Below, one piece after another: positions 1 through 55,014 of a stretch of DNA of 55,014 nt. This DNA is from Acidisarcina sp. (GTDB lineage Bacteria; Acidobacteriota; Terriglobia; Terriglobales; Acidobacteriaceae), in contig DATLIY010000001.1 in assembly GCA_035539175.1 (NCBI GenBank), forward strand, positions 1 through 55,014, written 5' to 3'. The notes under the pieces are model-generated. The model saw only the letters and a list, made by a program, of their open reading frames with translations, was not told the DNA's origin and searched no databases. A program made the translations under genes and the position numbers. The number at the start of each line of letters is the position of its first letter. The first letter of the stretch is position 1.

Positions 1-909
1 GACACCCCAGAGAGCACATATCTCCTCACGTTGAAATTTTCTGGACTCGATAAACTGAGCATCGCGCTGAGAGATAGCAATCGGCTCATACTTCCAATTG
101 CCTGCGACGAAAACGGTCTTACCGGCTGATCCAGATCCAGCACGTTGCTGGTCCCACGAGGTTTTTGCCGTGGTTAGCTCTGCAAGATCGATATCATCCG
201 AGGTGGACATGATGCCGCCGGGATCGCCACCGGTGCCGAAGTAGCTCGCAGCGTATTTCTCAGCGGCCTTAGACAAACCAAGTCCCTGCCGCGCGAGGTC
301 TACCGGGTTGTATCCCTTGAGACCATCGAAACAGAAGAGGGGTACATGGATGATGTCCGCAGGGGCTATCTTGGTTTCGCCGTGAGTGGCCGGGTCCGTG
401 AACACATAGATCAGGTCCTTACCTTTGCGCTTTGGCTCGATATAGCGAGGCGGGATAGGCCATAACGCTACTACTTGTCCCGCTGGATTCCGCTCAATAA
501 GCGCATATCCATTGCCGGTGAGAGCCATAGCTCCGGCCATCGCGTCAAAAAACGTAAAGGCCGTCATCTCCGGGTTTGGCTCCTGCGTGAGCAGGTAGTA
601 GAGCGGATGATCTACAGCCTCGGTGTGGTTCGCACCGTCGATGCTGTACATCTTCGCGGGCATGCCAGCTACACCACTGCCGATGACGCGGATGCAGGCA
701 TAGACAGCGCCGATGCGTAGCGCCGACTCTGTGTTTATCGACTCGCCCGATACTGTGGGGTAGGAGCCAGAGAGTAGCTGGTATGCAGCCGGAGAAGAGA
801 GCGAGACAGCAGGATTTTCAAGCGAGAGGCCCGAGCTGCGCAGGGAGATGGGTGCGGCATCGCGCTCCATCGTGTCGCGTGCTGCTCGAATGGCCGAATA
901 GATACCCAT
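1..909 (-). CDS. HK97-family phage portal protein (C-terminus beyond window)
   Basis: The reading frame opens at an ATG at 909 (MGIYSAIRAARDTME) and stays open for 303 codons to the window edge, so the C-terminal part is missing only because the window ends. The translation carries typical phage portal features: RIGAVYACIRVIGSGVAGMP near residue 80, then FFDAMAGAMALTGNGYALIE, then DIIHVPLFCFDGLKGYNPV and a region ending REEICALWGV. The portal forms the dodecameric ring through which DNA is packaged into the prohead and docks the terminase. It begins 11 nt after the large terminase stop, consistent with a packaging operon. Confidence 0.93.
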   Translation of the reverse strand, partial: MGIYSAIRAARDTMERDAAPISLRSSGLSLENPAVSLSSPAAYQLLSGSYPTVSGESINTESALRIGAVYACIRVIGSGVAGMPAKMYSIDGANHTEAVDHPLYYLLTQEPNPEMTAFTFFDAMAGAMALTGNGYALIERNPAGQVVALWPIPPRYIEPKRKGKDLIYVFTDPATHGETKIAPADIIHVPLFCFDGLKGYNPVDLARQGLGLSKAAEKYAASYFGTGGDPGGIMSTSDDIDLAELTTAKTSWDQQRAGSGSAGKTVFVAGNWKYEPIAISQRDAQFIESRKFQREEICALWGV

Positions 910-920
910 GTGTGTCCTTG

Positions 921-2627
921 CTAGGCGATGAGAAATGAATGTTTTCGTTTGGGTGGCGCGATAGGCACTACCATGCCGCGTGCGAGGGCGGTGAGTGTCG
1001 CGGAGATGCCATCTATCTTCTCCCGGCACTTATCTTTGTCGGGATAAAGTAGTCCAGCCTTGACCCCGGCGACTACATTCGAGGCCATCCAGCGTAGTAC
1101 CGGATTGCCTCCATGTGAGATCTCATGCCGGAGCACCAGCTCCATGATCCGCTTCATGGGCGGATTCATGGATATGGAGCCTTGCCTAACTTGCACTAAT
1201 GTATGTCCGTCAGCGTGAAGGTGCGTGGTGATCTCGCTGGAGTTCCACGGGTCGAACGCTATCTCAGATATGCGATAGATGTCGGCTAGCTGATTGATTT
1301 TCTCGCGCACTGACTGCTGGTCAATTAGATTACCCGGCGTGAGGGTGAATAGTCCCTGACGAGCCCAGATGTCATACGGTACGTGGTCCTTGCGGACACG
1401 TTCGCGGATGTTATCTGCTGGCAGAAAAAAGTGTGGGAGTATGACCCACTTTTCTAGGTCACCTTGTGGCGGGAAAAGTAGGACAAAGGCCGTGATATCA
1501 GTAGTACTTGATAGGTCTAGGCCGCCGAAGCACTGCAGGCCCTTGAGGGCAGCCAGGTCGATGGGATCGCTACATACATCCCACTTATCCATCGGCATCC
1601 ATACACTATGTGACTCAGTCCAGACAGAGAAGTGGAAGCGGAGTACCTCATTCAGCATCGCGGGGGACGACTTACCCTCCATCGCGTGCCGTCTAAGTCC
1701 GGCGATACTCACCGCATGACCCATGGATGGGTTGGCCTTTACCCAGATCGCCTCATTGTCCAGGCAGGCCGATGGGTTTGCCGGATCGAGGTCCTCATCA
1801 TCCAGTCCGCATATCCACCCGAAGCGGGAGTCATCGGGGATGATGCCTAGAAGGACCTTGGTCGTGTACTCACGCTGCGTCCAGCAGACGGAATGCCTAT
1901 CCCATCCACTGTTGGTGATCGCTAGAAGCCATGCCTCAGAGCGTTTCTCAAGGGCAGACCAGAAAGCATTCCATACGTCGGCGGTGGGGTGAAGATGTAG
2001 CTCGTCAAGTACCACGAATGACGGGCGAGACGCCTGAAAGAGCGTCTTCGCCTCTGCACTGCAAGGTACAAACTTCGATCCTGTCGACTTACTGCTTAGA
2101 TTGTTGCGAAAACTCTGGATTCGCTTCGCCAGCGATGGTGATAAGTCCCGCATACGCACGGCAGTGTCAAACACCACCTTCGCCGACTCTTTATCGGTGC
2201 TTGCGGAGTAGACATTTGCGCCTGCGACGCTGATTAACTCATAGATGGCCAGTGCAGAGGCCAGAGTGGATTTTAGGTTGCCTCGACTTATCTCGACATA
2301 GGCGACCTTAAATCGCCTTTGTGAGTTTTCAGCCCACACCCATCCATAAGAGATGTAGAGCAGCGCGGCCATCCAAGGCTCAAGGATGAACGGCTTGCCT
2401 TTGAATTCACCCTCTGTACCGGGAATGAATCGCTCAATAAAATCAATAACTCGCCTGCCGCGAACTGGATCAAATCTAAGACCGCGTGATGGGCCGGATT
2501 CCAGATCTGAAATGTGACGCTCAATCGCTAAGCGGACCCATTTACTGACGACCTGCTTTTCGCAAAGTACATCAGCGATGTATTGTTCAGCCTTGTTGTG
2601 CGGGTTGTGGGAGCTCGCATGAGTCAT
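921..2627 (-). CDS. Phage terminase large subunit
   Basis: 568 residues, normal length for a Terminase_1 family protein. The ATPase half shows the family's altered Walker A (EISRGNLKSTLASALAIYEL, about residues 112-131) and a Walker B with catalytic acid (FVVLDELHLH, about 205-214). The C-terminal half has the nuclease-like stretch CFGGLDLSSTTDITAF and later EIAFDPWNSSEI, which fit the acidic metal-binding residues of the RNase H-like domain. The enzyme pumps and cuts phage DNA at the portal. It overlaps the small subunit gene by 41 nt, so the two are probably translationally coupled. Confidence 0.95.
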   Translation of the reverse strand: MTHASSHNPHNKAEQYIADVLCEKQVVSKWVRLAIERHISDLESGPSRGLRFDPVRGRRVIDFIERFIPGTEGEFKGKPFILEPWMAALLYISYGWVWAENSQRRFKVAYVEISRGNLKSTLASALAIYELISVAGANVYSASTDKESAKVVFDTAVRMRDLSPSLAKRIQSFRNNLSSKSTGSKFVPCSAEAKTLFQASRPSFVVLDELHLHPTADVWNAFWSALEKRSEAWLLAITNSGWDRHSVCWTQREYTTKVLLGIIPDDSRFGWICGLDDEDLDPANPSACLDNEAIWVKANPSMGHAVSIAGLRRHAMEGKSSPAMLNEVLRFHFSVWTESHSVWMPMDKWDVCSDPIDLAALKGLQCFGGLDLSSTTDITAFVLLFPPQGDLEKWVILPHFFLPADNIRERVRKDHVPYDIWARQGLFTLTPGNLIDQQSVREKINQLADIYRISEIAFDPWNSSEITTHLHADGHTLVQVRQGSISMNPPMKRIMELVLRHEISHGGNPVLRWMASNVVAGVKAGLLYPDKDKCREKIDGISATLTALARGMVVPIAPPKRKHSFLIA

Positions 2628-3111
2628 CTGGTGGGTTAACTATCTCTTCCGCGCCGATCTGTGCCATGAATGCCTCGAAAGGATCATCAGCGGTTGTCGG
2701 CTCGACCTGTATGCGGGATCTGGAAGCGGGAGTCATTCCGAACTCGACGAGGAACTTCCGCATGTGATCCAGCGCGGTATTAGCCACGCCCACATAAGGA
2801 TTAGGGACCGGATATCCAGACTTAGGAGACCTGATTACTGCGCCGAACTTCTGCACCTGGGCCTCAGCCTGTGCCCAGCGCGAGTAACTCGCGCAGTAGG
2901 CGGCGAGGGCAGCACGATCGACCTCGGTAAGTAGTCCGAGGGTAACTAATTCAGCGCTTATCCTTCTCCACTCACCCTTTGCGATCCTATCGAGATGCGT
3001 CGGGCATGTGGGAATGCCGGATGGCTTCGGCTCGCGGGAGTTAAGTCGCCGCTTGCCTGGATTACCCTGTAACTGCTTCAGCGCTGTTGGTTTTGGTCGG
3101 CGGCCTGCCAT
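2587..3111 (-). CDS. Phage terminase small subunit, P27 family
   Basis: 174 residues opening with MAGRRPKPTALKQLQGNPGK, a nearly diagnostic start for P27-type small terminases (DNA recognition and regulation of the large subunit). The helical core DRIAKGEWRRISAELVTLGL and AALAAYCASYSRWAQAE fits the family. It overlaps the upstream methyltransferase gene by 50 nt and the downstream large subunit by 41 nt, forming one compact packaging unit. Confidence 0.93.
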   Translation of the reverse strand: MAGRRPKPTALKQLQGNPGKRRLNSREPKPSGIPTCPTHLDRIAKGEWRRISAELVTLGLLTEVDRAALAAYCASYSRWAQAEAQVQKFGAVIRSPKSGYPVPNPYVGVANTALDHMRKFLVEFGMTPASRSRIQVEPTTADDPFEAFMAQIGAEEIVNPPDDSCELPQPAQQG

Positions 3112-4321
3112 GGATTAGTTCTGCTTTCTTACCCGTGAGTGTTTCCCAGCGGTGGACGATTACATCGCAATACGCGGGATCTAATTCCATCCCGTAGCAG
3201 ATGCGACCCTCAGACTCGGCGGCTATAAGAGTCGAACCGGAGCCGAGGAATGGGTCATACACGATGTCACCTCGCTGAGAGTTATTCAGGATTGGCCTGC
3301 GCATACACTCGACAGGTTTTTGTGTGCCGTGTCCTACCCGATCATCTTGCGGGCCGGATGACCTGCCGGTTGGGTTGAGGCTTGCGATATCCCATACCGT
3401 CGATTGCTTGCGGTCGCCATGCCAGTGGCCTGTGCGCCCTTTGCGCACCGCGTACCAACACGGCTCATGCTGCCAGTGGTAATCACCGCGAGAGAGGACG
3501 CCCTGCTGCTTACGCCAGATAACTTGTGATCGGATCTGAAATCCACCTACACTCAGGCTGTCTGCGACAACTCCAGCGTGAAGTGCACCGTGCCAGATGT
3601 ATGCGACGTCCCCGGGGAACAGAGCCCACGCTTCGCGCCAGTCGGCACGATCATCGTTCTCGACCTTGCCACGCTGCTGTACCGGAGCGGTAGAGAATCC
3701 ACCCTTGCCGTCACGCCATGTCGGATCGTATGCGACTCCATAAGGCGGGTCGCTCACCATCAGATGAGGCTTGGCACCGTCGAGCAGGTAATCTACATCG
3801 GTGGCGACCGTGCTATCACCGCACAGCAAGCGATGCTTGCCGAGCAGGTACAGATCACCGCGTACCGTCACCGGCGCTGTGGGGACATCTACCTCCGCGT
3901 CCTCGCCTTCATGCTCTTCCGGTGGGAGGATGTTGTGCAGTTCGGCATCGGTAAAGAACGGCTGCAGGTCTAACTCGCCGGATAAGTTCTTGAGAACTTC
4001 TGGATCCCACTCCAAGCCCAATTCTGCTGTGCGGTTATCCGCGATGGCCAAGCCACGAGCCTTGGGGTCGTCCAGGCTGAGATCCATGCGCTGCACGGCG
4101 ACTATTTTAGTTCCGTCGGTCGGCACGACGATGACATCGTCGATGCCTGCAGTGGCGGCCTGCTCAATGGTCTTGTTTCCGGCGATCAAGCGACCGTCGC
4201 GGTCAATGAGAACTGAACGACCAGCACCGTACTCCTGTAGTGACTTGGCGACCGCAGCGCGTCCACGCTTGGTGCCTTTATTTGCATTGCGGTCATCGGA
4301 TTTAAGGTCGGCAATCTTCAA
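3062..4321 (-). CDS. Phage ParB-like / DNA methyltransferase fusion
   Basis: 419 residues. Residues 1 to about 90 resemble a ParB/Srx-like N-terminal domain (GRLIAGNKTIEQAA, followed by ALAIADNRTAELG). The rest is a beta-class amino-methyltransferase: catalytic motif DPPYGVAYD near residue 195 precedes the AdoMet-binding motif DPFLGSGST near residue 370. DPPY is compatible with N6-adenine or N4-cytosine methylation; the target cannot be read from sequence. Such genes sit next to terminases in many prophages and probably protect phage DNA from restriction. The start is a TTG (codon 1 AAG ATT GCC GAC follow) with no strong ribosome-binding site. The end overlaps the small terminase. Confidence 0.92.
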   Translation of the reverse strand: MKIADLKSDDRNANKGTKRGRAAVAKSLQEYGAGRSVLIDRDGRLIAGNKTIEQAATAGIDDVIVVPTDGTKIVAVQRMDLSLDDPKARGLAIADNRTAELGLEWDPEVLKNLSGELDLQPFFTDAELHNILPPEEHEGEDAEVDVPTAPVTVRGDLYLLGKHRLLCGDSTVATDVDYLLDGAKPHLMVSDPPYGVAYDPTWRDGKGGFSTAPVQQRGKVENDDRADWREAWALFPGDVAYIWHGALHAGVVADSLSVGGFQIRSQVIWRKQQGVLSRGDYHWQHEPCWYAVRKGRTGHWHGDRKQSTVWDIASLNPTGRSSGPQDDRVGHGTQKPVECMRRPILNNSQRGDIVYDPFLGSGSTLIAAESEGRICYGMELDPAYCDVIVHRWETLTGKKAELIHGRPPTKTNSAEAVTG

Positions 4322-4459
4322 AGTTATTCAATACCTCGATCGACTATTTCGCGGTTGCGTACGCGACAGCCATGCTTACGGTCTGGTAACTCGCGCCTTT
4401 TGAACAACTTAGGGGCCATACCCCCTATGACAGCACCATTCTATGGAACTGTGTAAAAT

Positions 4460-4825
4460 TTACTCACCTGCTCGGGTACGGATGGAGTGATGCCGCTCGC
4501 ACAGGCTCAGTAGGTTGGCGGGGTCGAGGCGACGAGAGGGGTCGAGACGGACGCGGACGAGGTGGTGTACCTGCTCTGCCGGTGTAGCTATGCCAGCGAT
4601 GAGACAGTCTGCACAGAGGGGATGCTCCCGCATGTGCCGGAGACGGAGACGAGCCCAGGCATCGTCATACCCCCGAGACCATGCTGAGCCACGGGCTCTG
4701 TCAGATATCCGCTGTGACTCTCTGAGGTAGGTCCTACGCACGATAGTGTGGTCCGGGCAATAGCCCGAGGCGACGAGCACAGGGCATCCGTAGTGGGCAC
4801 AAGGACGAAGTGGTGATGTCGGCAT
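4460..4825 (-). CDS. Phage HNH endonuclease
   Basis: About 121 residues from the chosen ATG (MPTSPLRPCAHYGCPVLV); an upstream in-frame ATG at 4882 would add 19 residues without homology-like character, and neither has a clear ribosome-binding site. An N-terminal zinc-knuckle-like set (CAHYGCP, YCPDH) is followed by HPLCADC and the nuclease core VHHLVRVRLDPSRRLDPANLL and CERHH, a typical HNH fold. HNH proteins next to terminases act with them in genome cleavage and packaging of cos-type HK97-like phages; that role is inferred here from position. Confidence 0.88.
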   Translation of the reverse strand: MPTSPLRPCAHYGCPVLVASGYCPDHTIVRRTYLRESQRISDRARGSAWSRGYDDAWARLRLRHMREHPLCADCLIAGIATPAEQVHHLVRVRLDPSRRLDPANLLSLCERHHSIRTRAGE

Positions 4826-4882
4826 AGATACCAGTAGAGAGGAGGCCCGATGGCCAGCCGCAGGAGGAGGATGTGGGGCCAT

Positions 4883-5076
4883 CGGGAGGCGTCGCGGTGG
4901 AGAGGGTAGAGCAGCGACGGCAGGAGAGATGTCTCATCTATGCGATGAGCGATGAGCTACATGCTAGTAGCATGCATGGTAAAAATGTGCCGGACTATTT
5001 TTTCAGGGGTGCTAATGCACGAAGGCCGGTACCGGCTCGGTCCTATATCTGCCCTCTATAGATTAGTCGGCTGAAA
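4883..5076 (-). promoter_or_regulatory. Phage intergenic region with palindromes; possible late promoter
   Basis: This gap lies downstream of the sigma-factor gene and upstream of HNH and the packaging genes. It contains a perfect palindrome CATGCTA-G-TAGCATG (4960-4974), a 12-bp palindrome GCCGGTACCGGC (5025-5036) and a GTGC-TAAT-GCAC hairpin (5010-5021). At 5055-5071 (minus strand) GCCGACTA is joined to ATCTATAGA, words that also occur in the 9930 element. I infer a sigma-dependent or repressor-controlled late promoter region; no transcription start can be proved from sequence. Confidence 0.4.
5055..5071 (-). promoter_or_regulatory. Partial copy of phage promoter-like element
   Basis: Read on the minus strand, GCCGACTAATCTATAGA resembles the CCGACTA...ATCTATAGA part of the plus-strand element at 9930-9971. 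It lies just after the sigma-factor stop codon and points toward HNH and terminase. The match is short, so chance is possible. Confidence 0.3.
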
Positions 5077-5592
5077 CTACCCAGATACATCGGTCTTTTT
5101 TATCTCCGCTGTCAGCCTCTGTACCTTAGACCGCGCAGCTATCTCCGAGATCCCTAGCTCATCAGCTACACCAGCGACGGTAGCACCGGGTAGACACAGC
5201 AGACGGTATAGATCGCCATAGGTGGCGCGTAGAGCCACCGGTAGAGTAGGTGGGAGGTAAGGATGCATATCCGGGTCACCGTCTCCACAGAGGGCATGCT
5301 GAGCTATCTCAGGGAGCTCTACATATCGGCACTCGACCCTCTGCATATCGATGATGCGACGATGCACGATGCGAGAAAACCAAGTAGAAAATCTAGAGCG
5401 GCCGGAATAGCTGTCCAGAGACTGCCATGCTGAGATGGCAGCCTCCTGAGCTATGTCATCGCTCTGCGAGGTATCTGCTCGTGACATCTGCCTAGCATAT
5501 GCCACGCAGTCAGCCAGTAGGGAGTTTAGGGTCTCAGCGGTGGCTGAGACCCGATAGGTGGCGTAGGACGCATCTAGCTGCGTGCTAGTCAT
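5077..5592 (-). CDS. Phage-encoded sigma-70-like factor
   Basis: 171 residues with a two-domain ECF-like layout. Region 2 is visible as DDIAQEAAISAWQSLDSY then RFSTWFSRIVHRRIIDMQR (about residues 45-85). Region 4 is a helix-turn-helix, ATVAGVADELGISEIAARSK (about 138-157). The start has a strong GGGAGGT site 5 nt before ATG and overlaps the upstream gene by 8 nt. Its place directly before the HNH, methyltransferase and terminase genes suggests it turns on late genes, as small sigma-like regulators do in other phages. No anti-sigma gene is seen. Confidence 0.85.
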   Translation of the reverse strand: MTSTQLDASYATYRVSATAETLNSLLADCVAYARQMSRADTSQSDDIAQEAAISAWQSLDSYSGRSRFSTWFSRIVHRRIIDMQRVECRYVELPEIAQHALCGDGDPDMHPYLPPTLPVALRATYGDLYRLLCLPGATVAGVADELGISEIAARSKVQRLTAEIKKTDVSG

Positions 5593-5833
5593 GGGTACCT
5601 CCCTCGTATGTGTGATAGCCAGCCTCAGATATCTCAGCCATCTCGTCGGGAGAGACTACCCGGAGCATGGGGGTAGCCCTAGTGTGCGAGCGGATACCCT
5701 GCCAGGTGGGGATGATCACCTGCGCATACTCTAGGCCACACACATAGGCCAGCATGAGATGAGCGTCAGGCCGCAGAGAGAGAGCCGTCTGTAGCGTAGG
5801 GGGAGCGGTAGGGGTGTCAGAGGGACTAGACAT
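5585..5833 (-). CDS. Small phage protein, unknown
   Basis: 82 residues starting MSSPSDTPTAPPTLQTALSL. The start is fixed by AGGAGGT five bases before the ATG at 5833; a longer in-frame version from 5881 would begin with a histidine/serine-rich stretch lacking a site. Not recognised. It is a soluble, mildly acidic protein. It overlaps both the previous gene and the sigma factor by 8 nt, so it belongs to the same early transcript. Confidence 0.75.
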   Translation of the reverse strand: MSSPSDTPTAPPTLQTALSLRPDAHLMLAYVCGLEYAQVIIPTWQGIRSHTRATPMLRVVSPDEMAEISEAGYHTYEGGTHD

Positions 5834-5996
5834 GCGACACCTCCTGTTGTGGCTGTGGCTGTGGCTCGACAGGGGGGGCATAGTGAGCCGTGAGCTGCCG
5901 GAGTAGCTCCTCAGCCTCGCGCAGCCTGATCAGGGTCTCTATCAGGCTGCTACGCAGCGCTATCTCATAGGTGGCGGGGGTGAAGGAGCTACTCAT
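5826..5996 (-). CDS. Very small phage protein, unknown
   Basis: 56 residues, MSSSFTPATYEIALRSSLIE onward, with one amphipathic helical stretch (LIETLIRLREAEELLRQLTA) and a Pro/Gln-rich tail (PPVEPQPQPQQ). The ATG follows GGGGGTG and overlaps the preceding stop by 8 nt (ATGAGTAG), the same junction type used by its neighbours. The helix could form a coiled coil. No function can be assigned. Confidence 0.65.
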   Translation of the reverse strand: MSSSFTPATYEIALRSSLIETLIRLREAEELLRQLTAHYAPPVEPQPQPQQEVSHV

Positions 5997-6276
5997 GTGA
6001 CACCCCCGGACGGACGATATAGAGACGAGACCGGGACGGGGCTGCTGTCTCCTTAGCTGCCCGTCGGGCAGCAGACCCGGCAGCCAGGTATCGGGACCAC
6101 ATATCTCGCAAAGAGGCCCACTGCTTGAGCGTCTCCTCATGAGATTTTTTGTCCTGAATCGCGAGACCCAATAAAAAAATCTCATGCGCTAGTGGACCGA
6201 CTAGACGGTCCTGCTCGGTAGCCGGGTACCCCGGCATTATGCTGTGGCTGGGAACTATCGTCGAGATAAACTCCAT
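5989..6276 (-). CDS. Small phage protein, unknown
   Basis: 95 residues, MEFISTIVPSHSIMPGYPAT onward, with a GGAGGT site 5 nt before the ATG. A central helical region (PLAHEIFLLGLAIQDKKSHE) is followed by a basic, alanine-rich tail. It is the first gene after the promoter-like element at 6326-6358, so it probably heads the transcript running through the sigma factor. No family recognised. Confidence 0.75.
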   Translation of the reverse strand: MEFISTIVPSHSIMPGYPATEQDRLVGPLAHEIFLLGLAIQDKKSHEETLKQWASLRDMWSRYLAAGSAARRAAKETAAPSRSRLYIVRPGVSHE

Positions 6277-6325
6277 GTGCTACCTCCAGAGGTCCTCTGA
6301 CATCAGGAGCCTCTGTATAAGGGGT

Positions 6326-6358
6326 CCCGTAGTCGGTTTTTACACTCATTGCTGTTTT
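6326..6358 (-). promoter_or_regulatory. 33-nt repeated phage control element, copy B
   Basis: On the minus strand this reads AAAACAG, then TGAGTG, then AAAAACCGACTAC, and matches 29 of 33 bases of the plus-strand copy at 9930-9962. A TATACA box follows 10 nt downstream. It sits 50 nt upstream of the gene starting at 6276, so it is placed as a promoter or operator. Confidence 0.6.
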
Positions 6359-6428
6359 GGTCCTCTGGAGGGCTAATACCGGCGGAGGGAGGGGTGCGGC
6401 GGAATGGGGGTGGGGGGATACTCCCCCC

Positions 6429-7730
6429 TCACCTCACATACCTCTTCCAGGCTGGCTCGGAGGAGCGGATGCAGGAGCAGGGAGCTAGTGTCTGCACCCT
6501 CTCCTCAGGATGGTACCGTATGGTCCCGACGTAGTCGGTGGATACGACCCCGGTACCCTTGCACTTGGGGCAGGTCTTATCCACCAAGCGGGTAGTCTGG
6601 GTCATCTCCCCGGACAGGTACCAGTTGGCCTCAGCATTGATTTGCTTAGCCATCGTGGGTAGAGCCCGGGTCAGCTCAGGGAGGGACTTTATCCTGCCTG
6701 CAGGGTTATCCCGCCAGTAATGCTCCTGCAGGTCAGGAGACATCCAATGGTAGGAGACTATCCGACGGACCCCCCGCCAGTCATACTCTCCGACGGGATC
6801 CCGGTTCTCCATAGCAAAAGTAAGAGGGTCCCATGCTTTTGGCTGGGCAGGTACCTTCTGTGGCTGGGCAGGAGATACCTCAGTTTGAGCAGGTACCTTC
6901 TGTGGCTGGGCAGGAGATACCTCAGTTTGAGCAGATACCTTCTGTGGCTGGGCAGGAGATACCTCAGTTTGAGCAGATGTGTTTTTGCTGTTGCTCTTGC
7001 TGTTGCTGTTGCTGTTGCTCTTGCTGTTGCTCTTGCTGTTGCTTTTGTCTTTAAGAAAAAAAGTAGCAACATTACCCTGTCTCTGTGCAGGACTACCTAG
7101 TTCCACCCCTGCTGGCGGAGTAGCTGTCTCTGTCTTTGTTTCTTTCTTCTTCTCCTTCTCCTTTTTGTATATGTCGACAAAAAAGGGGGTCGTCGTGTCG
7201 CTGACAGCGACAAAAGGAGGGGTCGTCGTGTCGCTGTCAGCGACACTGGTGTCGCTGAGGTGTCGCTGAGGTGTCACTGAGGGTGTACCAAAGGTGAACC
7301 TACCACCACCCAGATCCTGTATCTGTCCCTCACTGAGGTCATTGGATCGCTCCCGGTAGATTGGGTTAACCACATCCTTTGTGTCCCCCACGGACAGGTA
7401 TTTACCCGCCAGAGGTCCATCTGTGATGCGGTACTTGTCTAGCAGGATGGCATAGGGTCCTACTTTCCCCTTATGCACCTCCCGCTTGATGTACCCACTC
7501 TCCTCCAGATTTTTTAGGCTCCGCTGGAGTGTTCGGACGTTTACCTCCGGGGCCATCATATTCAGATATCCCGCACACCCCCAGTACACCCCCGTCTTGC
7601 GGTCCGCCAGCAGGAGCAGTAGGTTAAACACGGCAAACTCATTTAGACCCATTCGCCCCCGCTCTAGATGGGAGACGAGGTTTCTTCGGACCTGCACATA
7701 TCCATTGTCCGTTGCGTCGTTCACAAACAT
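6429..7730 (-). CDS. Phage replication initiator-like protein (winged helix, low-complexity linker)
   Basis: 433 residues. The N-terminal 110 or so (MFVNDATDNGYVQVRRNLVS through LQRSLKNLEESGYIKREVHK) form a winged helix like the DNA-binding part of phage replication proteins of the O/DnaD kind. Residues of about 215-310 are low complexity: a Ser-Asn/Lys repeat then three copies of a 14-residue unit around AQTEVSPAQPQKV. The C-terminal part has a zinc-binding set, CPKCKGTG and later APCSC. It has a strong AGGAGGT site and overlaps the helicase gene by 10 nt. I infer it marks the phage origin and loads the helicase encoded beside it. Confidence 0.75.
   Translation of the reverse strand: MFVNDATDNGYVQVRRNLVSHLERGRMGLNEFAVFNLLLLLADRKTGVYWGCAGYLNMMAPEVNVRTLQRSLKNLEESGYIKREVHKGKVGPYAILLDKYRITDGPLAGKYLSVGDTKDVVNPIYRERSNDLSEGQIQDLGGGRFTFGTPSVTPQRHLSDTSVADSDTTTPPFVAVSDTTTPFFVDIYKKEKEKKKETKTETATPPAGVELGSPAQRQGNVATFFLKDKSNSKSNSKSNSNSNSKSNSKNTSAQTEVSPAQPQKVSAQTEVSPAQPQKVPAQTEVSPAQPQKVPAQPKAWDPLTFAMENRDPVGEYDWRGVRRIVSYHWMSPDLQEHYWRDNPAGRIKSLPELTRALPTMAKQINAEANWYLSGEMTQTTRLVDKTCPKCKGTGVVSTDYVGTIRYHPEERVQTLAPCSCIRSSEPAWKRYVR
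6841..6976 (-). repeat. 42-bp in-frame tandem repeat
   Basis: Units of 42 bp begin at 6862, 6904 and 6946 with a shortened copy at 6841-6861 and another at the right end; they differ by single bases. They encode 14-residue Ala-Gln-Pro-rich units in the linker of the replication protein. The high identity suggests recent slippage or unequal exchange. Confidence 0.95.
6985..7044 (-). repeat. Hexanucleotide repeat TTGCT(G/C), ten units
   Basis: Ten consecutive hexamers TTGCTG or TTGCTC (last one TTGCTT) encode the alternating Ser-Lys/Ser-Asn stretch of the replication protein. Unit number is a multiple of three bases, so length change keeps the frame. Confidence 0.95.
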
Positions 7731-9232
7731 TTTGCCACCTCCTCAGGAGACTCATAGGGGTTTATCCCCATCTGGATATCCCGCACATCTGCTGCCTGCT
7801 CCGGTGTCAGCTCCCGCACACAGCGCGAGGTAGGATCCACATGCACGTCAAAAAACTCGAATCCAAGTCCGGATCGAGGTGGCTTGGGCAGGGAAATCCG
7901 CATCGTGTTTGTTTCCTTGAGCGGACCTCGGAACCACACCCCTAACACCACATCCATACCTTGACTAGCAGCAGAGAATGTATCTACCGCGTTGCAGTCT
8001 CGATAGCACCCCCATAGCTGGTCATCCTCATCTTTGTCCGCCGCAGAGAAGCCCGCCCTATTGGACTGTAGTGGGGTGACACAGACGACCTCCTCATGAT
8101 TCGCGAAGGCTTGTAGCCTTTTGAAGTCGCGGCTGTGGGCTGCGACTTCTTCGCTTGTATTTTTAAACTCGACCCCCATTAAGGCTACATAGTCGATGCA
8201 GATGACGTTGTACCGTTTGCGCGTACGGTGAGTGTGATAGTGCTCCAGCACATCATCCAGAGTCTCAGCATGGGTGCACTCAATGGAACCTGCCATCGCG
8301 TGCCGGAATCTGTCGAAGAGGGTGTCTTTAGCCAGTACCCCCTCTGCGGAGATGGTATCCGGCTGAGTCTCCCAGTCATTGAGGCTGGGTAGGTCCAGCA
8401 CCCATGGATCTACACGTGGGTCTATATAGGCGGCGTAGGTCCAGATCATCGTAGCCATCGCCTTTTCGGGTGTCTCCTCACAGGGCACAAATAGGACCCT
8501 AGCCCCCTGAACCGCAAAGTGGACCATCAGAGATTTACAAAAAGTTGATTTTCCGCTGCCGGTGTACCCCAGCACTCCGATCCACCGCAGATTTTTTGGA
8601 CCTATGACCATCCGCGTATCAATAGAAGGTAGGCCTGTTAAAAACCTATCCCCCTGCTCCCTCCTGAGGATCGCGTCAAGGTTATCTGATATCTCCTCGC
8701 TGGCCTCGATGATGTCTCCCTCTATCCCCCGAAACCCGGGAGTAATAGGATCCTCAGCAGCCCGCTTTCTTACAAAGGCCATTGCATCGACCACACCCCG
8801 GGGTGCATCTCCACCCTTTTTCTCATCTGGCACACGACCGGTCGCGATATTTATTCCGTGCTGGAAAGTTTTCTCAAAATAACTGACACGACCCTGATTG
8901 ATCATGTTCACTGTTAGGACTTCGGCGTCGGCCACTCCATCCGGGTCACCAGTCTCTACGAGACTTAGATTCTCCACGATGAGGATCCAGCGATTCCCAT
9001 ATTCTGACCGTGCGGTCCCAAACTCTCTCAGATCGGCGATGCTGGTGGGGCACTTTTTCATCTGCTCAATAAAGTCGAGACATAAGCTCAGTGCAGGTAC
9101 ACCTGCATCGTCGACCAGACTCTTGATGGCCCACCTCAGATTGGGGGTGTAGTCCCGGATCGTATCGTATGGCTGCTGCTTGATGATGGCTGCTATGAGG
9201 TGGTGGCTAGGATCCCAGTTAGTTGCCTGCAT
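7721..9232 (-). CDS. DnaB-like phage replicative helicase
   Basis: 503 residues. The C-terminal RecA-like core has Walker A GVLGYTGSGKSTFCKS (about residues 220-235), a conserved acid after it (VLFVPCEETPEKAM), Walker B NVICIDYVALMG and the downstream QSNR motif (VVCVTPLQSNRAG). The N-terminal 180 residues match the expected helical primase-interaction region only loosely. It would unwind phage DNA as a hexamer. An AGGAGGT site precedes the ATG. Overlaps of 14 and 10 nt join it to the genes on either side. Confidence 0.9.
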   Translation of the reverse strand: MQATNWDPSHHLIAAIIKQQPYDTIRDYTPNLRWAIKSLVDDAGVPALSLCLDFIEQMKKCPTSIADLREFGTARSEYGNRWILIVENLSLVETGDPDGVADAEVLTVNMINQGRVSYFEKTFQHGINIATGRVPDEKKGGDAPRGVVDAMAFVRKRAAEDPITPGFRGIEGDIIEASEEISDNLDAILRREQGDRFLTGLPSIDTRMVIGPKNLRWIGVLGYTGSGKSTFCKSLMVHFAVQGARVLFVPCEETPEKAMATMIWTYAAYIDPRVDPWVLDLPSLNDWETQPDTISAEGVLAKDTLFDRFRHAMAGSIECTHAETLDDVLEHYHTHRTRKRYNVICIDYVALMGVEFKNTSEEVAAHSRDFKRLQAFANHEEVVCVTPLQSNRAGFSAADKDEDDQLWGCYRDCNAVDTFSAASQGMDVVLGVWFRGPLKETNTMRISLPKPPRSGLGFEFFDVHVDPTSRCVRELTPEQAADVRDIQMGINPYESPEEVAKCL

Positions 9233-9641
9233 TGGTCACCTCCTGTGCTGGCTGAGCGGGGGTGGGGTTTTCGGGGATGCCATGCATCTCCCTAATCCGC
9301 ATAAAACGGAACTCATCCGCTATGAGGTCCTTTATCTGCTGGGCTGTGAGTATCTCCGGCTCATGCTGTGGGTCTCGCAGGGTGTAGGTGGTCATCATCC
9401 TCTGGGTGCCCGCTGACCTGACTTCCCCTCTCCCGAGGAGGCCTAGCTTGACGAGGCTGCGGATACAGCGCTCGGTGTGCTCCGGCTTACCACCCACCGT
9501 GGAGTGGACCTCTGCACTGGTGGCCTCGCCACGATACATATATATAGCTGCGATGATCATCCGCTCTGTGGGCGTCAGCTTATTTTTCAAAATCGACAAT
9601 ACTGTCTGCCGTTCTTTTTCCTGAATCCATCCTGTTTTCAT
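9219..9641 (-). CDS. Phage winged-helix-like protein, unknown role
   Basis: 140 residues from MKTGWIQEKERQTVLSILKN. The start at 9641 is chosen because AGGAG lies 8 nt upstream; the frame extends to 9746 but that part lacks a site. The region LTPTERMIIAAIYMYRGEAT followed by TERCIRSLVKLGLLGRGEV looks like a winged helix. It is the first gene of the replication operon, so it may be a DNA-binding regulator or replication accessory protein. It is not a recognisable CI or Cro protein. Confidence 0.7.
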   Translation of the reverse strand: MKTGWIQEKERQTVLSILKNKLTPTERMIIAAIYMYRGEATSAEVHSTVGGKPEHTERCIRSLVKLGLLGRGEVRSAGTQRMMTTYTLRDPQHEPEILTAQQIKDLIADEFRFMRIREMHGIPENPTPAQPAQEVTNAGN

Positions 9642-10035
9642 TTTGTTATCTCCTGTGTGCCCATAGTTGGGTCTTTGTCTAATACTGCTGCTGTGGTTGT
9701 TTCGACCGGATAGGTCGAAGAATTTCTTCTCGCTACATAGGAGCAAGTGGTAGTTCGAAATTCTCGTTACATGTGTTTTAGGGGTGGGGGTGGCTCAGAG
9801 GTGCATAAACAGGGGAGATACGGGTAGTTGGGGAATGTAACAAGAAAAGGAATCCAGGAAGGGGCTGAAATTATTTTTATTTATTCTGAAGAATTTGTGC
9901 GTCAGGTCGGTATTAGTCCCCAGATGGCAAAAACAGTAGTGAGTGAAAAAACCGACTACCGGATCTATAGATATACGGGCTGCCCAGATGACAGCTCACA
10001 CCACTCACGCAGCAGACACCACAGGAGGATACGCC
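9642..10035. other. Phage control region between replication operon and integrase
   Basis: About 390 bases without a supported gene, separating the minus-strand replication operon from the small plus-strand ORF. It contains the 33-nt element (9930-9962) followed by ATCTATAGATATAC, an AT-rich stretch near 9870-9890, and short purine-rich tracts. No repressor gene could be found. The region is a reasonable place for divergent early promoters. Confidence 0.5.
9930..9962 (+). promoter_or_regulatory. 33-nt repeated phage control element, copy A
   Basis: AAAACAG, TGAGTG and AAAAACCGACTAC occur in the same order and spacing as in copy B (6326-6358, minus strand), with four differences in 33 bases. 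TATAGAT follows at 9966-9972, a possible -10 box. The element points toward the small ORF starting at 10,036. Confidence 0.6.
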
Positions 10036-10182
10036 ATGACCACACGCACCGTAGGAGGATACGCCATGTACGCAGAGACGATGGACAGAGAGATCCGTAT
10101 CACCCCACAGCAGGAAGCTCACCGGCGCTCAATGACCCTTCGTATGTGGGCTTCATTGAGATCCGGTACCCATGGGGCATAG
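10036..10182 (+). CDS. Small plus-strand phage ORF with duplicated start signal
   Basis: 48 residues (MTTRTVGGYAMYAETMDREI onward) or 38 from a second start at 10,066. The 16-nt block AGGAGGATACGCCATG occurs at 10,023-10,038 and again at 10,053-10,068, giving two in-frame starts each with an ideal ribosome-binding site. The 3' 64 nt run antisense to the integrase end. It is the only plausible plus-strand gene of the prophage part and lies 74 nt after the copy A element. The size would fit an excisionase or Cro-like protein, but no motif supports that. Confidence 0.5.
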   Translation: MTTRTVGGYAMYAETMDREIRITPQQEAHRRSMTLRMWASLRSGTHGA

Positions 10183-11393
10183 TGCTTGCGAATCGTGGTG
10201 GTATCAACATGCCCCATCATGGTAGCCACCTCCTCGGGTCTTTGCCCGGCTCGCAACTGCCAAACGGCAAATGTGTGGCGAAACTGCTTTATGTTCGCCG
10301 GTTTCGTCTTCGGCCTGCCTCGGCTATCGAGCGTCGGCAGGATCACATACTTTACCCCCGACGCCTTTATGCACCGCATGAGCCGCTCCGTCCACATCTT
10401 CCTGTCCCCCAATATGCGGGGGTTGTCACTACGGAAGGGCATCGTGGGCTGGTACCCCGGAGGCAGTGGGATCGATGTGAGCTGCTGGGCCACCTCCTCG
10501 GAAATAGGAATGACGGCGTTGCCCTTGGTTTTTTGCCGGGCATAGGTGTACACCGGGATGCGCCGTCCATCGAGCACCACCCACGTGATATTGTCCGGCT
10601 GAAATTTTATGGCATCCATGATGTCGCATCCGGTATTGAGCAGCAAGGTAAGCAGCGACGACAGGCGCTCGACGAACATCCCCTGCTCACACTGCTGCAC
10701 ATGCCGGGGAGAGGCAGTGGCCACCGCAGCGGTGATCTTCTCGATCTGCTCATCGCTATAAGGACCCTGCACCAGATCGGCATCCGGCTTGATCGGCTTG
10801 ATCGCTGCAATGGGGCTCTCCTTGAGCACCTTGCGCTCGACCAGATAGCGGAAAAAACTCCGCAGGATGCTCCAGCGGTTCTGGCGCGTGCTCATCGCCA
10901 GACGGCTCCACTTGGGGGAGGAGTACCAGCGCTCCATCGCTATCGTGGTGATCTCCTGAATGTATTGAACCCCATGCTCATCAGCCCACTCCTGTAGCTG
11001 ACGCATCTGTGTCCGGTAAAGTTGGGTCGTGGTCCCCAGCTCGGACCCGGCCCGGAGGCTTCGGGAGATCCAGAGTTCCCCGGCTTCTTTTACCGTCACG
11101 AGTTGCGCGGCTTCCTCTTCCGTGAGCTTGCGAGAGGCGGCGATCTCCGGGTCATAGCCATGCAACACATGAGACGCAATTCGCTGCGCCTCCGCCCATG
11201 ATGGCGTGTTGAGAGTTCTTCGGAGCATCTTCCCGCCCCGGGGGTTCTCATAAATCCATTTGGGACAGGAGCAGGAGTTGTATTCCGGCTCCGCCAGATG
11301 AGAGCATGTAGTGATATGTCTGGTGTAAACCCGCACACTCCCGAAGGCACTCTTGCTGATCGTCATGACTCGGTACTCTCTCCGAGCCATCAT
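10119..11393 (-). CDS. int: Tyrosine recombinase (phage integrase) with unusual active site
   Basis: About 424 residues. The N-terminus has a Cys/His cluster (TRHITTCSH and CSCPKWIYE) often seen in acidobacterial integrases, then a SAM-like core-binding domain and a C-terminal catalytic domain. FRHTFAVWQL, ATMMGHVDTTTIRKHYAPW give the second Arg, the third-box His and the Tyr nucleophile. The first catalytic Arg position reads TGCDIMDAI (Asp where TGLRISEAL has Arg) and the His before FRHTF is Lys. The start is unsure: GTG 11,420, ATG 11,393 or ATG 11,366, none with a clear ribosome-binding site. Confidence 0.87.
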   Translation of the reverse strand: MMARREYRVMTISKSAFGSVRVYTRHITTCSHLAEPEYNSCSCPKWIYENPRGGKMLRRTLNTPSWAEAQRIASHVLHGYDPEIAASRKLTEEEAAQLVTVKEAGELWISRSLRAGSELGTTTQLYRTQMRQLQEWADEHGVQYIQEITTIAMERWYSSPKWSRLAMSTRQNRWSILRSFFRYLVERKVLKESPIAAIKPIKPDADLVQGPYSDEQIEKITAAVATASPRHVQQCEQGMFVERLSSLLTLLLNTGCDIMDAIKFQPDNITWVVLDGRRIPVYTYARQKTKGNAVIPISEEVAQQLTSIPLPPGYQPTMPFRSDNPRILGDRKMWTERLMRCIKASGVKYVILPTLDSRGRPKTKPANIKQFRHTFAVWQLRAGQRPEEVATMMGHVDTTTIRKHYAPWVPDLNEAHIRRVIERR

Positions 11394-11436
11394 AGACTGT
11401 TTTGTACACCCTTGGTACACGAAATTTTTACAGTCT
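11394..11436. repeat. Inverted repeat at integrase 5' end, possible att or operator
   Basis: AGACTGT (11,394-11,400) and ACAGTCT (11,430-11,436) form an inverted repeat around two direct copies of GTACAC (11,404-11,409 and 11,415-11,420). The position between the integrase start and host DNA suits integrase arm sites or an operator. Identity as attachment site is not shown. Confidence 0.4.
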
Positions 11437-11528
11437 TATAACTTATGTGTTTTCAATAGTTTAGGACTTCAAGGGGCCGTACGAAGAGTACGTCTCCGCA
11501 ACCAGCACCGCCAGCTAAGAGGCCCGCT

Positions 11529-13340
11529 TTGACGCCGATCTTGAATGGGCAGGGGTTGGAGAAGCGCTTTGGCGCGACAACCCTCTTCCAGAACATCAGT
11601 TTTGTTGTTTCCGAGGGCGACCGCATCGGCGTGATCGGCCCAAATGGCTCCGGCAAATCGACGCTCCTCGGTATTCTGGCTGGCGAAATCGAGGTCGATA
11701 GCGGAGAACTCTCACGGCGCAAACATACCCGGCTGAGCTATGTAGCACAGGTATCCGAATTCGCTCCCGGACAGACGCCTCGCTCGGTATTGCAGGATGC
11801 CTTGAAGAAGGCGCATGTACCTGAAGCGGAGTGGGAGGCGCGGATTGCCGAAACCCTTGGCCGCGCGGGGTTTGAGGAATTCGATACCGAGGCGGTTACA
11901 TATTCCGGAGGCTGGCGGAAGCGGCTGGCGATTGCACAGGCGCTGGCTGTAAAGGCCGATGTCCTGCTGCTGGACGAGCCGACAAACCATCTGGATCTGG
12001 CGGGCATTGAGTGGCTGGAAGGCCTGCTGGCCACTGCCCCATTTGCCTGCGTCGTGGTGAGCCACGACCGGTACTTCCTCGAAAATGTCGCCACAGAGAT
12101 GGTCGAGTTGAACCGCACCTATCCCAACGGCCTGCTGCGGGTGGCTGGAAATTACAGTCAATTTCTGGAAAAGAAGGAAGAGTTTCTGGAGACGCAGGCA
12201 AAGCGCCAGGATGCGCTGGAAAATCGCGTCAAACGTGAGATGGAGTGGCTCCGCCGCGGCCCCAAAGCGCGAACCACCAAGAGCAAGGCCCGCATCGACA
12301 AGGCGAATGAGTTGATTGGAGAGCTGGCTGAGCTAGGCGCGCGCCGCAGCACCTCATCGGCTGGAATCGACTTTACCGCCACCGAGCGCCAGACCAAGAG
12401 ACTCGTCGAAGTAGAAGCACTAAGCTACACAATTGGGGAGCGCACGCTCTTCCAGAACCTCAACTTCGCAATCCTCGCCGGAATGCGTGTCGGCCTGGTT
12501 GGACCCAACGGCAGCGGCAAAACAACACTGCTTCGGCTGCTCCGGGGAGAGGTAGAACCGGCCAGCGGGGATATCCGCCGCGCTAATTCCCTGCGTATCG
12601 TCTATTTCGATCAGAACCGCGTGCTCGATCCCGATGTAACCCTGCGCCGCGCACTCGCACCTGACAGCGACTCGATCGTCTACCAGGACCGCGTGATTCA
12701 TGTCGCGTCGTGGGCCTCGCGCTTCCTCTTTACCGGCGAGCAATTGAACCAGCCTGTTGGGCGACTCTCCGGCGGCGAGAGAGCGCGCGTGCTCATCGCC
12801 AATCTTATGCTGCAGCCGGCTGACCTTCTTCTTCTGGACGAGCCGACCAATGATCTCGACATCCCCACGCTTGAGATTCTGGAAGAAAGCCTGCTGGAGT
12901 ATCCCGGCGCGTTAGTGCTGGTTACGCATGATCGCTATCTGCTCGACCGCATTTCGACCACGGTACTGGGCCTGGATGGTATCGGCTCGATCGAGCGTTT
13001 TGCGGATTATCCGCAATGGGAGGCGTGGCAGGCGGAGCGCAAGCAGGCGAAAAATAAAAGCACTAACCCTTCCACCACACGCACTGCCTCACCTACGCCA
13101 GCGCCGCTGCCGGCCAAAAAGAAGCTGGCCTACCTGGAAGCGCGCGAATATGCCGAGATCGAAGACCGCGTCGCGAAAGCGGAAGAGGTTCTGCAACAAT
13201 GGCGGGCAACGCTGGAAGACCCTGCGGTCGCAATTGACGCCGTGCGCTTGCAGGAGGCGCTGGCTCAGTCCGAGCGGGCACAGCATGAGGTCGATGCTCT
13301 CTATGCCCGCTGGGCCGAACTGGAAGCGAAACAGAACTAG
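11529..13340 (+). CDS. uup: ABC-F family ATPase, Uup type
   Basis: 603 residues. Two ABC domains: Walker A GPNGSGKST (37-45) and GPNGSGKTT (about 325-333), signatures YSGGW and LSGGE, Walker B LLLDEPTNHL and LLLDEPTNDL. The linker RVKREMEWLRRGPKARTTKS matches Uup, and the last 70 residues are a charged coiled coil (EIEDRVAKAEEVLQQW) like the Uup C-terminal domain. No membrane segments, so it is a ribosome-acting or DNA-linked ABC-F protein, not a transporter. It starts at TTG with AAGAGG 6 nt upstream. The frame is open upstream to 11,460, right against the prophage edge. Confidence 0.92.
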   Translation: MTPILNGQGLEKRFGATTLFQNISFVVSEGDRIGVIGPNGSGKSTLLGILAGEIEVDSGELSRRKHTRLSYVAQVSEFAPGQTPRSVLQDALKKAHVPEAEWEARIAETLGRAGFEEFDTEAVTYSGGWRKRLAIAQALAVKADVLLLDEPTNHLDLAGIEWLEGLLATAPFACVVVSHDRYFLENVATEMVELNRTYPNGLLRVAGNYSQFLEKKEEFLETQAKRQDALENRVKREMEWLRRGPKARTTKSKARIDKANELIGELAELGARRSTSSAGIDFTATERQTKRLVEVEALSYTIGERTLFQNLNFAILAGMRVGLVGPNGSGKTTLLRLLRGEVEPASGDIRRANSLRIVYFDQNRVLDPDVTLRRALAPDSDSIVYQDRVIHVASWASRFLFTGEQLNQPVGRLSGGERARVLIANLMLQPADLLLLDEPTNDLDIPTLEILEESLLEYPGALVLVTHDRYLLDRISTTVLGLDGIGSIERFADYPQWEAWQAERKQAKNKSTNPSTTRTASPTPAPLPAKKKLAYLEAREYAEIEDRVAKAEEVLQQWRATLEDPAVAIDAVRLQEALAQSERAQHEVDALYARWAELEAKQN

Positions 13341-13352
13341 CAACTGCCAGGC

Positions 13353-13790
13353 TTAGACCCGCCAGTAATCCGGGCGCCAGATGATGATGGCTTTCTTGAT
13401 CTCCTTAGGAGCAAGCCGATCACGGAGAGTCTTTTCGACAAGAGCTGGAAGCTCCCCATCCGAAGCAAAGCGCAGAGCAATCAGTTGTTGCTCGGTAAGC
13501 TCGTCAGATTGCAGGCGAAGAGCCTCTGGCAGAAGAGCCGCAAGACGCAGGCGCTCCTCAAGGCGGATTACACGGTCTTGAACTCGCAGCGCGTAGCTCC
13601 GCACTCTGAAGGCCAGCACGATCAGCACGATGGAAAGCACAATCAGCCACTCATCAAAGTGGCGTGGTTCGTGATATTCATGCACGATGCATACAAAGAA
13701 GTTGAGCAGTAAAGCAGGCATGACAAAGAAGTGGTACCAAGGATCCACACGTCCATGATTTGCAAGCGTCTGCGGTTTCTTCTCGCTCAT
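13353..13790 (-). CDS. DUF6526-type membrane protein
   Basis: 145 residues. Two hydrophobic segments (FFVMPALLLNFFVCIVH, about 20-37, and WLIVLSIVLIVLAFRV, about 48-64) are followed by a helical cytosolic tail with RVIRLEERLRLAALLPE and the ending IKKAIIIWRPDYWRV. The pattern fits DUF6526, whose function is unknown. It converges on the ABC-F gene with a 12-nt gap. AGGAGA precedes the ATG. Confidence 0.75.
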   Translation of the reverse strand: MSEKKPQTLANHGRVDPWYHFFVMPALLLNFFVCIVHEYHEPRHFDEWLIVLSIVLIVLAFRVRSYALRVQDRVIRLEERLRLAALLPEALRLQSDELTEQQLIALRFASDGELPALVEKTLRDRLAPKEIKKAIIIWRPDYWRV

Positions 13791-13910
13791 ATCTTTCTCC
13801 TGTGTTCAGACTGTCCACTTCCCTGCTAAGTGTTCCCGAAGAGGGTAGCACCGCTGGCTGTCGGTTGCGAAGCTAGAACTTAATTGGCAGCAAGTCTACA
13901 TCGTCTTGAA

Positions 13911-16817
13911 TCAGGCCTCCGGACGGGAGACATAATCCAGGAGATGCAGGTAGGAGCGGTAGATCTCTCCTGTCGCCCGCGTCATTCCAATCTCGCAGGT
14001 ACGGCTGCTGGAGAAATATCCGTCGCAATGTTTCTTCTCGATACTCTCTGCCTCGTCCTGCGTGGCCGAAGCCGTGAGCTCGGGGAAAAGGAATCCCCTA
14101 TCTCCGGCAAACGCGCAGCAACCCGCCCCCTGCGGCACAACCACCTCATCGCTGCAGGCCTCGGCTATCTTCACAAGCTCTGACGCAATCCCCATCTTCG
14201 TCACCGAGCATACGGGATGAAGCGTTACCGAATTTACCCGGCGATGGATCGGCAGGTGCGGAAGGATCTGCTCGCTGGCAAACTGCACACTGTCGAGGAT
14301 CGTGAGCCGATCGAATTTTGCCTGGTTTTCAGGCGTCAGGTAGGGGCGTGCGGTCTTCAATCCGTAGGTACAAGGGCTGGTATCTACCAGGATTGGGAGC
14401 GCACCATTCTCGGACCAGCGCGAAAAATTTTCGATGGTGTGGTTCAATGCTGCGCGGTGTCCCGCTTCAAAGCCCTTGGAGGAAAAAGGCACGCCGCAAC
14501 ACTTCCCCGTCAGATCGGAGGGCACAAACAAAGGAACATTTGCCCGTTCTGCGATATTGAGCAACGCCTGCATGGTTGTCGTGTCGTCGGACTCTCCGGG
14601 CAGCGCCCCCATGATGCGGGAAATACATGCCGGGAAGTACACCGCCCTGGCTCCCTGGCGTGGCGTTACCGGCAAAGGCCCGCGGCGCGGATGCGGCATC
14701 TCTTTCGACCATTGCCAAAAAGGCTCATCCATCCATGCCCTGGTAACCCGGTTGAGTGTCCGCGTAATCGCAACCATGGTCTGCAAGCCAAACACGCGCT
14801 GCACCCCGTGGCCCATGCCAAGCGCAAACCGCGCGCCAATCTCCGCAAGCTTCAGGTTGCGTGCAATCGTCCGTGCCGCTGCGTTCGCAAGGCTCGTGTG
14901 CCGCACCTGGCGGAAGCGCTTGGTCAGCGTGCCGGTATCGATGCTCACGGGGCACTCTGTGGCACACAGGCCATCGACTGCACAGGTATCCAGCACCATG
15001 TAGGGAAAGTCCCGCTCCAGCGCCTCGTATCGCTCCCACTCCTGGCCTGAGTCCTTCAGCCTTTGCATCTCTCGCCGAACCACAATGCGTTGGCGCGGAG
15101 TCAGCGTCAAGTCGCGGCTGGGGCACTTATGCTCGCAGTATCCACACTCGATGCACTTGTCCACCTCTGGCTCGACGACGGGCAGCCCCTTGAGGTTTGC
15201 GATATGGGCCTCTGGATCGGAATTGAGGATGACTCCCGGATTCAGCAAGCCGTACGGGTCGGCAAGTGCCTTGACCTCGCGCATGACGGAGTAGGCGTCA
15301 CTTCCCCACTCCGTCTCGACAAATGGAGCCATGTTGCGCCCGGTTCCATGCTCTGCTTTGAGCGCGCCATCATACTTCTGCACGACCAACGTCACCACAT
15401 CGTCGATGAACTCCCGGTAGCGACGAATCTCAGTCGCATGAATAAAGCCTTGCGTGATCACGAAGTGCAGGTTGCCATCCTTGGCATGGCCGAAGATGAT
15501 CGCATCCTTGTAGCCATGGCGATCGAGCAGGATCCGCAAATCTACCGCTGCATCCGCCAGCCTCTCGACCGGGAAGGCTACATCTTCAATGATCGCGGTG
15601 GTTCCGCTGGCGCGAACCGCACCGACGGAAGGAAACATCCCTTTGCGAATCTTCCAAAACTGGGCCTGTACCGCCGGATCGCGAGTGAGAATCGCAGGAT
15701 GCAGGAGGTGGAAACTGGAAACTGCCTCATCCGCACGCGATTTGACCTCCGCGCGTTCGGCGTCATTGGCGCATTGGAACTCAACCAGTAACGCAGCCGC
15801 ATCGGGAGGAAGAGAGCGTAAGACTTCGGGCACTCCTGGCTTGTCTTCAACGGAACGCATCGACGAACGATCCATCAACTCCAGTGCGGCGGCACCTGCC
15901 TGCTTCAAGACGGGAATAGCAGCACAGGCGGCGTGGAGATTCTCAAACAAAAGCAATCCAGTGTATTTGTAGGGCTGGTCTGGAACCGTGTTCAGCACCG
16001 CCTCGGCAACGAAGGCGAGCGTGCCTTCTGAGCCAATCAGCAGGTGGCTGAAGATATCGACTGGACTCTCAAAATCAAGGAAAGCATTCAACCCATATCC
16101 GGTAGTGTTCTTCATCAGATATTTGCGCCGGATTCGCGCAACCATCGCAGGATCGTTTGCGATGGTGCTCTTCAGGCGTAGCAGACCGTGATAGAGGTCC
16201 GGCTCCAGCTCACGAAAGCGTGCATCGGCATCCGGTTCGGCAGTATCCACTTCTGTACCCGAGGGCAGCACGAATGTGAGGGATTGCAAGGTGTGATAGG
16301 CGTTCTGAGCGACTCCGCAGCACATGCCGCTGGCGTTGTTTGAGAGGATGCCGCCTAATTGGCAGCTATTGATTGACGCCGGATCGGGTCCGATCTTTGC
16401 CCGATACAGGCGCAGAGTATCGTTCGCCTTCTGGCCGATCACTCCGGGCTGCACGCGAATCGCCTTGCCGTTTTGCTCTACGCGGATAACGCGCCAGTGA
16501 CGGCTCACGTCCACCAGTACACCGTCGGTGATGGATTGGCCTGAGAGACTGGTGCCGCCGGCACGAAAGACCAGCGGGACACTATGACGATGGCTGAAGC
16601 GAAAGAGTTCGCGGACCTCATCTGTGCTTACGGGCTGCACCACTGCCCGCGGAATCAGCCGGTAGAAGCTGGCATCCGAGGCAAACGCGATGCGGTCTAT
16701 CTCGCGAATCAGGATTCTCGCCGGATCGATCCGCTCTTGCAACGCGGCGAGGATCTCGCCGGGCGTTAGTGAAGTTGTCACAACGGCCTCTCCGGTCTGT
16801 ATAACATCCGCTTTCAC
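13911..16817 (-). CDS. FAD/Fe-S fused 2-hydroxyacid (D-lactate-type) dehydrogenase
   Basis: 968 residues from a GTG at 16,817, preferred because AAGGAG lies 6 nt before it; an ATG 54 nt upstream lacks a site. Order: FAD_binding_4 domain (RAGGTSLSGQS, GPDPASINSCQLGGILSNN), FAD-oxidase C-terminal domain (IIFGHAKDGNLHF, HGTGRNM), two ferredoxin clusters (CIECGYCEHKC and CAVDGLCATEC), then two CCG domains (GKCCGVPFSSKGF and GAGCCAFAGDRGF). This is the GlcD-GlcF fusion seen in DLD-type D-lactate dehydrogenases and YdiJ-like D-2-hydroxyglutarate dehydrogenases. It probably feeds electrons to the respiratory chain. The exact substrate cannot be read. Confidence 0.9.
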   Translation of the reverse strand: MKADVIQTGEAVVTTSLTPGEILAALQERIDPARILIREIDRIAFASDASFYRLIPRAVVQPVSTDEVRELFRFSHRHSVPLVFRAGGTSLSGQSITDGVLVDVSRHWRVIRVEQNGKAIRVQPGVIGQKANDTLRLYRAKIGPDPASINSCQLGGILSNNASGMCCGVAQNAYHTLQSLTFVLPSGTEVDTAEPDADARFRELEPDLYHGLLRLKSTIANDPAMVARIRRKYLMKNTTGYGLNAFLDFESPVDIFSHLLIGSEGTLAFVAEAVLNTVPDQPYKYTGLLLFENLHAACAAIPVLKQAGAAALELMDRSSMRSVEDKPGVPEVLRSLPPDAAALLVEFQCANDAERAEVKSRADEAVSSFHLLHPAILTRDPAVQAQFWKIRKGMFPSVGAVRASGTTAIIEDVAFPVERLADAAVDLRILLDRHGYKDAIIFGHAKDGNLHFVITQGFIHATEIRRYREFIDDVVTLVVQKYDGALKAEHGTGRNMAPFVETEWGSDAYSVMREVKALADPYGLLNPGVILNSDPEAHIANLKGLPVVEPEVDKCIECGYCEHKCPSRDLTLTPRQRIVVRREMQRLKDSGQEWERYEALERDFPYMVLDTCAVDGLCATECPVSIDTGTLTKRFRQVRHTSLANAAARTIARNLKLAEIGARFALGMGHGVQRVFGLQTMVAITRTLNRVTRAWMDEPFWQWSKEMPHPRRGPLPVTPRQGARAVYFPACISRIMGALPGESDDTTTMQALLNIAERANVPLFVPSDLTGKCCGVPFSSKGFEAGHRAALNHTIENFSRWSENGALPILVDTSPCTYGLKTARPYLTPENQAKFDRLTILDSVQFASEQILPHLPIHRRVNSVTLHPVCSVTKMGIASELVKIAEACSDEVVVPQGAGCCAFAGDRGFLFPELTASATQDEAESIEKKHCDGYFSSSRTCEIGMTRATGEIYRSYLHLLDYVSRPEA

Positions 16818-16919
16818 TTCCCACTCCTTATCAAAAATAAGAATCCCGCACGAGTAACTTTTCAAGTCCATGCAGTCCTGCCGCGAAGAAGGAATGCGGC
16901 AGGCTGGATTCGGGTTTCC

Positions 16920-19106
16920 TCAATCGTTCAGACTGGCTGGAATCCCCACATCCTCCGGCCTGGGGAGTGTGCGGGTGCGGTACCACTGATCGATGATGCC
17001 CGTGACGCGTTCCCGGCGGCCGAGCCAGAGGTCCATCGCGTGGTCGTAACGAGCCAGAACATTATGGAGCCAATAGGTACGGTTCTCACGCAGCCATGCC
17101 TGTTCGTATAAGTCGCGGTTCGCGGAGTAGCCACTCAAAATATCCTGGCAGCGTCCATTGTTCCCGGCGATGTCATAGAGTTCGTTCGCCAGATTGTCGG
17201 CCAGCTTTGAATCTTTCTGCTCCGCGTAGGCACGGCCATAGCCCAGGATGATTTCATCGGAGAGCTGAAACTTCAGGCCAATCAAATCCATTCGGCGCGC
17301 TCCCAGTTCCATCCCCCGCAAAGTATCGCTTTCTCTCAACTTCTGCTGCGACTCCGCCTCCGCCAGCAGGATCATGGCCCGCTCCGCGTGAAGGCGGAAA
17401 TCGTGAACCACGGGGCGCAGCTTCTTCGCCGCGATCTTTCCTTCCACGCTCCAGGGATCCATCCAGAAGAGCCGGTTACTTGCGTCGCCCAGGTCCGCCT
17501 TGGCCAGAATTGCATGAGCCGCGGCCAACTCCCGCTCCGCTTCGTCGATCTTCCCAGTGGCATCTCCGTGGAAGACCGCTCCATAGCTCTGCTGAAACTG
17601 CTCGATGGAGCTCTCCCCAGGCTGCCAGCTTGCGGCGGCAGAAAAGATCACTCCATACCAATCCTGATCGAACAATCCCTCCCCATCATCGTCCCATACC
17701 GTCGTCAGAGCCCCTGTACTGCCCAGCCGCTGTCCATCGCGGACAAATCCCTGAATATTCAGCAAAGCGGTATTGTTATTCGGATAGACGCGATTCCAGT
17801 TACTGACACCCGGAGCCACCCACGTCTCCATTCCCGCCTCTTTGAATGGCAGGATGAAACGAGCGAATCCCTTCGGCTGTGGGCCATAGACCCAGGGAAC
17901 CGCGATCATGTCCTTCGGCAGGGTCTTCACTAGTGCAGGGTCATTCCACGCCAGATCTCCCCAAAAAAGAATCTTCTTATTCAGTGGCTGCAGAGCGTTC
18001 CGAATCTGCTTGAGGAAGGCGACATAGGTGGCGCCAAGCCCTTTCTGCTGAACCTCAGCACTGGTCTGGCCGCGTCCAAGATCAAACGTCTCATCCGCGC
18101 CAATGTGGACAAAGGGTCCCGGAAACATTCCGGCAATCTCAGTAAACCACTGCGTGATAAGGGCGATGGAGCCTGGCTGACCAGGAGCCAGCACGTGTCC
18201 GTGCGGAGTCTCAGCCAACGGTGCATATTGCTCATACGTGAGGACGTTGTGCAGATGGCCGAATGCCTCCTGCTCAGGAACAACGGTCACATGATACTGC
18301 CCGGCATAGCGCACCAATTGCTCGACATCGGACCGCGTCATGGCACCTCCCGGAGACGCAGCCAGAGGATTGCCGGAATAGGCCAGAGTGCTCTCAAAAT
18401 ATGGCGAATAAATGTTGATCTTGAATGCGGAAAAGATGCGCACCTGGCGCTTCTGATACTCCAGTGTCGGCACTGGACCGCGTGAGAGGTCATCGCTGAT
18501 TCCACGGTACCTGAGCGCCGGCCAGTCTCTCACCAGTACAGAATGGATCTGCGCCGAGCGGCCCGACCCAACGACCAACTGCTTGACTGTCTGGGCACCA
18601 TAAAACATGCCCTCGGCGCTGCTCGCGATGATCGCCAGACTATGCGCGCCAGGCAGGAGGACGTATCCCTCGGGCTTCATCGCATCATCGAACTGCACAG
18701 CGCCGGCAGAGAGCAGCCGCCGCGCCCGGGGCTCGCTTGCCCGTAGAAGCTCGATCTGAAGTCGCTGGGGATCGGTCGATGAAGGCCGCACCTCACGGCT
18801 GGACAGGGCTTGCCGCAAATCGTCGGCGGCAAACCGATCCTGCGCATCCGAACTGTCCACTCGAACCACGACTCCATGCGCCAGGGAAACTAACTTGTCG
18901 TGGCTGACCTCGCGTGGCTGGGGAATCAGCCGGAGCGTGGCCCTTTTGCCTGCTGCGGAATCAGAGGTCGACACGCCCTTCTGCGCCCGGACCGGGCATG
19001 GGGCGACAAGCGTCGCCAACAGATACAAGATTCCCGCAGGAGCCGCCATTTGGCTCCAGGAACGAAATCGCAATCCCGGTCTCTCCAAAAAACGTACAAA
19101 CTGCAT
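16920..19106 (-). CDS. Exported GH20 beta-N-acetylhexosaminidase
   Basis: 728 residues starting at ATG 19,106 with AAGGAG seven bases before it. A long basic N-terminus and hydrophobic stretch (MAAPAGILYLLATLVAPCPV) ending near VRA indicate export. Then a GH20b-like domain (RLIPQPREV) and the catalytic barrel with HIGADET near residues 333-339, where Asp-Glu are the substrate-assisting acid and the general acid. It would release terminal N-acetylhexosamine from chitin or peptidoglycan fragments. It is divergent from the SIS and NagX genes, which would handle the product inside the cell. Confidence 0.92.
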   Translation of the reverse strand: MQFVRFLERPGLRFRSWSQMAAPAGILYLLATLVAPCPVRAQKGVSTSDSAAGKRATLRLIPQPREVSHDKLVSLAHGVVVRVDSSDAQDRFAADDLRQALSSREVRPSSTDPQRLQIELLRASEPRARRLLSAGAVQFDDAMKPEGYVLLPGAHSLAIIASSAEGMFYGAQTVKQLVVGSGRSAQIHSVLVRDWPALRYRGISDDLSRGPVPTLEYQKRQVRIFSAFKINIYSPYFESTLAYSGNPLAASPGGAMTRSDVEQLVRYAGQYHVTVVPEQEAFGHLHNVLTYEQYAPLAETPHGHVLAPGQPGSIALITQWFTEIAGMFPGPFVHIGADETFDLGRGQTSAEVQQKGLGATYVAFLKQIRNALQPLNKKILFWGDLAWNDPALVKTLPKDMIAVPWVYGPQPKGFARFILPFKEAGMETWVAPGVSNWNRVYPNNNTALLNIQGFVRDGQRLGSTGALTTVWDDDGEGLFDQDWYGVIFSAAASWQPGESSIEQFQQSYGAVFHGDATGKIDEAERELAAAHAILAKADLGDASNRLFWMDPWSVEGKIAAKKLRPVVHDFRLHAERAMILLAEAESQQKLRESDTLRGMELGARRMDLIGLKFQLSDEIILGYGRAYAEQKDSKLADNLANELYDIAGNNGRCQDILSGYSANRDLYEQAWLRENRTYWLHNVLARYDHAMDLWLGRRERVTGIIDQWYRTRTLPRPEDVGIPASLND

Positions 19107-19514
19107 CAACGCTCTCCTTCAACCTGCACTACAATTCCGCACACCCGGTTAGCGTCGCCTGCCGTCAGCCGGCCCCACTGTCAGGACCACCTCAGGAAGT
19201 CTTTTTTGGCGGGAAAGAGCCTCCAGACTACTGGGCCTGGACACTAGACGCGCAGCAGGCGATACCCTGCCATCGCCGGACAGGACGGTCCCACTCTACA
19301 TGTATTGAACTATTGGACCTTGAAATCGGATTCTATTCCTCCCGGCATCCCAGTTGGAGATGTTTTTTCGCCGCGCTGCGGTCACAATGGATGAAGATTG
19401 GAAATCTTCCGATACTCTGGAGTGAGGCGCCCTATGGGGTTCTTGGACCACAGCCGCGCTGCGCCCCCCTCGGCACGAAGAGAGAACACGAAGAAAGAAA
19501 AGAAGAGAAGAGTG
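19107..19514. other. Divergent control region of GlcNAc genes
   Basis: About 400 bases between the GH20 gene (minus) and the SIS gene (plus). I see no gene with support, although the SIS frame extends back to 19,398. Inverted or operator-like words such as ATTGAACTATTGGACCTT (19,304 onward) might be regulator sites, but none matches a known NagC, NagR or NagQ operator clearly. Confidence 0.35.
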
Positions 19515-20675
19515 ATGAGCGAGCACAAAGGCACAAGCAATTCTGGTTCCCCACAGGAGCCGAGATCCTTCCCTCACGCGATGCTGCGCGAAATCTACGA
19601 GCAGCCCCGTGCGCTGGCAGACACCATCGGTCACTACATCCCCGATGGCAAACTGAATCCCGATGCCTTCAGGACGGTTCCGGAATCGATGGGGAGCAAG
19701 CAGCGCCTTGTCATCGCGGCCAGCGGTTCGAGCCGCAACGCCGGTCTTGCAGCGGAAATCATGCTGGAGGATCTGGCCGGCCTCGCGGTGGATGTGGAGT
19801 ATGCCAGCGAATACTGTTACCGCTCGAGCCACACGTTGCAGGATCCAGGCGTCGTTGTCGTTTCGCAATCCGGAGAAACAGCGGATACGCTCGCCGCGCT
19901 GCGGGAGGCGAAGCTGCGCGGACTTGTCACCGTAGCGATTACAAATAATCCGAATTCCACCATGGCATTGGAGGCGGACTCTTCCCTTCCCACCTATGCA
20001 GGCAAGGAAAAGGCTATCCCTGCCACCAAGAGCTTCACGACGCAGCTCGCCGTTCTGTATTCCCTGACGCTGCTGCTGGCCCGGCTCCGCGGACGTATGA
20101 CCGCGCCTACGATCGAAGCACATGGCTCCCAGTTGGCTAGGCTGCCGCTCCTTCTGGAACAGGTGCTTCCGGCATGGGAAGACCAGTGTCGCCAGATAGC
20201 GGAAGAGAGAAAAGATTCACAGACCTTCCTGTACCTTGGACGCGGCGTTCATTACGCGATTGCCCGCGAAGGCGCACTGAAGTTAAAGGAATCGGCATAT
20301 CTGCAGGCGGAAGGATATCCGGCAGGCGAACTGAAGCACGGACCCAATGCGCTGGTCAGCAGGAGTGCTCCGCTGGTGATTCTAGCAACGCAGGATCGCT
20401 CGGATCCGGACTCGGTTCTGCGCTATTCCAAGACTGTTCAGTTGATGAAGGATATGAAAGAGCAAGGTGCTCAGATTATCGCCCTGGCCAATGAGGGCGA
20501 TCTGCAGGTACCCGCGCTAAGCCGGCACTGCATCTTCATTCCGGAGACAACGGAACATCTGCTTCCGATTCTTGAAGTGGTTCCGCTCCAGTTGCTCGCC
20601 TATGTGTTCGCAATCCAGCGGGGCATCGATGTGGACAGCCCGCGCAATCTGGTAAAGGCTGTTGTTCAAGAATGA
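19515..20675 (+). CDS. Double-SIS sugar isomerase; NagB-II-like glucosamine-6-phosphate deaminase candidate
   Basis: 386 residues with two SIS domains and no glutamine amidotransferase domain, so it is not a full GlmS (about 600 residues). Visible GlmS-isomerase motifs: ASGSSRNAG, SQSGETADTL, ATKSFTTQLA, YLGRGVHYAIAREGALKLKE and ELKHGPNALV. In this setting the best reading is the GlcN-6-P deaminase NagB-II, which replaces NagB in some GlcNAc pathways. ATG 19,515 is preferred, preceded by a purine-rich GAAGAGAAGAG; ATG 19,434 and 19,398 also fit. NagX follows after 22 nt. Confidence 0.85.
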   Translation: MSEHKGTSNSGSPQEPRSFPHAMLREIYEQPRALADTIGHYIPDGKLNPDAFRTVPESMGSKQRLVIAASGSSRNAGLAAEIMLEDLAGLAVDVEYASEYCYRSSHTLQDPGVVVVSQSGETADTLAALREAKLRGLVTVAITNNPNSTMALEADSSLPTYAGKEKAIPATKSFTTQLAVLYSLTLLLARLRGRMTAPTIEAHGSQLARLPLLLEQVLPAWEDQCRQIAEERKDSQTFLYLGRGVHYAIAREGALKLKESAYLQAEGYPAGELKHGPNALVSRSAPLVILATQDRSDPDSVLRYSKTVQLMKDMKEQGAQIIALANEGDLQVPALSRHCIFIPETTEHLLPILEVVPLQLLAYVFAIQRGIDVDSPRNLVKAVVQE

Positions 20676-20697
20676 AATGAGCAAGGAGATACAGCGT

Positions 20698-21855
20698 ATG
20701 GCAGCCACCCAACCCGTCGAAACAACCATTGCCGTTGCTCCCTCCACCCGAGTGATGTCGGTGGATGTTCTACGCGGCTTGACCATCATGCTGATGATCC
20801 TGGTGAATAATTCGGGGGACGGCGCGTACTGGCCACTCCATCATGCGCAGTGGAATGGCTGGACGCCCACCGACATGGTCTTCCCCACCTTCCTCTTTGT
20901 AATGGGGAGTTCGGTTGTGTTCTCCTTCCGCGCGCGCCTGGCAAAGAACAGCAATGTGTCTCCGCTAATTCCTCATATCCTGCGCCGGTTCGTGATTCTG
21001 TTTTGTCTTGGATTGCTGGTGAATACCTTCCCCTACTTCCACATGGACACGCTGCGAATTTTCGGCGTGTTGCAGCGCATCGCTATCTGTTACCTGGTGG
21101 TCAGCCTGCTCTTTTTGTGGAACAGCAAACCTGCCCTGCGGATCGGCGCCATCGTCGTGATTCTCGCTGCGTATTGGGCGCTGATGAGGCTTGTTCCGGT
21201 TCCTAGCGCAGGATTGCCCGTCCGCGACATTCCGCTACTGGATCCCGACAAGAATCTTGCTGCGTGGCTGGATCGGCTGATCCTGCCGGCGCGACGTCTG
21301 TATGAAGGCACTCGAGATCCAGAGGGTCTGTTAAGCACGCTTCCCGCCCTGGCAACGACGATGCTGGGAACGCTGACCGGAGAATGGCTCCTCTCTAACA
21401 GATCCAAGGAGAAGAAAGCACTGGGTATGCTCTGCGCAGGCGTGGTCTGTGCGCTGCTGGGAGAACTGTGGAATCCCTGGTTCCCCATCAACAAGAAGCT
21501 GTGGACAAGCAGCTATGTTCTGCTCGCGGCGGGATGGTCCCTGGTATTTCTGGCGCTGTGTTACTGGGCAATTGAAATCAAGGGATGGAAAAAAGGCTGG
21601 ACCTATCCCGCGCTCGTCTTTGGCAGCAATGCGATTGTTGCCTATGTGTTTTCCGAACTGCTGGCTCCGCTGGTGTGGATGCGTTTCCGGACTTCCGGAG
21701 GTGTCACCAGCGTTGGAAAATTGGCAAACGCGGCGCTCGCCACATTACACACATCGCGATCCTTTGCAGCCCTGCTGTATTCGCTTCTGTACGTGCTGGT
21801 CTGCTTTGTGCCGGTCTACATCCTTTACCGGAAGAAGATCTTCATCAAGGTGTAA
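20698..21855 (+). CDS. nagX: NagX-like integral membrane acyltransferase (DUF5009)
   Basis: 385 residues from ATG 20,698 with AAGGAG nine bases upstream; the frame could start earlier at TTG 20,662. The N-terminal VMSVDVLRGLTIMLMILVNN, then WNGWTPTDMVFPTFLFVMG, is typical of the heparan-alpha-glucosaminide N-acetyltransferase (HGSNAT) family. About ten membrane segments follow. Proteins called NagX accompany GlcNAc catabolism genes; their exact reaction is unsettled (transmembrane acetylation or sugar handling). It shares a transcript with the SIS gene. Confidence 0.87.
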   Translation: MAATQPVETTIAVAPSTRVMSVDVLRGLTIMLMILVNNSGDGAYWPLHHAQWNGWTPTDMVFPTFLFVMGSSVVFSFRARLAKNSNVSPLIPHILRRFVILFCLGLLVNTFPYFHMDTLRIFGVLQRIAICYLVVSLLFLWNSKPALRIGAIVVILAAYWALMRLVPVPSAGLPVRDIPLLDPDKNLAAWLDRLILPARRLYEGTRDPEGLLSTLPALATTMLGTLTGEWLLSNRSKEKKALGMLCAGVVCALLGELWNPWFPINKKLWTSSYVLLAAGWSLVFLALCYWAIEIKGWKKGWTYPALVFGSNAIVAYVFSELLAPLVWMRFRTSGGVTSVGKLANAALATLHTSRSFAALLYSLLYVLVCFVPVYILYRKKIFIKV

Positions 21856-21870
21856 GCGAGTGCATGTCGG

Positions 21871-22413
21871 CTATTCAACTAGCGAATAGCCGAAAGTAAA
21901 GCGGCCAAGTTGAATCACAGCCTTGTCGGATGGAGGCCAAATCCGGAAAGACTCGATTCGGCTGATGGATGGATTACGGGACGCCACCGTTTGTCCTAAT
22001 GGCTTGCCTGTCGCGGCATCGTAAAAGAGCACCGTGAGGGTCTCCTCTTTCCTCGTCCATCCGAAGACGTACTGCCCCGGAGGCAAGGAAAGATTTCCCA
22101 CCCTGATTGGTACCTGGGTAAGCAGGTAATGGGAGTACTTGCCTTCCGCCGAATAGCCTGCCGTAATCAGAACCACCCCTGCGACAAAGCGGCCGCGCCC
22201 ATCGGTGATACCGGACGCAGTGCGAAATTCTGTTTCAATATGCTCGGCAACTACCGGAGCGCGCGGCGGAATAACAGACCGCAACTCATCTTCGGTCGTT
22301 ACGCGCCAGGCGGCTCTCCCATTTTGCGCATGAAGCACGATGCCCAGCGCCGGCAAGAGTCCGATTGCGAGCGCCACAAGTGTCACACGGATAAAGAAGC
22401 CGCCCCTAGTCAA
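21871..22413 (-). CDS. Small exported or anchored protein, unknown
   Basis: About 180 residues. One N-terminal hydrophobic segment (VTLVALAIGLLPALGIVLHA) suggests a signal peptide or anchor. The rest is beta-rich, with VPIRVGNLSLPPGQYVFGWT and FGYSLVE at the end; this could be a small beta-sandwich. Not recognised. Start unsure: TTG 22,413, GTG 22,386 or GTG 22,464. It overlaps the response regulator stop, so it is the last gene of the sensor-regulator transcript. Confidence 0.6.
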   Translation of the reverse strand: MTRGGFFIRVTLVALAIGLLPALGIVLHAQNGRAAWRVTTEDELRSVIPPRAPVVAEHIETEFRTASGITDGRGRFVAGVVLITAGYSAEGKYSHYLLTQVPIRVGNLSLPPGQYVFGWTRKEETLTVLFYDAATGKPLGQTVASRNPSISRIESFRIWPPSDKAVIQLGRFTFGYSLVE

Positions 22414-23032
22414 GGTGAACAATCCCCCGTTGCAGTGCAGTCGTAGCAGCCTGCGTCCGATCACTCACGCCGAGCTTACTCAGCAGGCTGTTCACGTGAG
22501 TTTTAACAGTCGCCTCGGTGATAGAAAGCTTGCTGGCTATCTCCTTGTTACTGTTTCCCTTCACGATCAGTCGCAGAACATCCGTCTCGCGATCGGTAAG
22601 CACTGGTCCGCTCATGCGTCCCGCGAGCCGCTCTGCCACCGCGGAAGGGATGCGCGACTTGCCGGAGTGAACCGCGCGTATCGCGTCCATCAATTCGTCC
22701 CCTTCCATGCCCTTTAACAGGTAGCCGCGTGCTCCCGCCTGAAGCGCACGATAGATGTCTTCATCGCCATCGAACGTCGTGAGCACGATGATTCGCGCCT
22801 GCGGAAAGTCGGATCGGATTCGGCCGATCGCTTCCACTCCATTCATCTTTTGCAGACGCAGATCCATCAGGGTTATGTCAGGCTGGTGCTGGCGAAACAG
22901 TTCCACCGCCTGACGGCCATCGGCGGCTTCGGCAACAATCTCAAAATCGGAGACGGTCCCCAGCAGTGCCACCAGGCCCTGACGAACAATGTTGTGATCC
23001 TCAACTACCATGATCCGGATTGGATCCGCCAT
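22406..23032 (-). CDS. NarL/FixJ-family response regulator
   Basis: 208 residues. Receiver domain with VVEDHN acid pair, phospho-acceptor Asp57 (ITLMDLRL), conserved Thr (VLTTFDG) and Lys (GYLLKGM). The C-terminal LuxR-type helix-turn-helix reads LTDRETDVLRLIVKGNSNKEIA then ATVKTHVNSLLSKLGV, shown here in parts. It lies 46 nt downstream of a matching HisKA_3 kinase, the standard partner. It probably controls the divergent operon starting at 26,539, an inference from position. Confidence 0.93.
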   Translation of the reverse strand: MADPIRIMVVEDHNIVRQGLVALLGTVSDFEIVAEAADGRQAVELFRQHQPDITLMDLRLQKMNGVEAIGRIRSDFPQARIIVLTTFDGDEDIYRALQAGARGYLLKGMEGDELMDAIRAVHSGKSRIPSAVAERLAGRMSGPVLTDRETDVLRLIVKGNSNKEIASKLSITEATVKTHVNSLLSKLGVSDRTQAATTALQRGIVHLD

Positions 23033-23078
23033 ATTTCATCCTTCCCAACGGTTCGTATGCTGCTCACGATACAACTTC

Positions 23079-26000
23079 TCACGCTACCGGAAGCTCTACC
23101 GACACCTTGGTGCCTGTCCCCGGTTGACTCTCCAGTTTCAGGTTAGCTTGAATGCTTGCCGCGCGTTCCCGCATCCCACGAATTCCAAAATGCCCCTCCA
23201 GGCCATTCAGGCTTGTTGCGCTCAAAAATCCGCGACCGTCGTCGATGACGCTCATGCGGAGGTGAGAGGCATCGTACACCAACTCCACGTCGATCCGCGT
23301 CGCCTGCGCGTGCCGCGTGGCATTCGTAACCGCCTCTTGCCCAATCCGTAAAAGCTCTGCTTCCACGTTCTTCTCCAAGGGACGATAGGTTCCCTTCACC
23401 TGCACGTAGACCTTGGCGGAGCTATGCGATGCCACGGACGTTACGGCCTTGGTAAGTCTCGCCGGCAGATCCTCGCTGCTTTGCGAGCGAAGATCCCAGA
23501 TTGAGGTACGAGCATCCTCGATGCCCTTCCTCACCAGCGTTCGTGCAGCGTTCAACTGGTTTCGTGCAGCTTCTGCCGAGGAGGTCATCAGCCTGGAAAC
23601 AAGCTCCAGTTGTACCGAAACGCCCACCAGATCCTGGGCAAGGGTGTCATGGATTTCGCGTGCAATTCGTCCGCGCTCCTGCAGCACAGCCCGGAATCGC
23701 GATTCGACCTGATGCACCCTGTAGCGGTAGATGGCATAAGCCACCAGGACTGTGCCCAAACCTATCACGAGATAGAACCACAACGTCTGATAGAACTGCG
23801 GATGCTTCCATAACTCGATAGAGGCTGCTGCTCCGCTCCAGGCACCATCTTTTGTCGCAGCATAAACATGGAAGCGGTACTTCCCCGGCGGCAAATTCGT
23901 GTAGTAAGCCGCGCGACGCGTACCGGCGTCGATCCACTCGGGATCGAAACCCTCCAGGCGGTAACGATAATGCACATTCTGAGGAGCCGCAAAGCTTAAA
24001 CCCGCATATCGCAGCTCCAGACGGTGTGAGCCAGCCTGCAACTGCAAGATGCCCTGCGGGGAAACTTCGTGGTCATCCACCAGGACGTTCTCAATTGCCA
24101 CCATTGGGGAAATCTGCTTCTCCGAAGCACGTGCCGGATCAATGAAGCTGACTCCCCGCAGCGTTGCAAACCAGAGGGTGCCATTGTTCATCTTCCATGC
24201 CACGGGATGGCCGCCGCTGCTGCATTCGCGATTCTTCATTCCATCTGCGGTGCCATAGTTCACGACTTTGATCGAGGACGCGCCCACTCCCGGTTCCAGG
24301 TCGCTCTTCGCGACGCGGAAGATACCCGTTCGAGCGCTGAGCCACAGGTGATCCGCGTTGTCCTCTAAAATTCCATAGATCGTTTCTGGCAGACCGCCGG
24401 GCTTGTTTTGCAACGATTGTAGTTTGCCCTGGCGAAGACGGTTCAGCCCCCCTCCGTTGGTGCCGAGCCAGAGGACGCCTTGCGCGTCCTCATACATTGC
24501 CGTAACCACATTGGAAGACAATCCATCTTTCATGGTGTAGTTCACAAAAGTTCCGTGACTATACCGCGTAAGCCCGCCTGAAGTGCCGATCCATAGGTCA
24601 CCATTCTTCGATTGAGTCATGGCGCCGATAAAGTCGCTGCCGAGACCATCGAGTCGCGAGTAGTTGATAAACCTGCCGTTGCTCCAGTGTGAAAGCCCCC
24701 GCCGTGTTCCGATCCATAGCGACCCATCCGCCTCTGCCTGCAAGGAGCGCACAAAGTCATCCGGCAATCCGTCAGCGGAGGTAAAGGTGTGGATCTTGCC
24801 CTGATGCAGCCTATTCAGTCCATCCGGAGTTCCTATCCACAAATCTCCATTCGGCATGCTTGCAATCGCCAGGATCACATTGCTGGAGAGGCCATTCGCA
24901 GTGGTCACGGCGCGAAAGCCATCCGGAGTGGAGCGGTTCAGGCCCGAGCCATTCGTTCCGATCCAGATCGTACCGGCAGAATCCTGCAGAATCGATCGCA
25001 CGACGTCCCCGGAGAGTCCATCGCTCGTGGTGTACGTGGTAAACATCTGGTCGCGCAGAATAGTCAAACCGCCGGCGTCGGTTCCCAGCCAGATATCTCC
25101 TTCGCGATCTTCGTGGATTGAGAGTATCGCATTATGAGAGAAGCCATCCTTCTCCTTGAAAGACTGCATGCTGCCTGAAAAATAGCGTGCTATCCCTTGA
25201 TCCGTTCCAATCCAGAGCGCACCTTGCCGGTCGCGGGCCAGCGTCTGGATCCTGTTGCCCGGCAACCCCTGGGAGACCCTCCATAGAGTCGGCTTGCCAT
25301 CGCCATAATGGACCAATCCAGCGGAGGTTCCTACCCACATCCCATCGCCCTCATCCCGGAGCAACGCCGTAATCTCAGGCTTCGGTCCCGTTCCGGGGAA
25401 AGCACGATCCGTCAGGTGGCCGCGAGAGAAGACCTCAAGCGACTGGCGTGTTGCGATCCACAACTTTCCCGAACGATCCAGGTGAACTGCAGATGCCTCA
25501 GCATGCTCCAGAGCAGGCACACTGACATCTGCCTTTAAGGTCTGCTCCTGAATGCGCAGCACTCTACTGCCGGTGGCAATCCAGAGAGAAGCATCTGCGT
25601 CTTCGGCAATGGCGCTGCGCGTCAGCACGTCGATGCTGCCGGAATCGGGAATACTTTGGAACTGACCTCCGCGATAGGCAGAAACGCCGTCGGCAGTGAT
25701 AGCCCAAAGCGTACCGCGGCGATCCTGGTAGGTACACCAAACGGCGTCAGCAAGCAGACCGTTGCTCTGCGCGAACCGGGTGAAGACTGCGCCTTGATAG
25801 CGCAACAACCCATCGGCCGTACTAATCCATAAAGCGCCTGACGAGTCTTCCAGAAGATCGTAGATAGTGTTGCTCTTTAGGGCTGGAGTGTTCTCGATAT
25901 TGTAGGTAACGAATTCGACGCCATCGAAGCGAACCAGTCCACCCTCGGTACCAATCCACAGAAATCCATCGCGAGTTTGCAGGATGGAGTGGACGGTGTT

Positions 26001-26159
26001 CTCAGGAAGGCCATTGTCCGTCTGCCAGGTCTGATGACCATACTCCTTGAGCGATCGATGCGGATCCAGCCCATATGCAGGAACGAGGGTGGCGCTCACC
26101 AGCAAGAAGACAAACCATCGTTGGACGATCCCTCGAGTCATAAGCTCCCGCTGCATCAT
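23079..26159 (-). CDS. Propeller-type sensor histidine kinase
   Basis: About 1026 residues. A signal-like segment (FVFLLVSATLVPAYG) is followed by roughly 14 two-component-propeller repeats (units such as GFLWIGTEGGLVRFDG and DLWIGTSGGLTRYSHG), a Y_Y_Y domain (YRYRLEGFDPEWIDAG), one membrane helix (LWFYLVIGLGTVLVAYAIYR), a HisKA_3 dimerisation domain with IAREIHDTLAQDL (His near 835) and an HATPase (NATRHAQATRI, GLGIRGMRERA-like). A large periplasmic sensing part thus controls the LuxR regulator next door. Start is uncertain between ATG 26,159 and ATG 26,141; the open frame reaches GTG 26,174. The architecture resembles Bacteroides polysaccharide sensors, without a fused regulator. Confidence 0.92.
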   Translation of the reverse strand: MMQRELMTRGIVQRWFVFLLVSATLVPAYGLDPHRSLKEYGHQTWQTDNGLPENTVHSILQTRDGFLWIGTEGGLVRFDGVEFVTYNIENTPALKSNTIYDLLEDSSGALWISTADGLLRYQGAVFTRFAQSNGLLADAVWCTYQDRRGTLWAITADGVSAYRGGQFQSIPDSGSIDVLTRSAIAEDADASLWIATGSRVLRIQEQTLKADVSVPALEHAEASAVHLDRSGKLWIATRQSLEVFSRGHLTDRAFPGTGPKPEITALLRDEGDGMWVGTSAGLVHYGDGKPTLWRVSQGLPGNRIQTLARDRQGALWIGTDQGIARYFSGSMQSFKEKDGFSHNAILSIHEDREGDIWLGTDAGGLTILRDQMFTTYTTSDGLSGDVVRSILQDSAGTIWIGTNGSGLNRSTPDGFRAVTTANGLSSNVILAIASMPNGDLWIGTPDGLNRLHQGKIHTFTSADGLPDDFVRSLQAEADGSLWIGTRRGLSHWSNGRFINYSRLDGLGSDFIGAMTQSKNGDLWIGTSGGLTRYSHGTFVNYTMKDGLSSNVVTAMYEDAQGVLWLGTNGGGLNRLRQGKLQSLQNKPGGLPETIYGILEDNADHLWLSARTGIFRVAKSDLEPGVGASSIKVVNYGTADGMKNRECSSGGHPVAWKMNNGTLWFATLRGVSFIDPARASEKQISPMVAIENVLVDDHEVSPQGILQLQAGSHRLELRYAGLSFAAPQNVHYRYRLEGFDPEWIDAGTRRAAYYTNLPPGKYRFHVYAATKDGAWSGAAASIELWKHPQFYQTLWFYLVIGLGTVLVAYAIYRYRVHQVESRFRAVLQERGRIAREIHDTLAQDLVGVSVQLELVSRLMTSSAEAARNQLNAARTLVRKGIEDARTSIWDLRSQSSEDLPARLTKAVTSVASHSSAKVYVQVKGTYRPLEKNVEAELLRIGQEAVTNATRHAQATRIDVELVYDASHLRMSVIDDGRGFLSATSLNGLEGHFGIRGMRERAASIQANLKLESQPGTGTKVSVELPVA

Positions 26160-26239
26160 TGAAACAGCTAACACCTACTATGCACAACTGGGGCTCACGT
26201 GCCGGACTTTTTAGGGAAGGTGCAATGGGAGCGAAAGAA

Positions 26240-26262
26240 AGGCGCCCGAGTAAGGGGCGCCT
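26240..26262 (-). terminator. GC-rich hairpin with T-rich tail upstream of the sensor kinase
   Basis: AGGCGCCC and GGGCGCCT pair as an 8-bp stem with a 7-nt loop. On the minus strand the stem is followed by TTTCTTTC, as in an intrinsic terminator. No minus-strand gene ends here; the sensor kinase starts 80 to 100 nt further on. It may be an attenuator in that leader. Confidence 0.45.
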
Positions 26263-26405
26263 GGGATAGTGAATCTGAGGAGGCAACGCAGCTAGGATCT
26301 CAACTTCACCGCTTTCTGTCTTGAACCCATTGATGGGGTATTTTCTAATCACTTTGATCTACCGGGTCCCGGAGTCGAAGCGCCATCTCCCCCCCCGTAC
26401 TCCCC

Positions 26406-26477
26406 ACCTTTCGATTGAGTCGCACTCAACCTTTCGATGGAGTCCCAAATCCAACCGCATACGTGACGTATGTCACG
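26406..26477 (+). promoter_or_regulatory. Control region with direct repeats, palindrome and CRP-type site
   Basis: Direct repeats ACCTTTCGAT(T/G)GAGTC lie at 26,406-26,421 and 26,429-26,444, 23 bp apart. TTGAGT-CGC-ACTCAA (26,415-26,429) is an inverted repeat. CGTGAC-GTAT-GTCACG (26,462-26,477) contains GTGA-N6-TCAC, the CRP/FNR-family layout. All sit 60 to 130 nt upstream of the DAHP synthase gene and downstream of the divergent sensor start. The rest of 26,160-26,538 shows only the hairpin at 26,240. Confidence 0.6.
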
Positions 26478-26538
26478 GACCAATCAGGGCTTCGGCAAAC
26501 TATCATGAGCCGCTTACTCTTCACGGGAACAACTACCA

Positions 26539-27414
26539 TTGAACGCTCATTGGATGGAATGCTTTTCGCAGTTCAATCTCGTCGTTCGGGCGGATAATCA
26601 GCCGCGGACGATCGTCCGCGTGGGCGAAATCGAGGTGGGCGGAGAAGACTTCGTCGTGATGGCGGGTCCCTGCTCGGTGGAGTCTGAGCGGCAAACGCTG
26701 GACACAGCGGAGGCAGTTGCCAGGCATGGCGCACGGATTCTTCGCGGCGGTGCATTCAAGCCGCGCTCCTCGCCCTACTCCTTTCAAGGGCTGGGCAGAC
26801 AGGGCCTGATGATTCTGGCCAAGGCTCGCGAGGTGACCGGCCTTGCTATCGTCACCGAGGTAATGTCTGAGTGCGATGTTCCATTGGTAGCTGAATATGC
26901 TGACATTCTCCAGATTGGCGCGCGAAGCATGGAGAACTATTCGCTACTGGAGGCCGTCGGCAGAAGTGGCCGTCCTGTCCTGCTCAAACGCGGCCTGACG
27001 GCAAAGCTCGAGGATCTGTTGCGCTCGGCACAGTTGATCGTGGAGTGCGGAAACCCTGATGTGATCCTTTGCGAACGCGGGATCCGTACTTTTGAGACCG
27101 CAACTCGCAACACCTTTGATATCGCGGCTATCCCTGTTCTCAATGCCATAACCCATCTGCCCGTTGTGGTAGACCCGAGCCATGCTGCGGGGATGCGCGA
27201 AATTGTCCCCCACCTGGCGCGGGCGTCGGCGGTCATCGGTGCTGATGGGCTGATTGTGGAAGTTCATCCGGCACCGGAACATGCCCTCAGCGACGGCGAG
27301 CAATCCCTCACATTTGCAATGTTTGGAGAGATGATGCGCGACCTGGAACCCTATCTATCGCTGCGGCATGCACTGAGTGAGCCGGAGCTTCTGACATCCG
27401 AAAGGAGACGATAG
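26539..27414 (+). CDS. aroF: 3-deoxy-7-phosphoheptulonate (DAHP) synthase, type I-beta
   Basis: 291 residues from TTG 26,539, or 286 from ATG 26,554; neither has a good ribosome-binding site. Core motifs of the KDO8P-synthase-like DAHP synthases are all present: [58 protein letters not shown] and [11 protein letters not shown]. It condenses phosphoenolpyruvate with erythrose-4-phosphate, first step of the shikimate pathway. The N-terminal extension is short and has no chorismate mutase or ACT-like domain, so no feedback module is visible. It is placed first in a haem-protein operon, with its stop directly abutting the next GTG. Confidence 0.9.
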
Positions 27415-28824
27415 GTGTTGGCAAAGCCCATCGTTCTCTCCGCCACAATCTTTGCCGCATCCATGCTGATAGGCGCCGTTGTGTTGGCATCTCCCTCTCC
27501 GCGGCAGGCTTCTCCAGCATCATCCGCCTCAGACAAGCCGGCAGTTGAACCACCCGGCATAGCTGTTATTTATACGGCGGCCAGGTCTTATGAGCCACTG
27601 GCATGGCTGCATGGTGACGAGCGTTTTCCCGCCGGCGCAACCTTGATGATTCATGACAGCGGTGGCACTCATGAGCTAATCCGGCAATTTGCCGCCACTG
27701 CGGATGCAAATATATCTTTCGATGGAAAGTCCGTGCTCTTCTCCGCAAAGCAGCACGAATCCGATCCCTGGCAAGCATGGGAGCTGAGCCTTAAGGACAA
27801 CCAGCTGAAGCAGCTCACCCAGGGCTCAGACGATATTATTCGGCCGATCTATCTCCCTGCGCGGCGCATCGTATACGCGCGCAAAACCGGAAAGCACTTC
27901 GTTCTGGAAGCGCTCTCTCTTGCGGATGGCAAGGTGATGCCCTTGTCGTATGCACCCGGCAACTACGTGCCGACGGACGTGCTGCAGGATGGACGCGTTC
28001 TCTTCGAGTCCTCCTATCCACTGGGAACGAATGGCCCGGCTGAGATTTATACCGTGTACTCCGATGGCACCGGCGTGGAGTCCTACCGATGTGATCATGG
28101 TCCGGCGCGGTTTGGGGGACGTCAGATCAGTTCCGGCGATATCGTCTTCCCTTCGGGCCACGGGCTTGCGCGGTTCACTTCTCCCATGGCTCATCAGGAT
28201 AGCCTTGAAGCCCCGGCAGGCGACTATGCCGGAGACGTAGTGGAGCTTCCTTCACAGGACTGGCTGCTGTCCCGTCGCAAGAGCACGCAACAACCGTATC
28301 AAATTGCAAGATGGAATCCGGCAAGCAAGACGCTGCAGCCCTTCCTGTCCGAGCCAGAGAGGAACCTGGTTGAGCCTGCGATCGTCGCGCCTCGTGCGGT
28401 TCCCAACCGGCATCCCTCAACACTGCGAGACTGGACTGCAGCCAATCTGATGACCCTGGATGTCTACACATCGAAGTACACGCTGCAACCCGGATCTGTC
28501 TCGACCGTTCGGATTTCTACGCTGGACGCATCCGGACAAAGAAGAGTTCTGGGGACCGCGCCAGTTGAGAAGGATGGCTCGCTGTATGTACATGTCCCGG
28601 GCGATGTGCCGCTGCAGTTTGAGCTGCTCAACCGCGCGGGCAAGGTTCTCCAGAAGGAGTCCGGCTGGATGTGGGCTCGCAAGAGCGAGCAGCGAATCTG
28701 TGTCGGCTGCCACGCAGGACCGGAACACGCTCCAGAAAATGTCGTTCCCGCGGTTCTGCTCCATTCGACGACCCCTGCGGACATGACTACAGCGCCTGCC
28801 GCTATCTCAAAAGGAGCCCACTGA
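27415..28824 (+). CDS. Exported TolB-like propeller with C-terminal haem c site (HzsA-related)
   Basis: 469 residues from GTG 27,415, which has AAGGAG 7 nt upstream and follows the aroF stop directly. A signal peptide (ILSATIFAASMLIGAVVLAS-like) is followed by WD40/TolB-type blades (NISFDGKSVLFSAK, IIRPIYLPARRIVYARK) and a C-terminal domain resembling the region after the propeller in hydrazine-synthase alpha-related proteins. A single c-type haem motif CVGCH starts at residue 429, with a nearby His/Pro-rich tail. A periplasmic redox or binding role is likely. It is not evidence for anammox. Confidence 0.7.
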   Translation: MLAKPIVLSATIFAASMLIGAVVLASPSPRQASPASSASDKPAVEPPGIAVIYTAARSYEPLAWLHGDERFPAGATLMIHDSGGTHELIRQFAATADANISFDGKSVLFSAKQHESDPWQAWELSLKDNQLKQLTQGSDDIIRPIYLPARRIVYARKTGKHFVLEALSLADGKVMPLSYAPGNYVPTDVLQDGRVLFESSYPLGTNGPAEIYTVYSDGTGVESYRCDHGPARFGGRQISSGDIVFPSGHGLARFTSPMAHQDSLEAPAGDYAGDVVELPSQDWLLSRRKSTQQPYQIARWNPASKTLQPFLSEPERNLVEPAIVAPRAVPNRHPSTLRDWTAANLMTLDVYTSKYTLQPGSVSTVRISTLDASGQRRVLGTAPVEKDGSLYVHVPGDVPLQFELLNRAGKVLQKESGWMWARKSEQRICVGCHAGPEHAPENVVPAVLLHSTTPADMTTAPAAISKGAH

Positions 28825-30479
28825 TGCAGTCTCGCGTACTCCTCCTGCTGATCTTTTCCACGGCGGTCTCCGCTCAGAAAGTAGCGCCGGTTGTTCCACC
28901 ATCTCAAGCCGCGCCTGCGCCAGCCATTCGCTTTGAGGATGCGACCGCATCTTCAGGAATCGACTTCACGCACAGCTTCGGCTCACGCCAGCTAGGCTCG
29001 CTGTTGGAAGGAACCGGTTCCGGTTGCGTCTGGCTGGACTACAACAACGACGGTAAGCCGGATCTTTACGTCGTCACGGGCAGACCTCTCGACGACAGCA
29101 TGCATCCCTATCCGCTCAAAACGAAGCCATTAGAGATGCCGACGAATCATCTCTATCGAAACGACGGCAATGGAAAATTCACGGATGTAACCGAGAAGGC
29201 TGGACTGGCGCCCGATCTTTATAGCGATGCCGTCGCCGCTGCCGACTATGACAACGATGGAAATGTCGATCTGCTGGTGGCGGGCTATGGACGGGTGATT
29301 CTCTATCACAATAACGGTAATGGAAAGTTTACCGACGTCACGGCCAAAGCAGGAATCAAGGTAGATGGATGGTCGATCAGTTCCACGTGGCTGGACTACG
29401 ACAAGGACGGATGTGTCGATCTCTTTGTCGGCCGCTACGTGCAGTTCGATCCTAAGTACCGCGCCTTCTATGCTGCGGATAACTACCCGGGCCCTCTCGA
29501 TTACGAAGGGGAAACGAATAAGCTGTATCACAACAACTGCGACGGCACCTTCACGGATGTCAGCGAGAAATCAGGGATCGCGGCGTATCGCGGCCGCACC
29601 ATGGGAGTCACTGCTGCGGACTTTGACGGCGACGGATGGCCTGACATCTATGTAGCCAACGACAAGACGGAAAACTTCCTGTTCCACAATAAGCACGATG
29701 GCACCTTTGAAGAGATTGCCAATCAGGCAGACGTTGCTTATGGCCAGAGTGGCGAATCCACCTCCGCCATGGGACCTGTGTTCGCCGACGTGGACGGTGA
29801 TGGCCGTCTCGACCTCTGGGTCACCGACTCAAAATACAATCGCATGATGCACAATGCCGGCAACGGCATGTTTGACGATGTCTCCGCGCAATCCGGCATC
29901 TCGCAAGCCACCGCGCAATACACCAGTTGGGGATCCGGCATCTACGACTTCGACAATGACGGATGGCCTGACATCCTGACCTTTCATGGCGGACTCATCC
30001 ACCTTGTTCCTCAGGAACACTCCGTCTTCAAGGGGCTGGGCAATGGCAAGTTCGCGGATGTCTCGCGCGGAGCAGGTGCCGTTCTGGATGTGAAAACCGT
30101 CGCTCGCGGCGCCTGCTTCGCGGACTACGACAACGACGGCAAGATGGACGCATTCGTCGTCAACCTGGGCGCTCGGGGCACGCTGGTCCACAACGTAACA
30201 GCCTCCAGTAATCACTGGATAGCTTTTCAACTTAAGGGGACCAAAAGCAATCGCGATGGCATCGGCGCTCACCTCGAAGTTCAGGCGGGCGGCCGCAAAC
30301 AGGTAGCCGAACGCGTCGCTGGATCAGGCTATCTTTCGCAGGATGATCCACGTGTCCACTTCGGTCTTGGTTCATCGACCAAGGTAGACAAGCTGACAAT
30401 CCAGTGGCCCAGCGGAAAGCAACAGGTGCTCGAGAATCTCGCGGTGGATCGCGTTGTCACAGTGGAGGAACCTCAGTGA
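28824..30479 (+). CDS. Exported CRTAC1-family FG-GAP protein with UnbV/ASPIC domain
   Basis: 551 residues; ATG overlaps the previous stop by one base (TGATG) and has AAAAGGAG upstream. Signal peptide MQSRVLLLLIFSTAVSAQ. At least seven VCBS/FG-GAP blades carry calcium-binding DxDxDG-like loops (DYNNDGKPD, DYDNDGNVD, DFDGDGWPD, DVDGDGRLD). The C-terminal ASPIC/UnbV domain is seen in GIGAHLEVQAGGRKQVAERV and GLGSSTKVDKLTIQWPSGKQ. Such proteins are thought to bind extracellular partners or surfaces through Ca-stabilised propellers; no enzyme activity is known. Confidence 0.88.
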   Translation: MQSRVLLLLIFSTAVSAQKVAPVVPPSQAAPAPAIRFEDATASSGIDFTHSFGSRQLGSLLEGTGSGCVWLDYNNDGKPDLYVVTGRPLDDSMHPYPLKTKPLEMPTNHLYRNDGNGKFTDVTEKAGLAPDLYSDAVAAADYDNDGNVDLLVAGYGRVILYHNNGNGKFTDVTAKAGIKVDGWSISSTWLDYDKDGCVDLFVGRYVQFDPKYRAFYAADNYPGPLDYEGETNKLYHNNCDGTFTDVSEKSGIAAYRGRTMGVTAADFDGDGWPDIYVANDKTENFLFHNKHDGTFEEIANQADVAYGQSGESTSAMGPVFADVDGDGRLDLWVTDSKYNRMMHNAGNGMFDDVSAQSGISQATAQYTSWGSGIYDFDNDGWPDILTFHGGLIHLVPQEHSVFKGLGNGKFADVSRGAGAVLDVKTVARGACFADYDNDGKMDAFVVNLGARGTLVHNVTASSNHWIAFQLKGTKSNRDGIGAHLEVQAGGRKQVAERVAGSGYLSQDDPRVHFGLGSSTKVDKLTIQWPSGKQQVLENLAVDRVVTVEEPQ

Positions 30480-32344
30480 AGGCAAACTTCACCATTGCCG
30501 CTGTTCTCACGCTGGTGACGCTCTGCCTTGCCGGTGCATTGCGTCCCCATGTCGTTGCGGGATCGGCTGCGCCGGAGTCGGAGTATCTCAACCCCGGCGA
30601 GATGGCCTTCTCCCCAGACGGCCGCTATCTCTACGTTGTGTGTGAACGCAGCGACGAACTGCGCATCCTCGAAGTATCCAGCGGCAAAGTTACAGCACGC
30701 ATCCCCGTCGGCCATGTTCCTCGCAACCTGACGCTCTCCCATGATGGGAAACAGATCTATGTCGTGAATTCGTGGGAGGACACACTCTCGGTAGTGGACC
30801 TTGCTACCCAGTCTGTCGTCCGCACCATATCTACGGGAGCCGAGCCATACAGCGCAGTCCTCGATCGCAGCGGTTCGACTCTGTATGTCGCGAACCGCGT
30901 CAGCAATGACATATCAGTGATCGACGTTGCCAGCGGAGTCGAGAAGAAGCGACTGGCGGGTGGGCGCGGAGCGAGCTATCTGGTGCTCTCCCCCGATGGC
31001 AGTAAGATCTACGGAACCCATATCTATCCTAAGATTCGCGAGCACCGTGTACCGCCCCAATCTGAGATAACGGTGATTGATACTGCAACGCAGTCCGTCA
31101 TCGAGCGCAAACTACTACCCGATGTGGCTGGTGTCTTCCATCTTGCCGCGTCTTCGGATGGCAGGCTCTTTGCCACCCCAGGTATGCGTCCCAAAAACCT
31201 TGTACCCCTGGCGCATGTGGAACACGGATGGGCATTTACCAGCGAGCTCACCATCTTTGGCGAAGATGCAGGAGCGGTGATCCAGATCCCGCTGGACGAG
31301 ATGGAGCGGTATTACTCCATGCCCTTTGCGGTAGCTATCCTGCCGGATAAGTCGCGGGTCTTTGTTTCCACAGCAGGTTCCGATAGCGTAACCGTAATTG
31401 ATACAAAGCGGATGCTGCACTTCGCTCATATGCAGCACAAGTCCTTTGCAAATGACCTGTCTGCCTCGTCGAACTATGTGGAGACACGCATCCCGGTGGG
31501 TCACAATCCTCGCGGCCTCACGCTATCTCCCGACGGCTCTCGTCTCTACGTCGCCAACCGGCTTGACGATACTCTCTCGGTCATCGACACCCGGACGAAC
31601 AAGGTTCTCAATACGATCGAATTGGGTGGAGCACAAAAAGTCATTCCTTTGCGTCGTGGCGAGCAGATCTTTTATACCGCGAAGTACGGGTTTCAAGGTC
31701 AGTTTGGATGCTCCAACTGCCACATCGACGCTACCTTCGATGGCTTGCAATGGGATCTGGAACCGGATGGCTTCGGTATCGACATTGTCGACAACCGATT
31801 GCTGGAAGATGTCCGGGACACAGAACCTTATAAATGGAATGGCGGCAATCCGGATCTCCCGACGGAATGCGGGCCTCGTACGGAGAAGTACTTTTTCCGC
31901 TCACAAATTTACAGCGATCGCGAGTTGGCAGATCTCACGCTCTTCGTGCGCAACATGGGACGTCGTCCCAACCGCATTCGTTCTGCAGACGGAACACTGA
32001 CCCCGCAACAGGAACACGGCAAAGCCATCTTTCAGCGAGTTACGGACAAGCGAGGCCATGCGATTCCACTTGCGGACCAATGCTCCTATTGCCACGGCGG
32101 CCCCAAGTACACCAACCAGAAGAGCTTCGACGTAGGCACCGGCAAACCGACAGATCGCTCCCCGGTGTTCGATACTCCTCAACTGGTCAACATCGCTATG
32201 ACCGCGCCTTACCTGCACGATGGGTCTGCTGCCTCACTCGAAGAAATATGGACAATCTTCAATCCACAAGACAAACACGGCATTACCAACGACCTGACCA
32301 AGGATGAGTTGAACGATCTGATCGAGTACCTGAGGACGTTATGA
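30476..32344 (+). CDS. YncE-type propeller fused to dihaem cytochrome c domain
   Basis: 622 residues from GTG 30,476, overlapping the previous stop by 4 nt, with GGAGG seven bases before it. Signal peptide, then a YVTN-type seven-blade propeller (FSPDGRYLYVVCERSDEL, LDDTLSVIDTRTNKV). The C-terminal third has haem motifs CSNCH (residue 412) and CSYCH (residue 536) and the MauG/cytochrome-peroxidase-like ending APYLHDGSAASLEEIW. It is probably a periplasmic electron-transfer or peroxidase-like enzyme. Together with the CVGCH protein two genes upstream it gives this operon three haem c sites. Confidence 0.88.
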   Translation: MKANFTIAAVLTLVTLCLAGALRPHVVAGSAAPESEYLNPGEMAFSPDGRYLYVVCERSDELRILEVSSGKVTARIPVGHVPRNLTLSHDGKQIYVVNSWEDTLSVVDLATQSVVRTISTGAEPYSAVLDRSGSTLYVANRVSNDISVIDVASGVEKKRLAGGRGASYLVLSPDGSKIYGTHIYPKIREHRVPPQSEITVIDTATQSVIERKLLPDVAGVFHLAASSDGRLFATPGMRPKNLVPLAHVEHGWAFTSELTIFGEDAGAVIQIPLDEMERYYSMPFAVAILPDKSRVFVSTAGSDSVTVIDTKRMLHFAHMQHKSFANDLSASSNYVETRIPVGHNPRGLTLSPDGSRLYVANRLDDTLSVIDTRTNKVLNTIELGGAQKVIPLRRGEQIFYTAKYGFQGQFGCSNCHIDATFDGLQWDLEPDGFGIDIVDNRLLEDVRDTEPYKWNGGNPDLPTECGPRTEKYFFRSQIYSDRELADLTLFVRNMGRRPNRIRSADGTLTPQQEHGKAIFQRVTDKRGHAIPLADQCSYCHGGPKYTNQKSFDVGTGKPTDRSPVFDTPQLVNIAMTAPYLHDGSAASLEEIWTIFNPQDKHGITNDLTKDELNDLIEYLRTL

Positions 32345-33405
32345 CACGACGCATCTGGAGCTTATTTTTTCTCTTCTGTGTACCTCTTGCATTGCGAGCC
32401 GCCGCGCCGGACATGCCACGCTATCGCTGGGTGAATTACACGACCGCGAATGGCCTGCCAAATGCTCACGTCTTCTGTGTCCTGGTGGATGGCGACCGCG
32501 TGTGGGCAGGTACGGAAGACGGTCTGGTGCTATATCAGGCAGGCAAGTGGAAGGTCTTCACCACGGCTGATGGACTGGCGCATCGTGTCGTACTCTCTCT
32601 GGCTCTCGATGCGCGTACGGGCGATGTGTGGGCCGGTACGATGGGCGGCCTTAGCCGTGTCAGCGGTGGACGCATCGACTCCTATACACAACTGAACTCC
32701 GGCCTGAGCAGCGACGTGGTTTATGGAGTTGCTGTGCTGGACGACTATGTATGGACCGCCACCGCGGCCGGCGCGTCTCGCCTCAATCTTCGTAACTCGC
32801 AATGGAATCTGTACAACGAGCGCAACACCCCTATGGCCGAGATCTGGACCTATGGAATAGGTGCTGGTCAGGACAAAGTCTATTACGCGGTCTGGGGCAG
32901 CGGCGTGCTTGAGTACGACGTAAAAACCGAACATTGGAAGGACTATAACGATCCTGATGGTGAAAACGAAATCGTACTTTTCAAAGACCAGGGACTTATC
33001 CACGAAATCACGACAGCGGTGAGCTACGTCGATAAGACGGTCTGGATTGCAACATATTTTGGGGACAGCCGCTACGATGGCCGCAACTGGCACAACTTTC
33101 TCACAAAGGACAGCGGGCTTCCCAGCAACTTCACCAACACAGTCCACGCGATTGACGCAGATCACGCATGGTTCGGCACCGATAAGGGCCTTGCTTACTA
33201 CGACGGCACCAACTGGGCTGTCTATCGGCCTTCCCTCACCACGGGCAAGCCGGAGATGTATGTCCGCGACGTTAGCGGTAAAACAACTACTGTTTCCGTA
33301 GAGACAGCACCCGCACACAATTACGTGCTCGGAATCGACTTTCAGGGCGACGACCTTTGGGTTGCCACCGCGAAAGGTCTGAGTCACGGCATTCGGCAGA
33401 AATAA
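32341..33405 (+). CDS. Exported two-component-propeller-repeat protein
   Basis: 354 residues; ATG overlaps the upstream stop by 4 nt (ATGA) with GAGG ahead. Signal peptide MTRRIWSLFFLFCVPLALRA. The body is one propeller of repeats like those in the sensor kinase at 23-26 kb (RVWAGTEDGLVLYQAGKW, DVWAGTMGGLSRVSGG, HAWFGTDKGLAYYDGTNW) but with no kinase or membrane part. It could act as a soluble periplasmic ligand-binding partner of that sensor; this is inference from shared repeats and position. Confidence 0.85.
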   Translation: MTRRIWSLFFLFCVPLALRAAAPDMPRYRWVNYTTANGLPNAHVFCVLVDGDRVWAGTEDGLVLYQAGKWKVFTTADGLAHRVVLSLALDARTGDVWAGTMGGLSRVSGGRIDSYTQLNSGLSSDVVYGVAVLDDYVWTATAAGASRLNLRNSQWNLYNERNTPMAEIWTYGIGAGQDKVYYAVWGSGVLEYDVKTEHWKDYNDPDGENEIVLFKDQGLIHEITTAVSYVDKTVWIATYFGDSRYDGRNWHNFLTKDSGLPSNFTNTVHAIDADHAWFGTDKGLAYYDGTNWAVYRPSLTTGKPEMYVRDVSGKTTTVSVETAPAHNYVLGIDFQGDDLWVATAKGLSHGIRQK

Positions 33406-33424
33406 ATTTTAAGGAGTGTCCAAC

Positions 33425-33919
33425 ATGATGATCCAGGAAGTACTAAACGCCATTGCTACCGCGCCGGCTCACGAGCCCATCCAAAAACGCGCTGTCACCA
33501 ACCTCAACGTTCTCAATGAGGCCTATGCCTACGCCAAGCCGAGCTCGTTCGCGCGCGCCATGCGGATCGACCTTAATGGGATCGTGATCCTGCTCATCTC
33601 CGGCACGGCCAGCATCGACGAGTATGGGACAACGGTTCACGTTGGCGACTTCCGTGCACAACTACGTCGCACCTATAGCAACATCACCGGCCTGCTTGCT
33701 TCCGAAGGCGCCACGTGGAAGGACATTGTCCGCACAACCTGCTACCTGCGTGACATTGAGCGTGATTATGAAGCCTTCAACGAAGAGCGCACCGCCTTCT
33801 TCGCAGAGCAGAAACTGGATCCCCTGCCCGCCTCCACCGGCATTCAGGCCATTCTTTGCCGCCCCGATCTGCTGATCGAGATCGAAGCGATTGCCATATT
33901 TCGTCAGCAGAAAGCATAG
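33425..33919 (+). CDS. RidA (YjgF/YER057c/UK114) family protein
   Basis: 164 residues from ATG 33,425 with AAGGAG eight bases before it. RidA core is visible: LLISGTASIDEYGTTVHVGD, TYSNITGLLASEGATWKDIV, and near the C-terminus AILCRPDLLIEIEAIAIF with the Arg that holds carboxylates in active RidA proteins. No signal peptide, so it works in the cytosol. Members hydrolyse enamine/imine intermediates or act as 2-aminomuconate deaminases. Its presence beside exported haem proteins is unexpected and suggests a nitrogenous substrate. Confidence 0.88.
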   Translation: MMIQEVLNAIATAPAHEPIQKRAVTNLNVLNEAYAYAKPSSFARAMRIDLNGIVILLISGTASIDEYGTTVHVGDFRAQLRRTYSNITGLLASEGATWKDIVRTTCYLRDIERDYEAFNEERTAFFAEQKLDPLPASTGIQAILCRPDLLIEIEAIAIFRQQKA

Positions 33920-33928
33920 GAATCCCGC

Positions 33929-35899
33929 ATGATGCGACTCCCCGTTGCAATGGCTCTCTCACCCCTGCTGGCTTTGGCTGCAGGGGCACAGTCTAGCTGG
34001 CATTGCTCCTGCGGAAGCAATCCACCTCCGCCGCCAGCGATGCGGACCGTCAGCCCATATGCCGGCGAGCCAGAGGATCTGCGTCCATTCTCCAAATTCA
34101 CCATGCCGTACTATCAGCACTACGAAGAGCCGAACATCTATAGCGGCGCGGCGCGAGACGTTCCCGCGCCTGACCTCAAGACGCTCAAAGAAATTCGCAT
34201 CGGCTTCATCGGGCCGATAGGCAACAATCCAGAACATGTGCTGGGAGAGCGCATGCTTCGCGGTGTACAACTGGCCATTGACGAGGCCAATGCCGGCGGT
34301 GGCTATGGGGGCAAACCTTTCCGTCTTATGCTTCACAATGATTACGACAACTGGCAAGCCAACCAGGTCTACGGCTCTACCAGGCCAACCGACCCGGAGA
34401 TATGGGGTGCGGCGGCGGGCGCAGTTGCAAAGATGGTCTACGACGAAAACGTGTGGGCTATCTTTGGCTCGATCAGTTCGGAGACGACACACATTGCTTT
34501 GCGAGCAGCACTTCGCGCGGAAGTTCCCATCGTAAACAGCGCATCCACAGACCCCACGATTCCCGAGACCCTGATTCCGTGGTATTTCACGGATATTCAG
34601 GATGATCGCGTGCAGTGCCTGACCCTAGCGCGGCACATCTTTACGGAACTCGGCCTGAAGCGCGTCGCCATTCTCCGCGTGAATAACCGCTATGGCCGCT
34701 TCGGTGTTCCAAAGCTCCGCGATGCTTCGCGCCGCCTTGGCCATCCGATCGTCATCGAGCAAAAGTATCTTCCTGGCGATACAGATTTTCGCCATCAGCT
34801 TCGTGTCATCCAGGAGTCGCGCACGGACGGTATTGTTCTTTGGGCAGATCAGGCGGAGACCGCGGCGATCTTGAAGCAGATGCGTGAGATGGGAATGAAG
34901 CAGCGCGTGTTTGGCAGTCACCGCACGATTGGCGCCGACATGCTCCAACTGGCTGGGCCAGCCGCAGAAGGCTTTGAAGCCGTCTACCCCTTTAATCCTC
35001 AGCGGAACGACCCGCGCTGGATAGCATTCCAGAAGAGCTTCAAAGCTAAATACAACGAGGAGCCGGAGCAGTTTGCCGCGCTCGCCTATGATGCCGCGCA
35101 GGCAATGCTCAGCGCCATCTGCAAGGCCGGCTTGAATCGTGCTCGCATCCATGACGCGCTGGCGGATATGCAGATTTACAATGGCGTAACCGCCGACATG
35201 GTTTTCGATCCGAACAGCAAGAACACGACACCCATGTTTCTCGCCACGGTTCACGATGGAAAGATCACCTACCGCCGAGCCACGATGGAAAAAGAACCGA
35301 CAGATACACAAAAGTCGGGTCAATCCCAATCTATAACGCCCGCGCCTTATGCTCGCGTAGGTGAGGACGGAGTGACCTACTCCGGACCGACAATCGCGAA
35401 CCCAAAGCCAGGCTTGACCCGCATCGCAGTCTTCGGACCAAATGCGGAGGAGGCAGTGCGTACTCCGGAGATGCAGCAAGCCATCACACAAGCGGAAAAG
35501 AGCGGTCAGCGAATCTCACTCATCGGGATTTCAACAGAAGCGGCATGGGGGAAATCTTCGAGCAAGCTGGTCGATGCTATTTACACGCAACACGTGATCA
35601 GCATCCTCGCGCTGGATCGTGATTCCAGCCACCTCGCAGAACAACTCGCGCTAAAATCCTTTGTCCCGGTAGTGGCCATTGCCTCCGACAAAAGCCTGAC
35701 GTCCACCAACATCCCCTGGATCTTCCGGCTGCCGGCGGAGACGCCGCTACCGCAGGCTCTTTCCTGTCTGACTGCCGCAATCCGTAAGGGTGGGAGTAAT
35801 CCTGAAAAGATTCGCGATGTGCTGGCTTCGGGAAAAGCAGTCGCGGGATTCCAGTTTGAATCGACAGGAGAGCCAAAGGTCGCGCTGCTCATGAGGTAG
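33929..35899 (+). CDS. LivK-like ligand-binding protein with extra C-terminal half domain
   Basis: 656 residues, much longer than the usual 370-420 for this family. A signal peptide is followed by HCSCGSNPPPPPAM, a CxC and penta-proline linker. A peripla_BP_6 domain spans about 85-465 (RIGFIGPIGNN, AIFGSISSETTHIALRAALR, VAILRVNNRYGRFG). A second, shorter part (about 490-656) looks like one lobe of another binding protein (LTRIAVFGPNAEEAV, SFVPVVAIASDKSLTS, WIFRLPAETPL). No permease or ATPase gene is near, so sensing or scavenging is more likely than transport alone. Last gene of the operon; it converges with the amidase. Confidence 0.87.
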   Translation: MMRLPVAMALSPLLALAAGAQSSWHCSCGSNPPPPPAMRTVSPYAGEPEDLRPFSKFTMPYYQHYEEPNIYSGAARDVPAPDLKTLKEIRIGFIGPIGNNPEHVLGERMLRGVQLAIDEANAGGGYGGKPFRLMLHNDYDNWQANQVYGSTRPTDPEIWGAAAGAVAKMVYDENVWAIFGSISSETTHIALRAALRAEVPIVNSASTDPTIPETLIPWYFTDIQDDRVQCLTLARHIFTELGLKRVAILRVNNRYGRFGVPKLRDASRRLGHPIVIEQKYLPGDTDFRHQLRVIQESRTDGIVLWADQAETAAILKQMREMGMKQRVFGSHRTIGADMLQLAGPAAEGFEAVYPFNPQRNDPRWIAFQKSFKAKYNEEPEQFAALAYDAAQAMLSAICKAGLNRARIHDALADMQIYNGVTADMVFDPNSKNTTPMFLATVHDGKITYRRATMEKEPTDTQKSGQSQSITPAPYARVGEDGVTYSGPTIANPKPGLTRIAVFGPNAEEAVRTPEMQQAITQAEKSGQRISLIGISTEAAWGKSSSKLVDAIYTQHVISILALDRDSSHLAEQLALKSFVPVVAIASDKSLTSTNIPWIFRLPAETPLPQALSCLTAAIRKGGSNPEKIRDVLASGKAVAGFQFESTGEPKVALLMR

Positions 35900-35927
35900 C
35901 AGATCCTCTGTCTTCAATCTGTACGGA

Positions 35928-37352
35928 TCACGCTAGTGCAATTGGAGGCGCGATGTAGCCGAACTCGCTCTCTACCGCGGCTGCGACACCAAGCACAACC
36001 TCATCTGCAAACGGTCGGCCAGCAATTTGCACCCCTATTGGTAGGCCATCCTGCGACTTGCCAACGGGCACCACGGCAGCCGGAGAACCAAGCAGGTTAA
36101 ACCATACCGTGTAGCGCATTGCGTCCAGGTACTCCACACGATTGCCATCCACGCTCCAGCTACGCTCACCATGCCGGAAAGCAGGAATGGCGCACACCGG
36201 ACAGAGCAGGATGGGAAAGTCGCGCATTTCTTCCAGCATCCGGGCCCGCACCACGTCACACTGGAACCACGCCTCCAGCAGCTCATCTCCGCTTAACGCC
36301 CCATCGCGTCGCGCGATTTCGAGAAAGCCGCGAAATGTGTTGCTGAGTTCCTGTTCTCTGCCTTGAATTACAGGCTCCAGCAGCATCAGTCCGCAACGCA
36401 CAAAGAACTTCCACCACAATTGCCGCAACAACTCCAGAGACTTTGGACGATAAGTCCGAACAAGAAATCCCTGGGCTGCAAGAGCCTGTGCTGCAGCCTG
36501 AAGCGCCCGTCGCGTCTCCGCAGTCACGGGAGTCGTTCCGTCATCCTCAAAGACTCCGATGGGATATTGCTTCAGCTCCTCCATCGAGAGCGTGCGAAGA
36601 GGCGCAGGCGCACCCACCGGATCTGCCTCATCATGCCCTGATAGAACTTCGAAGAGAAGCTGCACGTCCTTCATCGTTCGCGCCATCGGACCAATTGCAC
36701 CCAGAATCGAAAAGGGTCCGGTTGACCCAGCCAGGTGCCCGGCAACCGGGATGCGGCCGGGAGTGGGCTTCAGCGAACAGATGCCCGTAAAGTGCGCCGG
36801 CTCTCGCACCGAACCACCACTGTCGCTGCCCACACCGCAGGCCGACAAGCCAGCAGCAATCGCTGCGGATTCGCCGCCGCTCGAACCACCTGCGGTATAG
36901 TCCAGATTCCACGGATTCGAGGTGCGCCCATAGATCCGGTTCTCTGTCTCATAGGCCATCAGGAATTCCGGACAGTTGGTCGTGCCCAGGAGCGTAGCTC
37001 CCGCCTGGCGCATGCGCGAAACCACGATTGCATCCTCGGCTGGTATGTATCCGCGATTCAACAGGCTTCCTGTCTCGCAGCGATAGCCTGCCGTTGCGAT
37101 CGACGCCTTCACCGTCATCGGCAGCCCATACAAGGGTCCTCGCGGCGAACGATTCCCTTCCGCCATGCGCACCTGCTCTCGAATGCGATCCGGGTCGAAA
37201 TCAACCAGCGCGTTCAACTGAGGATTTAGCCGCTCGATCTGGCGAATGAACTCTTCCGCAAGTTCCATCGGAGAGATCTCCGAGCCGCGCAACATGGCAA
37301 GCAGATCAACCGCAGGCTTGACCGTAATGTTCTTCACAGCGATGCTTTCCAT
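35928..37352 (-). CDS. Amidase-signature family hydrolase
   Basis: 474 residues. The Ser-Ser-Lys catalytic set is present: Lys in LPMTVKASIAT, first Ser in AGGSSGGESAAIAAG and nucleophile in GVGSDSGGSVREPA. No signal peptide. The C-terminal region binds substrate and varies between GatA-like, fatty-acid amide and other amidases, so the substrate is open. AGGAGA precedes the ATG, and the gene begins 4 nt after the TPR/FG-GAP gene stop, so the two share a transcript. Convergent with the binding-protein gene, 28 nt apart. Confidence 0.9.
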   Translation of the reverse strand: MESIAVKNITVKPAVDLLAMLRGSEISPMELAEEFIRQIERLNPQLNALVDFDPDRIREQVRMAEGNRSPRGPLYGLPMTVKASIATAGYRCETGSLLNRGYIPAEDAIVVSRMRQAGATLLGTTNCPEFLMAYETENRIYGRTSNPWNLDYTAGGSSGGESAAIAAGLSACGVGSDSGGSVREPAHFTGICSLKPTPGRIPVAGHLAGSTGPFSILGAIGPMARTMKDVQLLFEVLSGHDEADPVGAPAPLRTLSMEELKQYPIGVFEDDGTTPVTAETRRALQAAAQALAAQGFLVRTYRPKSLELLRQLWWKFFVRCGLMLLEPVIQGREQELSNTFRGFLEIARRDGALSGDELLEAWFQCDVVRARMLEEMRDFPILLCPVCAIPAFRHGERSWSVDGNRVEYLDAMRYTVWFNLLGSPAAVVPVGKSQDGLPIGVQIAGRPFADEVVLGVAAAVESEFGYIAPPIALA

Positions 37353-37356
37353 TCTC

Positions 37357-40300
37357 CTATCTGCCGCCGCTCACTGGGACAGGCAGCGTTGGTGGCTCGG
37401 ATGACATGGGCACATAGTGCAGCTGAAATCCATTCGGAGTCCGGCCCGATTCGAAGCGATCATTCCAGTCCAGGCGATATTGCAGCGCCTCCGTATCCTG
37501 CGGGAAATGCTCGTTCGCCGGGTAGGGATAGCGGCTCATTCGGTGGAAGGGCATGTCCGCCACAGTAAAGGGCGAGGCCTCATAAAAGTCCATGTCCTTC
37601 ACAAATCCGTTGGCATAAAAGAAGTAGTCGCGCGTCCATCCTGCGGGCAATGGCGGCAGAGCGTCCGTGCTGAACTCGGCATCGATCTCTTCCCCACTGC
37701 CAAAGACAACGTAACGATCGTCCACCTTCTTGAGAAGCTGTGTGACATCTCCATAGTGCGTATAGCTGCCGCGCTGCTTCACAAAGGGACCGGTCGCACT
37801 CACGTTCTCGTAGTTATAGGTGAGGTCTCCGTGGGTCGCTCCGTCGATCTGCTGGGGATAACCATGAAACTGCACCTTGCCCAACGATAGCGGCATCTCC
37901 GTCTGACGAATATGCCGGCTGATGTCTGGACCGTTATCTACAAGGATCTGGTCCCAGTAAATCTGCAAGTTCGTTTTGATGCGAATCCGGCGTGTGCCCG
38001 CTGGCAACTTACCCGTGAGATCCGCCACAATCGTCCGCGGCAAGCCTGCGGGAAAGCCCATCTCATCCATCACGCGTTTCCAGCTTCCATCTGGCATCTG
38101 CGCTTCCACATAAGGCGCGATGGGATCGAGCCCCGCCTGCCATGCGGCATACATCGACGATGCGGAAAAATATTCGATGAAGCCGTGAGCCAGCAAGCGT
38201 AGAGGATTCTTCTCACTCCAGTCGCCCAGATCCAGCGTCAGGGTGTGCATGCTCGCGTAGCCCGCATAGTTCAGCAGCTTAAAGTCCACAACGTAACGGT
38301 GATCCCGCGTACGCAACAGATCGAGAACGTCGCGGCCGGAGTCATCCCACGCCCCAGCGGGAGGCTTGGCGGCGGCAGAGACAATCGTCTTCTCTGTAGG
38401 AAACGGCGGCTCGTTCAGAAATCCCTCGTTGGGATAGACCTCTGTTCCGATGCGATGATCGACAGCAACCATACGCACCTGGTCGATGTAGTTGACCTCT
38501 TCCATCGGCTCCGCAAAGCGCACGCTCATGTTGCCGTTGCGCGCCTGCAGAAGCTTGCCGTCAATCTTCACCCACTCATCAGGATCGGCGATGTTCTTTG
38601 CCACGGGAGAGATCCAGTGTCCCACCACTGCGGCTCCAATTACGTCAGTCACAAACTGATAGCGAGTTCCATCCCACGCAAATAGCACGGGGCACGAACT
38701 TCCGCGGCGATCCAGTTCCGTAAAGCTCACCGGCTTTGTGATGGCCACATCCAGTTCGTCCTGAGGAACTCCGGTGGGCCACAACAGACGCACGATATCA
38801 GCCCGGTCAGAACTACCCAGACCCGCAATCAACTCCGCTGGACCCTGGCTCATGTACCCCGCCGCGCCAGCCATCTCCCACTTCTGCCACAGACCGTCGG
38901 CAAAAATCTCTACCTCTGTCCCCGTGCCGGTCTTGTTGTCCGCGCCACCCTTGAGCGCCAGCTTCAGCGAGTGATTCTTATTGCCACCATTGTTCTGTAA
39001 CAGCAACGGTTCTCCATTCAACTGGGTCACCAGCAGGTCCGCATCGCCGTCGCCATCCACATCTGCGGCGACCACAGAGCGGGCCTCATGAAGCTGAATC
39101 TTGTCCAGCCCCAGGCTCTTGCTGACATCCTCGAAGCCCTCCGGCCCACGGTTACGGAATACCCGCAGTTCCGAGCCTTTTGCCGTCTCCACAACCACCG
39201 CCAGGTCAAGCCAGCCGTCGTTGTCCACATCGATCGCTGTGAGACCCCATCCACGCTGCGCATCCTTTATTGGCAGCGGAACGCGCTCAAACCTCTTGCC
39301 ATCCACATTGCGCCACAAGCTAACGCCAGGAGCCCCCGCATGGGTGACCGCGATATCCATCCAGCCGTCTTTGTTGAAGTCCAGAACGGAAACACCCACG
39401 GTCGGGGCAAGACCGGCGTCGTCATACACTGGCGTCCCTTTAAATTTTCCTTCCCGAGGATTGAAGAACACGACCGGCGACTTGGTTGAACCCGCAACCA
39501 CCAGGTCCACGGCACGATCATTGTTGATGTCCGACAGGACTGCTCCGGTGGTCTCACCTTCACCGGCCAGGCCGCTCTGCTCCGTCCAATCCGTAAACGT
39601 CTTGTTGCCGTTGTTGCGCCACAGTACATTCGGTCCGGAAGCGGGCTTGCCGTCCGCTCCAACGCCCGGTTTTCCTGTAACGAACAGGTCGAGATCGCCA
39701 TCATGGTCGTAGTCGACGAACGTTAACCCCGCAGGCTGATTCCGGGGCTCAATCCCGGCCTGCTTCGTAACATCGGTAAAGTGACCATGGCCCTCGTTTC
39801 TGTAAAGCAGAACTCGATCGCTGAGAGCAACGGCGAGATCCGGCAGGCCGTCGTTGTCGAAATCCCCAACCGCGCAGGCCACGCCGGACCCGCTCACTGC
39901 CAGCCCCAACTCTTTGGACGCGAGCTCAGAGAATTTGCCACTTCCATTGTTGCGAAATACGCGAATCGCCTGCTCCCCCGATGACGGCAGCACAAAGTCC
40001 GCGACTCCGTCTCCATCTACGTCCAGAAAACAAACTCCGCCGGTCTTCTGCTGCGCCTTCGCAGTGGCCCCAACAGGCTGCGCCACAAATGTGATCGGGT
40101 TCATCGCCAACACCTTCGGCTCCGGCGTGAAAACGTCCGCGGCCTTGGCATAGCGTCCTTCCTCTCCATAGGTATGCGTAATGGGTGCAGAGATCTTGTC
40201 GCGCGAGAGGTGCTCAAAACGCTGAAAGTGCGTGCGCGCCTCATCCGGTTTGCCTGAGCGTTGCATGGCTCTTGCCAAACCGAACTCCGACGAAGTATGG

Positions 40301-40827
40301 AGAGGATTCAATGCCAGCGCACTTTGAAATTCAGTGATCGCTTTCTCGAACTCCTTCATCTCCAGATAAGACGACCCTAGAAAGTAATGCGCATCCGGGT
40401 TCGAAGGGACCATCTGAACCACGCGTTCAAACCGCTCGGCACTTTCGCTGCTCTTGCCTTGTGCATGCGCGGCCAGCCCCAGGCAGTACCACACCGCCGG
40501 GTTCTTCGGATCCTTGGCGGCGGCCTCTTCAAAAGCCTGCTCCGCCTCCGGCATCTTGTTCAGATAGAGAAGCGCGATTCCCTTGTTAAGAACTGCCGTC
40601 ACCAACGTCGGGTCCGTAAGATAGGCGGCGCTGAACTGGTCCACCGCTTTCTGAGTGAGCTGCTGGTTCATGTATGCCACGCCAAGGTTGTTTTCCCGCG
40701 CAGCCTTTGCACGAACCCCGGGCGCATCCGCTGCATGCGCTGCCGCTGTAAGCAACAAAAGACCACTCACGACAACCAACCGACCGACTCCAGAACTGGA
40801 AGCCACGAACCGCGATAGAAGGGACAT
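37357..40827 (-). CDS. Exported TPR / FG-GAP / UnbV protein with long unknown C-terminus
   Basis: 1156 residues from ATG 40,827 (MSLLSRFVASSSGVG); the frame extends 48 codons upstream without a good start. Signal peptide ending near AHA, then about six TPR units (AVLNKGIALLYLNKMPEAEQ, AVWYCLGLAAHAQGKSSESA). FG-GAP blades with Ca loops (DVDGDGVAD, DYDHDGDLD, DVDNDGWLD) follow, then an ASPIC-like segment (MAGAAGYMSQGPAELIAGLG), and about 430 residues not assigned (from SSCPVLFAWDGTRYQF to the end). It pairs with the CRTAC1 protein of the facing operon in domain type. Confidence 0.87.
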   Translation of the reverse strand: MSLLSRFVASSSGVGRLVVVSGLLLLTAAAHAADAPGVRAKAARENNLGVAYMNQQLTQKAVDQFSAAYLTDPTLVTAVLNKGIALLYLNKMPEAEQAFEEAAAKDPKNPAVWYCLGLAAHAQGKSSESAERFERVVQMVPSNPDAHYFLGSSYLEMKEFEKAITEFQSALALNPLHTSSEFGLARAMQRSGKPDEARTHFQRFEHLSRDKISAPITHTYGEEGRYAKAADVFTPEPKVLAMNPITFVAQPVGATAKAQQKTGGVCFLDVDGDGVADFVLPSSGEQAIRVFRNNGSGKFSELASKELGLAVSGSGVACAVGDFDNDGLPDLAVALSDRVLLYRNEGHGHFTDVTKQAGIEPRNQPAGLTFVDYDHDGDLDLFVTGKPGVGADGKPASGPNVLWRNNGNKTFTDWTEQSGLAGEGETTGAVLSDINNDRAVDLVVAGSTKSPVVFFNPREGKFKGTPVYDDAGLAPTVGVSVLDFNKDGWMDIAVTHAGAPGVSLWRNVDGKRFERVPLPIKDAQRGWGLTAIDVDNDGWLDLAVVVETAKGSELRVFRNRGPEGFEDVSKSLGLDKIQLHEARSVVAADVDGDGDADLLVTQLNGEPLLLQNNGGNKNHSLKLALKGGADNKTGTGTEVEIFADGLWQKWEMAGAAGYMSQGPAELIAGLGSSDRADIVRLLWPTGVPQDELDVAITKPVSFTELDRRGSSCPVLFAWDGTRYQFVTDVIGAAVVGHWISPVAKNIADPDEWVKIDGKLLQARNGNMSVRFAEPMEEVNYIDQVRMVAVDHRIGTEVYPNEGFLNEPPFPTEKTIVSAAAKPPAGAWDDSGRDVLDLLRTRDHRYVVDFKLLNYAGYASMHTLTLDLGDWSEKNPLRLLAHGFIEYFSASSMYAAWQAGLDPIAPYVEAQMPDGSWKRVMDEMGFPAGLPRTIVADLTGKLPAGTRRIRIKTNLQIYWDQILVDNGPDISRHIRQTEMPLSLGKVQFHGYPQQIDGATHGDLTYNYENVSATGPFVKQRGSYTHYGDVTQLLKKVDDRYVVFGSGEEIDAEFSTDALPPLPAGWTRDYFFYANGFVKDMDFYEASPFTVADMPFHRMSRYPYPANEHFPQDTEALQYRLDWNDRFESGRTPNGFQLHYVPMSSEPPTLPVPVSGGR

Positions 40828-40901
40828 GGCTCGAATTATAAGGGCTTTGCGGGAGAAGAATTCTCTGGGTTGAGCTGAACCGCGGGTTTTGATGGGAGCA
40901 A

Positions 40902-40924
40902 AGCCCGGAATCATGATCCGGGCT
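40902..40924 (-). terminator. Hairpin downstream of LysM gene
   Basis: AGCCCGGA and TCCGGGCT form an 8-bp stem with a 7-nt loop, followed on the minus strand by TTTGCT. It lies 85 nt after the LysM gene stop. A weak T-tract makes it a moderate terminator call. Confidence 0.5.
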
Positions 40925-41008
40925 CTATTCCCGTATGTAGTTCCTATGCTGCTCCACCTGTCCTGTGCCATTGCAGCAGGCGACCGGAACGCGACGAAAG
41001 ATGATTTG

Positions 41009-41398
41009 TTAGAGAACCGGAATCAGAAGTTCCTGCCCAACCTTTACCAGATCCGGGTTCGCCATGCCATTCGCCTCGGCGATCTTCTGATAGTGGTTGG
41101 CGGTCCCATAGAAGTGCTTGCTGATATGCGACAGGTTATCGCCGGGCTGAACCGTATAGGACTGGTCGCCTGATCCAGCGGTGATGATCTCGTGGTGAAG
41201 ATCGGCAAACTGCGGATCCACGGATTTAATGGAATCCCAAACCCGGTTGGCGATCACCTGAGAAGGCACAGTAGCCTTCAGGTGTAGTTGTTCGCCATCC
41301 AAGCTAACATCGTCGAGCGTGGCGCCATCGCTCGCAAACTCCTGGATTGTTGCAATCACGGGTGCATACTTCTGTTTCAACTGCTCCAGATCAGCCAT
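41009..41398 (-). CDS. LysM-domain protein, Kbp/YgaU-like
   Basis: 129 residues. The C-terminal LysM domain (QSYTVQPGDNLSHISKHFYG, then HYQKIAEANGMANPDLVKVG) is preceded by a small alpha/beta region (LDDVSLDGEQLHLKATVPSQ) like the BON-type domain of the potassium-binding protein Kbp. There is no signal peptide, also as in Kbp, so a cytosolic role is possible. GGAGG precedes the ATG. A stem-loop at 40,902 probably ends the transcript. Confidence 0.85.
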   Translation of the reverse strand: MADLEQLKQKYAPVIATIQEFASDGATLDDVSLDGEQLHLKATVPSQVIANRVWDSIKSVDPQFADLHHEIITAGSGDQSYTVQPGDNLSHISKHFYGTANHYQKIAEANGMANPDLVKVGQELLIPVL

Positions 41399-41516
41399 TC
41401 TTCCTCCAACGGTACTTTTGCTAAATTCTCAGAGCCGCCGGTGGAAGAGAGGGTTGCCATACCTGAATAAAAATTCATCGGTGTCAGGCGATACAGGGAT
41501 TGTCCAAAAGCGGGCC

Positions 41517-43151
41517 TCAATGCTTCCGCGGAAGCTTTCGCGAAGGCGCTGCCGTCAAGTCCAGCAGGCGCCCGCCCAAACTCCGCGAATCGCGTACCGA
41601 AAGATGGGTCCCTCGCATGACCTCTATGGCTGGATAAGCCGGTCTTGAAGCCTCCCCCTCAAAGCCATCGATCGTGAGACCATGAAAGCCATCGACGCGC
41701 ACGGCCGAGCGGTAGAACTCCGGAAATGCCCCCTCCCAGTGCACCTGAAGATTATGGAAGGACAGCCCATTTACGTTGTGCGCCTGCACCGCTGAGAGGT
41801 CCTGGCGAGTCAGGCCAAGATCCTTTGGCGTTGTTGGCTGCAGATCGAGATTCCCTCCCATCACAGCTAACAGAGGGCCAGCCTGCATGGTGAGCGTCAA
41901 GTCGCGAAACTCCACATCCTCAATATGGCCGGGGTCCAGGCTGTAAAGAACCACCGGAGACTGACTCTTCGCGATCACCCTGCTGAAGCGCACATGACGC
42001 ACATAGCCCATGGTGTTCGAGTCGGGCCACGGGGCATAAGCCCAGCGAGCCACCGTGATCGAAACCGGCTCTCCCGATCCCCACCATGGTCCGTCGATCA
42101 ACCGCGTTTCGCTGACGACGTTCGAGAAGATCAGGTTCTCTATCGTCTCCCCTGCCCTCGACTGGATGTTGATACCGCGGTTGCTGTCGCGGATGACGAT
42201 ATTGTTGAAGGTCAGATTCCGAACATCCTTGGCAGCCGGTCCAATGCGGATTGCAGCTGACCGGCTGCACAGAATGACATTGGATACAGTAATGTTCTCC
42301 GCTGGCTCCTGGCACCAGCCATCCGCACATGGACCGCCCACCACTAGTGCGTCATCGCCTGCTTCCAGCGACGAATTAGCAACTGTGGCATTTCGCGATG
42401 CCGAAATATCCAGGGCGTCATTATTCGGAATCAGCAGGTTGTTCCGCACATCCAGCCCGCTCACGGAGATGTGATCGCTGCACATCAACTTGACGCCCCA
42501 ATTCGGACTATCGACAACATGGAGATCGCGCACAACGACGCCATCGGAATGCAAAATAAGCACCAGTACGCCGGGCCGGGGACGCATATGGAGAGGCCCC
42601 TCGCGCGCCTCGCCCATTCGGGAGACGAGCGTCTCCCCCTGCCGCGTCTTTGCCGGGTCAAAGTAGGGATCGAAGGGTGCCGGATTCGGATCCACAAAGG
42701 CACGGCCATTTCCGTCAATCGTGCCCTCGCCGAGAATCGCAATATTGTGCGCATGTTCGGCCACAATCAGGGCTGTGTCGCGGCCCTCCGAGGCTCGATC
42801 CAGGCGAGGATAGTCTTCCAGATTCTCACTGCCCAGTATGGTCGAGCCCGGCTCCAGCTTCAGAGTGATGTTGTCCAGCAGGCGGATCGTCCCGGTGCGA
42901 TAGGTTCCCGCATCTACCACCACCGCTCCCCCGCCATGCGAGTGGCAATCCTCTATGGCTGCGTTGATCGACCGCGTATCCAGCGTGTGTCCATCGCCCA
43001 CCGCTCCATACGACCGAACATGGCAATCTGCCGCCACTCGCGCAGGCTCTGCCACTTGCGCATGCATCGAGGATGAGGCGCAGAAGCAGGCCACGCAGGC
43101 AGCCACAACCAGCTTGCAGGAAATAAAAGATCGAGGGGAAATTCGCGGCAT
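41517..43151 (-). CDS. Exported GH28-type polygalacturonase-like hydrolase
   Basis: 544 residues from ATG 43,151 (GTG 43,157 also possible). Signal peptide (CKLVVAACVACFCASSSMHA). Right-handed beta-helix opening CHVRSYGAVGDGHTLDTRSI and SHGGGAVVVDAGTYRTGTI, then GH28 catalytic positions: Asp in LIPNNDALDIS and the Asp pair in LEAGDDALVVG, with ILCSRSAAIRIGPAAKDV replacing the strict GHG motif. It would cut pectic or rhamnogalacturonan-like chains. The missing classic GHG His makes the exact activity uncertain. Divergent from the GH31 gene over 146 bp. Confidence 0.85.
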   Translation of the reverse strand: MPRISPRSFISCKLVVAACVACFCASSSMHAQVAEPARVAADCHVRSYGAVGDGHTLDTRSINAAIEDCHSHGGGAVVVDAGTYRTGTIRLLDNITLKLEPGSTILGSENLEDYPRLDRASEGRDTALIVAEHAHNIAILGEGTIDGNGRAFVDPNPAPFDPYFDPAKTRQGETLVSRMGEAREGPLHMRPRPGVLVLILHSDGVVVRDLHVVDSPNWGVKLMCSDHISVSGLDVRNNLLIPNNDALDISASRNATVANSSLEAGDDALVVGGPCADGWCQEPAENITVSNVILCSRSAAIRIGPAAKDVRNLTFNNIVIRDSNRGINIQSRAGETIENLIFSNVVSETRLIDGPWWGSGEPVSITVARWAYAPWPDSNTMGYVRHVRFSRVIAKSQSPVVLYSLDPGHIEDVEFRDLTLTMQAGPLLAVMGGNLDLQPTTPKDLGLTRQDLSAVQAHNVNGLSFHNLQVHWEGAFPEFYRSAVRVDGFHGLTIDGFEGEASRPAYPAIEVMRGTHLSVRDSRSLGGRLLDLTAAPSRKLPRKH

Positions 43152-43297
43152 GGGCACAGCCGCATTCTACACATGGCGGACAGCCACATTCGCAAGCTCG
43201 TAGAGTACACTTGCTGGTCAACGCACATGGTCGGGATTGCCGCTGTGTAAAGGGCAGATCCTGTCCGCTATTCCCTTTCACCGGTATTGGAGCTTTC

Positions 43298-45727
43298 ATG
43301 GTGTCGAAGAATTCGTCTCAGTTTTTACCTGTCCGCTGGCTGCACCGCATGGCTTTGTTTGCCTCGATTTTTCTGGTGCTTCTCGTTGTTTCTACAGCGC
43401 ATGCGCAGCAGATATACCATCCATCTGCGGACCCCAAGGCAGTAGTTATCGACGGCCACGCGCGATTTACCGTGCTGACCCCTCAGTTGATCCGCCTGGA
43501 GTGGAGTGAGGATGGAAAGTTTGAAGATCGGCCATCCTTCGTGGTTCTGAATCGGCAGCTTCCCGTTCCGGCATTTCAGCACTCGACCGACGGGCAGGAC
43601 CTGATTCTCAAGACCAGCACGCTGGAACTGCGCTACCGCAAGGACTCCGGAAAATTCACGCCGGAGAATCTCACTATCCGCTTCCAACTGGATGGCTCCG
43701 CCCACACGTGGCAGCCGGGAGCGGCAACCACGGGCAACCTGCTGGGCACCTATCGCACGCTCGATGGAGCACGAGGCTATTCCGTCAAGCTGGAGCAGGG
43801 ATTGGTATCTCGCGACGGGTGGGCGGTGATCGATGACAGCCAGTCTCCGCTCTTCGACTCCGCGGATTTTCGCTTTCAGGGGCCGGACAGCGTCTGGCCA
43901 TGGGTGGTGGAGCGCTCTCCGGGAGATCGCCAGGACTGGTATTTCCTCGGCTACGGGCATGACTTCAAACAGGCGCTCGGGGACTACACACGCATCAGCG
44001 GAAAGATTCCCATGCCCCCTCGTTTCGCCTTCGGCACCTGGTGGTCGCGCTATTGGGACTATTCCGATGCGGAGTTGAAGGATCTCGTCACGCAATTCCA
44101 CCAGAACAAGGTTCCGCTCGATGTTCTGGTGATCGACATGGGCTGGCATCTCTCTCCGGAGGCAATTAAGGCAAAGGGCTTTGAAATCCCAGCGGACAAC
44201 AAGGATCAATCCGGGCACAGTGTCGGCTGGTCTGGCTATACCTGGAACCCGAAATATTTTCCTGATCCCGACAGCTTTCTCGCATGGGTGCACCAGCAGG
44301 GCCTGAAGGCTACGCTCAACCTGCATCCCGCCTCAGGCGTGCAACCGTGGGAGAATCAATACCCCGCGATGGCCACGGCGATGGGGATCGACCCTTCCAC
44401 CAAGAAATATGTGCCCTTCGACATCACGAACAAGAAGTTCGCGACCAACTATTTGAACCTGCTCCATCATCCGCTGGAGAAACAAGGCATCGACTTCTGG
44501 TGGCTTGACTGGCAGCAGGAGATGACCACGCAGCTCGCCCACGTAAACCCGACCTTCTGGCTGAACTACGTTCACTTCAGCGATCAGGAACGGGAGGGTA
44601 AGCGCCCCCTCATCTTTCATCGCTGGGGCGGACTGGGCAATCATCGCTACGAAATCGGATTCTCCGGAGACACGTTCTCCGTATGGGAGTCCCTCGCCTT
44701 CCAGCCCTACTTCACCGCGACAGCAGCCAACGTTGGCTATGACTACTGGAGCCACGATATCGGTGGACACATGCCGGGTGCTGTCGATGGCGAACTCTAC
44801 TCCCGCTGGATTCAGTTCGGGGCCTTCTCTCCGATTCTGCGAACCCACACCACCAAAAACCCGGAGGCGGAGCGCCGGATCTGGGCCTATCCTGAGCCTT
44901 ACGCAAAGATCATGCGCGACACATTCGTTCTCCGCTATGCCATGCAGCCTTACATCTACACGGAATCACGGAAAACCTATGACACGGGCGTGGCTTTCTT
45001 CCGGCCTCTCTATTACGACTATCCGGAGGCCAGGGAAGCCTACGACCAGAAGGGCGAATACATCTTCGGCGACAACATGATCGTCGCTCCGATCGTCGCT
45101 CCCGCAGACGCCACAACCCACCTGTCCACCAAGTCTGTCTGGCTGCCCAGGGGCGAGTGGATCGAGTGGTTCACCGGCAAAGAACTGACCGGTCCCGGTA
45201 ACTTCGAACGCACATTTACCGAGGCACAGATCCCCGTCTACATCAAGGCGGGCTCCATCCTGCCGCAGCAACCGGAGATGAGCTATACCGGCGAGAAGCC
45301 CGTCGACCCGCTGATTCTTGAAGTATTCCCCTTCGGCAAGGACCAGCACAGCAGCAGCTACCAGATCTACGAGGATTCCAGCATAGGAGAGAACTACACC
45401 CGCGGCGAATTCGCACGGACAAACGTCGAGGTCAGGCGCGAGACGGCGAAGAAATTCCACGTAACCGTCGCCCCCGCGGAAGGGACCTACCCCGGTATGC
45501 TGACGCAGCGCAGCTATGAGGTGCGGCTGTGGTCCTCGGCAGAACCCACCAGCGTCTTACTTGACGGCAAAAAGCTGGCCGCCTCCACCGATGCACAATC
45601 GGCAGGATGGCGCTATGACAAGGAGAAGGCACAGGTCATCGTGCGTACGCCCAGCCGCTCCGTGCATCAGAAAACCGATGTCTCCATCCAGTTGGCGCAC
45701 GAACCAAGTGCACCGGAAAAACCATAA
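43298..45727 (+). CDS. Exported GH31 family glycosidase
   Basis: 809 residues from ATG 43,298, with GGAG six bases ahead. Signal peptide (MALFASIFLVLLVVSTAHAQ). N-terminal beta-sandwich, then (beta/alpha)8 barrel with RFAFGTWWSRYWDYSD, VLVIDMGWHL, the nucleophile Asp404 in FWWLDWQQEM and the acid/base Asp458 in GFSGDTFSVWESL. A DUF5110-like C-terminal beta domain follows. The sequence fits alpha-glucosidase or alpha-xylosidase types; the aglycone is not readable. It probably acts with the divergent GH28 protein in plant polysaccharide use. Confidence 0.9.
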   Translation: MVSKNSSQFLPVRWLHRMALFASIFLVLLVVSTAHAQQIYHPSADPKAVVIDGHARFTVLTPQLIRLEWSEDGKFEDRPSFVVLNRQLPVPAFQHSTDGQDLILKTSTLELRYRKDSGKFTPENLTIRFQLDGSAHTWQPGAATTGNLLGTYRTLDGARGYSVKLEQGLVSRDGWAVIDDSQSPLFDSADFRFQGPDSVWPWVVERSPGDRQDWYFLGYGHDFKQALGDYTRISGKIPMPPRFAFGTWWSRYWDYSDAELKDLVTQFHQNKVPLDVLVIDMGWHLSPEAIKAKGFEIPADNKDQSGHSVGWSGYTWNPKYFPDPDSFLAWVHQQGLKATLNLHPASGVQPWENQYPAMATAMGIDPSTKKYVPFDITNKKFATNYLNLLHHPLEKQGIDFWWLDWQQEMTTQLAHVNPTFWLNYVHFSDQEREGKRPLIFHRWGGLGNHRYEIGFSGDTFSVWESLAFQPYFTATAANVGYDYWSHDIGGHMPGAVDGELYSRWIQFGAFSPILRTHTTKNPEAERRIWAYPEPYAKIMRDTFVLRYAMQPYIYTESRKTYDTGVAFFRPLYYDYPEAREAYDQKGEYIFGDNMIVAPIVAPADATTHLSTKSVWLPRGEWIEWFTGKELTGPGNFERTFTEAQIPVYIKAGSILPQQPEMSYTGEKPVDPLILEVFPFGKDQHSSSYQIYEDSSIGENYTRGEFARTNVEVRRETAKKFHVTVAPAEGTYPGMLTQRSYEVRLWSSAEPTSVLLDGKKLAASTDAQSAGWRYDKEKAQVIVRTPSRSVHQKTDVSIQLAHEPSAPEKP

Positions 45728-45740
45728 CTCAGCAGACCAC

Positions 45741-45788
45741 CATACAAGGAAGAGGCCTGGCATTTTCGCCAGGCCTCTTCCTTGTATG
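45741..45788. terminator. 21-bp perfect hairpin, bidirectional terminator
   Basis: Positions 45,741-45,761 and 45,768-45,788 are perfectly complementary, with a 6-nt loop (ATTTTC). The core is AAGGAAGAGGCCTGGC. It lies between the convergent GH31 and DUF4914 genes and can act on both strands, though there is no long T-tract. Confidence 0.85.
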
Positions 45789-45812
45789 CCTTAGGTCGCA
45801 GCTTCCGTCGTA

Positions 45813-47765
45813 TCACTTGAAAATCGTGTGCGGAATCAGCTTCCAGTAATCCTCCTGATTCGCATCGTCCATACACGCCTGGATGATCTTGCGGCCCAGT
45901 GGGTCGAGATCCGGAGTGAGGTATGGCTTCAATTCACGTTTGAAAAACTCACGCCACTGCCGCGCGCCTTCTTCGTACACCTCCGCGCCACCCTGTAGCT
46001 GGCTTTCCACATGCAGAAAGACAGGAGGAATCAGGGATCCCTCCACGCGAATCTGCTGCGGCGCATACCCTAGGAGCGGGCAGGTGCACTCCGTCAACTG
46101 ATCCCGTTGGAAGCGTGCACTGCCGCGCCGGGCCAGGTATTCGCGAGCGATCCACTCCCCCATAAAGCCAACCCGCCATGCTCCGATGTACTGGTTCGGA
46201 ATCAGCACATGACGAGTCTCGGTGTTTTCGACGATCTGCTCCAGCAGCAGGTTCGCCTGATCCACGCGGCGGCCGGTGCAGAAAGCCCAATACGACCCCA
46301 CACCCTCCGACTGCATGCCCTTCGAATCCTGAATGCTGGGATTAGCGTGGCCCCGCGGAGCAGCCAGCCTCCACAGCCATGCCAGCGCTGGGCTCAGAAT
46401 ATGCAGCATCCCGATGATGCCGTAGAGACGGCTCTCCTTATGCGTTGGTGGGCAACGAACGCCAAAGCTGCGAATGTTCACCGCGACCGGTCCCTGGCTC
46501 ACATCGGGAATCAGGTCTCGCGGAATAATCACTCGGGGATTGGTGCAGAGCTTACCCGGCGCGTCTTCGATATGCTCCCATGTCAGGCATCCGCCGCCGG
46601 GAACGATGTAGTGATTTAGGAAGATCAACGGCTTCGGCGGAGAGATGCAAAGACGCTCCAGCTTCGGATCGGTGCCGTACTTCTTGATGTGGTCCACGCG
46701 CACAAACCAGCCGTTCTCCGCGTCGCGGATATTCAGCTTCGTCTGACCTTCGTTGTAATGCGGATGCGCACAGGCCATATCGTCGGCCATGGGATTCAGA
46801 TGGCAAGCCTGCGGCAGCACCAGCGTACGTTCCTCGCCCGTGACCACGTTCTTGCCCAGCAGCAGACGGCCATCCTCCATGCGGTGGATGTGCTCGGTCA
46901 TCTCGCTCTTGCCTCCCCCGGAGGCGCCTTCGTGCATAATCACGATCTCGTTGTCATACGGCGTAACGACCCCCACCGCCGCGCAGTGATTCGTCGTCCA
47001 GCCCTCGCGCTCGCCAATGTCCAGCAGGATCGAGTAGACGCCCTTCTTCGCGCTTGGCCCGGGGTAAAGGTTATAGGCGTAGATCTCCTGATGCGTCTGC
47101 GTGCGGAAATGCACGACCACCTGTTTGCCATCGAAGTGGGTATGCCGGAAGGGAGGCGCAACAAAGAGCACTCCGCCGTTCAGTCGAAAATCCGCCGGCA
47201 CCTCGTTCCCCGGAATCATGCCCTGCAGATCCGCCAATGCACCGGCAAAGAAGCCCGCCTGACGGGGAATAATCAGCAGGGAGCCGTACCGCAGATCGTC
47301 CGGTCCGGCGTAAAACGGAGTCACAATCAGTTCCTGCGTCTTCAGCCAGCCAAGGGTCTTCTGGCGTGTCAGGTCAAATGGCTCTCCAAACCTCTGCTGG
47401 TAGGTCGGCTTATCCGTGGGCAGCGTGTCGCCGATGACCATGGCATCCGGATCGCGACGACGCATGCGCGGATCTGGAAAGTTCACTGCCAGGCCATTGC
47501 GGGCCTTGGTTACCACTGCCTCAACCACGGGCCCTACGCCAGGAACGTCGAAGGCAGCCTCAAACTCCCCCATGTCCTCGCGATTGCCGATGTTCCAATC
47601 GGTCGTTCCGGTCTCGCGGCCCAATGCCCAATCGAGCAGATCCTCCCGAGTATTCGGCACGAACAGTTCCGGCGCCGCGCTCAGAACCTCGATCACGTGC
47701 GCTGGCAAGCCCAGCGTGGGCCAGTCAGCTTTAAAGTTGATGGTTTTGCTTGAAATGGTAGGCAT
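45813..47765 (-). CDS. DUF4914 family, PEP carboxykinase-like P-loop protein
   Basis: 650 residues. A kinase-1a P-loop of the PEP-carboxykinase kind is seen in HEGASGGGKSEMTEHI (about residues 279-294) with VVTPYDNEIVIM upstream. A further segment, QACHLNPMADDMACAHPHYN, provides Asp/His candidates for metal binding. The length and the motif layout match DUF4914, whose reaction is not established. No signal peptide. It shares a 21-bp hairpin terminator with the convergent GH31 gene. Confidence 0.82.
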   Translation of the reverse strand: MPTISSKTINFKADWPTLGLPAHVIEVLSAAPELFVPNTREDLLDWALGRETGTTDWNIGNREDMGEFEAAFDVPGVGPVVEAVVTKARNGLAVNFPDPRMRRRDPDAMVIGDTLPTDKPTYQQRFGEPFDLTRQKTLGWLKTQELIVTPFYAGPDDLRYGSLLIIPRQAGFFAGALADLQGMIPGNEVPADFRLNGGVLFVAPPFRHTHFDGKQVVVHFRTQTHQEIYAYNLYPGPSAKKGVYSILLDIGEREGWTTNHCAAVGVVTPYDNEIVIMHEGASGGGKSEMTEHIHRMEDGRLLLGKNVVTGEERTLVLPQACHLNPMADDMACAHPHYNEGQTKLNIRDAENGWFVRVDHIKKYGTDPKLERLCISPPKPLIFLNHYIVPGGGCLTWEHIEDAPGKLCTNPRVIIPRDLIPDVSQGPVAVNIRSFGVRCPPTHKESRLYGIIGMLHILSPALAWLWRLAAPRGHANPSIQDSKGMQSEGVGSYWAFCTGRRVDQANLLLEQIVENTETRHVLIPNQYIGAWRVGFMGEWIAREYLARRGSARFQRDQLTECTCPLLGYAPQQIRVEGSLIPPVFLHVESQLQGGAEVYEEGARQWREFFKRELKPYLTPDLDPLGRKIIQACMDDANQEDYWKLIPHTIFK

Positions 47766-48261
47766 ATCTTATCTTCTCAAATATTCCGCTGTCACGTCTT
47801 CAAATTCCGCTGCCGCTGCCGTGACGAGAGGCATCACAGATCCGCGATCCTCCCCAACTTCCCTTTTCTGAGTTGGCGTTCCTCGAAGTGTGGGCTCACC
47901 CGGCATCACGCATTCCTTGACTGGCAGGAACAGAATTGTGAGAATCATGATCTACAGGATGGCGGCATGCAGAGAGAGCCTGCCACCACTAAAATCTGCA
48001 TCTCAACAGCAAGATGCACACCCACTGCCTTGAAGTAATGATCCATCAGATTTAAACCGCCAGCCATGGTGGCCGGGCGAATCCCACATCCACCCGTAGA
48101 GCTCCGCCTTACGGGCTGACAGGAAGAATGATCAGGGCCAGTGGTGTAGCTCAGAGCGATGCTTTAGTGCACCAGTGCGAGCGAATGCAAGTCCTTTCGT
48201 AGCCTGACAAGTACAACCGATGACGGCAGATCCGAGCACGACGTGCCGCGCGGAAGGAGCT
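47766..48261. other. Intergenic region between DUF4914 and acyltransferase
   Basis: About 500 bases with no supported gene. It must hold the divergent promoters of the DUF4914 gene (minus) and acyltransferase gene (plus). A tRNA-like stretch (GTGTAGCTCAGAGCGATG near 48,143) cannot be folded into a full tRNA. Nothing else stands out. Confidence 0.5.
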
Positions 48262-50211
48262 ATGGAAAATAAGAAGTCTGCATTTCGACCGGATATTGAA
48301 GGCTTGCGGGCTGTCGCAGTTCTGCTGGTCATTGCCTATCACGCAAAAGTTCTTGCATGCAAAGGCGGTTTTATAGGGGTCGACGTATTCTTTGTGCTCT
48401 CGGGATACCTGATCACTGGCCTCTTGATCGATGAAGTCGTTCGCAGCAGAACCATCCATCTGGTTCAGTTCTATGCCCGGCGAATCCGCCGCTTATTGCC
48501 TGCGTCGGTAGTGATGCTCGCCGCTACGATGCTCGCCGTATGCTTCATCCTGCCACCATTCGAGCAGTGGATACTGTCGCGATCCGCCCTTGCGACCTTC
48601 GCGTATCTGAGCAATGTATATTTTGTCCATTTAAGCAACGACTACTTTGCAGGGGATACCGCCGGAAATCCGCTTCTTCATACGTGGTCCCTTGCCGTGG
48701 AGGAGCAGTTCTATTTCGCCTGGCCAATTCTGATCCTGCTCGCCTTCCGGCTACGGCCTTCGCGGAAAGTTGCCTGTGTGGTGATGGCGGTCATCGGGGT
48801 GCTCTCATTCGCGGCCTCGGTGTGGCTAAGCCAAACGAACCGGCCCTTGGCGTTCTTTCTCATGCCACTCCGAGCCTGGGAATTTGCAATCGGCGGTCTG
48901 GCGAGCCAGATTCCGATGGAAAGAATTCGGAGCCGTCCCCAGTTAATGCGTGTCCTGGGGTGGGGCGGCCTGGCGATGGTTCTCTTCTCGGGCTTCGTAC
49001 TGAGCCCTGTAGGTTTTCCGGGGACGAAGGTCCTGCTTCCGGTTCTCGGTAGCACGGCGATATTAATCGCAGGTCTGGGAGGAGGTCGCGCCAGCGTGAG
49101 CAGCGTCCTCGGTACCAGCCCCTTGCAGTATCTTGGTCAGCGATCCTATGTGCTTTATCTCTGGCACTGGCCTCTGCTTGCCCTGGTCGCAGTTCTGGCG
49201 CAGCCATTCTCTCTGCGGCTCAGGCTGCTTTGCGTCCTGGTCTCTCTGATACTGGCAGAGCTGACCCATCGATTGATCGAGAACCCCATCCGATTTAATA
49301 CCTATCTGCAGAGACATGCGCAGCTCTGCATCGGAGCCGCGGTGATGATCATGCTGATAGGAGTGGGAACAACTTCAGTATGGAGATCCTGGGCCAAACA
49401 GTCGCCGAGTTACGCGAAATATGAAAAGGTAATCTCCGACATTCCGGAAGATGCGATGACCGGATGCCTGATTGGCTATGGAGAATCGGCGCCCCACGAA
49501 TGCGATTTCGGAAGCAGCCACCCCTCCAAAACCGTAGTTCTTTTTGGCGATTCACACATCGAGCAGTGGATGCCTGCATTTCAGGAAATCGCGAATCAGA
49601 AAAAATGGAGAGTGATTCTGATGGTTAAGTCTTCCTGCCCCGCGTTGGCGATCTCTGTCTCGATACAACAGGCAAGCGTTGAAGATCGTACCTGCCGTAC
49701 CTGGCGCGAGTTGGCGATAGCTCGCATCCAGAAATTACATCCGACTGCCGTCATCCTTTCGAATGCGAGCAACTATAAAGAGGTGGGTCGACCCGATGTG
49801 GCACAGTCCCCCAAGGAGTGGAGCGCTGGCGCCCGCCAAACATTCACCAGTCTGCGTGCAGTGGAATTTCCGCTTGTCTTTTTGAGGGATACGCCGTTGC
49901 CTGGCTATGACGTGGCACAATGCCTCTTGCGCGCGGACTGGAACAGTGTGCAGCAATGCCCAGCTTTACTCAGAAGCACAGCCTTGCAGGATGATGTCTA
50001 TCGTGCCCAGGTAAGCGGCGCACAGGGTATACCCAATGTTGCCTTCGTTGATCTGTCGAACCAGATATGCGGTGATGTTTACTGTGACATCATGCAGGGT
50101 CAAAGCATCCTTTATCGAGACAGCAACCATATGACCGCGAGCTTCCTGCGCGGGCTCTCAACCGATCTCTACAAAGAACTCGTACGTGCTGCACCCGTGC
50201 TGGCGAGTTGA
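48262..50211 (+). CDS. Acyltransferase-3 / SGNH fused O-acetylase (OafA type)
   Basis: 649 residues from ATG 48,262, which follows GGAAGGAG closely; a start at 48,220 would lack a site. Acyltransferase-3 features: RPDIEGLRAVAVLLVIAYHA, GGFIGVDVFFVLSGYLITGL, HTWSLAVEEQFYFAWPILIL and about ten membrane helices. After residue 390 comes an SGNH-like domain (VVLFGDSHIEQWMPAFQEI; later DSNHMTASF with the Asp-x-x-His pair). The protein moves an acyl group, usually acetyl, across the membrane onto a cell-surface glycan. Its target is unknown and no LPS genes are adjacent. Confidence 0.92.
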   Translation: MENKKSAFRPDIEGLRAVAVLLVIAYHAKVLACKGGFIGVDVFFVLSGYLITGLLIDEVVRSRTIHLVQFYARRIRRLLPASVVMLAATMLAVCFILPPFEQWILSRSALATFAYLSNVYFVHLSNDYFAGDTAGNPLLHTWSLAVEEQFYFAWPILILLAFRLRPSRKVACVVMAVIGVLSFAASVWLSQTNRPLAFFLMPLRAWEFAIGGLASQIPMERIRSRPQLMRVLGWGGLAMVLFSGFVLSPVGFPGTKVLLPVLGSTAILIAGLGGGRASVSSVLGTSPLQYLGQRSYVLYLWHWPLLALVAVLAQPFSLRLRLLCVLVSLILAELTHRLIENPIRFNTYLQRHAQLCIGAAVMIMLIGVGTTSVWRSWAKQSPSYAKYEKVISDIPEDAMTGCLIGYGESAPHECDFGSSHPSKTVVLFGDSHIEQWMPAFQEIANQKKWRVILMVKSSCPALAISVSIQQASVEDRTCRTWRELAIARIQKLHPTAVILSNASNYKEVGRPDVAQSPKEWSAGARQTFTSLRAVEFPLVFLRDTPLPGYDVAQCLLRADWNSVQQCPALLRSTALQDDVYRAQVSGAQGIPNVAFVDLSNQICGDVYCDIMQGQSILYRDSNHMTASFLRGLSTDLYKELVRAAPVLAS

Positions 50212-50409
50212 ACTTCCGGATCTCCTGACGCCATCGTTCGCAAGGCACGTCAGCTGGCACCTCAGCCGCCACGTCAGCTAAGGTGTTGCGCTGTGTGGCG
50301 TGGCCGGACTGGCCATGCTCACCTGTTATTCTAAGGGCATTGATGCAATGAAAAAACCGGGCCGGACGTCATTGGAATCGCCTGCTCCAACCTTTGTTTT
50401 GAGGAAATC

Positions 50410-50985
50410 ATGGCCGCACTGATCGACGCCATCGCTGTAAAACGCAAGATGTTTTTCGAAATCGAAAATACCCCCTTCCTGTGTCTGGAGTCAGACGTTT
50501 CCACCCCCACGGCACGGGGCGCCCAGACGCTGGTTCGCCTGAAGATGCGCAACCTCCTTACCAATGCGGTCTTCGATAAGACCTTCAAGGCCAGCGACAA
50601 GTTCAAGGAGCCGGACCTGCAGATGGTCCCCGCATCCTACTTGTACCGCGACGGATCCGGTTCCCACTTCCTGGACCAGGAAACCTTTGAGACGCTCACC
50701 CTCTCTGAAGAGATGCTCGGCGACGCGATGGACTTCCTCGTGGAGGGAGCCGTCATCGAACTGCATAAGTACAACGGCAACCCCATCGGATTACAACTGC
50801 CGCCTCAGGTGGAGTTGACCGTCACCTACACGGAACCCGGCACACGCGGCGACACCGCAAGCGGCAATGTGACCAAACCCGCCAAGCTCGAAACCGGCAT
50901 CGAAATCCGCGTTCCTCCCTTCATCAAAGAGGGAGAAAGAATCAAGGTCTCCACAGAAACCCGGGAATTCGCCGGCCGCGCCTGA
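50410..50985 (+). CDS. efpL: Elongation factor P paralogue, EfpL (YeiP) type
   Basis: 191 residues with GAGGAAATC before ATG. Three EF-P beta-barrel domains. The tip loop of domain I reads STPTARGAQTLVRLKM, matching the SPTARGAATL-type loop of E. coli YeiP/EfpL with an unmodified Arg (R36 here), and not the Lys/Arg loops of canonical EF-P. The C-terminal KLETGIEIRVPPFIKEGERI also fits. It should bind ribosomes stalled at proline or XP/PX sequences at the E site. No modification enzyme gene is nearby. Confidence 0.85.
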   Translation: MAALIDAIAVKRKMFFEIENTPFLCLESDVSTPTARGAQTLVRLKMRNLLTNAVFDKTFKASDKFKEPDLQMVPASYLYRDGSGSHFLDQETFETLTLSEEMLGDAMDFLVEGAVIELHKYNGNPIGLQLPPQVELTVTYTEPGTRGDTASGNVTKPAKLETGIEIRVPPFIKEGERIKVSTETREFAGRA

Positions 50986-51211
50986 ATCGCAAAGGTCTGG
51001 GCGCTCCCTGCCCAGACCAAAGTCATCCCAGACAGATCCATACGCCGTGGCAGGCAACCATCGGGTTGCATCGAAAGCCACATTCCACGGCCTTTGCACG
51101 TTGATCGTCATGGGTAGTCATCCTGAGCCGGTTGCCATCCTGAGCGCAGTCATCCTGAGCACCAAGGATTGTCATCCTGAGCGCAGCGAAGGATCTATAT
51201 TTGGAGGGATT
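50986..51211. other. Non-coding stretch between EfpL and tRNA-Glu
   Basis: No gene is supported here. The right half is taken up by TCATCCTGAGC repeats, which continue almost to the tRNA 3' end. Confidence 0.6.
51114..51196. repeat. Clustered TCATCCTGAGC repeats
   Basis: TCATCCTGAGC occurs at 51,118-51,128, 51,150-51,160 and 51,172-51,182, with a near copy (CCATCCTGAGC) at 51,135-51,145. The last copy continues as GCAGCGAAGGATCT, the long form of a dispersed intergenic repeat well known from many bacterial genomes. The cluster lies just downstream of the tRNA. Confidence 0.85.
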
Positions 51212-51288
51212 TGGTAGCGGCATCGGGGATCGAACCCGAACTCTCTGCCTTGAGAGGGCAGCGTGTTAACCAATTACACCATGCCGCC
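51212..51288 (-). tRNA. tRNA-Glu(CTC), CCA encoded
   Basis: 77 nt. On the minus strand GGCGGCA pairs with TGCCGCT (one G-U), the D stem is GTGT/ACAC, the anticodon stem CTGCC/GGCAG encloses loop CTCTCAA with anticodon CTC, and the T stem TCGGG/CCCGA holds TTCGATC. Discriminator A and CCA follow at 51,212-51,215. It decodes GAG. Confidence 0.97.
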
Positions 51289-51428
51289 GTGCCGTGGTGG
51301 GGACAGCGTTTGTCAGCGTACAGCGCCAACTTTTCGAGTATATCAAGGTTACCGGGAAATGAGAATCGAGGTCAGTTACTCGGATTGAGAATCGCAGCCT
51401 CTGACGTTCTCTCTCCACTCCGCAATTC

Positions 51429-51704
51429 TTAAATCCCCAGCTTCTTCACTTCGTCGTTGTAGTACTTGCGGTACAGAATGTCCCACTCCTGGCTGCCTTC
51501 AGGAATGATCCTGCGCTGAGAGGCGATCTTTTGCCGAGCTGCAAGATCAATCTTCGTCTCCTCCGTCAGCAGGTTCTCTAGAATCTTGCGAGCCTCCTGC
51601 CGGATCGTGTTGCGATCCTCAAGAAAGTCGCACTCGTCGGTTTCCGCCAGGGTATCGGCCACAACGTGGGCCATCTTGTTCAGCTTATCGCGGGAGATTC
51701 TCAC
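51429..51704 (-). CDS. DUF507 family protein, second of pair
   Basis: 91 residues, MRISRDKLNKMAHVVADTLA onward, ending WDILYRKYYNDEVKKLGI. Highly helical and charged, as DUF507 proteins are. Starts with GTG that overlaps the stop of the other DUF507 gene by 4 nt (GTGA). Related to its neighbour, so the pair may form a heteromer. Function unknown. Confidence 0.88.
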   Translation of the reverse strand: MRISRDKLNKMAHVVADTLAETDECDFLEDRNTIRQEARKILENLLTEETKIDLAARQKIASQRRIIPEGSQEWDILYRKYYNDEVKKLGI

Positions 51705-51979
51705 AGGACCGCCTTGTATTTCTTGGCCAGCTCCAGCTTGACCTTCTTGAACATTTCGGCATAACTTGCGCCGGTCCGGTTCATCTCGTCCTGGTACGCA
51801 TCCAGGATCACACGCACTTCCTCGTTAATCCGATCTTCCAGAGTCAGTTCCTCCAGCAGACCGTTCAGGACGTGCTCCTCGACCGCGGCAAGCTTATCGC
51901 TTCGGATCATCTTGGCATCGACAAGATGTTTCACCGTTTGCCGAGCCAGATAACCGACGTATTCTCTTGAGAAAATCAT
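51701..51979 (-). CDS. DUF507 family protein, first of pair
   Basis: 92 residues from ATG 51,979 (MIFSREYVGYLARQTVKHLV), preferred over 52,006 because AAGAAG lies just ahead. The ending YAEMFKKVKLELAKKYKAVL is typical of DUF507. It sits 60 nt after the ferredoxin gene and overlaps the second copy by 4 nt. Function unknown; such tandem pairs are common in acidobacteria and deltaproteobacteria-like genomes. Confidence 0.88.
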   Translation of the reverse strand: MIFSREYVGYLARQTVKHLVDAKMIRSDKLAAVEEHVLNGLLEELTLEDRINEEVRVILDAYQDEMNRTGASYAEMFKKVKLELAKKYKAVL

Positions 51980-52039
51980 TGATCTTCTTGAAAATATAGC
52001 ACACACGACTCGTATCTTCGGTGCTTTAGGCCACCCGTG

Positions 52040-52417
52040 CTAGCGGCCTTTCTGCGGCCCCGGCCGATGAGGACATTGGGCGGTATTGATGCAGCTCTCC
52101 GGCAAGCGCAGTCGCTCGACCACGCGCCCGCCTACCAGGTGTTCCCTCACAATCTCGTCCACATCCTCCGGCTTCACAAAGCCGTACCAGACCTGCTCCG
52201 GATACACAACCACCGTTGGTCCATGCTCGCACTGGTCGAGACAGCCGGATTTATTGGCCCGGACCCGTCCTTTCAGCCCGATTGCGTCGATCTTTTGCTT
52301 GAAAAGCAGGTGCAGTTCGCTCTTGCCGTTCACTGTGCAGGACGGTCGTGCGCTCCCCGGCTCGCGATGATTTGTACAGACGAAAACATGCCGCTCAAAA
52401 TTTGCCAAGTATTCCAT
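52040..52417 (-). CDS. Thioredoxin-fold 2Fe-2S ferredoxin
   Basis: 125 residues with AAGGAG just before ATG. Cys residues at HVFVCTNHRE, ARPSC, and SGCLDQCEHGPTVVVYPE give the four ligands of thioredoxin-like [2Fe-2S] ferredoxins (Cys, then Cys, then CxxxC). No partner hydrogenase or NuoE gene is near. Probably a small soluble electron carrier, or a regulatory Fe-S protein. Confidence 0.88.
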   Translation of the reverse strand: MEYLANFERHVFVCTNHREPGSARPSCTVNGKSELHLLFKQKIDAIGLKGRVRANKSGCLDQCEHGPTVVVYPEQVWYGFVKPEDVDEIVREHLVGGRVVERLRLPESCINTAQCPHRPGPQKGR

Positions 52418-52518
52418 TTCTCCTTATGTCCATCCTAATTCATGCTGTGGTCCCTGCTCCGCTCTCCTCCGTGCCCTTTCCTGATGGAAGCTCCGCTGTT
52501 TTGCGCTTCAGCCCTAAA

Positions 52519-52564
52519 ACAACTCCTCCTTCACGCCCAAATGGGAACGCGAAGGAGGAGTTGT
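52519..52564 (-). terminator. Intrinsic terminator of the TonB receptor gene
   Basis: ACAACTCCTCCTTC and GAAGGAGGAGTTGT pair over 14 bp around an 18-nt loop that can itself pair CCC-AAAT-GGG. On the minus strand the stem runs into TTTT. It lies 38 nt after the receptor stop. Confidence 0.85.
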
Positions 52565-52601
52565 CATTTGGCGCAGAATCAGCGTCTTGAGTTGCTGGAA
52601 A

Positions 52602-54874
52602 CTACCACATCAGCTTCAGGGCCAACTGCATCTGACGAGGCAGATTGCTCTGTCCCCACGATCCCCTCTGGATGGTTCCGAAGTTAGGATCATTGGCGCT
52701 TCCGGTGTAGTTTTCCTGCCATAGCGGATGATTGAGAACATTGAAAGCTTCCAGCCTGAACTGAAGCTTTATATTCTCGACGATTGCGAAGTTCTTGGAG
52801 AGGTTCGCGTCGAACTGGTGATTGTTCGGCACACGGATTCCGGTATCGACCGTATTTGTGTGGGCACCGTACTCCGGAACCTGCATGAAGTCATAGTGAC
52901 CGCAGCCCTTTGAATAAGACATGGGTTGAATCGACCAGCTACCTGACTTGTCTCGGGCATACTTCGCAACGCAAGGCTCCACGCCACGAATATATCCTGT
53001 CGAAGGATCTACCTTTCGTGGTACCCATGCATTGTGGATGTACTGCTCAGAAGGATTGCCCGGCACCCTCCAAGGCCAGCCAGTCTCATAGACATAGAGA
53101 CTGCCCAGTTCCCATCCGCCGATAGCCGTGTCTACCAGGCGATTCGAGCTGCCGAGGAACTTGCGTCCGCGACCGACTGGCAGCAGATACACCCCGGAGA
53201 TCGTAATACGATGCGTTCTGTCGTTGCCGCTAATGGCTCTGTAAGGGATGCGATATACCTTATCAGCAAACCCACCCGCTTGCATCGCCTTCGACCAGGT
53301 CCATGTGCCATGCAAAGTCAGCGAGTCGCTCCACTTGTGCATAGCCGTAACCTGCAACGAATTGAACCACGACGTACCATCATTCAACTGCCACTCAAGA
53401 ATGTCGCCAAACGCGGCGTACGGCCGGATTAAGTTTCCACCCTGAATGGTTTTTGCTGTGTAGTAGCTTGTTCCCTCAAATCCCGCTACGTGGTAGAAGG
53501 GATTGGTCGGGTAATCGTTGTCGCATATGCTCGGATCGCCACCCATCTGAACATTGCACTTCTTGTAATACTCTAAAGATTGGTGATTGATGTTGTCGTT
53601 GCTGTCATCGTTGTACGTCTTACTTCCGACGTAGCTGACTTCAACAGTATCGTGGCTGAGAAACTGCCGCTGGAATCCTAGAGAATAGCTCCAAAAGGCA
53701 GGTGCTTTGTAATGCGGATTGATGAACCACGGCCCCTGTCCCAGACCGGTGAGCATACCCTGCGACGAACCCTTGGGCTGCACAACTGTCGGGAACGGGT
53801 TAGATAGGCTCTGGTATGGGTGCTTCCCTCCATCAAGTGTGGCGTCATAGTTCGTTTGCGCATACCAGCCTAACTGGTTTCCTCCCGGGGTGGGATTCCT
53901 AAACATCTCTCCAAAACCGCCACGAAAGACGGTCTTGTCGTCGATAGCATAGGCAAACCCAACGCGAGGCTGAATGTTGGTCTTGACCACAGGATAGAGC
54001 GAGCGGGGATTGCCATTCACACCCATGAAGGTAACCCCGCCCTTCACCACTCCGCCCGGAAGCGCTGCAGAGTTCACGAGCGAATTTACCGGATTTGTAG
54101 CGTTCATATCGAACGCATAGTCCGACCGGTTGTGGCGCTCCAGTTGAGGTCCGTTCAGGTCGTAACGAATGCCAAGGTTCAGCGTGAGCCTCGGTGTTAC
54201 CTTCCAGTCATCCTGGACGAAAGGAGCGTAGTAGTGCTGCGACCAGAAGGCTTGGGGCTGAATTGTCTCGTTACCCGAGGTAGCAGTACCCAGCAGCATC
54301 GAAGCAATTGAGTTTCCGCTATCCTGCGTCCAGAGCCAGCCAATATAGTTGGACTGAGTCCACTGCCGGTCTGTCCAGAAATATGGACCACCATAGACAT
54401 CGACATTGGCTGACTGCAGAAGCCTCATATCAAGGCCAGCATGTAATGTGTGTCTACCCTTGATCCAGGTAACGCTGGGGAAGAGGTTCATAGAGTTGCC
54501 AACGGTGCTGGAACCACCGCTGTTGCCCAGGCTGGAAAACTCACTGATGTCCAGCTTGGGGAAGTGATTGCTGGTTACGCCAAACTGCGAAACCTGCGCC
54601 CCGGTCCAACCAAGCGAGGTTTGATTAAAGCCAGTCGGTCCATCGAACCAATAATCATTTCTCGCGGTAACGGATGCGCGGAAATCGAGCAATAAGGTGG
54701 GAGAAAAGGTATGCACCCACTCCGTAGCAAAGGTGTGGCTTCGCTCTCCATGGGGTTCTGCACCCTGATTCGTTGCACCAGGCATGCCGTTCAGGCTTCT
54801 CAACTCGATACGCTCCCAGTAGCCATAGCGAAGGGAGAACCTATCTTTGCTGGTGAAGTTCTGATCCCACTTAC
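52602..54874 (-). pseudogene. Oar-like TonB-dependent receptor, 5' end cut by IS66
   Basis: About 757 codons of beta-barrel remain, from RKWDQNFTSKDRFSLRYGYW to the end LNHPLWQENYTGS then PRQMQLALKLMW. Typical Oar-type parts are PFVQDDWKVTPRLTLNLGIR and VGFAYAIDDKTVFRGGFGEM. A full receptor in this family is about 1050-1200 residues with an N-terminal carboxypeptidase-regulatory-like domain and a plug; both are missing. The native frame stops at 54,874/54,875, exactly where an IS66 end (GTAAGCG) begins. The first 18 codons of the open frame come from the IS. It cannot be exported without a signal peptide, so it is probably inactive. Confidence 0.85.
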
Positions 54875-54921
54875 GTAAGCGTTTGGTCTGAGCCGTCTTG
54901 ACAGTTAGATTTTTGACTATC

Positions 54922-54949
54922 GTGTCCACAAGTCGCGACGTGTGGACAC
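54922..54949. repeat. Palindrome between IS66 transposase and IS end
   Basis: GTGTCCAC (54,922-54,929) and GTGGACAC (54,942-54,949) flank the palindrome GTCGCGAC (54,932-54,939). Together they pair across 14 bp with one mismatch. It may stop transcription leaving the transposase gene or bind transposase. Confidence 0.75.
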
Positions 54950-54951
54950 AA

Positions 54952-55014
54952 CTAGGCGTTGACCGTATCGATTTGGATGTTCCAGGGCAGGAGGTCTTCG
55001 ATGCGGTTGATCGG
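54952..55014 (-). CDS. IS66-family transposase, C-terminal end only
   Basis: Twenty codons and a TAG stop: PINRIEDLLPWNIQIDTVNA. The PxNRIxxLLPW pattern is the signature of the IS66_C tail. The rest of the gene lies to the right of the window. Confidence 0.85.
   Translation of the reverse strand, partial: PINRIEDLLPWNIQIDTVNA

Follow-up and report, generated by a model that had tools for sequence, protein, structure and literature searches.

The window analysed here is one whole contig (C1) of 55,014 nt, from an assembly of 3.9 Mb in 13 contigs. The right-hand end of an integrated prophage covers positions 1-11,492. The prophage genes are read leftward, in the order integrase, winged-helix protein, helicase, rep, sigma-factor operon, HNH nuclease, DNA methyltransferase, terminases and portal (Table 1); a small terminase subunit gene is presumed to belong to the series. 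The methyltransferase (3062-4321), which lies beside the terminase, has a ParB-like N-terminal part (phrog_498, phrog_620). The phage is temperate, and its integrated form carries both copies of the repeated element described below.

Table 1. Annotated features of the prophage part of the window, by position.
Feature	Positions	Strand	Basis
ECF-type sigma factor of 171 aa that may read the element	5077..5592	-	Pfam, PHROGs, NCBIfam, predicted fold
Third small operon gene, 82 aa, 8-nt overlap with both neighbours	5585..5833	-	open frame with ATG
Second small operon gene, 56 aa, 8-nt overlap with the first	5826..5996	-	open frame with ATG
Opening gene of the sigma-factor operon, downstream of copy B; 95 aa, ATG preceded by GGAGG	5989..6276	-	open frame
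Copy B, points left, 152-nt gap between rep and sigma-factor operon	6325..6381	-	self-blastn, gapped alignment
rep, replication initiator-like protein	6429..7730	-	phrog_428 1.8e-4, phrog_186 0.0017
DnaB-like helicase	7721..9232	-	phrog_19 1.1e-16
Winged-helix protein (140 aa) that opens the replication operon; rival candidate for reading the element	9219..9641	-	Pfam HTH_27 1.3e-4, 22.6 vs cut-off 22.2 bits
Copy A, 57-column element, points right, gap between replication operon and integrase 3' end	9908..9963	+	self-blastn, gapped alignment
Possible small ORF behind copy A, 48 aa, AGGAGG site	10036..10182	+	open frame
Tyrosine integrase	10119..11420	-	phrog_1 7.4e-31; Pfam Phage_integrase above its cut-off
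Presumed attachment core (attR), 30 bp	11463..11492	.	identical stretch at G000:C13:6195-6224

The right end of the prophage is set by the 30-bp core that the window has in common with contig C13, and positions 1-6224 of C13 look like the other end of the prophage. On C13 the core lies near the 3' end of a host ATPase gene that we read from its sequence as ABC-F type; a frame just after the core in the window could be the original end of that gene. The first 141 bp of contigs C1 and C12 are identical and fall within a portal gene (window 1-141, G000:C12:1-141), and the one capsid family sought in the assembly turned up on C9 alone, suggesting that the middle of the prophage is missing from the assembly. 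The genome holds two related prophages, whose common structural part was apparently collapsed and lost from the assembly. The cousin on C12 has portal and terminase in common with the prophage of the window (72.9% identity over 1.9 kb).

The sigma-factor operon (6276-5077) consists of four genes, each overlapping the next by 8 nt, with the sigma gene last. Its first product had no family above cut-off (Pfam listed DinB_2 below cut-off and nothing else, and PHROGs and NCBIfam had no match), and a longer reading of the third small gene (5585-5881) was without family in the same three libraries. No significant family was found for the possible ORF at 10036-10182. Around the start of this ORF (10017-10068), two 22-nt copies lie 30 nt apart, each comprising an AGGAGG site and an ATG, and the two ATGs share a frame. 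An inverted repeat, TTTCGACC-GGATA-GGTCGAAG, lies at 9700-9720, upstream of the winged-helix gene; it gives a terminator-like match and is a candidate operator.

A sequence-only reading of the window had pointed out a 33-nt element present at 9930-9962 (plus strand) and 6326-6358 (minus strand), with 29 of 33 bases identical, and this was confirmed. A degenerate 33-mer with up to 3 mismatches, itself written from both copies, matched the window exactly twice, at copies A and B, and did not match any of 100 shuffles. The similarity extends past the 33-mer by 22-23 nt on the 5' side and 1 nt on the 3' side, giving 57 columns over which A and B are 84.2% identical with one 1-nt gap. In a blastn comparison of the window against itself the pair reached a raw score of 65 (E 5.3e-9), compared with a best off-diagonal score of 44 in 20 shuffled windows. 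The repeat is therefore far beyond chance. It is the top dispersed repeat pair of the window, and only a tandem repeat in rep and a self-matching hairpin at 45741-45788 scored higher. The edges of the block are sharp (the scores of the 3' and 5' flanks were reached by 263 and 401 of 1000 shuffles, respectively), and conservation is nearly even across the 57 columns, not concentrated in two short boxes.

Both copies are wholly intergenic, in a prophage part where gaps account for 1,044 of 11,492 nt (9.1%). They are inverted and face outward, flanking a three-gene replication block of about 3.6 kb (winged-helix protein, helicase, rep). The distance from copy B to the first gene of the sigma operon is 48 nt, and that from copy A to the next ORF (10036) is 72 nt. 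We also considered that the copies might be the starts of small paralogous proteins (KTVVSEKTDYR and KTAMSVKTDYG). Just one frame is open in both copies; the two differ there in 6 of 14 codons, each time non-synonymously. The absence of synonymous changes and the unrelated flanks led us to reject the coding reading, and they support conservation at the DNA or RNA level, not of a peptide, for an element that lies outside genes and is oriented to the next gene.

By its matches, the product of 5077-5592 is a phage-encoded, ECF-type sigma factor. Sigma-70 region 2 was found by Pfam (Sigma70_r2, PF04542, 1.1e-12, 48 bits against a cut-off of 24), and the protein also matched phrog_1740 ("RNA polymerase sigma factor", 4.7e-10) and the NCBIfam sigma70-ECF model TIGR02937 (53 bits against a cut-off of 42.9). 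A profile made from this protein and the sigma factor of a sister prophage (see below) matched solved ECF factors, with CnrH as the best match (3.9e-8). The first 11 matches of the predicted fold were likewise ECF factors, none of them at E < 0.001 with this low-confidence model (two sequences, mean pLDDT 65); sigma-E (1or7_B), for example, was matched with probability 1.00 and E 0.04. Region 4 gave no Pfam match at E 0.1. The phrog_1740 and SigZ models align to residue 166, the latter far below its cut-off, and helices are predicted at residues 119-168 in the same model of mean pLDDT 65. In the sigma factor of the sister prophage, Sigma70_r4_2 was found below cut-off.

The sequence-only reading had held that no repressor is recognisable in the window and that the regulator may be new. 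Pfam and PHROGs indeed named no repressor among the prophage proteins scanned, but the sigma factor and the winged-helix protein are both recognisable, and an unknown regulator is therefore not required. Relatives of the winged-helix protein were found in one of two genomes of the genus, namely the prophage's own. No anti-sigma gene was recognised, and none was identified next to the sigma gene.

The same reading had placed a TATA-like box after each copy. By eye, hexamers (TAGATA, TTATAC) do occur at the same offset, but no sigma-70-type promoter, with TTGACA-like and TATAAT-like boxes at a spacing of 16-18 nt, matched at A or B. Within 4300-12000, three sites of this type were seen and 4.0 were expected. 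A known ECF -35/-10 pair was not recognised in the block either.

A partial third copy, proposed at 5055-5071 in front of the packaging genes (CCGACTA followed by ATCTATAGA, minus strand), did not hold up: 59 of 500 shuffles and 56 of 870 strand-tiles elsewhere in the window attained the same gapped score, and it was absent from the match list of a profile built from A and B. There was no significant copy of the element before the packaging genes, with most structural genes lying beyond the window and the stretches read. A weak look-alike of the 3' half of the element directly before the winged-helix gene (9659-9683, minus strand) was rejected. It ranked fourth in the whole window for a 21-column matrix, but a host site scores as high (9.4 against 9.3); it was fifth for an 18-column matrix, and the A and B profile did not list it.

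A search of the rest of the prophage and of related phages had been suggested along with the element; it recovered A and B in the assembly, but no further copy stood out. The 20-nt core with up to 3 mismatches had four matches in the 3.9 Mb, namely A, B and two 3-mismatch matches on other contigs, and a reversed control pattern had two. Many unrelated copies in host DNA, which would have spoken against the element, were thus not seen in this assembly. When the 63 nt around A were searched against 300 genomes of the family, four matched: the prophage's own genome (both copies) and three others. In these three, 21-26 nt were matched at E of about 0.008 each, and about three such matches are expected by chance from 300 genomes; no copy stands out in the 299 other genomes of the family. 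Exact patterns of the element had 0 matches in IMG/VR, and a comparison with 50,697 phage records gave a single match of 21 nt (E 0.6) that lies outside the block. The cousin prophage on C12 had no significant match to the element. Further copies could sit in the part of the prophage that seems to be missing from the assembly.

One related prophage was found in the searchable data. This sister prophage (L135) lies in genome G263 and is also IMG/VR record 649633002; the two sequences do not differ in the 11,000 nt that were compared. Its helicase, rep and sigma factor are 22%, 30% and 33% identical to those of the window prophage, and the order helicase, rep, sigma, HNH, TerS, TerL, portal is kept, with other genes interspersed. 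The sigma gene is thus in the same place, between the replication and packaging genes. The element had no match above shuffles in L135 DNA. L135 has a motif of its own, CGCTARYTA, which occurs three times in 20 kb, each time on the same strand and in front of a gene, in one case the sigma gene. This motif is marginal (11 of 200 shuffles attained the best pair score among 11 upstream regions), and as a parallel to the element it is suggestive only. Between rep and sigma, L135 also encodes a protein that looks TIR-like (9324-10247, PHROG 13899, function unknown).

Other searches for relatives yielded little. In IMG/VR, helicase, sigma and integrase led to no relatives. For the terminase there were at least 600 matching stretches; 80 loci were retained from these, many with packaging genes in common. 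None of the 80 had a sigma match at E 0.001, and a profile of our own for the sigma factor gave one weak match (L059, E 0.0068). One terminase locus, L021, had no matching early region, and no sigma factor was found in the C12 cousin by profile search. Searches with two-row alignments, one for helicase and one for rep, brought up the sister prophage and nothing else. In a database of genome contigs there was nothing for the helicase, and the sigma alignment retrieved one sigma gene from Planctomycetota (L147). The phage records contained two distant helicases and one partial sigma match, and the sister's sigma factor matched two Enterococcus phages there at 28%.

Among bacterial genomes, the helicase matched 3 of 300 of the family, including its own; one match (G049) was read as a host KaiC-like gene and discarded. 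The sister helicase matched 4 of 397 genomes of the order (G227 and G311 weakly), and rep 4 of 396 genomes of the phylum (G443 and G467 weakly and with internal stops). At E 0.001 the sigma factor matched 381 of the 397 genomes of the order, as hosts commonly carry ECF factors. The flanks of six sigma matches were fetched and five annotated. Only that of G263 was a prophage, and no phage genes were seen in the other four; the sixth (L140) was searched by tblastn and profile only.

Taken together, these observations lead us to favour, tentatively and at somewhat less than an even chance, the reading that A and B are phage-specific promoters, that the sigma factor encoded at 5077-5592 is their most likely reader, and that copy B autoregulates the sigma operon. 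We consider promoters the most likely reading because a low-copy, conserved gap element upstream of a phage sigma operon is what is found in phages 7-11 and phiEco32. The lack of a sigma-70-type match at A and B is expected if another sigma factor reads them, and the intergenic position of both copies and the kept place of the sigma gene in the sister prophage also speak for this reading. What counts against promoters is that there are two copies only, that conservation is even over 57 columns and that no significant site exists on the packaging side; a late promoter before the packaging genes would be expected if these were driven by the sigma factor. Further points against it are the failure to recognise an ECF -35/-10 pair, the sister prophage's lack of a match to the element and the marginal state of its own motif, the unmatched region 4 and the low confidence of the fold model.

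We infer the following course of events. The sigma factor would read A and B as cis-acting sites of transcription control. Once a little of it is made, copy B would amplify its production, and RNA polymerase started at B would continue toward the HNH, methyltransferase, terminase and portal genes. Copy A would fire the opposite way, over the possible small ORF, giving a transcript antisense to the integrase gene. Upon induction, the integrase could then be turned down simultaneously with the activation of B.

Autoregulated promoters are a general feature of bacterial ECF sigma factors. The putative site directly upstream of the sigma operon resembles them in its position, but differs in that no -35/-10 pair was recognised and no adjacent anti-sigma gene was identified. 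Among phages, phiEco32 is lytic. Guzina and Djordjevic describe the promoters of phage sigma factors in 7-11 and phiEco32 as few, well conserved and located upstream of the sigma gene, and state that they escape motif searches by multiple alignment and are found by pairwise alignment of gaps (PMC4331800). According to the same source, the sites of 7-11, a lytic phage, are about 12 nt long (TG-TGATGT-TATA), late promoters were found, and both phages carry an anti-sigma (PMC4331800). The prophage studied here shares with 7-11 and phiEco32 a sigma factor of its own, few conserved sites in gaps, one site upstream of the sigma gene or operon, and their detection by pairwise comparison of gaps. It differs from 7-11 in that the element spans 57 columns of unrelated sequence, with no TGATGT (extended -10) in either block, and from both phages in being temperate, with no late promoter found and no anti-sigma recognised.

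Other sources touch on the same subject. For ECF factors of bacteriophages, an extended -10 element without recognisable -35 was reported (PMC5333181). The ECF factor of Privateer has homologs in phiEco32-like phages, and no clear anti-sigma candidate is reported for it (PMC7881722). Sigma factors of the sporulation type are known in temperate phages (PMC9429907). In passages of a study of Acidobacteriota prophages, the term "sigma factor" is absent (PMC5900883). A limited literature search, which is not proof, found no paper on a temperate phage run by an ECF factor and nothing in print on the regulation of this prophage. Promoters of phage ECF-type sigma factors are already known as a kind, to which the present pair, if such promoters, would likely add.

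Alternatively, the blocks could be operators, that is, sites of a phage repressor or activator (the winged-helix protein or rep) that controls host-polymerase promoters flanking the replication block. This is possible but doubtful. The winged-helix gene adjoins copy A, a long, even block with sharp edges suits a protein site with multiple contacts, and lysogeny usually needs a repressor, none of which was named among the scanned proteins. However, neither block contains 6-nt inverted half-sites, the single 6-nt direct repeat of A (AAAAAC) is missing from B, and the host-polymerase promoters that such operators would control have no sigma-70-type match at either copy. The family assignment of the winged-helix protein is itself barely over cut-off, and its relatives were sought in two genomes only. 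The stoperators of mycobacteriophage L5 are asymmetric repressor sites, many and short. Like them, the element is a non-palindromic site repeated between genes in both orientations, but here there are two long copies, and no such repressor was recognised.

It is unlikely that the blocks act as RNA leaders, in which the 5' part of the block (CCTCCAGAGG in B) would base-pair with the next gene's ribosome-binding site and thereby gate translation. Folding gave this reading some support in B, where only 1 of 200 shuffles of the 121-nt leader folded as well (z -2.68) and a 10-bp pairing covers the GGAGG of the gene at 5989. The leader of A (150 nt) was less distinct, with 12 of 200 shuffles as good (z -1.70), and its CC-rich part pairs with the AGGAGG ahead of 10036. 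However, A does not retain the long pairing of B, and the blocks taken alone have no folding advantage over shuffles, 69 and 191 of 200 of which folded as well. Most of the conserved letters lie outside the pairing, and Rfam had no match in 1-12000 up to E 1.

A structural or mobile repeat without a role in transcription, left at the two ends when the 3.6-kb replication cassette was once inserted, or else used as sites in replication, is improbable as well: the inverted copies exactly flank the winged-helix, helicase and rep genes, and their conservation is even with sharp edges, but none of the three enclosed genes is transposase-like, the related prophage keeps the helicase-rep order without these repeats, inspection by eye revealed no target duplication in the 15 nt on the outer side of each block, and the searches of the assembly and the family genomes brought up no further copy.

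Returning to promoters read by the phage sigma factor, one can go further and suppose that an ECF sigma factor serves as the lysis-lysogeny switch in place of a classical repressor, with A and B read by the same sigma factor. B would then be a self-amplifying promoter for sigma and the late genes and A the source of an antisense transcript across the integrase, so that a single protein would commit the phage to lysis and shut off re-integration at once. We regard this extension as very unlikely. From a temperate phage built on an ECF-type sigma factor one could learn how a switch of this kind is compatible with lysogeny, and one phage sigma factor with two candidate promoters forms a compact, testable pair.

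The rep gene between the two copies contains further repeats. Three repeat copies at 42-nt spacing, followed by 12-nt repeats, lie at 6844-7047 and could be an origin of replication located within the initiator gene. Such a location of the origin is known from lambda. A long palindrome with perfect arms of 18 nt is present at 7195-7246, also inside rep.
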